From a virus: a DNA stretch of 30,187 bases. The first letter of the stretch is position 1; every line of letters begins with the position of its first letter. The notes below the pieces were generated by a model. It saw only the letters and a list, made by a program, of their open reading frames with translations, ran no database searches and was not told the origin of the DNA. The DNA lies in the IMG/VR virus record IMGVR_UViG_3300022169_000017, positions 1 to 30,187 of that record, one strand, 5' to 3'. Made by a program: the position numbers and the translations under genes. Positions 1-30,187 of this stretch are shown in pieces.

Positions 1-768
1 CATGGTAGAGTCATTACCAACGGCGCTGTGACAGGTAGAATGACACATCTAAGCCCCAACATGGCTCAAGTTCCTTCAGTGTCAGCACCGTATGGTAAAG
101 AATGTAGATCCTTCTGGACTGTACCACACGGCTACAAGCTAGTAGGGATAGATGCCAGTGGTCTTGAACTACGTATGCTGGCACACTACATGCGAGATGA
201 GAACTACACCAACGAGATCCTAAGCGGTGACATACACACTGCTAACATGAAGGCAGCAGGACTCACGGATCGCAACCAGGCGAAGACATTTATATATGCT
301 TTCTTGTATGGTGCTGGCCCTGCTAAGATAGGCGAGATTGTTAAAGGTGGCTACAGGGAAGGACAGCAGCTTATGGCGTCGTTTCTACGCAACACACCAG
401 CATTGGCTAAGCTACGTGACAAAGTGGCTAGACTGGCCCTCTCAGGCACTCTACAGGGTCTTGATGGCAGACGACTAAGAGTCAGGTCACAACACGCAGC
501 ACTCAACACACTGCTGCAAGGTGCAGGTGCTATAGTAATGAAGCAAGCGCTGATAATATTGTCAGAGACATTGACAGCTCGCAGGATACCTTTTAAGATT
601 GTGGCTAACGTACATGATGAATTTCAAGTGGAAACGCCTAAGCACTTCGCTAAGGCAGTAGGTAAGGTAGCAGTAAAAGCTATTCAGAAAGCAGGTGAGC
701 ACTTCGATCTGCGCTGCCCTCTGGATGGAGAGTACAACATAGGTAACAATTGGGCAGAAACACATTGA
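1..768 (+). CDS. T7-like family A DNA polymerase, C-terminal part (cut by window edge)
   Basis: The frame is open from base 1, so this is the last 255 residues of a longer gene. It covers the polymerase palm and fingers. TGRMTHLSPNMAQVPS at the start matches the pre-motif A segment of T7 gp5. Motif A is GIDASGLELR, with the metal-binding Asp codon at 151-153. Motif B is AKTFIYAFLYGAG, and motif C is VHDEFQ, with HDE at 613-621. The closeness to T7 gp5 is from recalled family sequence, not a search. The 3'-5' exonuclease part would lie before the window. It should copy the phage genome together with the SSB-like and exonuclease proteins downstream. A promoter for the next genes overlaps its stop codon. 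Confidence 0.95.
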   Translation, partial: HGRVITNGAVTGRMTHLSPNMAQVPSVSAPYGKECRSFWTVPHGYKLVGIDASGLELRMLAHYMRDENYTNEILSGDIHTANMKAAGLTDRNQAKTFIYAFLYGAGPAKIGEIVKGGYREGQQLMASFLRNTPALAKLRDKVARLALSGTLQGLDGRRLRVRSQHAALNTLLQGAGAIVMKQALIILSETLTARRIPFKIVANVHDEFQVETPKHFAKAVGKVAVKAIQKAGEHFDLRCPLDGEYNIGNNWAETH

Positions 769-794
769 CTTTTCTAAAGTTTGTGTGGTATAAT
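765..794 (+). promoter_or_regulatory. Strong sigma70-type promoter for the replication/nucleotide genes
   Basis: The -35 box is TTGACT at 765-770 and the -10 box is TATAAT at 789-794, with an 18-bp spacer. TGG just before TATAAT gives an extended -10. The -35 box overlaps the polymerase stop codon. The predicted transcript starts near 801 and first reaches the ssDNA-binding-like gene at 859. Two minus-strand promoters in this window (24794-24822 and 29605-29633) have the same architecture. Confidence 0.85.
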
Positions 795-799
795 ATACA

Positions 800-817
800 T
801 AGATCAGTTGTGATCTA
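800..817. promoter_or_regulatory. Perfect inverted repeat at the predicted transcription start
   Basis: TAGATCAGTTGTGATCTA has 7-bp perfect arms around a GTTG centre. It begins six bases after the -10 box, so it covers about +1 to +17. It could be an operator for a dimeric regulator, or a 5' hairpin protecting the mRNA. The sequence alone does not separate these. Confidence 0.6.
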
Positions 818-858
818 AAACAGCACTTAAACGCAACATTTCAATCAAAGGTGATATC

Positions 859-1257
859 ATGGAACAAGTAAAACCAGTAACAATTCAAGCAGACGTAATG
901 TGGGCAAACCTGGTAGAAGAGAACAAACTGTCTGGTAAGTACCAGGTAAATCTAGCCAACCTGTCTAGCAACGCTGTAGACGCCCTAGAAGAGATGGGCA
1001 TCAATGTACGCAACAAGGCAGAGCAAGGCGAGTTCATTACCTGCAAGTCTAGCAAGCCAATCCGAGCGTATGACACAGACGGTGAAGAGATCAAAGGCGT
1101 CTTGATTGCCAACAACTCCAAGGCTAAAGCTGTCATTGGTCACTACGACTGGACTAGCCCGTCAGGTGCTAAAGGCCGTAGCCCTTCACTGATGAAGCTA
1201 GTGATCACAGACTTAATCCAGTACACGCCTGAAGTAGATATGGCAGAAGCTTTGTGA
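859..1257 (+). CDS. Probable single-stranded DNA-binding protein (132 aa)
   Basis: This is a small protein with a patterned beta-rich core: KYQVNLANLS, then GEFITCKSSKPIRAYD, then KGVLIANNSKAKAVIGHYDW, and a short acidic tail (PEVDMAEAL). This layout and its position between a T7-like polymerase and exonuclease fit phage OB-fold SSBs of the T7 gp2.5 kind. The tail is less acidic than in gp2.5 and lacks the terminal Phe, so the call rests partly on context. The start is ATG with AAAGGTGA upstream. It is the first gene after the 765-794 promoter. The last codons overlap the next gene's GTG by 4 bp. Confidence 0.65.
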   Translation: MEQVKPVTIQADVMWANLVEENKLSGKYQVNLANLSSNAVDALEEMGINVRNKAEQGEFITCKSSKPIRAYDTDGEEIKGVLIANNSKAKAVIGHYDWTSPSGAKGRSPSLMKLVITDLIQYTPEVDMAEAL

Positions 1258-1946
1258 TCTTAATTGATGCAGACATCTTGGTCTATCGTCTAGGCTGGTC
1301 TTGTAACGAAGAGTCTGAGAAAACAGCCATCAGAGGTCTTGATGGCTTTATTACCGACCTTCTAGCATTCCACCTTGGAGCCGATGAAGAAGAGTCCGAG
1401 TATGTTCTGTATCTCACTGGTAAAGGAAACTTTCGCAACGACTACGCAGTAACTGCTCCCTACAAGGGCAATCGAAAAGATAAGGCAAAGCCAGTCCACA
1501 TCCAAGCACTGAGACAACACCTTATCGATCAATGGGCAGCAGTAGTGACAGACGGGGAAGAGGCAGATGATGCCATAGCTATAGCAGCCACTAAACACGG
1601 TGATAACGCTATCATGGTATCTCTGGACAAGGACTTCGACCAAATCCCTGGCTGGCACTACAATTTCGTAAAGCGAACTAAATACTACGTAACGCCAGAG
1701 GAAGGCATGTTGTTCTTCTACCGCCAGATACTAATGGGTGACCGCATTGATAACATTGTCGGCATCTATGGCATAGGCGAGAAGAAGTCAGCTAAGTTGT
1801 TAGAGGACTGCGTCACTGAGCAGGACTACTACAACAAGTGCGTAGAGATGTATGACGGCGACGAAGACAGAGTAATAGAGAACGGCAGGATGCTCTGGCT
1901 TAGACGCCACGAAGGTGAGATATGGGAGTTTAAAGGTGAGGAATAA
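1254..1946 (+). CDS. 5'-3' exonuclease, PIN/flap-nuclease family (T7 gp6-like)
   Basis: This 230-aa protein should remove RNA primers and degrade duplex DNA from 5' ends during replication and recombination. Acidic metal-binding sites appear in order: LIDADILVY at the N-terminus, EEADDAIAIAA near residue 100, SLDKDFDQIPG near 125, and GDRIDNIVGIYGIG near 160. The last forms the start of the helix-three-turn-helix DNA-binding segment (IGEKKSAKLL). It starts with GTG inside a GTGA overlap with the SSB-like gene, so the two are probably translated together. It is shorter than T7 gp6, which is about 300 aa. Confidence 0.88.
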   Translation: MILIDADILVYRLGWSCNEESEKTAIRGLDGFITDLLAFHLGADEEESEYVLYLTGKGNFRNDYAVTAPYKGNRKDKAKPVHIQALRQHLIDQWAAVVTDGEEADDAIAIAATKHGDNAIMVSLDKDFDQIPGWHYNFVKRTKYYVTPEEGMLFFYRQILMGDRIDNIVGIYGIGEKKSAKLLEDCVTEQDYYNKCVEMYDGDEDRVIENGRMLWLRRHEGEIWEFKGEE

Positions 1947-2307
1947 CGGTAGATGGACAGAAGCTCGTTTCCGTTCCTTCATTATCTCAGCATTGCGCGG
2001 CGCTCATGGTAAGTGGGGCGTCAAGCATGATGTTAAGAAGAAGTCGTGGGTAGAGCGTGGTAAGTACAAGTGCGCTATATGTAAGAAGGTAGGCGCATCC
2101 ACACTACCAGCGTTGGAAGGGCGTAAACGTAAACGAAACAATGCAGCAGTAGATCATATAGATCCGGTTGTTAAACCAGAAGTCGGCTTCGTAGATTGGA
2201 ACACCTACATTGACAGAATGTTCCTAGAAGCGTCAGGCTATCAGGTGCTGTGTTACAAGTGTCATGCTGAAAAGACAGCAGACGAGCGTAAGCGGAGAAA
2301 GAAATGA
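1936..2307 (+). CDS. HNH nuclease with zinc-binding cysteines (123 aa)
   Basis: A Cys-pair (KCAIC), the HNH core VDHIDPV and a second zinc site with the last His (LCYKCH) define an HNH/treble-clef nuclease. The N-terminal RWTEARFRSFIISALRGA resembles a recurrent family of small phage HNH proteins that I know from memory. I chose GTG at 1936 over an upstream in-frame GTG at 1915, because GGGAG lies seven bases before it, whereas the 1915 codon has no spaced ribosome site. It overlaps the exonuclease by 11 bp. Its place in a replication operon suggests a role in DNA processing, such as branched DNA or packaging, but the substrate is unknown. Confidence 0.8.
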   Translation: MRNNGRWTEARFRSFIISALRGAHGKWGVKHDVKKKSWVERGKYKCAICKKVGASTLPALEGRKRKRNNAAVDHIDPVVKPEVGFVDWNTYIDRMFLEASGYQVLCYKCHAEKTADERKRRKK

Positions 2308-2801
2308 GAGATTTAACTGTAGATTTATTGAACGAGTTGTTTGAGTATGATAAAGAAACTGGTAAGTTGTATTGGAAAGTCGTTAGACAAAGAGGAAATG
2401 TGGGTGACGAGGTCGGCTGTGACAATGGTAGAGGGTATCTAGTAACAAGAATTAACGATAAAGTTTATAGAGTGCATCGGGTTATTTTTTTAATGCACAA
2501 AGGTTACCTACCAAAAACTCTTGACCATGTTAACGGAGACAGGGCGGACAACCGCATAGAAAATTTAAGAGCTGTGACAAGCAGTCAGAACCAGTATAAT
2601 AGAAAGCTCAACAAGAACAACACAAGCGGATACAAAGGAGTTTATTACCACAAAAAAACAGCCAAGTTCCGCGCTCGGATTAGTCACCTAAATAAAAATA
2701 TATATTTAGGGTCTTATAACACACCAGAAGAAGCTGATGTAGCGGTAAGAGCAGCCAGAGAAGAACTACATGGTGCTTTCGCCAACCACGGAGATAACTA
2801 A
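2304..2801 (+). CDS. HNH homing-type endonuclease with AP2 DNA-binding domain
   Basis: Residues 1-100 form an HNH_3-type nuclease: LTVDLLNELFEYDKETGKLYWK, then YRVHRVIFLMHKGYLPKTLDHVNGDRADNRIENLR. Residues 105-160 form an AP2-type domain (TSGYKGVYYHKKTAKFRARI, then YLGSYNTPEEADVA). This architecture is typical of free-standing phage homing endonucleases. It fits exactly between neighbours, with a 4-bp ATGA overlap upstream and a 1-bp TAATG overlap downstream. The DNA looks richer in A and T than the flanking genes by eye, which would fit recent arrival. Its target is likely the intron-less allele of an adjacent site in related phages; that part is inference. Confidence 0.9.
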   Translation: MRDLTVDLLNELFEYDKETGKLYWKVVRQRGNVGDEVGCDNGRGYLVTRINDKVYRVHRVIFLMHKGYLPKTLDHVNGDRADNRIENLRAVTSSQNQYNRKLNKNNTSGYKGVYYHKKTAKFRARISHLNKNIYLGSYNTPEEADVAVRAAREELHGAFANHGDN

Positions 2802-3568
2802 TGACTAAGCATCTAGTAATACCAGACACACAAGTAAAACCTGGCCAGTCTTTAGAGCATCTTCGATGGGCTGGTCAATACGCAGCAGACAAGAAGCCAG
2901 ACGTTATCATACACATTGGCGACCACTGGGATATGCCGTCACTGAGCAGCTATGACGTAGGTACACGCAGCTTTGAAGGTAGACGCTACTTGCAGGACAT
3001 TGAAGCAGGTATCGCAGGCATGAAAGAGTTTCTAGCGCCTATTAGAGAAGAGCAGAAGCGACTAAAGGTCAACAAGCACAAGCAGTGGCGTCCACGTATG
3101 GTCTTTACTCTTGGCAATCACGAGAACCGTATCACACGCGCTGTAGAATCCGATCCAAAGCTAGAAGGCTTACTAAAGTTTGAAGACTTTAAGCTGGAAG
3201 AGATGGGCTGGGAGGTGTATGACTTTTTAGATCCTGTTATCATTGACGACATAGCCTACTGCCACTTCTTCACAAGCGGTGTAATGGGACGACCAGTAAG
3301 TAGTGCTAAGTTAATGTTGCAGAAGAAGTATATGAGCTGTATTATGGGTCATGTCCAGGATAGAGACATAGCCTATGCACGTAAAGCTGACGGCACAAAC
3401 ATGCTGGGACTGTTCTCTGGAATCTACTACCAACACGACGAAGACTACTTGTCACCTCAGACTAACGGAAGCTGGGCAGGTATCTGGATGCTAAACGAAG
3501 TAGCTAACGGCGGTTGTGACGAGTTACCAGTTAGTATCAACTACTTGCGAGAGAAGTACGGAGCTTAG
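2801..3568 (+). CDS. Calcineurin-like metallophosphoesterase (255 aa)
   Basis: The dimetal phosphoesterase motifs are in order: PDTQVKPG at the N-terminus (a D-x-Q variant of the usual D-x-H), HIGDHWD near residue 40, LGNHENR near 107, and MGHVQDRD near 185. The family hydrolyses phosphomono- or diesters. The natural substrate in phages is unknown; nucleic-acid ends or cyclic nucleotides are possible. The gene starts with ATG sharing one base with the preceding stop. It ends one base before the next start. Confidence 0.85.
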   Translation: MTKHLVIPDTQVKPGQSLEHLRWAGQYAADKKPDVIIHIGDHWDMPSLSSYDVGTRSFEGRRYLQDIEAGIAGMKEFLAPIREEQKRLKVNKHKQWRPRMVFTLGNHENRITRAVESDPKLEGLLKFEDFKLEEMGWEVYDFLDPVIIDDIAYCHFFTSGVMGRPVSSAKLMLQKKYMSCIMGHVQDRDIAYARKADGTNMLGLFSGIYYQHDEDYLSPQTNGSWAGIWMLNEVANGGCDELPVSINYLREKYGA

Positions 3569-3569
3569 G

Positions 3570-3734
3570 ATGGCAGCCACATACTACGATATATTGGAAA
3601 AACTGGAACAGCTGGACGAGATAACGCTATTAGAGATCTTAGACATAACCTCTCAAGATTTAGTAGCTAAGTTCAGCAACAGGATAAACGACAGATTATC
3701 AGAATTTCAAGAGGATTTTAAAGATGAGCATTAA
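3570..3734 (+). CDS. Small acidic helical protein, unknown function (54 aa)
   Basis: The protein reads as two or three short helices (YYDILEKLEQLDEITLLEILDI, then an Asp/Glu-rich tail). LDEITLLEILDITSQDLV resembles a small family that I recall from other phages between replication genes. No catalytic motif is visible. The ATG at 3570 has GGAG six bases upstream. A longer in-frame reading from 3516 would overlap the phosphoesterase by 53 bases and is unlikely. It overlaps the next gene by 11 bp. Confidence 0.75.
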   Translation: MAATYYDILEKLEQLDEITLLEILDITSQDLVAKFSNRINDRLSEFQEDFKDEH

Positions 3735-4101
3735 TAACGCAACACCACAAGATTGGGATAGACTACGCAAGCAAGCACCAGCTATTGAGCCTAAAACAGT
3801 AGATGATTTAATGGAAGTATATGTTGAGATGTCGCAGGCAGAACTAGAGTCATACATCTTTGCTGAAGAAGAAGATGTAGATGCAGTCAACAGTCCTGAC
3901 CATTACAACACAGGAAACATTGAGTGTATTGAAGCTATCGAGGAGTCTATGTCCAGTGTTGCATTTAAAGGCTACCTCAAGGGCAACTGCATGAAGTACT
4001 TGTGGCGTTATGACTACAAGGGCAAGCAGGTAGAAGACCTAGAGAAAGCTGGTTGGTACTTGCGCCGTCTAACGGATGTGGTGACAGAGGAGAATAGCTA
4101 A
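3724..4101 (+). CDS. DUF3310 protein (T7 gp1.7-type)
   Basis: Residues 56-115 carry the DUF3310 pattern: NSPDHYNTGNIECIEAIEESM, then GYLKGNCMKYLWRYDYKGKQVEDLEKAGWYLRRL. T7 gp1.7, which contains this domain, is a nucleotide kinase acting on thymidylates. Not all members have been tested, so the activity here is inferred. The N-terminal 50 residues are acidic and not conserved in my recollection. Its neighbourhood (replication enzymes and NrdJ) suits nucleotide metabolism. ATG at 3724 follows GAGG with suitable spacing. Confidence 0.85.
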   Translation: MSINNATPQDWDRLRKQAPAIEPKTVDDLMEVYVEMSQAELESYIFAEEEDVDAVNSPDHYNTGNIECIEAIEESMSSVAFKGYLKGNCMKYLWRYDYKGKQVEDLEKAGWYLRRLTDVVTEENS

Positions 4102-4643
4102 TGGCTACAGGACAAACACACGGAGGCAAGGGTTCATCGACCCGCCCCACAGACAAGAAGAAGTACGAAGATAACTATGACGCTATCTTTGGTAAAAAGA
4201 AAAAAGAAAAGGAAGAACTCTACAAAGCTGTTAATAGAGTGCTTAGAAAAGAAAAGCAAAGGCTTGATATATTAAGCAGTAGAATGCGGACACCTGATGG
4301 CACAATACTTGAGTCACTCCACCGTCACGATTATGTGACCCATACAGATGCCAACGGCAAAGAGTACATGCTTGATGGCGGCTGTGATTATGTTAGATGC
4401 TCTGCTAACGGTGATGAGGAACTGTTAACTGTCACTTCAGATGATAGTCATTCATTGATAAGAGAAGTGGTCAAATGGGGCACTTATGGTAAAGATAGTA
4501 ACCAGCCTCTGAAGTATGTGAAAGTTGCTGATTTAAACCCATATCACCTTAGAGCTATCTTAGACACACAGCAGAAAAGGATGCGCCCAGCTTTGTGCAA
4601 AGTAATGCAAGATGAGGTTAAGTATCGCAAGGCGCGAGTTTAA
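4101..4643 (+). CDS. Two-part phage protein of unknown function (180 aa)
   Basis: Residues 1-35 (GGKGSSTRPTDKKKYEDNYDAIFGKKK) match a short leader that I recall at the start of many small phage proteins. The rest, from TPDGTILESLHRHDY to PYHLRAILDTQ, resembles a separate family found alone in other phages, with HRHDYVTH, DGGCDYVRC and W.TYGKDSNQPLKYV. The two are joined by a Lys/Glu/Arg-rich helix (35-60). No enzyme signature is recognised. The start shares one base with the DUF3310 stop. Confidence 0.75.
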   Translation: MATGQTHGGKGSSTRPTDKKKYEDNYDAIFGKKKKEKEELYKAVNRVLRKEKQRLDILSSRMRTPDGTILESLHRHDYVTHTDANGKEYMLDGGCDYVRCSANGDEELLTVTSDDSHSLIREVVKWGTYGKDSNQPLKYVKVADLNPYHLRAILDTQQKRMRPALCKVMQDEVKYRKARV

Positions 4644-4672
4644 GACACCAAATCTACGGAGAGTAAATAAAT

Positions 4673-4849
4673 ATGCAAGTTAAAATGTATCAACTTATCG
4701 AAAGGTTAATTGATGAAAGCATAGAAGCAGGGTGGCAATATGCGCACAAGCATACAGACTCACCTACAGAAGACACAATCAAGCACTGCATCGAGCAATA
4801 CATAATGCTGGGTTTTGATGAAACCTTCCAATTTGATCAAGAGGAATGA
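4673..4849 (+). CDS. Small protein, unknown function (58 aa)
   Basis: Start ATG at 4673 has GGAGAG eight bases upstream, and the reading frame runs 58 codons to TGA at 4847. The product begins MQVKMYQLIERLIDESIEAG and ends TFQFDQEE. It is mostly helical and acidic, with a single Cys in TIKHCIEQY. It sits between two well-supported genes on the same strand, and its stop overlaps the ATG run of the next gene. No relatives are recognised. Confidence 0.7.
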   Translation: MQVKMYQLIERLIDESIEAGWQYAHKHTDSPTEDTIKHCIEQYIMLGFDETFQFDQEE

Positions 4850-4851
4850 TG

Positions 4852-5007
4852 ATGAAAAAGAAAATTAAATACTTTGGCCTTGGTGTGCTATACTTAATTA
4901 TCTCACCAATATATTTACCTGTTGCGTTTCTATGGGAAGAGCGGGAACAAATAAAAAAGTTCTATTCATACTGGTTTAAAGCAATAACATTTAAGGATAT
5001 AAAATAA
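4852..5007 (+). CDS. Small single-span membrane protein (51 aa)
   Basis: A basic N-terminus (MKKKIKY) is followed by a hydrophobic stretch of about 20 residues (FGLGVLYLIISPIYLPVAF) and a charged, aromatic tail (WEEREQIKKFYSYWFK). This is likely N-in with one inner-membrane span. Three consecutive ATGs lie at 4846, 4849 and 4852. The third is best spaced from GAGGA at 4841-4845. The stop shares a base with the nrdJ start. The function is unknown; host-membrane or superinfection roles are only guesses. Confidence 0.7.
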   Translation: MKKKIKYFGLGVLYLIISPIYLPVAFLWEEREQIKKFYSYWFKAITFKDIK

Positions 5008-6887
5008 TGGATCAATACCAACAGTTTATACACAAGAGCCGCTACGCACGTTGGATGCCAGAGGAAGGACGTAGAGAGACATGGGCAGAGACAGTACAGC
5101 GTTACGTAGACTTCTGGATTGATCGTGGACAAGTAGACGACAAGACCGCTAAGATGCTGTTTAACGCTATACACAACCTGGACGTTATGCCTTCAATGCG
5201 TTGTATGATGACAGCAGGAGAAGCGTTAAAGAAAGACAACGTAGCTGGTTTCAACTGTAGCTACTTGCACATTGATTCACCACGCAGCTTTGACGAGCTA
5301 ATGTACGTGTTGATGTGCGGCACAGGCGTAGGCTTCAGCGTAGAGCGTAACTACATCACCAAGCTTCCAGTAGTTGCTGAGACTTTCCACGATACAGACA
5401 GCGTTATCGTTGTAGCTGACAGCAAGATTGGCTGGGCTTCTGCGTTCCGTGAGTTAATTGCAATGCTTTACGCTGGTAAGATACCTAAGTATGACGTACA
5501 CAAGGTACGCGGTGCAGGCGAACGTCTTAAAACCTTTGGCGGTAGAGCTTCAGGGCCAGAGCCTTTGGAAGACCTGTTTAAGTTCTGTATGGCTGTGTTT
5601 CAGAAAGCTGCTGGTCGCAAGCTAACAAGCATTGAATGCCACGACATCTGCTGTAAGATTGCAGACATTGTTGTTGTAGGTGGCGTCCGTAGGTCAGCTC
5701 TTATCAGCCTGTCTAACCTGTCAGATCCTCGTATGGCTAAAGCTAAGAACGGTAACTGGTGGGAACTAGAAGGTCAGCGTAGACTCGCTAACAACTCTGT
5801 AGCCTACACTGAGAAGCCAGACTTTGAGTCGTTCTTAGCAGAGATGTCTAATATGTATGAGTCTAAAGCAGGCGAGCGTGGTATCTTTAGTCGTGTAGCA
5901 GCACAGAAGATTGCGGCACGTAATGGTCGTAGAGACGCTACACACGAGTTTGGTACTAACCCATGCTCTGAGATAATCCTGCGCAGTAACCAGTTCTGCA
6001 ACCTGTCAGAGATTGTTGTACGTGCAGATGACACACTCAAGTCGTTAAAGAAGAAGGCACACATTGCTGCAATCATTGGTAGCCTACAAGCTACACTAAC
6101 AGACTTTAGATACTTACGGACTTGTTGGAAGAAGAACACAGAAGAAGAAGCGCTGCTGGGCGTAAGCATGACAGGGATCATGGATCACTACTTGTTGAGC
6201 AAAGGTGACTCACCTGACTTAGCGCGTTGGTTGGAGGAGATACGAGATGTGGCTGTTGAAACAAATAAAGAGTGGGCTGCAAGCCTTGGAATTAATCAGT
6301 CTGCTGCTATTACAGCTGTTAAGCCAAGTGGTACTGTGTCTCAGCTTGTTGACAGCGCTAGTGGCATACATCCTCGCTTCTCTAAGCACTACATCCGTCG
6401 TGTACGTTCAGACAAGAAAGACCCACTTGCTATCTTCATGGCCGAAGCTGGCTTCCCTGTTGAACAAGATGTAATGAGTCCTGCTTCCTCTGTCTTTAGC
6501 TTTCCTGTTAAAGCTCCAGAGACAAGCGTTACAGTGAGCCAGGTAGGAGCTATGGAACAGCTACAGCTTTGGAAAGCATATCAGAACCACTGGTGTGAAC
6601 ATAAGCCAAGCATCACTGTATACTACACCGATGATGAGTTCCTGCAGGTAGCACAGTGGATATGGGAGAACTTTGACATCTGTAGCGGTATCAGCTTGTT
6701 GCCGTTTAGTGATCATCTGTATCAGCAAGCTCCGTATGAAGACATCACTGCTGAGAAGTATGAAGAGCTATTAGCAGCTATGCCACAAGGTGTTGAGTGG
6801 ATTGACCTAGGTAACTTCGAGAAAGAAGATAACACCACAGGGTCACAAGAGTTAGCGTGTGTTGGTGGAGCATGTGAGATAGTTTAA
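5007..6887 (+). CDS. nrdJ: Adenosylcobalamin-dependent ribonucleoside triphosphate reductase (class II, monomeric type)
   Basis: It makes deoxynucleotides for phage replication using coenzyme B12. The active-site set is intact by analogy with the Lactobacillus leichmannii enzyme. The thiyl-radical Cys320 and Glu322 lie in TNPCSEIILRSNQFCNL. Cys331 is 11 residues on and pairs with Cys84 (GFNCSYL). The C-terminal shuttle pair is Cys618/Cys623 (ACVGGACEIV). The phosphate-binding KPSGTVSQLVDSASG is also present. At 626 aa it is shorter than the ~740-aa bacterial enzyme. I see no obvious allosteric ATP-cone in the short N-terminus. No partner subunit is needed. AAGGAT precedes the ATG. It is the last gene of the rightward unit. 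Confidence 0.95.
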   Translation: MDQYQQFIHKSRYARWMPEEGRRETWAETVQRYVDFWIDRGQVDDKTAKMLFNAIHNLDVMPSMRCMMTAGEALKKDNVAGFNCSYLHIDSPRSFDELMYVLMCGTGVGFSVERNYITKLPVVAETFHDTDSVIVVADSKIGWASAFRELIAMLYAGKIPKYDVHKVRGAGERLKTFGGRASGPEPLEDLFKFCMAVFQKAAGRKLTSIECHDICCKIADIVVVGGVRRSALISLSNLSDPRMAKAKNGNWWELEGQRRLANNSVAYTEKPDFESFLAEMSNMYESKAGERGIFSRVAAQKIAARNGRRDATHEFGTNPCSEIILRSNQFCNLSEIVVRADDTLKSLKKKAHIAAIIGSLQATLTDFRYLRTCWKKNTEEEALLGVSMTGIMDHYLLSKGDSPDLARWLEEIRDVAVETNKEWAASLGINQSAAITAVKPSGTVSQLVDSASGIHPRFSKHYIRRVRSDKKDPLAIFMAEAGFPVEQDVMSPASSVFSFPVKAPETSVTVSQVGAMEQLQLWKAYQNHWCEHKPSITVYYTDDEFLQVAQWIWENFDICSGISLLPFSDHLYQQAPYEDITAEKYEELLAAMPQGVEWIDLGNFEKEDNTTGSQELACVGGACEIV

Positions 6888-6920
6888 TAAAGTACTGATA
6901 TAAGGCGCTAGAGTACCTAA

Positions 6921-6932
6921 ATAAGCGCTTAT
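6921..6932. repeat. 12-bp perfect palindrome between convergent units
   Basis: ATAAGCGCTTAT is self-complementary and lies 33 bases after the nrdJ stop, upstream of the terminator hairpin. A partial echo, ATAAGGCGCTA, sits just before it near 6900. It may be a protein-binding site or an mRNA end-protecting element. Evidence is limited to the symmetry. Confidence 0.45.
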
Positions 6933-6939
6933 GTAAACC

Positions 6940-6973
6940 AAAGCCCTATGTAGTCATCTACATAGGGCTTTTT
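6940..6973. terminator. Bidirectional rho-independent terminator
   Basis: AAAGCCCTATGTAG at 6940-6953 pairs perfectly (14 bp) with 6958-6971 across a TCAT loop, and a T-run ends at 6973. Reading leftward the same stem is followed by TTTGG then TTT, a weaker U-tract. It lies between the end of nrdJ (+) and the end of the last virion gene (-), whose stop codon begins two bases beyond. It should therefore stop both convergent transcripts. Confidence 0.9.
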
Positions 6974-6974
6974 A

Positions 6975-9698
6975 TTACTCTCCTGCTGCGGCCTTGAGCT
7001 TTTCATATAGCTCTCTGTCCTGTACTTTTAACCTTTCTAACTGACCTCTATCTTTTAAACCTTCATAGACCGCTTTCATTCTTTTTCTGCCTCCTTTTAT
7101 TACAGCAGCTTTAGCTGCAGGAGAAAACAAAGGCTTAGTGTCTGAAGTAGCCTGTCCAGCAGACACAGTACCTAAAGTCGTGCTGTCTACGTTCATTCTA
7201 GAAGCCGCTTGTCGTGCTTTATCTATCTGCTTTAAACCTTGCTGAGCTGATTCTTGCCAGCCTGTTTGTCCTACTAAAGCTCTCTGCGCTTTCTCACTAG
7301 CTAAACCAAACGAAGAGACATTACCTATCAACTGAGTTTTTAAGCCAAAAGCAGTATTAGTAGCTAGTCTTCCTATAGTAGTTGCAGAATAATCTTGTTC
7401 AAAAAAGCTAACCTGATTCTTTGGAGAAGAACTTCTTAAAAACGAGATTTGATCTGAAAGCTGTTGCTGCTGTTCTTTTAGCATGTTGCTTTGAGAAGAG
7501 TGTTTAGATTTAACTTCAGCTAGTCTGGCATCTAAAGAGGCTCTATCTGAAACAGTCTTGGCAGATGACGCATAAGATCTTTTAACCTCTCTTATTTCTA
7601 AATCCCTTACTTTGTTGATAACATCCTGCTGCTTTGAAAGCTCTGCTTTAGCTATTCCTGCGTCTTTGATATTAGTTTTTACTCTTTCTCTAAGTATGGA
7701 ATCAGCTTCACTTTTTAACAGTTCATCTTTTTGCTTTATATTTGCAGACAACTGTGCCGCTTCTTTCTGCAGAGGAGACTTACCACGCGCTGAGAAATAC
7801 CTATTAGCTTGTTTAGTTGATGAGATCCAGTCGTCTGCTGTGTAAGCACCTTCAATAGATCCTTTTCTTCCAGTAGCTTTATAAGTAGCACTTTCAACAA
7901 CATTTTTAGTAGCGTACTTAAACTTGTCAGATTCAAAAGAAACTCTCTGCTTAGGTGTAAGCTGCTTTGTTATTAAAGAATCTAAGTAATCTTGTATCTC
8001 GTCTACGGCGTCCCTCACAAGAGATTTGTTTTCAGTGATACCGTTTAAAATAATACCGACTTCACTTCGTAAGTTTACTAAAGCCTCTCCCGATATTTTA
8101 CCATCTTTAACTTCCTTAGCTAACGTCCGCTGAACAATGTCTTGAGCTAAAGTAGGACTGGTGGACTGTTTAAGAGCTAAATAAGCTTTAGTATCTTTTT
8201 CAAGAATAGACTGTATAGAACCTACAACACTTGCTGTATTTATGTTAAAGCTCTTCTTTTTAGCAGCTCCGAAACCTTTCTTTTTCCACACCTCGTCTAA
8301 ATAAATTAAAGCATCTTGAGGATCAAGCTCTTGAATAGCTTCTCTTTCTGCTTTATTAGCTAACGAAGGCATTCCTTCCATACGACTAACCGAACGAAAT
8401 AAAGCGGCGTCTGCGTTAGCTGAAGCGTCTATGTCTCTTAAAAGAACAGCTTTACTATCAGCTTCAGATCCAACCATGCTTAGCTTTAACTCTTCTTTTT
8501 CTTTATTGGCTGTAGCAACTAAATCAGCGTGATTTTCTCCGGCTTCTCTTTTTAGTTTTAAAACTTCGTCGTCTTTCTTAGCTAACAGCTTAGCAGCTTC
8601 CTTCTCTGCGTTTTTATTTATGTTTCTCTTAACGGCCGAAATAGCTTGAGAAGTTCTAGTATTGACTGACTGAAGCTTTGTAGCGGCTTCCCCTGCTTTA
8701 ACAAGCACCTTGCCAGCTGTGTTGCGAGCCTGTTGCTCCAGTAAAGACTTTCCTGCAAACGTCTTGCTCACAATAGTTCTATAAAAACCAGACGCGCCGC
8801 TTTCTGTAAACATAATAGAAACAAAATCTTTACCTTTACCTAAAGGCTGAGCAATCCTGCTTTTAGTAACAGAGTTTGCCAACAGTCCTGCACCTTTTAA
8901 AGCTACAGGGGCAGCAGCGCCCAAAACAGCACCTGTGACAGCGCCCTCTACTTTCTGGCCTTGAGGTGCAAAACCAGCGCCCGCTATAGCTCCTTCAGTA
9001 GCGCCTACGCCTGTTGCTACTGCTAAAGTAGGAGTTCTTGATACTACGTTAAACATTGCAGGAGACATGCCAGAGTATTGTTGAGCTGTTTGTAAGGAAC
9101 GTGCAGCCGCCTGCTCAGAAGCTCCTATAGCGCCTGGTACAGCTATTCCAGATGTGGTCGTACCTGTTAGAGCTTGTCGAACACCTTGCGCTGATTGAGC
9201 AGCTTTACGGGCTTGATTGGCCTGTTGAGCTTTATTCACAACACCTACACCTACAGCGTTAGCAGGGCTTAAAATACCACCCGCTATATTTAAACCTATA
9301 GACAGTTTTGGGTTTTCTTCTGCCCATTTAAACTGTTCTTCTTCGGTTTCTGTAATTATTTCTTGACGTAGATCAGCAACCGTCTTGTCTTCAAACAGAT
9401 CAGGCCAAAAAGTTTTAAGCACTACAGAAGAGATAGCCGAATTAGCTTCGCCAGCGAATCCAAGTGTTTGACCGTCTAAGAAAGCACGAACAGCCATCAT
9501 AGAATCTTTAAGCCCGTTTGTTTCGTCTAGTTCCTGAACAATTTCTTCCATGTTCTGCTGGGTGTTGTCTTCGATCTCTTCTTCAGGAGTCCTAGCAAAT
9601 TCATAAAAAGAATTCTTTCTAGGGACGCTGCCACTAACATAATCAGCAAAAGCGTTATCTGGAGATAGTTCTTTTTTCGTGACAGAGCTTATAGCCAT
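6975..9698 (-). CDS. Large internal virion / DNA-ejection protein (907 aa)
   Basis: It is the largest of three consecutive genes likely to encode proteins expelled into the host with the DNA. Features seen are an acidic N-terminus (about 1-60), a Gly/Ala-rich hydrophobic segment around residues 220-290 (VATGVGATEGAIAGAG, then AVTGAVLGAAAPVALKGAG), and long Lys/Glu/Ala coiled-coil stretches around 340-440 and 650-780. The C-terminus is basic. No lytic transglycosylase signature is visible. Size, composition and position at the end of the late operon fit the T7 gp15/gp16 or P22 gp16/gp20 role, but no residue-level homology is claimed. Its stop abuts the shared terminator. Confidence 0.6.
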   Translation of the reverse strand: MAISSVTKKELSPDNAFADYVSGSVPRKNSFYEFARTPEEEIEDNTQQNMEEIVQELDETNGLKDSMMAVRAFLDGQTLGFAGEANSAISSVVLKTFWPDLFEDKTVADLRQEIITETEEEQFKWAEENPKLSIGLNIAGGILSPANAVGVGVVNKAQQANQARKAAQSAQGVRQALTGTTTSGIAVPGAIGASEQAAARSLQTAQQYSGMSPAMFNVVSRTPTLAVATGVGATEGAIAGAGFAPQGQKVEGAVTGAVLGAAAPVALKGAGLLANSVTKSRIAQPLGKGKDFVSIMFTESGASGFYRTIVSKTFAGKSLLEQQARNTAGKVLVKAGEAATKLQSVNTRTSQAISAVKRNINKNAEKEAAKLLAKKDDEVLKLKREAGENHADLVATANKEKEELKLSMVGSEADSKAVLLRDIDASANADAALFRSVSRMEGMPSLANKAEREAIQELDPQDALIYLDEVWKKKGFGAAKKKSFNINTASVVGSIQSILEKDTKAYLALKQSTSPTLAQDIVQRTLAKEVKDGKISGEALVNLRSEVGIILNGITENKSLVRDAVDEIQDYLDSLITKQLTPKQRVSFESDKFKYATKNVVESATYKATGRKGSIEGAYTADDWISSTKQANRYFSARGKSPLQKEAAQLSANIKQKDELLKSEADSILRERVKTNIKDAGIAKAELSKQQDVINKVRDLEIREVKRSYASSAKTVSDRASLDARLAEVKSKHSSQSNMLKEQQQQLSDQISFLRSSSPKNQVSFFEQDYSATTIGRLATNTAFGLKTQLIGNVSSFGLASEKAQRALVGQTGWQESAQQGLKQIDKARQAASRMNVDSTTLGTVSAGQATSDTKPLFSPAAKAAVIKGGRKRMKAVYEGLKDRGQLERLKVQDRELYEKLKAAAGE

Positions 9699-9699
9699 T

Positions 9700-10926
9700 T
9701 TACATATACTCCTGCGGTATCATTCCAAAGGCTTCTTCAAAATCGTTAAGAAGCTTATCAGCGGCTTCTTTTGTCATGTCGGCAGATCCTAGTTGACCAT
9801 CTAAAAAGTTTTTAGCATTGTTAAACTTTCTCTGCTGCGGTATAAAACCTTCCAAGCGAGCGTAACCAGTCTCAGACATATTTTTGTCAATGTATTGATT
9901 TTTAAACTGTCCGTAATCAGCTAAAGATTGATTAATTCTTTTAGAAGCTTCCAAATACTCTTGCAACTCTTGAAAAGTAGCTGTATCAGGATTAGGGAAA
10001 CCTTTAGAGAAAATTGCAATATCTCTATCGGAAGCCACACCTGGGGGTAAGTTATTCACAACTTCTGTGTTAATTACCTGAGTGGCTTGTGTTCTTAAAG
10101 TGCTTAATAGATCACGACCACCTATAATTTCTTTAAATCCTTCGGATATGGTAGCTCTTAAACCTCCAGCAGCTTCTAGAGCGTTGCTTGACAATATATT
10201 AGTAATAATACCTTCAGCTTGTCGCGCTCCTTGAGAACCTTTAGTAAAAGCTTCATTAGCGTCTTTAATAGCTACACTAACTTCTTTAGTATAGTTATAC
10301 TCAACGGGGGCTTGTACAAAGTCATCAATACCTTTTATATCGGTAACAAGACCTGTTTTCAAAGCAGTTTGAAGATCAACTTTATTTTCTGGAGTTATGC
10401 CTAAACTCTCCGCTCTAGCTATCAACGAGTTTTGAGCAGCCTCTGGAAGAGGCTTAGGAGCGTCTTTAGCAGCCGCTGCAGCTTCCGCTCCAGGAGCATT
10501 TAAAAACTCGCCCGTTGATACTTTGTAAAGAGAACCGCCGCCAAGATTAAGAAGATCAGCTTTTTTATCAGCCGCTGCTTGTCTAACTTTTTGATCTTCT
10601 CTTTCTTTGCTGGCTAACTTCTTAGCCTCCAACTGCTGTTTAAACTGAGCAGCCTTCGCAGGATCAACAATGTTCAACAGCTGTATAAACTGTGGTTGAT
10701 CTGCTGGGTTTGTAGGATCTAGACCCACTAGCTTTGTCTTAGCAAGCTCTACAGGGTCTTGCTGCTGTTGTCCAAACATGCCACCAAGGCGACCAGTCAA
10801 TGCTTCGTTCTGTTTAGCTGCAAAGCCTAGAAGCTGTTGATCTCTTGAAGGAGAAGTAAACGGACTTGGTCGTTGGTTCTGACTGCTTATACCTGTTAAT
10901 AAACCTGCGTAATCTATTTGAGCCAT
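9700..10926 (-). CDS. Putative internal virion / ejection protein (408 aa)
   Basis: The N-terminus is low-complexity and Gln-rich (FGQQQQDPVELAKTKL). A basic helical segment follows around residues 90-125 (KQQLEAKKLASKEREDQKVRQ), then a more ordered acidic half to residue 408. There are no membrane helices or enzyme motifs. Its start shares one base with the preceding stop, and it ends just before the 907-aa gene, so the three are co-translated. Role assigned from order and composition only. Confidence 0.5.
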   Translation of the reverse strand: MAQIDYAGLLTGISSQNQRPSPFTSPSRDQQLLGFAAKQNEALTGRLGGMFGQQQQDPVELAKTKLVGLDPTNPADQPQFIQLLNIVDPAKAAQFKQQLEAKKLASKEREDQKVRQAAADKKADLLNLGGGSLYKVSTGEFLNAPGAEAAAAAKDAPKPLPEAAQNSLIARAESLGITPENKVDLQTALKTGLVTDIKGIDDFVQAPVEYNYTKEVSVAIKDANEAFTKGSQGARQAEGIITNILSSNALEAAGGLRATISEGFKEIIGGRDLLSTLRTQATQVINTEVVNNLPPGVASDRDIAIFSKGFPNPDTATFQELQEYLEASKRINQSLADYGQFKNQYIDKNMSETGYARLEGFIPQQRKFNNAKNFLDGQLGSADMTKEAADKLLNDFEEAFGMIPQEYM

Positions 10927-11921
10927 TAGTAATTACCTCCTAGAAATTGGTCATAAGTAGGCATTTGATAAGCATCGTTAATTAAAGAGTCTAGTGTTGC
11001 GTTAGTTTCAGCAGTTGGTTGCCCACCTCCAAATAACCAATCAAAACCTTGACCAATAAGACCACCGCCACTTGGAGCGTCCTGCCCTGGAATGCCTGCA
11101 TAGATCTCAGCTATCTGTGCTTGCTGCAGTGGAGACATCTGCTGACCCGTCAATAGACCTAAGATAGCGTCTTGAGTCTGCAGATCAATTCTGTTAGCTA
11201 AGTCCTGGCCTTGTACGTAAGACTCAATGCCTCTACCACGTAACTGACTGCTTAGCTCAGCGCCTGTACGTTGACCAGCAGCAGTGTAACCAGCAGGTAT
11301 TTGACTACCTTCCAAAAGCGATAGAGCTTGCTGTTGTGGGTTGTAACCAGCATCCATCAAACCTTGAGCTGAGGTTAACGCTTGAGCTTCTTCTTGTAGC
11401 ACACGGTCTCGTGCGCCCAATGCAGCAGTGTTCTGTGCTTCAGCTCTAGCCTGCTCATAAGCAAACTGCTCTGGAGAACCGCCATACTGTGCAGTCTGTA
11501 TACCACCACGACCACCTGCAAACAAGTTCTCTTGCATCTTTAAGCGGTCTCTCTCTTCACCAGGCTGCTGAGTAGCCCTAATCTGCTCGTAGATGCCTTG
11601 CGCACGAGCTGCAGGGTCTTGACCTACCTGTCCAAACAACTGCTGAGATTGCCCTAGAAGCTGGTTCTGGAGCTGTTGTTGTTGAGGAGAAAGGTTGAGG
11701 TTATAACCGCCTTCAGCAGTTGTACCTATATTAGCTAAGTTGCTTGTTACAGTGTATGGCTGAAAAGCTGACTCTGCTCTTGAAGTAGTAGCCGCTTCGT
11801 TTGCTAAGTTTCTAGCTACCTCGCCACCTTCTCTAGCAATATCAGAAGCTTCGTTGCCTAGGTAATAAGCACCGCCAGCTCCGAGCATGTCTGCAATATT
11901 ATCACCTGTAAATAAAGACAT
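10926..11921 (-). CDS. Gln/Ala-rich structural protein, probable ejection component (331 aa)
   Basis: It begins MSLFTGDNIADMLGAGGAYYLGN, a glycine-rich hydrophobic start, followed by Ala/Gln-rich helices with QQQQLQNQLLGQSQQLFGQ and repeated AQ/EQ pairs. It ends with DSLINDAYQMPTYDQFLGGNY. The style is that of small ejection proteins in marine podoviruses as I recall them. A membrane-active role is plausible because of the N-terminus. TAATG overlaps exist at both ends. Confidence 0.5.
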   Translation of the reverse strand: MSLFTGDNIADMLGAGGAYYLGNEASDIAREGGEVARNLANEAATTSRAESAFQPYTVTSNLANIGTTAEGGYNLNLSPQQQQLQNQLLGQSQQLFGQVGQDPAARAQGIYEQIRATQQPGEERDRLKMQENLFAGGRGGIQTAQYGGSPEQFAYEQARAEAQNTAALGARDRVLQEEAQALTSAQGLMDAGYNPQQQALSLLEGSQIPAGYTAAGQRTGAELSSQLRGRGIESYVQGQDLANRIDLQTQDAILGLLTGQQMSPLQQAQIAEIYAGIPGQDAPSGGGLIGQGFDWLFGGGQPTAETNATLDSLINDAYQMPTYDQFLGGNY

Positions 11922-12154
11922 TAGTATGATCCTCCAGTAATTGTATCAGCAGTCAATGTGCCAGTTACGTTGACAGTAGTGGCAGTCATTGTTCCTGTTA
12001 TTGTTGGACTAGCTGAGTTAGCTTTAGAGTTAACAGCGGTCTGGATGTTGTTAAACTCAGTATTGATTTCAGTACCCTTTACAATCTTAGCAGGGTTGCC
12101 AGAAGCTAAAGAGTCCTTAGTTGCGAAGTTAGTGGTTTTCGTATAATCGGACAT
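11921..12154 (-). CDS. Short fibre-like structural protein (77 aa)
   Basis: The N-terminal part (YTKTTNFATKDSLASGNPAKIVKGTEINTEF) resembles the start of many phage fibre or neck proteins. The C-terminal part is beta-repeat-like (TITGTMTATTVNVTGTLTADTITGGSY). Its final TADTITGGSY echoes the last residues of the Ala-rich fibre at 21086 (TTGTLDGGTY). It could be a short spike or an adaptor between nozzle and ejection proteins. It has 1-bp overlaps with both neighbours. Confidence 0.55.
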   Translation of the reverse strand: MSDYTKTTNFATKDSLASGNPAKIVKGTEINTEFNNIQTAVNSKANSASPTITGTMTATTVNVTGTLTADTITGGSY

Positions 12155-13698
12155 TAGAGCATTCTCCCTACTAGAGCGTGTATGTCAATTTTCTGTATTG
12201 AAAAAGGTGAGTTGTTAATTTGAGCTTCAATGCCTACTGTAAGCACATTGCCGTTCCCTGAAGCGTTTACTTTAGGTGTGTTAACCACAACAGATCCTGT
12301 GTATTCTCCAGTAGTGTTATACTCTGCTATACCGTACTCAGCAGGTACACCGCTACCAAAAATAAATGCTTGCTTTGTGTAGCTTTCTGTGTAATCATAT
12401 CCCCAGTTTAAGACAGTCTCTGTGCTTTGACCACCAATAATAGTCAAGTTAAACTTCTTTAAAAACTTCAAGTTAGCTGGACTCTGGAAGTCGTTAGGAT
12501 TGCTAAAGTAACGCAGCTGATATTTATCCGTGTCGTCAAGATAGCTACCGTAGCGTATGATGCCTTCACTGTGTCCCATGTACAAAGAGTCGTCAGCAAA
12601 CACAGTAAACGCAGTAGGCTCTAACGCTGTCCAGGTAGTAACACGAAACGACCCATTCTCTAAAGGCTGACGTACATCAAAGCAATACACAATATTACTG
12701 GACGGCAACGTCAGCAAGTAGAAAGCATGGATAGGGCTATAGATTGACTTAATCTCTTCTCTATGTCCGTTGACCTGTGCTTCTTCTTTTACAGCAGCCA
12801 GTAAGTCACTACGGACATTCATGCTAACATCACGTAGAGGTAGAGACTTCTCCTGGACTATCCTTCCTAAAGACATTATACCACGACTAGAAAGAAAAAG
12901 CAAGTCCGTTCCTGTACTTTGTATAGAATCTCTTGCAATACAGCCTGTGCCTTCAACTGTGTCATGTAAGGTTAAGTCTGAAGAAGGACTCTGAGCACCT
13001 GTAAAGATTAATACACTTCTTTTACCAAACACCAGCAAGAAGTTGTTGTGCTCAGCAAGAGCAACCACTTCATCGTATCCGTTAGGCCACACTGTAGTTA
13101 AGTTGATACTACCTGAAGATCCACCATGCCAATCATCACCAGCCAGCAACGAACTCCAATACACTGTGTATTTGTTATCAACAATGTCACACGACCACAG
13201 GCGTCCATAAGCAGCTAGTACATCGTTACCTTTTGGAGGTAAGTTTCCACCGGAAGTCGTTAAAAGCGTAAGCGTTGTTGAGCCTGCAACACTCTCTAAA
13301 GGAGCGTGCCCACTTTGAAAGAAGTAAACATCGTTATTAAAAGAAACAATCTTCCAGTTGTTGTCGCTAATGGTGTAACCAGCAGGCAGTGTTACTTCTG
13401 TTAAAGTAGTAGTCCCTGTAAATATCTTGTTGTTACCGACAGAGAAGACAGTGGTTACGTTAGTTACACTGACAAACTCAAATACGTTCTCAATGCCTCT
13501 GCTAGTTCCTAAGACATCTCCACCGTTAGTAGTTACCTTTGTATAGCCCTGGCGAGCACCTACGCGACCTAACTGATCAATAACACAGTTGTCAGCAATA
13601 GAAGCATATGCAGGGTCTAGTCCAATAGGTGAGTCTTGAGTGTTTATACCCAAGAAGCCTGGAGCTGCTATTGTAATATTCTGTAGTTGCTCAGCCAT
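12154..13698 (-). CDS. Tail nozzle / tubular protein (T7 gp12-like role), 514 aa
   Basis: It starts MAEQLQNITIAAPGFLGINT, followed by QDSPIGLDPAYASIADNCVI. This opening I associate with tail-tube proteins of marine podoviruses. The middle is a run of short beta strands (WSCDIVDNKYTVYWSSL, HNNFLLVFGKRSVLIF, DLLFLSSRGIMSL, HAFYLLTLPSSNIVYCFDV), as in a beta-propeller. I set the start at the ATG at 13698, which shares a base with the previous stop. The alternative TTG five codons earlier has no support. It should cap the short tail below the adaptor. An internal -10-like box lies at 12875-12880. Confidence 0.7.
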   Translation of the reverse strand: MAEQLQNITIAAPGFLGINTQDSPIGLDPAYASIADNCVIDQLGRVGARQGYTKVTTNGGDVLGTSRGIENVFEFVSVTNVTTVFSVGNNKIFTGTTTLTEVTLPAGYTISDNNWKIVSFNNDVYFFQSGHAPLESVAGSTTLTLLTTSGGNLPPKGNDVLAAYGRLWSCDIVDNKYTVYWSSLLAGDDWHGGSSGSINLTTVWPNGYDEVVALAEHNNFLLVFGKRSVLIFTGAQSPSSDLTLHDTVEGTGCIARDSIQSTGTDLLFLSSRGIMSLGRIVQEKSLPLRDVSMNVRSDLLAAVKEEAQVNGHREEIKSIYSPIHAFYLLTLPSSNIVYCFDVRQPLENGSFRVTTWTALEPTAFTVFADDSLYMGHSEGIIRYGSYLDDTDKYQLRYFSNPNDFQSPANLKFLKKFNLTIIGGQSTETVLNWGYDYTESYTKQAFIFGSGVPAEYGIAEYNTTGEYTGSVVVNTPKVNASGNGNVLTVGIEAQINNSPFSIQKIDIHALVGRML

Positions 13699-14345
13699 TA
13701 TACAGTCGTCCAAATAGTCTCTTCAGGGTGTTTAGCAGCGTCGAGTGCTACAGCGTCTGACAGCGTTCTACCAGCCAGCGCAAACAACTCAGCAGCAGAA
13801 GTACCGCCTGTCTCTCCACGCTCTCTAGCGCCTAGTGCAGTAGCCAGCTGTATAACAGGAGAAGAAGGTATAAACATCTTGTCAGTGTCTTCTTCTAAGT
13901 CTGCTGTTCTTAACACCACGTTAAAATACAGGTTGTACACGCCGTTAGGAGCAGGGTAGACATCAACAGCGCTGTCGCCGTTAGTGTCGATACCGTTCCA
14001 ACTATAGAACTGAGGAGCGCCTAGAGGTGGAGTCTCAATCAAGTAAGCTGCTGTCATCCAGTGTGCTGCACGATACTCCATGAACCAGTCAGAAGTGTCG
14101 TTAACAACGTCAAGAACTTTAATGCGGTCTTGAGAGCCTGTAAGGTTGTAATTAAAAACATCAGGAGTAGTGGTAACAGTCAACGTGCTTCGTAAAGCTG
14201 ACCAATCCCAAGTGTCTTCTACAGTTCGCTTAGCATCATTAATAAACTCTCCAACAAGCTTAGAATAGCTGGTCTGTCCTACAGTGCTTACTTCGTCTTC
14301 ACGAAGTCTCCGTAGAACACTGTTTACTAATTGTAGGTATGTCAT
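13698..14345 (-). CDS. Head-tail adaptor (tail tubular protein A-like), 215 aa
   Basis: A helical start (MTYLQLVNSVLRRLREDEVSTV) with SYSKLVGEFINDAKRTVEDTWDWSALR is typical of the gp11/gp4-type adaptor that binds under the portal. It continues into a beta-rich middle (LTVTTTPDVFNYNL, then VYPAPNGVYNLYFNVV) and a helical end. It lies directly before the nozzle gene, as in T7-like and HMO-2011-like phages. Assignment is by motif recollection and gene order. Confidence 0.7.
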   Translation of the reverse strand: MTYLQLVNSVLRRLREDEVSTVGQTSYSKLVGEFINDAKRTVEDTWDWSALRSTLTVTTTPDVFNYNLTGSQDRIKVLDVVNDTSDWFMEYRAAHWMTAAYLIETPPLGAPQFYSWNGIDTNGDSAVDVYPAPNGVYNLYFNVVLRTADLEEDTDKMFIPSSPVIQLATALGARERGETGGTSAAELFALAGRTLSDAVALDAAKHPEETIWTTV

Positions 14346-14347
14346 TA

Positions 14348-17308
14348 TTATCGCCTTCTAAAATTGTTAGAGTTTGTTAGCATTCCTTGCTGAGCAGGAG
14401 CTTGCAAGCCTCGTCGTTGTAGTTGTACATAAGGAGAAACTACCTGGTTACTGCCAATGTCTATTTTAGATTTAAACAAGTCTGCGAACAACATGTCAGT
14501 AGTTCTAGTAGGTGACATCATACCTTGTTCGCCTCTTTCACCCTGTACACCCTGTTCACCTTGATCACCTTGATCACCTTGTTCTCCAGTATCTCCATCT
14601 AGACCATCTATACCGTCTAAACCGTCTAGACCGTCTAGACCGTCTATACCATCTAGACCGTCTATACCAGCAAGACCGTCTATACCGTCTATACCGTCTA
14701 TACCTATGCCGTCAACACCATCTATGCCGTCTATGCCATCTATGCCGTCTATGCCATCTATACCGTCTATACCGTCTACACCTACACCGCCTGTACCAGT
14801 TCCTGTGTCTGTTGTACCTGTTGTTGGTGTTGGTACAGGGTCTGCATCAATAGTAGAACCTAATGAAGAATCTGTAGGATCTTCGTAGAAGTCGCTAGGG
14901 AACAACGGATCTTCTTCTTCAGTTAGAGGCTCACCAGTCTCGTCAAGCTCAATAGGGGTGTCGTCTATAACAGGTTCTTCATACGCACCTTGAGCGTCTT
15001 CTAAAGATACTCCTGCTCGTAGCTCATCTACAAACCTGCCACCCATTGTGATGTATTCTTCAATAGGTATCTCACCTGCTAAGACACCTTCATACACCTG
15101 TCTTAACACTATGTCATCAGAGACTGGCGCACTGACGCCTGCATCTCCACCACCACCTGCACCGCCTCCAGCACTTGCTCCGCCTTCTGCTGCTCCTCCA
15201 GAAGTATCGGTAGGTGGTTCAAAGACAATAGGCTCTTCATCAAGCTCAAAGTCAGGCAGAGGCTGTTCGGTTTCAACTTGATCAGGCTGAGTGGCTATTA
15301 TTTCCTCACCTGTTGCTGGATCAGTTATGGTTACTTCGGCAGCGGCTGCTTCTTCTTCAGCAACTCTAGAAGCTTCTTCTGCTTGTTCTTGAGCTACTCT
15401 AGCTTCCTCTGCAGCTCTAGCTTCCTCTGCAGCTCTAGCTTCTTCTGCAACTCTAGCGTCAGTAACGGCTTGAGCATCTGCAGCAGCCTGAGCTACTCTA
15501 GCTTCCTCTGCAGCTTGAGCGTCAGCTTGTTCTTGAGCTACTCTAGCTTCTTCAGCAACTCTAGCTTCTTCAGCAACTCTAGCAACCTCTACTCTAGCAG
15601 CTTCAGCCCTAGCTTCTGCTTCTCTAGCAGCCTTAGCGTCTGCTTCTGCTTGCAAATCTAACACAGCTTGTTTTTCTTTTTCAGCGTTTGCTACAGCTTC
15701 TTCTTCAGCAGCTTTGGCTTTTTCAGCAGCAACTCTAGAAGCTTCTTCTGCTTGTTCTTGAGCTACTCTAGCTTCCTCAGCTACTCTAGCTTCCTCAGCT
15801 ACTCTAGCTTCCTCTGCAACTCTAGCTTCCTCTGCAACTCTAGCTTCCTCTGCAACTCTAGCTTCTTCAGCAACTCTACCTTCTTCAGCTATCCTGTCAT
15901 CCTGGACTTCGTTAAAAACGTCTATCAATATATCAACAGTTGAGGAAGTAGAGTCTTCTGATAAAGAGTCTGTAGTGTCCTCAAAAAGATTATAAACAAC
16001 ACCATCTCCTTGGCCCTCAGCGGCGGCTTCTAAAGCAGAAACAGCGTCTAATACATCTTGACTTACAGAGGTGCTTAAATCAGCGTTCTCTGCAAACTTA
16101 GCAAGATCAATTCCCATAAAAGTAGTTGTAACACCACTTGCTGCAATTGAGGAATTATAAGCTGCGTCGTATATAGAAGCTAAATCAGGAGGTATAAACG
16201 TGCCAGCAGGCATCCCAGAAGCGTATGCGTTATACTCCGCAATAGCAGAGTCAACAGCGGCGTTACCAGCTACATCTGCTTTAGCGCCTGCCTCTGCTGC
16301 ATCAAAACCCTTAGCCTGAGCAACCTCTCCCAGACCTGCTATAGCTAAAGTAGCCCAGTCTTCTGCGTGTAGAGTCTCTCCGTTAGCTGCTTTTAAACCT
16401 GTTAAAATAGCAACGCCTGGTAGACCAAACGCTGCAGCAGCCATCTTAATAGGAGTGCTGTTTAGGAACCAGGTTAATGTGCTTTCATCAAAATCATTGG
16501 TAGGTGACTGACTTCCTATTTTATAGTTAAAAGTATTGTATTGATTCTGGCCTGATACTTGGTCAGGAAATAAAACAACTTCACTGTAAAAACTAGGGTT
16601 GTTTGCAGAGTGAGAAGGAGCTGCGTATAACTTTCCGTTGTCTATTATATAAACATCTGTATTATATTTATCGCCTGCCATTAAAGTCTGAGCAGAAGCG
16701 TTTAAGTATTCGTCTTTATCTAAAGCGCCTGACTCATACAAGGAGCTTAAAAACTTTATCTGTGATGTTTTGTACAGCTTGCCATATTCTTCTGCAAAAG
16801 CTTCTGGATCTTCTGATGCTAGAGTGCTTAGGTTAGTTGCCTGCCAGTCTGTGATTTCATTGTCTAACTTAGAAGTTAACTCAAACATCTGATCGTCAGT
16901 TAGAATTTTATTACCAAAATCTGCCGAAGTAATACCGTATTTTTTAAGAAGATTAGTTTGCGTAGAAAGTGCTTTTTCTTCGTCAGTGAATGTGCTGTAA
17001 ATTTCAGAGTTAGCTGCTCTTTGGGGCGCGTTAGCAAGACGTTGTAAAGCAGCTTCAACAGAACCTATTTCGCGTTCTCGATCAGGATCAGGAGCGTCTA
17101 AACCGTATACACCGTATCGGCTAGAGAAATAACTATCATCTTTATTGATAGCTGCGTTTTTCCAGTTAACAGGGTTAGCTACGGTGCTTGGAGCTTCTAA
17201 AGGAAGAACTGTTACAGGAGGCAGCACAGCCGTCCCAGCAGCTATTCTACGTAATGCTTCTTCTTCAGCAAGTCGTCTTGCTTCTTGTCTTCCTCGATTA
17301 CGAGCCAT
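14348..17308 (-). CDS. Large virion protein with coiled-coil hexapeptide repeats and collagen-like triplets (986 aa)
   Basis: Four regions can be seen. Residues 1-470 are ordinary, with a hydrophobic Ala/Gly stretch near 290-330. Residues ~473-646 are tandem ARVAEEA-type repeats forming a long charged helix. A Gly-rich hinge follows near 703-723, and residues ~841-929 are Gly-X-Y triplets (GIDGIDG, GLDGLDG, then GEQGDQGDQGEQG) with one break at GIGIDG. A short Arg-rich C-terminus ends it. Such mixtures are usual in trimeric phage fibres or long rods, so a fibre, appendage or stalk is likely. GGAAG precedes the ATG at 17308. It sits between the holin genes and the tail adaptor. The repeats may vary in number between relatives. 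Confidence 0.6.
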   Translation of the reverse strand: MARNRGRQEARRLAEEEALRRIAAGTAVLPPVTVLPLEAPSTVANPVNWKNAAINKDDSYFSSRYGVYGLDAPDPDREREIGSVEAALQRLANAPQRAANSEIYSTFTDEEKALSTQTNLLKKYGITSADFGNKILTDDQMFELTSKLDNEITDWQATNLSTLASEDPEAFAEEYGKLYKTSQIKFLSSLYESGALDKDEYLNASAQTLMAGDKYNTDVYIIDNGKLYAAPSHSANNPSFYSEVVLFPDQVSGQNQYNTFNYKIGSQSPTNDFDESTLTWFLNSTPIKMAAAAFGLPGVAILTGLKAANGETLHAEDWATLAIAGLGEVAQAKGFDAAEAGAKADVAGNAAVDSAIAEYNAYASGMPAGTFIPPDLASIYDAAYNSSIAASGVTTTFMGIDLAKFAENADLSTSVSQDVLDAVSALEAAAEGQGDGVVYNLFEDTTDSLSEDSTSSTVDILIDVFNEVQDDRIAEEGRVAEEARVAEEARVAEEARVAEEARVAEEARVAEEARVAQEQAEEASRVAAEKAKAAEEEAVANAEKEKQAVLDLQAEADAKAAREAEARAEAARVEVARVAEEARVAEEARVAQEQADAQAAEEARVAQAAADAQAVTDARVAEEARAAEEARAAEEARVAQEQAEEASRVAEEEAAAAEVTITDPATGEEIIATQPDQVETEQPLPDFELDEEPIVFEPPTDTSGGAAEGGASAGGGAGGGGDAGVSAPVSDDIVLRQVYEGVLAGEIPIEEYITMGGRFVDELRAGVSLEDAQGAYEEPVIDDTPIELDETGEPLTEEEDPLFPSDFYEDPTDSSLGSTIDADPVPTPTTGTTDTGTGTGGVGVDGIDGIDGIDGIDGIDGIDGVDGIGIDGIDGIDGLAGIDGLDGIDGLDGLDGLDGIDGLDGDTGEQGDQGDQGEQGVQGERGEQGMMSPTRTTDMLFADLFKSKIDIGSNQVVSPYVQLQRRGLQAPAQQGMLTNSNNFRRR
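14596..14790 (-). repeat. Tandem 9-bp repeats encoding collagen-like Gly-Ile/Leu-Asp
   Basis: On the plus strand the unit is CCGTCTATA or CCGTCTAGA with minor changes, repeated about twenty times. On the coding strand each unit gives Gly-Ile-Asp or Gly-Leu-Asp. The nearly identical units are prone to slippage, which would lengthen or shorten the encoded rod in multiples of three residues. Confidence 0.9.
15757..15891 (-). repeat. Tandem 18-bp repeats encoding AEEARV
   Basis: Units such as CTACTCTAGCTTCCTCAG recur head to tail, encoding repeated Val-Ala-Glu-Glu-Ala-Arg. Further diverged copies lie at about 15370-15620. The translation predicts a long alpha-helical coiled coil. Array length could change by recombination. 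Confidence 0.85.
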
Positions 17309-17310
17309 TC

Positions 17311-17688
17311 TTACTTCCTCATCTGCATTATTTTATCAACTCCGCGTATACCGAAGCTAGATGATATAGCTATAAACAGCAGGTACTGATACCACTCAGG
17401 TAATTTCTCTAGTGCTTCAAAAGCTGTAGCTACTCTAGCAATGATTGTAACATCATTAGCAGCAATAGCATAGCCAACCATGAACACAGGGATCGCTAAT
17501 ACAATAGTCCAGAACTCATCTTTCCAGGAGTCCTTAGAAGCATCAGCCATCTTAGCCTCCCAGTCAGCATCGTTCTCAATCACTGACATCTTACGAGCGT
17601 GTGTAGCTTGCTTCTCTTCAGCTTTGTTGCTTAAATAGCTTTTAGCGAGTCCCGCCACTGGCCCAATAATTGCAGTAAAGATGCTCAT
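17311..17688 (-). CDS. Holin-like protein, 3-TM type (125 aa)
   Basis: There are hydrophobic segments at residues ~1-20 (FTAIIGPVAGLAKSYL), ~60-80 (FWTIVLAIPVFMVGYAIAA) and ~98-117 (WYQYLLFIAISSSFGIRG). The intervening DSWKDEFW and the C-terminal SSSFGIRGVDKIM match the Holin_3TMs-type pattern found in phages and gene transfer agents, as recalled. It would permeabilise the inner membrane or regulate its timing. Its ATG overlaps the stop of the 55-aa holin candidate by ATGA, so the two are probably coupled. Confidence 0.7.
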   Translation of the reverse strand: MSIFTAIIGPVAGLAKSYLSNKAEEKQATHARKMSVIENDADWEAKMADASKDSWKDEFWTIVLAIPVFMVGYAIAANDVTIIARVATAFEALEKLPEWYQYLLFIAISSSFGIRGVDKIMQMRK

Positions 17689-17852
17689 TTTGTACGCCCT
17701 AGTAAACTTTGTACAGTATCTGACTCATATATACGTATACCTAACCAGATTATAGTCAGTATGGAAGCTGTTGGAGGTAGCCACGCAGCCATTGACATTA
17801 CAGCAGTAGAGGCAGCTGCTATGTCCATTGCTTCTTTTGTAGACTCGACCAT
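17685..17852 (-). CDS. Small holin, T7-like/class II type (55 aa)
   Basis: The frame reads MVESTKEAMDIAAASTAVMS, then MAAWLPPTASILTIIWLGIRIYES, then DTVQSLLGRTK. One or two short membrane segments are followed by IRIYES-TVQ-LLG, a signature I recall from small holins of many marine phages. AAGGAAAG lies six bases before the ATG at 17852, and the TGA overlaps the next gene's ATG. It should form the lethal membrane lesion that releases the M15 endolysin encoded at 28698-29078. Confidence 0.75.
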   Translation of the reverse strand: MVESTKEAMDIAAASTAVMSMAAWLPPTASILTIIWLGIRIYESDTVQSLLGRTK

Positions 17853-17867
17853 TGTACTTTCCTTGTA

Positions 17868-18296
17868 TTAAGAGTTAGTTAAGTAAATGATAGAGTATAT
17901 CACCACTGGAATTACTGCGATGGCTATGCCTATGACAGTAATGAATTGCGCTAACATTTTTACAGTGTTGCGCCTCTTGGCTATTCTTAGCCGTTCTTCT
18001 TTGTCTCTATCTCGCTTGCACTCAGACTGAAACTTCAGCCAGTCGTCCCACATTCCCGGTCTACCGCCGTACACCATGTAATCTTTGAGCCACTCCTCTT
18101 GCTCCTTGATCTTCTCCAGAGCCATAAAAGCATCTAGATCACCCTTGCCTTTAGCCGCTACTCGCTTGGTGATGGCACTCTTGTTATCGAAGTACTTCTT
18201 AGCAACATTACTGCACTCATACAACTCTCTGCCGTGACCCAGTGCTGTCTTGAGTACACCGAAGGCTGCGTTGGCTGCTGCTATCTCTGCTAACAT
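17868..18296 (-). CDS. Membrane-anchored helical protein in lysis cluster (142 aa)
   Basis: It begins with a weakly hydrophobic helix (MLAEIAAANAAFGVLKTAL), continues with a Lys/Glu-rich helical middle including LDAFMALEKIKEQEEWLKDY and the conserved-looking GRPGMWDDWLKFQ, and ends with one membrane span (FITVIGIAIAVIPVVIYSIIYL). I recall this family as common in marine phages next to holins. It might bridge tail and lysis functions or act as a spanin-like factor. That is inference from position. Confidence 0.65.
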   Translation of the reverse strand: MLAEIAAANAAFGVLKTALGHGRELYECSNVAKKYFDNKSAITKRVAAKGKGDLDAFMALEKIKEQEEWLKDYMVYGGRPGMWDDWLKFQSECKRDRDKEERLRIAKRRNTVKMLAQFITVIGIAIAVIPVVIYSIIYLTNS

Positions 18297-18499
18297 TAGT
18301 TATACACCTGTACTCTAGTAGGGTCTACATGCTGCGGCACACAATATGCAAGCACTGGCGTGTGGTAGCGTCTTCTTGTTCCTTGTATAGTTAGCTCTTC
18401 AGCGAACCATCTACATCTTTCTAAATCATGCCAATGACTAGTAGCCTTTACGTCAACCGTACCATTGACCATGACGATCAACGCAAAGACTAGCTTCAT
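18296..18499 (-). CDS. Small secreted protein with two cysteines (67 aa)
   Basis: A hydrophobic N-terminus (MKLVFALIVMVNG) looks like a signal peptide or anchor. The remainder has Cys29 and Cys53, able to form one disulphide in the periplasm, and an Arg/His-rich middle (RWFAEELTIQGTRRRYH). It is co-translated with the membrane protein that follows (TAATG). Together they resemble an inner-membrane/periplasm pair, so a spanin-like or superinfection role is possible but unproven. There is no lipobox. Confidence 0.55.
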   Translation of the reverse strand: MKLVFALIVMVNGTVDVKATSHWHDLERCRWFAEELTIQGTRRRYHTPVLAYCVPQHVDPTRVQVYN

Positions 18500-18500
18500 A

Positions 18501-18791
18501 TTACCAAGGTGTTCCAGCTACTGAAGCAGGTGCAGCCATCTCAGCAAGCTGTGCATCAAGACCAGCTTCCAGAGCTTCTACGTCCATAGACTCTTGCACC
18601 CAGCCAATGACAGCTTCTTCAGTGAGAGCGTCAAAGGCTACAAAGTCTACTTTCTCTACGTCAGGTGTAAAGCCACAAGTGCCATAACAGCTTGCTGTGT
18701 GGTCGCCTTCGGTCTTGCTGCAACGCCAGTGTGCTACTACTACGCCATCGTCTGCTGTGTTGCGTTCGAGTGTTGCGATTGTCCAGTTCAT
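18501..18791 (-). CDS. Small fibre-associated protein ending GTPW (96 aa)
   Basis: The pattern NWTIATLERN...GVVVAHWR, SCYGTCGFTPD and the terminal SVAGTPW is one I recall from small proteins beside tail-fibre genes in marine phages (I believe DUF7936, not verified). It contains WIGW-type helical segments (AVIGWVQESMD). No function is established. It may assist fibre assembly or be a minor tail component. Its start overlaps the previous stop by ATGA. Confidence 0.65.
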   Translation of the reverse strand: MNWTIATLERNTADDGVVVAHWRCSKTEGDHTASCYGTCGFTPDVEKVDFVAFDALTEEAVIGWVQESMDVEALEAGLDAQLAEMAAPASVAGTPW

Positions 18792-19036
18792 TCTGAAGCC
18801 TCCAGTGATGCGTTATAAGCGGCAATAACCGCGTCAGTATGCACAGCAGCACAGATAGCCTGTACCTCTGCTGATTCATTGCTGTAGTCCTGTCCTGCGA
18901 CTACAACGTGTCTGTGATAGCCAGAGGATAGCTCTATGCCGTCCTCTAGGACTTTGGTGCAGGTTCGTACTTGTACTGCTTTGAACTCACCTACGATTTC
19001 AATCTTGTCTTCGGTTATTACTTTTTCTAAAGCCAT
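18788..19036 (-). CDS. Small fibre-associated protein, unknown (82 aa)
   Basis: Beta-like strands (KIEIVGEFKAVQVRTCTKVLEDG) lead to GYHRHVVVAGQDYSNESAEVQAICAAVHTDAVIAAY. I recall this combination as a companion of the GTPW-ending protein in other phages. AGGAG is spaced eight bases before the ATG. A hairpin (19055-19072) lies just upstream. Probably a minor structural or assembly factor of the fibre. Confidence 0.6.
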   Translation of the reverse strand: MALEKVITEDKIEIVGEFKAVQVRTCTKVLEDGIELSSGYHRHVVVAGQDYSNESAEVQAICAAVHTDAVIAAYNASLEASE

Positions 19037-19054
19037 TGTGTTGCTCCTGTCTGT

Positions 19055-19072
19055 GCCTACCGTCCGATAGGC
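19055..19072 (-). promoter_or_regulatory. Hairpin in the gap between tail fibre and fibre-associated genes
   Basis: On the coding strand GCCTATC pairs with GGTAGGC (7 bp, one G-U) around a GGAC loop. No U-run follows, so it is unlikely to be a classic terminator. It ends about 20 bases before the 82-aa gene start, outside its AGGAG. It may be an mRNA processing or stability element. Confidence 0.45.
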
Positions 19073-19081
19073 GTATGGTTG

Positions 19082-21073
19082 TTAAGCTGTTTGATACACT
19101 GCGGTTACAAACGCATATCGTCCAGTACCTGCTGTCAAGGGCGCAGTAACCCAAGGACTGCCCTGAATCATGCCCAAAAACTGCATTGTGTTGCCATTTC
19201 CTGCAACAAACCCGCCTAAAGACTCGCAAGTGGCGTTGAATGTTTTAAAGTATGTTACAGCGAAAGGCGTTCTGTTTGCAGCGCTAGTAAAAGGGAGGCC
19301 TGATACAATGTAATCGGGAGTTCCTGAAATAGTTGAGTTTTCAAGATGAAGGTGAGCAGTAACTAAACGTCCAACTTTAGTATATGTACCAGTCATGCCT
19401 GTAGCTGTAGCTCCACCACCTAAAGTAGGAGTCCAAGTTCCCTCCTCATAATCATCCAGTGTATTAGCTGCATTATAAACACCTGTAGCAGTTCCAAGCG
19501 TTACACCTGCTGGGATAATGGCATGACCGCTGGAGTCTATGCGCATCTTCTCCGCTGCAGTACCATCAATGCCTGAGGTGTACAGCGCCAGACCCATTGA
19601 CCTGCCATAACCTGCTGCGTCCAGATTGATACCGTAGATTCCAGACGTTCTATTAAACGAACCCGCTGTATATGTCGTAGGACTGTTACGGAAAGTCACA
19701 CCTGTTAAAGCACCAGCACTATTAGTTACGCCATCATCGTAAGCCTCTATAAGCACTTCGCGTTTATCTGTCGTTGTAGTTAAAGCAGCCCCTTTCGTGT
19801 TGAGAAGTGTAGCAGGCGAACTAGTACCAATACCCACGTTGCCTGCTGCAGTTACGCGAACCCTCTCAACAGAACTAGGGGCTAAAGTTATATCACCAGA
19901 AGTTGTGTTAAAACGCAGTGTATTCGGGTCTGTGGCGTGGGTGTTGCCAAATTGCTGTATCTGACCTGTTTGTGTGCCGCAGGTTACATAAATACGCGCA
20001 GTTTGTGACGCAGTTGGGTTTATAAACTCGCCTACTATCTGCGCTCCTGCTTTAGATACAGTTAAAGGTCTTGTAGGCGAACTAGTACCAATACCCAAAG
20101 ACTCAGCACTAGCATCCCAGAACAACTTAGCCGTTGTGCCTGTGTCTTCGTAGAAGCTGATGTCTCCGCCACGAGAAATAGACAATCCCGTCACTGCAGA
20201 AGAAAGTGCGTCATTAAAAGCTCTAAACTTTAAAAGTCCAGTTTCAGACTGAAAGCCCCATTTCTGACTATTGGCAGCTTGGTCTGTCTCAGTCATGATA
20301 AGTATTGGGTTAGCACTATTTATATTAAGTTGAGGCGCTCCACCATCAACAGTAAGCCCATCCATCGTGGCTGTGCCAGTAACGTCTATGCCTGTGGAGT
20401 CTAAGGTCATTCTTGCGCCAGCAGCAGCCCTGAACGTCATTGTGTCGTCAGAGTTAGTGTAAGCAATAGATCCTGCATCGGTGTCTGTATCACCCATACG
20501 CAGCTCAGACTCACCAGTAGCGGATGAGATTATAAACGCTGCTGAGTAAGCGTTAGAAGTAGTACCAACAGTAAGCCCATCCATCGTGGCTGTGCCAGTA
20601 ACGTCTATTCCTGTGGTGTTAATGGATACCTTCTGGTCGCCTTGATTGTATAGTCGTGTTTCACCACCTTGTATACCTAAGAAAAATCTAGTCCCTGCGG
20701 AGTCTTCTAGACTAAGGTTTTGACCTTGAATCTGCAAGTTTCCAGTGCCGTTATCTTTGATAATAGAGTTACTACCATCATGATAAATCTGTAGATCGTC
20801 ACCAGCACCAAACGTAGCTTTACCGTTGTCGCCTAATGCAACATTACCAGTGACGTCTATGCCTGTGGCTGTGGTGGTTAGTTTGGCAGAACCGTCGTGA
20901 TTGGCTGTGAAGTTATAAGGATTAGAACCAACCTCTACAATAACACCGCTAGCGTTCTCTGTGTAGAGTCGCTTGTCAGCTACGTTGACCGCCAGTTCTC
21001 CCTGGACAAGCTGAGCCGCTGTAGGGACGGCAGAAGCGGTAGAGCTATTCTTTGTTACAATTTTTGTTGCCAT
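19082..21073 (-). CDS. Main tail fibre protein (663 aa)
   Basis: The N-terminus (MATKIVTKNSSTASAVPTAA, then LVQGELAVNVADKRLYTE) is typical of virion-anchored fibres of marine phages. The shaft has repeats such as TATGIDVTGTATMDGLTV and DLQIYHDGSNSIIKDNGTGNL. GIGTSSP segments follow. The C-terminal domain starts near residue 537 (LDDYEEGTWTPTLGGGATAT, then YTKVGRLVTAHLHLENS), a beta-sandwich module often at fibre tips, probably the receptor-binding end. There is no S74-type autocleaving chaperone. AAAGG precedes the ATG. It follows the Ala-rich fibre gene by 12 bases. Confidence 0.85.
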   Translation of the reverse strand: MATKIVTKNSSTASAVPTAAQLVQGELAVNVADKRLYTENASGVIVEVGSNPYNFTANHDGSAKLTTTATGIDVTGNVALGDNGKATFGAGDDLQIYHDGSNSIIKDNGTGNLQIQGQNLSLEDSAGTRFFLGIQGGETRLYNQGDQKVSINTTGIDVTGTATMDGLTVGTTSNAYSAAFIISSATGESELRMGDTDTDAGSIAYTNSDDTMTFRAAAGARMTLDSTGIDVTGTATMDGLTVDGGAPQLNINSANPILIMTETDQAANSQKWGFQSETGLLKFRAFNDALSSAVTGLSISRGGDISFYEDTGTTAKLFWDASAESLGIGTSSPTRPLTVSKAGAQIVGEFINPTASQTARIYVTCGTQTGQIQQFGNTHATDPNTLRFNTTSGDITLAPSSVERVRVTAAGNVGIGTSSPATLLNTKGAALTTTTDKREVLIEAYDDGVTNSAGALTGVTFRNSPTTYTAGSFNRTSGIYGINLDAAGYGRSMGLALYTSGIDGTAAEKMRIDSSGHAIIPAGVTLGTATGVYNAANTLDDYEEGTWTPTLGGGATATGMTGTYTKVGRLVTAHLHLENSTISGTPDYIVSGLPFTSAANRTPFAVTYFKTFNATCESLGGFVAGNGNTMQFLGMIQGSPWVTAPLTAGTGRYAFVTAVYQTA
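20347..20608 (-). repeat. 43-bp perfect direct repeat pair inside the tail fibre
   Basis: The identical 43 bases lie at 20347-20389 and 20566-20608, coding for IDVTGTATMDGLTV-like shaft units. A third, shorter match starts near 20848. A second 23-bp pair (AGGCGAACTAGTACCAATAC core) lies at 19814-19836 and 20075-20097. These offer sites for deletion or exchange between shaft modules. Confidence 0.85.
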
Positions 21074-21085
21074 AGTTAATTACCT

Positions 21086-22417
21086 TTAGTAAGTTCCGCC
21101 GTCAAGCGTACCAGTAGTCATGTTGTCTGCGTTAAGATTAGAAAGAGTTACTATAGCCTCTGCTGCACTAGCTGCTGCTGATGTAGCACTGCCAGCTGCG
21201 TTAGTCTCTGATGTTGCTGCGTTAGTCTCGCTGGTAGAAGCAGCTGTAGCACTAGCAGCCGCAGCAGTTGCACTAGTCGCTGCATTAGTAGCCTGTGTAG
21301 AGGCCGTAGAAGCGCTTGTAGCTGCGTTAGCTGCTGAGGTACTAGCTTCACTAGCCTTAGTTGTTGCTGTCGCTGCACTAGTCGCTGCCGCTGTCTCAGA
21401 GGTACTAGCATTAGTAGCTGATGTAGCCGCTGCTGTGGCGCTATTGCTTGCATTAGTCTCTGATGTTGCTGCATTAGTTGCAGACGTTCCTGCTGCTGTA
21501 GCTGAACCAGCTGCATTAGTCTCAGACGTTGCTGCGTTAGCTGCGCTTGTAGACGCTGCTGTTGCTGACGTAGCTGCACTAGATGCTGAGGTGCTGGCGG
21601 CTGTAGCAGAACTAGCAGCATTGCTTTCACTTGTCGCTGCGTTAGCGGCGCTTGTAGACGCTGCTGTTGCTTGAGCAGTGGCTGTAGTTGCACTAGTCGC
21701 TGCATTAGTCTCTGAGGTTGCAGCTGCTGTTGCGCTAGTAGAAGCACTTGTAGCACTTGTTGCTGCGTTAGTCTCAGACGTACCAGCCGCTATAGCACTG
21801 TTAGCAGCGTTAGTAGCAGATGTAGCAGCACCGCTAGCAGAGGCAGCAGATGCTGTTGCAGAGTTAGCTGCGTTTGTAGCGGAAGTAGATGCACCAGAGG
21901 CTGACGTAGCAGCATTGCTTTCGGAGGTTGAGGCATTGCTTGCGCTAGTAGCAGCCTCTGATGCTTTGGTCGTTGCCGTAGAAGCGCTTGTAGACGCACT
22001 AGATGCGCTTGTAGCCGCTTCTGAGGCTTTAGTAGTGGCAGTGGTAGCCGATGTGCTTGCGTTGCTCTCAGACGCACTAGAAGCTGTCTCAGAGGCGCTG
22101 GCTGCTGTAGCACTTGTGGCAGCTCCTGCGGCGCTGGTAGCTGCGTTAGTCTCTGACGTAGCCGCTGCTGTTGCACTTGCTGCTGCTGCGTTAGCATAGT
22201 TCTCAACACCTTGTGCAGAGTTAGCTGCATTAGTAGCTGAGGTAGCTGCTGCATCTTTAGAAATTGTTGCACTTGTAGCTGAGTCACTAGCGCTTACGGC
22301 ACTAGAGGCAGCCTCGCTTGCTTTCGTAGTGGCTAGAACAGCTTGGGCAGTAACTAAGTTAAGAGTGGAGTCTGTGTTGGAATCTCCAGCACCTCCATCT
22401 CCTCTAAATATAGCCAT
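21086..22417 (-). CDS. Ala/Ser/Thr-rich fibre or tail-shaft protein (443 aa)
   Basis: It starts MAIFRGDGGAGDSNTDSTLN, an opening I recall from phage fibre proteins. Most of it is ATSATNAATSETNA-type seven-residue-like repeats, as in the lambda Stf shaft, predicting a long helical or beta trimeric stalk. It closes with LSNLNADNMTTGTLDGGTY. GGAG lies six bases before the ATG. A terminator separates it from the capsid gene upstream, so fibre expression may depend on readthrough. It precedes the main tail fibre and may form its proximal part. Confidence 0.75.
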   Translation of the reverse strand: MAIFRGDGGAGDSNTDSTLNLVTAQAVLATTKASEAASSAVSASDSATSATISKDAAATSATNAANSAQGVENYANAAAASATAAATSETNAATSAAGAATSATAASASETASSASESNASTSATTATTKASEAATSASSASTSASTATTKASEAATSASNASTSESNAATSASGASTSATNAANSATASAASASGAATSATNAANSAIAAGTSETNAATSATSASTSATAAATSETNAATSATTATAQATAASTSAANAATSESNAASSATAASTSASSAATSATAASTSAANAATSETNAAGSATAAGTSATNAATSETNASNSATAAATSATNASTSETAAATSAATATTKASEASTSAANAATSASTASTQATNAATSATAAAASATAASTSETNAATSETNAAGSATSAAASAAEAIVTLSNLNADNMTTGTLDGGTY

Positions 22418-22433
22418 TGTAGCTCCTACGGAA

Positions 22434-22469
22434 ACAAAAGAAAAAGAAAGGGGACTCCGAAGAATCCCC
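22434..22469 (-). terminator. Rho-independent terminator after the major capsid gene
   Basis: On the coding strand GGGGATTC pairs with GAGTCCCC (8 bp, one G-U) around a UUCG tetraloop, followed by TTTCTTTTTCTTTT. It starts about 15 bases after the capsid stop. It should cap the abundant capsid mRNA while letting some transcription reach the tail genes. Confidence 0.88.
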
Positions 22470-22483
22470 AGTTTGTTACTTGC

Positions 22484-23416
22484 TTAGCCTAAGACTGCTA
22501 GGGTAAAGCCTGCTTCTGGACGCATAACCTGAGTGCCGTACAGAGTATCAGCAGTGTACAAAGTTCCCAAGAACTCCTGCTTGTACTGAGTCTGTGAACG
22601 AACACCCTGCTGCTCTGCAAGAACATTGGTGTCCTTGTGGATCAGCTGTGCGCCACGAACGCCAGCCTCTAGAGTAGGTACGTTGCTAGAAACAAGAACG
22701 TCAACACCGTAAAGGTTACCGATCTTACCAGTAACAGTGCCTTTGCCGTCTACGAAGTCAGCAGAGTTATAACGCTCAACACCCATGATTGCGTTGCGCA
22801 GAGAAGGTGGCACTACGAAAGTACGACCGTCCATAGGAACGTCTGCGTCATCCATCTTCTGGATCAAGCCACGGAAAACCGCGTCAGAGAAAGCACCAAT
22901 GTCGGCAGTACCGTCAGCGTCATACGCTTCAAGAGCACCAGAAGTAGTGTTAATCTGATAAGAACCAGTGTTGACCCAAGAAGAACCGTCACCGTTACCA
23001 AAAGACTTACCAAGCTCAAACAGATCGTCGTCTACCTGCTTAGCCAGACCATAGCCTGCATCACCAGTGTAGAACTGACGAAGAGAAGCAAGAGCCTGTA
23101 CTTCGGTAATGTCTTCAATCAAGCGAGAGAACTCGAAGTGCTTGTTGATAGTGATCAGAACTTCTGACTCAACAGTGTTCTGGATGGTTACAGCAGTGCC
23201 AGCAGCTTTAGCGTGAGCTTGGCCACGGGTAGGCTTAGGTACGTGAATGACATCACCTTTCTTACCAGTCATGCTCATCTTCTTAACGGCGTTGGCCATA
23301 ATGAGGTTAGACTTGTATGCAGCGATTACTTCGTCGCTCCAGATTTCAGGGATGAACTTAGCGGCGCTAGTGTTAGTTACTGCTCCGCCCATATTGGGAT
23401 ATACTGAAGTTGCCAT
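22484..23416 (-). CDS. Major capsid protein, HK97 fold (P22/N4 coat-like), 310 aa
   Basis: It forms the icosahedral shell. The start MATSVYPNMGGAVTNTSAAK, then FIPEIWSDEVIAAYKSNLIMAN and GDVIHVPKPTRG are hallmarks, in my recollection, of coat proteins in podoviruses with P22-like heads. KHFEFSRLIEDITEVQALASL gives the long helix, and VDDDLFELGKSFG the following one. FVVPPSLRNAIMGVERYN and GVDVLVSSNVPTLEAG lie in the latter half. It follows the scaffold gene and precedes a strong terminator. ATAGGAAAT lies before the ATG. Confidence 0.88.
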   Translation of the reverse strand: MATSVYPNMGGAVTNTSAAKFIPEIWSDEVIAAYKSNLIMANAVKKMSMTGKKGDVIHVPKPTRGQAHAKAAGTAVTIQNTVESEVLITINKHFEFSRLIEDITEVQALASLRQFYTGDAGYGLAKQVDDDLFELGKSFGNGDGSSWVNTGSYQINTTSGALEAYDADGTADIGAFSDAVFRGLIQKMDDADVPMDGRTFVVPPSLRNAIMGVERYNSADFVDGKGTVTGKIGNLYGVDVLVSSNVPTLEAGVRGAQLIHKDTNVLAEQQGVRSQTQYKQEFLGTLYTADTLYGTQVMRPEAGFTLAVLG

Positions 23417-23441
23417 GTTGTTTATTTCCTATAATAAGAGT

Positions 23442-24215
23442 TTAGTTGCGGACTCTCCCTTCCTGGTATGCTTGCATGATCTCATCAGACAAGGATAAAT
23501 ACCGATCAGGATCGTCCTGCATAAGTTTAATAATGTCGGCGCGTCTATAAACTTTACGAGACTGCTGCTCACCGCTTCCTTTGGTGTTGCCTGTTGATGC
23601 AGTCTTAATTGCAGTTTTTCTTTCTGCCTTCTCATTAGCTACAGTCTGAGCTACTACGCCTTGACGTTCCTTCCAATTAGTGAAAAGTTCATCTGCAGCT
23701 TCATAGTCATACTGCTTATCCGCTTGGGCAAAGAGCTGAGTCCTAATCTTAGAAGCCTTAATCCAATCAACAAACTTAGAATCTTGCAGCATTTCACTCA
23801 TGTCGGGATGCTTCTTTTCTAACTGAGTCATTGCTGCTTGCTTCTGGTATTGCTGTGTAACGGCTTCGGCTTGCTTCATCTTAGGATGATTGTTAATAGC
23901 TCTTTCGACTGCCTTTTCTGGATCTGAGAAAAAGTCTATATCTTCGTCAGGTTCTGGTGTTGTTGTTGTGTCGAGTTGTGTCTGAATATAACTATCGACT
24001 ACTTTCCGAAGCTCCCCTACTTCACCGCTTTGCTTTCCTAGAAGCTTTTCAGCTTCCTGGTGCATCCTTACAATATCAGCAGTTGATTTTCCTTGATACT
24101 TCTCAGGGATTTCGTCTTCTTGAGGAGGTTGCTCTTGAATCTCTTCTTGAGTCTCTTCAAAATTAGATGCTTCTTCATTTTCGTCTTCGAGACGCTCGTC
24201 TAGTAGTGTTGCCAT
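23442..24215 (-). CDS. Capsid scaffolding protein (257 aa)
   Basis: It is highly charged and helical. The N-terminal 40 residues are Glu-rich (LEDENEEASNFEETQEEIQE), and a middle helix includes GKSTADIVRMHQEAEKLLGK. The Lys/Arg-rich C-terminal part (NEKAERKTAIKTAS, ending SLSDEIMQAYQEGRVRN) is suited to bind the coat protein. Composition and the position directly before the major capsid gene define the role. It should template procapsid assembly and leave the head. GGAG lies before the ATG. Confidence 0.8.
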   Translation of the reverse strand: MATLLDERLEDENEEASNFEETQEEIQEQPPQEDEIPEKYQGKSTADIVRMHQEAEKLLGKQSGEVGELRKVVDSYIQTQLDTTTTPEPDEDIDFFSDPEKAVERAINNHPKMKQAEAVTQQYQKQAAMTQLEKKHPDMSEMLQDSKFVDWIKASKIRTQLFAQADKQYDYEAADELFTNWKERQGVVAQTVANEKAERKTAIKTASTGNTKGSGEQQSRKVYRRADIIKLMQDDPDRYLSLSDEIMQAYQEGRVRN

Positions 24216-24269
24216 TATTAAAACTCCGTGAGTACTCTCATTATGGAGGTAAGTTGTATAGAAGGGTTC

Positions 24270-24500
24270 TTACGAGTTAGCCTTCTGTTCTTGCTTCAGC
24301 TTCTGTGCGCGGTTCCTCATCCATTTATCGGTAGCACCGTTAAAATCACCAGAGATCGGATCAAGAGCGGAGCGCACAGGAGATTGAATTCTTGTTGCTA
24401 TTCTTTTGCAATGTGGGCAAGTAACTTCTCTAGTATCCGAAGATACAAAGTGTTCTTCTATGTGCCCACCTGAACATTCAAAATCAAAGAGCAAGGCCAT
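24270..24500 (-). CDS. Small zinc-ribbon protein (FmdB-like), 76 aa
   Basis: FECSGGH near residues 7-13 and TCPHCKR near 27-33 place Cys9, His13, Cys28 and Cys31 as a zinc site, as in FmdB-type ribbons. The rest is basic and helical (WMRNRAQKLKQEQK). It is encoded in the head operon between an 83-aa protein and the scaffold. It may bind nucleic acid or a partner; function unknown. Confidence 0.7.
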   Translation of the reverse strand: MALLFDFECSGGHIEEHFVSSDTREVTCPHCKRIATRIQSPVRSALDPISGDFNGATDKWMRNRAQKLKQEQKANS

Positions 24501-24751
24501 TATGCAGCCTCTTCTAACTCTTCTTCTGCTTGTTCTTCTGCTGCTTTAATTTGAGCTTCTAAGTTCAGCAAGTTGGCTAGGATTGCAAGTTGACCTTTAC
24601 GGAAATGCAAGTTATCACCATCTTTACATGCTTCAACTGAGTTAATAATACCTGCGTTCTGTGCTAAATCTTCCTGAAGTTGCTTCCATCCTGGTGTCAT
24701 AAACATTTCACGGTACACAGTGTAGTATTGCTCAAGTTCTTTATCGATCAT
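24500..24751 (-). CDS. Small helical protein, first gene after the internal promoter (83 aa)
   Basis: The protein is all-helical with an acidic C-terminal coiled coil (LEAQIKAAEEQAEEELEEAA), and a GWKQLQEDLAQNA segment near residue 22. I recall a similar protein before scaffold genes in other marine phages, but no function. GGAG lies eight bases before the ATG at 24751. The 24794-24822 promoter gives it a short leader of about 36 bases. Confidence 0.65.
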   Translation of the reverse strand: MIDKELEQYYTVYREMFMTPGWKQLQEDLAQNAGIINSVEACKDGDNLHFRKGQLAILANLLNLEAQIKAAEEQAEEELEEAA

Positions 24752-24793
24752 ACTGTTTCTCCAATAAGGACAGTTTAGTTAAATTACGGACGT

Positions 24794-24822
24794 ATTATAG
24801 CACACTTTTGCTTAAAAGTCAA
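24794..24822 (-). promoter_or_regulatory. Strong internal sigma70-type promoter for the capsid genes
   Basis: On the minus strand, TTGACT (24822-24817), a 17-bp spacer and TATAAT (24799-24794) are exact, with TGC giving an extended -10. The predicted start is near 24787. It drives the 83-aa protein, zinc ribbon, scaffold and capsid genes, ending at the terminator after the capsid gene. An 11-nt GTTTAGTTAAA (plus strand 24773-24783) lies just after the start. Confidence 0.88.
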
Positions 24823-24825
24823 GTA

Positions 24826-24939
24826 CTATTTCTTCTTCTTTTTAGCAGCAGATGCTTTGTTCTTTACAGCTCTCTGGCCTCTAATAGGCATCTTATTGCC
24901 CTTCTTTGTTGTTGATTTACCTGATTTTCCACATGCCAT
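24826..24939 (-). CDS. Tiny Lys-rich basic protein (37 aa)
   Basis: ATG at 24939 is preceded by GAGGAAA with good spacing. The product starts MACGKSGKSTTKKGNK and ends SAAKKKKK, with twelve Lys and three Arg in 37 residues. Such basic peptides beside portal genes may bind packaged DNA. That is inference. The internal promoter lies immediately after its stop. Confidence 0.7.
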   Translation of the reverse strand: MACGKSGKSTTKKGNKMPIRGQRAVKNKASAAKKKKK

Positions 24940-24940
24940 G

Positions 24941-25195
24941 TTATTTCCTCGATTTAGCGCCGGAACACTTCCAACGCTTACGTGAAAGGTTATTAGGAGT
25001 GTTGGGGTCGTTTTGCTTGTCTTTAGATAAGCCCTTCTTAATACCTAAGCTTCTAGCACAGTAGCTGTCGCCTTTGGAAGTCCCTGGCTTTACGCGGGAA
25101 CCTCCACCTTTGGCTTTACCTGCCTGTCCGTAGCTTACTTTTTTGCCACTAGAAGTCACCTTAACTTTTGCTTTGCCCTTTCTTGGCGTTGCCAC
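24941..25195 (-). CDS. Small basic protein (84 aa)
   Basis: Start is GTG at 25195, seven bases after AGGAG. The N-terminal half is Lys/Gly-rich (KGKAKVKVTSSGKK, GKAKGGGSRVK). The C-terminal half (SYCARSLGIKKG, then NTPNNLSRKRWKCSG) has Cys46 and Cys77 and matches a family that I recall in marine phage head operons. It likely binds DNA or assists packaging; no experimental function is known to me. Its first 35 bases overlap the coiled-coil gene upstream. Confidence 0.7.
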   Translation of the reverse strand: MATPRKGKAKVKVTSSGKKVSYGQAGKAKGGGSRVKPGTSKGDSYCARSLGIKKGLSKDKQNDPNTPNNLSRKRWKCSGAKSRK

Positions 25196-25301
25196 TGGGT
25201 TTCTCCTCTTTAGCCTCTAATTTCTCTAAACGCTTAAATAACTCATCAAACTTAGCGTTTACCTGTGATACTACGTGTTGTAAGTCTCTGTCTGTAATCA
25301 T
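25161..25301 (-). CDS. Small coiled-coil protein (46 aa)
   Basis: ATG at 25301 overlaps the portal stop as ATGA. The product is a 30-residue helix (DRDLQHVVSQVNAKFDEL, then FKRLEKLEAKEEK) plus a basic tail (GNAKKGQSKS). Leu/Val spacing suggests a dimeric coiled coil. Its 3' end overlaps the next gene by 35 bases in another frame. Function unknown. Confidence 0.65.
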   Translation of the reverse strand: MITDRDLQHVVSQVNAKFDELFKRLEKLEAKEEKPSGNAKKGQSKS

Positions 25302-27310
25302 TGCGGCAATTGTCCTAGTGGTGGGAAGGTTGCTTGTGGAGCTGGCTGTGGCTGTGCAGCAGGCGCTGGAGTTGCTGAGACAGGGTTACCCTCTTTAACA
25401 GCTATTTCACGCTCTTTTAGAAGCTGCTGAGATATTTTTAAACGCTTCTCAAACTCTTTATCTTCTGCATCTCCGGCCTGTAGATTGGTTGTAACAGCCT
25501 TGATACGGTCAATTTCAAGCTCTTGAGGCATAATCTGCGTTTCCATAGCCAGTTTCTGCGCTCTAGCTTGTGATTCAGAGGCTTGGCCGTTAAGTGCAGC
25601 GGTTTGTGACGCCTGGAACTGCAGCTGAGCCTGTTGAGTAGCTTGCTGTGCTTGCTGAGCTTCTGGATTAGGCTGATTTGCTTGTTTAAGAGACGCAATA
25701 AGCTCTTCACGGTTAGACAAATTCATGTTGTCAATTATTGATTGTACTAATTGTGGATACATTGGCGTATCTGGAGACATAGTTTGCAGAAGTTGTACAA
25801 GCTGAGTCACTTCATACTCACGGGCAATGATGCCTAAGCTACTAGACGTTTCAAACTTGTAGTCAGCTACTGGATACAGCTCAGGCTCAAACTGCATATA
25901 CCTATGTGCTGCTTTTGTAACGAAAGGTATTAGGAAAGCTTCCTGGAAGTTGATCAATGTGCGCTTGTGACGCTTAATGATCGCTCCTAAGCTCATAGAG
26001 ATGCCCGCAGCGGTCGCATCGCCGTTAATAGACCCTGATGTACCAGCTGAGTCTATAGCGCCTGTAGCGGTCTGTACCATGCGTTGTAGAGCCTCTGCTT
26101 GTGCAAAGGTAACCTGACCTACTTGACCAAAGTTAAATGGCTGTAGAACCTCACGAGGATCGCCGTTGGTGAGAATGATCTTACCAGGTCTAATCTCTGG
26201 CTTAGAGCCTCTAGGCATACGACTTGCGTCCATTGCCATCATTGGGTGGATAGTGAGAGCAAGAGCGTCAATACGAGCGCGTAGTTCCGCGTCTAACGCT
26301 TTCTGGCTGTTGTAGCCTTTCTCACATACTCCACGACCCCAGAAGCGGCTAGGAACAACATCCCACGGGAACGCAACAATAGGTCGATCACCCATCATGT
26401 AGGGGTTCTTCTCAGCCTTGAGCAAAGTACCATCGTTAGCTATAACAACAACAGCTTCAACGTAGTAGCTATCGTCTTCGTCATCAAACTCTATAACTTC
26501 TTCGTCATCGCTTTCCTTCATAGCTTCGTCAAGGAGGTGGCGGGGAACAAGTCCAAAGTATTTGGTTAGTCTCACTTTGTCTTCATCAAACGAGGTAAGG
26601 TCTTGATCAGGCTCAATGTCAAAGTCAGGAGAAGCATTAGAGATTTCAGCTTCGCGGTAAACGCCTTGCTCCTGCAGCTGCTCTACAACGTGCATAGAAA
26701 CAAACTCATCGACAGCACAGCCCATAGCGTCTTCAACAGACGTAGCCAGTGGGTCAATAAGGAAGTTCTGAGGCATGATAGGATTTAGCTTAATGCAAGT
26801 ACGGTCAACAATGTTAACACCTACTGCTGTCAACTCACCGTCCATAATAGGCTGTGTGGCTGGTTGAAACTCTTTCTCTTCTGTAATAACTATCTCAGCA
26901 ATGCCTGTACCAAATACAGCAGCGTTCAGGATACACTCAGCAACGCCTTTACGGATACGGTTTCTTTTAAAGTCAGCGTATAGAAGCTCACGAAGCATCG
27001 CAATGTCTTCGGGGTTTTGATCCATCTTGTCGTCTTTGAGGTCGAACCACTTACCACGACCAAAGGTAGCTTCTTCCAGCTCTGCTACAGAAGACTCAAC
27101 AGCTTGCTGTAACGCTGGGCTAATAATCTTAGATCGTTCAGACTCTCGCGTCCTGTCTTCAGCAGACCATTGACCACGCCAGAGGCGGTAGTACTCGTCA
27201 AAGCGTTGGGAATAGTTCTCTTCAAAGTTGTCGCGCCATGCTAAGCACTTCTCACCTACCCAGCCTTCTAGTGATTGCTCAATCGTAAACTTGTCTTGAT
27301 CTAATTCCAT
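25298..27310 (-). CDS. Portal protein (P22-like), 670 aa
   Basis: The dodecameric channel for DNA entry and exit. The start (TIEQSLEGWVGEKCLAWRDN) and YYRLWRGQWSAEDRTRESERSK are recalled hallmarks of portal proteins in this class. WDVVPSRFWGRGVCEKGYNSQKA, ELRARIDALAL and a Gln/Ala-rich C-terminal helix (residues ~560-600) fit the portal crown/barrel. It lies right after the large terminase and before the head genes. Confidence 0.9.
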   Translation of the reverse strand: MELDQDKFTIEQSLEGWVGEKCLAWRDNFEENYSQRFDEYYRLWRGQWSAEDRTRESERSKIISPALQQAVESSVAELEEATFGRGKWFDLKDDKMDQNPEDIAMLRELLYADFKRNRIRKGVAECILNAAVFGTGIAEIVITEEKEFQPATQPIMDGELTAVGVNIVDRTCIKLNPIMPQNFLIDPLATSVEDAMGCAVDEFVSMHVVEQLQEQGVYREAEISNASPDFDIEPDQDLTSFDEDKVRLTKYFGLVPRHLLDEAMKESDDEEVIEFDDEDDSYYVEAVVVIANDGTLLKAEKNPYMMGDRPIVAFPWDVVPSRFWGRGVCEKGYNSQKALDAELRARIDALALTIHPMMAMDASRMPRGSKPEIRPGKIILTNGDPREVLQPFNFGQVGQVTFAQAEALQRMVQTATGAIDSAGTSGSINGDATAAGISMSLGAIIKRHKRTLINFQEAFLIPFVTKAAHRYMQFEPELYPVADYKFETSSSLGIIAREYEVTQLVQLLQTMSPDTPMYPQLVQSIIDNMNLSNREELIASLKQANQPNPEAQQAQQATQQAQLQFQASQTAALNGQASESQARAQKLAMETQIMPQELEIDRIKAVTTNLQAGDAEDKEFEKRLKISQQLLKEREIAVKEGNPVSATPAPAAQPQPAPQATFPPLGQLPQ

Positions 27311-27312
27311 AT

Positions 27313-28566
27313 CTAGTATCCCGCGTATTTGTCTAAAAATTGATAGTCGTCTTCTTCATAGTCAAAAGAGTAGGCAACCTTAGCAAGCTGGTCTATGTAC
27401 GCTAGAGAATCTATCAAGTCATCGTGGACTAATTGATTAGGAAACTGGAACAACTCGTCTAAGAACTGAGAGTTCCAACTACCCTTGTTAAGTGTTATCG
27501 TTCCGTGTTCAAAGCGGCCTTGCAGCGCCCATACAATACGGTCTACTTTCTTCTTGTTACCGTGTGTCAACTCTTCAACACGAAAGAACTGTTGGTTCTT
27601 CTTCATCATGTCGTTTAGGTAGGGATACACAGCGTTCTTTAATGCACCCTTCTCAATACCAACAGCTACTGGCTTGTAGTCTCTGACTGCTTCAAAGATT
27701 CGTCTGGCAGTCTCTTCGACGCCCCAACGGCCATGTACGATATTAGCAACCCACCAGCCGTCAACACTCGCTTTAACAACAGCGATAGACGTCTGATCCA
27801 AGCGTTTAGTCTTAGTTGTAACCTTCTGGACATCTGCAAATCCTGCCAAATCGACAGCAATATAATACTCACCATCGCTCGGCTCATCCTCACTGAATTT
27901 AATGTAGTCTTCTTTAAACAGCTCACTGCCTTGTGCTTCAAAGCTCGCCATAAACTCCTGTCGAAAGGAGAAGGTAGACATAGACTTCTTAGCTGCCTCA
28001 ATCTCTGCATTGTCGAGAAGAGGGTTGTCATAGCTTGTAAAGTGATAACCAGCAAAGGTTTCATCTTCTGCTACACAAGCATACGTATACAGCTCATAGA
28101 AGTGGTTACGACCCATTGGCGTACCAATAAACATCGCTGAACCCTTCTGATCCGCAAGAGCAGGTCTTAGGATTTGCTCCCAGACCTCTGGCTTCATGTC
28201 AGCATACTCATCCATAACCAGGAACTTGAGGCTAACACCACGCATAGTCTCTGGTCTGTCAGCGCCTTTTAGGGCTATGGTAGCGCCATTGACAAGCTTT
28301 ATCTGCAGGTTGTTAACGTGGCTACTGGCAATAACAGGGTTACCTAGCTCAAGCAACATGTCCCACATAATGTCTCGTGCCTGCCCCTGTGTAGGCGCTA
28401 CATAGAAGACACTACCTTTAGTAGCAGCTAAACCTTCAATGATTAACTTCCACGCAGCTAAACGAGACTTACCTGTACGTCTACCAGCAGCTATTACTTG
28501 AAACCTTACAGGATCATTCCATACCTTCTGCTGCCACGGTAACAGTGAGACATTTAAGTCAGTCAT
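27313..28566 (-). CDS. Terminase large subunit (417 aa)
   Basis: The packaging motor. Walker A is AAGRRTGKS (residues 26-34). Walker B is LKFLVMDE, with Asp119 and Glu120. The coupling motif is FIGTP at 146-150. The nuclease acids are Asp239 (YIAVDLAG), Glu305 (GIEKGA) and Asp382/383/386 (HDDLIDSLAY). Both ATPase and nuclease domains are complete, at a compact length. Start overlaps the 45-aa gene by 8 bp and the stop lies two bases before the portal ATG. Confidence 0.95.
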   Translation of the reverse strand: MTDLNVSLLPWQQKVWNDPVRFQVIAAGRRTGKSRLAAWKLIIEGLAATKGSVFYVAPTQGQARDIMWDMLLELGNPVIASSHVNNLQIKLVNGATIALKGADRPETMRGVSLKFLVMDEYADMKPEVWEQILRPALADQKGSAMFIGTPMGRNHFYELYTYACVAEDETFAGYHFTSYDNPLLDNAEIEAAKKSMSTFSFRQEFMASFEAQGSELFKEDYIKFSEDEPSDGEYYIAVDLAGFADVQKVTTKTKRLDQTSIAVVKASVDGWWVANIVHGRWGVEETARRIFEAVRDYKPVAVGIEKGALKNAVYPYLNDMMKKNQQFFRVEELTHGNKKKVDRIVWALQGRFEHGTITLNKGSWNSQFLDELFQFPNQLVHDDLIDSLAYIDQLAKVAYSFDYEEDDYQFLDKYAGY

Positions 28567-28696
28567 TTAAACCTTCAACTGCTAAGTCTTTCATTTGTTT
28601 TATTAAAGAGTCTAAATAAACTTCTAGTGGCGTTCTAGGAACGTAACCGTCAGAGCCTGCCCACACTTCATAGATTTCTTGTAAATAATCATCCAT
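28559..28696 (-). CDS. Small protein between endolysin and terminase (45 aa)
   Basis: ATG at 28696 comes one base after the endolysin stop. The product reads MDDYLQEIYEVWAGSDGYVP, then RTPLEVYLDSLIKQMKDLAV, then EGLND, acidic with two helices. The stop is 8 bases inside the large terminase start. Coupling at both ends suggests it is expressed; function unknown, perhaps related to terminase assembly. Confidence 0.7.
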   Translation of the reverse strand: MDDYLQEIYEVWAGSDGYVPRTPLEVYLDSLIKQMKDLAVEGLND

Positions 28697-28697
28697 G

Positions 28698-29078
28698 TCA
28701 GTACAACCACATTACAGGTTTAGCATTACCGTCAACACTGCGCATATCAATATGGACGAACACACTGTGTATTCCAATGCCTCCAAATCCCATCTTGATA
28801 GCTTCCTCAACCAACGTGTACCTTTGTTGTGACGTACTAACTTTAATGTCTGCTGCAATGCCTTGGGCATGAGTTCCTGCTTTCTCCTTTCCCTTTCTCG
28901 ATTCAATGGGATGTTCGGGGCTACGATAGCCGCTAGTGATAACAAATGGGAAACCACACCTTGCTCTAAGCAAGTCTAGCTTCAATAGGAATGTATCTTT
29001 AATTTCATTTTCACCTGTATGCTGACAGGCAAACTCTTCTTTAGTGAAGTAGTCTAAGTCTTGGTTAATATCATACAT
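28698..29078 (-). CDS. M15-type zinc peptidase endolysin (126 aa)
   Basis: It should cut peptide bonds in peptidoglycan. Motifs are SGYRSPEHP (49-57), GTHAQGIAADI, with zinc ligands His70 and Asp77, and GIGIHSVFVHIDMR, with the third ligand His109 and Asp111. Length fits single-domain M15A enzymes. There is no signal peptide, so it needs a holin; candidates are at 17311-17852, over 10 kb away in the same transcription direction. It overlaps the gene upstream by 8 bp. Confidence 0.9.
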   Translation of the reverse strand: MYDINQDLDYFTKEEFACQHTGENEIKDTFLLKLDLLRARCGFPFVITSGYRSPEHPIESRKGKEKAGTHAQGIAADIKVSTSQQRYTLVEEAIKMGFGGIGIHSVFVHIDMRSVDGNAKPVMWLY

Positions 29079-29451
29079 CTGAATAGTTACCCTCTTCTAT
29101 GTCTTCTTCACCACCGGCAATAACAGTAGTCTCACCACCAACACCAGTAATACTTATGTTGATAGCACCTCTACCTCCTCCAGCCTTGTCCTTCTCGAAA
29201 TAGCTAACAGGTAACAAACGATCCATACAAAGCTTCCAAGCTGCTGCCTGGTTCTTATGGTCGTCATCAAGAGCTGCATTGAGGATACTGTCTAACACCT
29301 TCCTACTTTTAGGAGATGCAAGCATCCGTGCTTTGTACTCATTGATTGTTGCAGCATCACCTTTAGGTCTACCAACTGAATTCCTGTTTCCTTTCTTAAC
29401 AGATGAAACAGCCTTCTTTGAGGGTCTACCTACTCTTTTGTTCTCAGACAC
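29071..29451 (-). CDS. Putative small terminase subunit (126 aa)
   Basis: The basic N-terminus (KRVGRPSKKAVSSVKKGNRN, then SVGRPKGDAAT) contains two AT-hook-like GRP cores. A helical middle (RKVLDSILNAALDDDHKNQA, AAWKLCMDRLLPVSYF) and a Gly-rich beta tail (ITGVGGETTVIAGG) follow. Position as first late gene, upstream of the large subunit, and DNA-binding features support the call. Sequence homology to known small terminases is not evident to me. Start is GTG with GAGG seven bases upstream. Confidence 0.55.
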   Translation of the reverse strand: MSENKRVGRPSKKAVSSVKKGNRNSVGRPKGDAATINEYKARMLASPKSRKVLDSILNAALDDDHKNQAAAWKLCMDRLLPVSYFEKDKAGGGRGAINISITGVGGETTVIAGGEEDIEEGNYSDV

Positions 29452-29479
29452 AGAATTGCCTCTATAGTCTATAAAGTTC

Positions 29480-29493
29480 TGTTTAGTTAAACA
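29480..29493. promoter_or_regulatory. Inverted repeat in the late leader
   Basis: TGTTTAGTTAAACA has 6-bp perfect arms around GT. Eleven bases of it (GTTTAGTTAAA) recur after the internal promoter at 24773-24783. It may bind a regulator or form part of the leader structure. Confidence 0.45.
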
Positions 29494-29498
29494 AGAGA

Positions 29499-29586
29499 TC
29501 TTTTAATGTCTCTATGAGAACAACTACTGGAAGTTGAAAGTAGTTATTCTTTTAGGGTCTCTATCAAGTCTTTAAAAGGTCTCTTA
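29499..29586 (-). repeat. Three imperfect leader repeats of AGAGAC-TAAAAGA type
   Basis: Plus-strand copies are TCTTTTAATGTCTCTAT (29499-29515), TCTTTTAGGGTCTCTAT (29548-29564; two mismatches) and the looser TCTTTAAAAGGTCTCTTA (29569-29586). The first two flank the 29517-29550 hairpin. All three fall in the predicted untranslated leader of the late mRNA. Confidence 0.7.
29517..29550 (-). promoter_or_regulatory. Leader hairpin of the late transcript
   Basis: On the transcript AGAATAACTAC pairs with GTAGTTGTTCT (11 bp, one G-U) around a 12-base loop. There is no U-run tightly after it, so it is likely an mRNA structure, not a terminator. It is about 50-80 bases into the leader. Confidence 0.55.
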
Positions 29587-29590
29587 CTTA

Positions 29591-29602
29591 ACTCTATAGA
29601 GT
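29591..29602. promoter_or_regulatory. 12-bp palindrome at the late transcription start
   Basis: ACTCTATAGAGT is self-complementary and overlaps the predicted +1 of the late promoter. It parallels the inverted repeat at the + promoter start (800-817) in place but not in sequence. Confidence 0.5.
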
Positions 29603-29604
29603 CT

Positions 29605-29633
29605 ATTATAGCATATTTTAGAGCAAAAGTCAA
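29605..29633 (-). promoter_or_regulatory. Strong sigma70-type late promoter
   Basis: On the minus strand, TTGACT (29633-29628), a 17-bp spacer and TATAAT (29610-29605) occur with an extended -10 TGC. Predicted start is near 29598, leaving a leader of about 147 bases to the first late gene at 29451. It should drive packaging, portal and downstream genes. Confidence 0.88.
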
Positions 29634-29638
29634 GCAAA

Positions 29639-29757
29639 GATTACTATATAGAGTAAATAAATTACATAGGTCTGTTTCATACATCCCCGTCCCTTCATCA
29701 GCGGATCTCAGCAGCCCTAGAGACTCCGCAGTCCCGCCCTTATTCTCTATAGTAATC
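29639..29757. repeat. Nested inverted repeats (long outer arms, inner hairpin)
   Basis: The outer left arm (29639-29660, starting GATTACTATATAGAG) matches the complement of the right arm (29740-29757), which reads GATTACTATAGAGAATAA on the minus strand, with two 2-base gaps. Inside, GCGGA-TCTC (29701-29709) pairs with GAGA-C-TCCGC (ending 29729), 9 bp with one bulge around a 10-base loop. The structure sits just upstream of the late promoter. Confidence 0.7.
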
Positions 29758-29927
29758 AATAGCTTACAAGGACTATATAGACTATGCACCACCTTGTTAT
29801 TGTTGTTCTAATTTGACCCTTTTTTGTATCTAGGCGGGTACAGTAACAATCTCCGCACACCCCAGACCCTCCCCGGCCTCTTTAGCACACCCACCTTAGT
29901 CTATCCAGTCACCAGAGTTATAGCGGG

Positions 29928-30017
29928 TATCACTGAAGGTTATGACGATCTATATTGACAAGTGAGAGTGTCTATGTTGGTGCTATACAGACCACCTCTA
30001 TCACTGTAGCTTATGAC
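29928..30017 (+). repeat. 19-bp direct repeat (17 of 19 identical)
   Basis: TATCACTGAAGGTTATGAC (29928-29946) and TATCACTGTAGCTTATGAC (29999-30017) lie 71 bases apart. Each is followed by TTGACA (29955 and 30045), TGTTGG and a TATAC box, so the repeat is part of a larger diverged duplication. Confidence 0.75.
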
Positions 30018-30044
30018 TACCAGGATAATCATCACTGGATATTA

Positions 30045-30073
30045 TTGACACCTGGTGTTGGCTATGGTATACG
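30045..30073 (+). promoter_or_regulatory. Candidate rightward early promoter
   Basis: TTGACA (30045-30050), a 17-bp spacer and TATACG (30068-30073; four of six) point to the window's right edge. The -10 box runs into alternating purine-pyrimidine sequence (30068-30082). The earlier TTGACA at 29955 has its TATACA 23 bases away, too far for normal use. Confidence 0.5.
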
Positions 30074-30187
30074 CGCACGCGCCCGCTCTTTATATAGTGT
30101 TGATGTTGATGTGTCATAATGGTTATATGCTTATTCTAAAATGTTATTATACAGTCGCGTTGACTTCTATATAATGACCATATCAAG

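Follow-up and report, generated by a model that had tools for sequence, protein, structure and literature searches.

A conserved DNA motif cassette upstream of the late promoter of a marine phage clade as a candidate replication origin

What purpose could an unusually symmetrical piece of DNA serve between the early and late genes of a phage? The question was raised by an IMG/VR contig of a marine phage, linear and 30,187 bases long (hereafter the window, meaning the whole stretch analysed), in which an earlier note had flagged positions 29639-29757 as a nested inverted-repeat element. A replication origin, a packaging recognition site, a small RNA and a transcription switch had been proposed as its possible function.

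In this contig, the early genes occupy the + strand from 1 to ~6.9 kb (family A polymerase, 5'-3' exonuclease, phosphoesterase and class II ribonucleotide reductase) and the late genes the - strand (portal, large terminase, M15 peptidase and putative small terminase). The flagged element lies within ~740 non-coding bases at the right end of the window; in the relative L003, the corresponding region is part of the ~1.16 kb that separate the first early gene from the small terminase gene. The map of the clade is consistent with a circular behaviour. The late genes referred to below are the following:

25298-27310, - strand: portal gene
27313-28566, - strand: large terminase (TerL) gene
29071-29451, - strand: putative small terminase (TerS) gene, first late gene, 126 aa, named by its position; two AT-hook-like GRPK motifs

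The putative TerS, whose AT-hook-like motifs read VGRPSKK and VGRPKGD, is 71-90% identical among aligned relatives. It matched no family of Pfam, PHROG or NCBIfam at the usual threshold, its AlphaFold model (pLDDT 49) was too poor for use, and no cultured phage matched either the intergenic DNA or the 126-aa protein. Using the small-terminase protein and DNA patterns, we gathered ~200 relatives; 32 non-redundant relatives were aligned, 66 upstream regions were used for motif counts, 74 relatives for spacing and 27 contigs for gene association.

Other features of these genomes were recorded along the way. Two late proteins of the window, both on the - strand, are repetitive: a 986-aa protein (14348-17308) in which long EEARVAEEARVA repeats are accompanied by a collagen-like stretch (GIDGIDG/GDTGEQGDQG), and a 443-aa protein (21086-22417) composed nearly entirely of Ala/Ser/Thr/Asn repeats. 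The early-operon ORF of L003 nearest to the intergenic region (L296:9637-9927, - strand) matches Pfam PF24229, the Staphylococcus phage terminal-repeat protein TreK (E 7e-16). The apparently near-complete 35.3-kb contig of L136 (G006) opens between the small- and large-terminase genes.

Pairing of the inverted repeats

The outer repeat consists of two arms, to which no strand is assigned:

29639-29656: promoter-proximal outer arm, containing a CTATATAG box; not conserved
29740-29757: distal outer arm, overlapping the IHF-like site and a CTATAGAG box; its sequence is kept, but its pairing with the first arm is not

A repeat search gave arms of 18 nt each, complementary at 16 of 18 positions (89%) and separated by 83 nt. 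The coordinates given earlier were thus right, and the arm lengths of 22 and 18 bases around an 80-base interior were slightly off. Counting 18-mer inverted repeats that match at 16 or more positions across a gap of at most 100, we found this one alone in the intergenic region and in the whole 30 kb, and nothing comparable appeared in dinucleotide shuffles of the region (0/100) or of the window (0/4). The remark that the locus has more symmetry than a promoter needs is therefore sound as regards chance, but such symmetry does not by itself point to a folded structure. Among the 32 non-redundant relatives, the promoter-proximal arm falls in a spacer of highly variable length and is absent beyond the closest group. 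Even in the closest 11 relatives, 8 of the 16 pairs of the outer helix are lost, uncompensated, in at least one sequence, and none of the pairs is altered on both sides. The outer pairing is not conserved in these alignments.

The intergenic region holds five copies of a palindromic box, CTATATAG/CTATAGAG, at 29460, 29592, 29644, 29745 and 29773. Copies of a palindrome can pair with each other in every case, and the complementarity of the arms is due to this recurrence. On the reading preferred below, the outer inverted repeat would be incidental, its arms being copies of the box CTATATAG/ACTCTATAGAGT.

We then considered whether the element might be a structured non-coding RNA built of nested hairpins. 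Folded as RNA, the 119 nt reach -29.1 kcal/mol on the + strand (z -4.6 against shuffles) and -34.5 kcal/mol on the - strand (z -3.2), better than shuffled sequence as such a reading would have it, but the 76-nt interior by itself is unremarkable (z -1.5 and -1.2); the advantage is owed mainly to the outer arms. The inner G+C-rich hairpin described earlier is present on the - strand (GCGGA-g-UCUC...GAGA-UCCGC, 29701-29729). Its GCGGA/TCCGC stem is unchanged, and hence pairable, in 32/32 aligned relatives, whereas the four inner pairs are broken in many of them and the loop consists of 18-20 variable bases. No pair changed on both sides among 30 distinct sequences, and the RNAalifold covariation term was 0. 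An invariant GCGGA/TCCGC next to broken inner pairs and a variable loop, with no covariation, argues for recognition of a DNA sequence and not for a folded RNA. Moreover, Rfam returned no match at the gathering score and only chance-level matches below it, a Rho-independent terminator was not found, the promoter-proximal arm is unconserved, and no promoter belonging to such an RNA was shown. With covariation lacking in the outer helix as in the inner one, the nested structure was not upheld, and we rejected the structured RNA, small RNA included, as highly improbable.

Two further candidates were discarded. A hammerhead ribozyme was suggested by CTGATGA...GAAAC in the window, but every close relative has GTAAC in place of GAAAC, and L008 has CTGAAGA; a small ORF at 29544-29792 (- strand) belongs to no family, and the indels of the region vary among relatives. 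As this case illustrates, repeated palindromic binding sites can give rise to a conspicuous hairpin, even one that folds with a good z-score.

Conserved motifs, their spacing and the late promoter

Outside the pairing, the alignments revealed the following motifs, given in their order on the late strand:

29860-29878, - strand: G-rich tract GGCCGGGGAGGGTCTGGGG, a short way upstream of block A; the DNA stability of the region is highest here in 66 relatives
29807-29847, - strand: block A, GTTACTGTACCCGCCTAGATACAAAAAAGGGTCAAATTAGA, AT-rich and conserved; a stretch of low stability, a candidate unwinding region, begins here
29754-29766, - strand: IHF-like site TAAGCTATTGATT, reverse complement of WATCAAnnnnTTR, at a constant distance to its neighbours
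29722-29731, - strand: left GC half-site CTGCGGAGnC, invariant in 32/32 aligned relatives carrying the element
29701-29707, - strand: right GC half-site GATCCGC, with ATCCGC invariant in 32/32; together with the left half-site, the inner hairpin of the earlier note
29689-29696, - strand: purine box GAAGGGAC (AAGGnAC), kept also in relatives without the GC half-sites
29605-29633, - strand: sigma-70 late promoter TTGACTTTTGCTCTAAAATATGCTATAAT with extended -10, conserved in the clade
29591-29602, no strand assigned: palindrome ACTCTATAGAGT, just after the -10; candidate operator

The order on the late strand is thus block A, IHF-like site, GC half-sites, AAGGnAC, a variable spacer, the sigma-70 late promoter and the start palindrome. 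Distances were compared in 74 relatives. Block A and AAGGnAC are 109-110, 128-133 or 141-142 bp apart (164 in one relative), block A and the IHF-like site 50 or 61-62 bp in nearly all, and the IHF-like site and AAGGnAC 59-60 or 70-71 bp, so that the alternative classes differ by about one or two helical turns. In contrast, the distance from AAGGnAC to the -35 took 21 different values between 45 and 109 bp. A fixed and phased internal spacing together with a variable distance to the promoter indicates that the cassette forms one helically phased unit, untied from the promoter. Relatives that lack the GC half-sites retain block A and AAGGnAC, along with an IHF-like site that is either exact or degenerate. 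What is conserved at this locus is, on the strength of these comparisons, an array of motifs in double-stranded DNA.

The late promoter had been recognised correctly: TTGACT and TATAAT, 17 bp apart on the - strand with a TG preceding the -10, are conserved across relatives and fit a -35/-10 pair at 16-18 bp. A CTATATAG/CTATAGAG box sits at its start site in 32/32 aligned relatives, and CTATATAG boxes are enriched upstream, with 62 copies in 22 of the 66 regions where shuffles gave 2.8. The box CTATATAG/ACTCTATAGAGT is probably an operator of the late promoter. The conserved near-consensus promoter and these boxes are what a transcription switch would call for, in which the palindromes and the IHF-like site would form an operator complex governing the divergent early promoter as well as the late sigma-70 one. 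The promoter and the boxes of the proposed switch are real, but the fixed distance between cassette and promoter is missing, as the spacing is neither constant nor phased; moreover, the promoter-proximal arm is not conserved and the GC half-sites track the replication genes (see below), not the late module. A switch is thus an unlikely account of the locus; it may hold for the palindromes, not for the cassette.

Association with replication genes and with terminase genes

We compared the distribution of the GC element (the paired GC half-sites) with that of phage genes in 27 contigs. It was present in 15/15 contigs sharing 73-100% helicase-primase identity with L003 and in 0/12 of those at 46-52%. 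This division goes back to what is in essence a single deep split within the early module, possibly one old event, such that the 27 contigs are not independent. PolA divides likewise (77-97% with the GC element, 60-63% without it), and an SSB homologue was detected solely in contigs carrying the element. For the terminases, the ranges overlap: TerS is 79-98% identical with the GC element and 73-90% without it, TerL 84-94% and 83-86%, respectively. Given that the helicase gene lies kilobases away and the TerS gene ~0.3 kb away, closeness does not explain the association with helicase-primase.

These figures bear on a packaging site, pac- or cos-like, at which TerS would bind motifs flanking an IHF bend upstream of its own gene and TerL would cut the two-fold symmetric GC half-sites. 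In lambda cos (cosN-R3-IHF-R2-R1), IHF binds between the TerS sites R3 and R2 and the spacing is critical (PMC4856287). The cassette resembles lambda cos, cosB included, in having an IHF-type site amid conserved boxes, a strict and phased spacing, a two-fold symmetric GC-rich core and a position immediately upstream of the putative TerS gene, whose product carries the AT-hook-like motifs. It differs from it in the order and sequence of its parts and in that the GC element follows the replication genes, not the terminase, contigs without it having TerS and TerL about as similar as those of carriers. Only two contigs end inside the element (L080 and L210), the other ends being spread across the region, and the near-complete contigs (32-37 kb) share no common opening point; both observations speak against fixed cohesive ends at the element. 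A pile-up of contig ends as proof of cos was rejected since none was seen. A similarity to the lambda R site was likewise rejected: the box of one relative matches at 10/12, but that of the window compares with the lambda left end at chance level (300/500 shuffles equally good). It should be noted that the strict IHF consensus fails to detect the lambda IHF site. Headful packaging from a pac site in this region is possible, and the proposal of a packaging site keeps that much, without the co-segregation with TerS and TerL or the clustering of contig ends; as the function of the cassette, packaging appears rather unlikely. An attP site was rejected too, as no integrase family was found in seven clade records (positive controls included).

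A candidate host-assisted replication origin

Exact DnaA boxes (TTATCCACA) numbered 94 in 39 of the 66 upstream regions, whereas the downstream coding control had 0 and shuffles predict 0.8; the other 27 regions have none, and the window itself contains no DnaA box, either exact or with one mismatch. The boxes lie just beyond block A, at ~-240 to -400 from the late promoter, and their distances to block A show a moderate 11-bp phasing (0.52). L003, L005, L006 and L007 carry 2-4 boxes each; in the L003 contig (L296, 11.2 kb read), the only two exact DnaA boxes fall in this region. The IHF consensus was found as a single copy in each of 33 regions (3.2 in shuffles), always on one strand and between -110 and -180, and on the basis of this consensus IHF may bind there. 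According to nearest-neighbour calculations in 66 relatives, the G-rich tract, at -40 to -50 relative to block A, has the most stable duplex, and stability is low from ~+10 to +80 of block A, though AT-rich stretches occur at promoters too.

A different inverted motif, GTGAC-n14-18-GTCAC, was observed upstream of the late promoter (L061, L146 and L155), with 70 copies in 22 relatives and 0 in shuffles. In some relatives, it stands in place of or alongside the DnaA boxes; these repeats may be iterons or operators.

We propose that the cassette could form the core of a replication origin that relies on host DnaA and IHF, in a clade whose replication enzymes are of T7 type but which lacks a T7-type RNA polymerase, and give this reading a probability of about 0.5. 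Among the functions suggested earlier, an origin is the best supported, by the DnaA boxes of relatives, the IHF-like site, the rigid spacing and the co-segregation with replication genes; DnaA boxes in the window are the part that is missing. No initiator gene was identified, which we count against an origin. The origin core would lie between the divergent early and late operons and be bent by IHF in the section from block A to the GC half-sites. The AT-rich stretch beginning at block A would be melted by DnaA and/or a phage initiator, acting through DnaA boxes in most relatives and through other repeats where these are missing. A phage early protein would bind the GC half-sites and AAGGnAC and would then help to load the T7-type helicase-primase.

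Both oriC and the origins of plasmids such as pSC101, R6K and P1 are known to comprise DnaA boxes, an IHF site and an AT-rich stretch (PMC4980987). Like Escherichia coli oriC and these iteron-plasmid origins, the region has DnaA boxes of standard consensus (in relatives), an IHF site at a fixed position, an AT-rich stretch of low stability, phased spacing and, in some members, repeats. Unlike them, its phage has a T7-type helicase-primase and PolA, and the DnaA boxes of the clade are gained and lost between close relatives. We know of no counterpart to AAGGnAC or to the paired GC half-sites CTGCGGAGnC/GATCCGC. The transcription-primed origin of T7 offers another comparison, as the clade shares its T7-type helicase-primase and family A polymerase. 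However, a T7-type RNA polymerase was absent from five near-complete relatives (with T7 as the positive control), making T7-style priming from phage promoters unlikely, and we know of no role for host-type DnaA or IHF motifs in T7 initiation.

More tentatively, an oriC-like complex of DnaA boxes, IHF bend and unwinding stretch might be joined to a new, clade-specific initiator site made of the paired GC half-sites, the two together starting replication in a clade that has the T7-type helicase-primase and polymerase but no T7 RNA polymerase. How replication starts in phages with a T7-type replisome and no T7-type RNA polymerase has no clear answer in the literature that we searched. A candidate origin in an abundant group of uncultivated phages would make this question directly testable.
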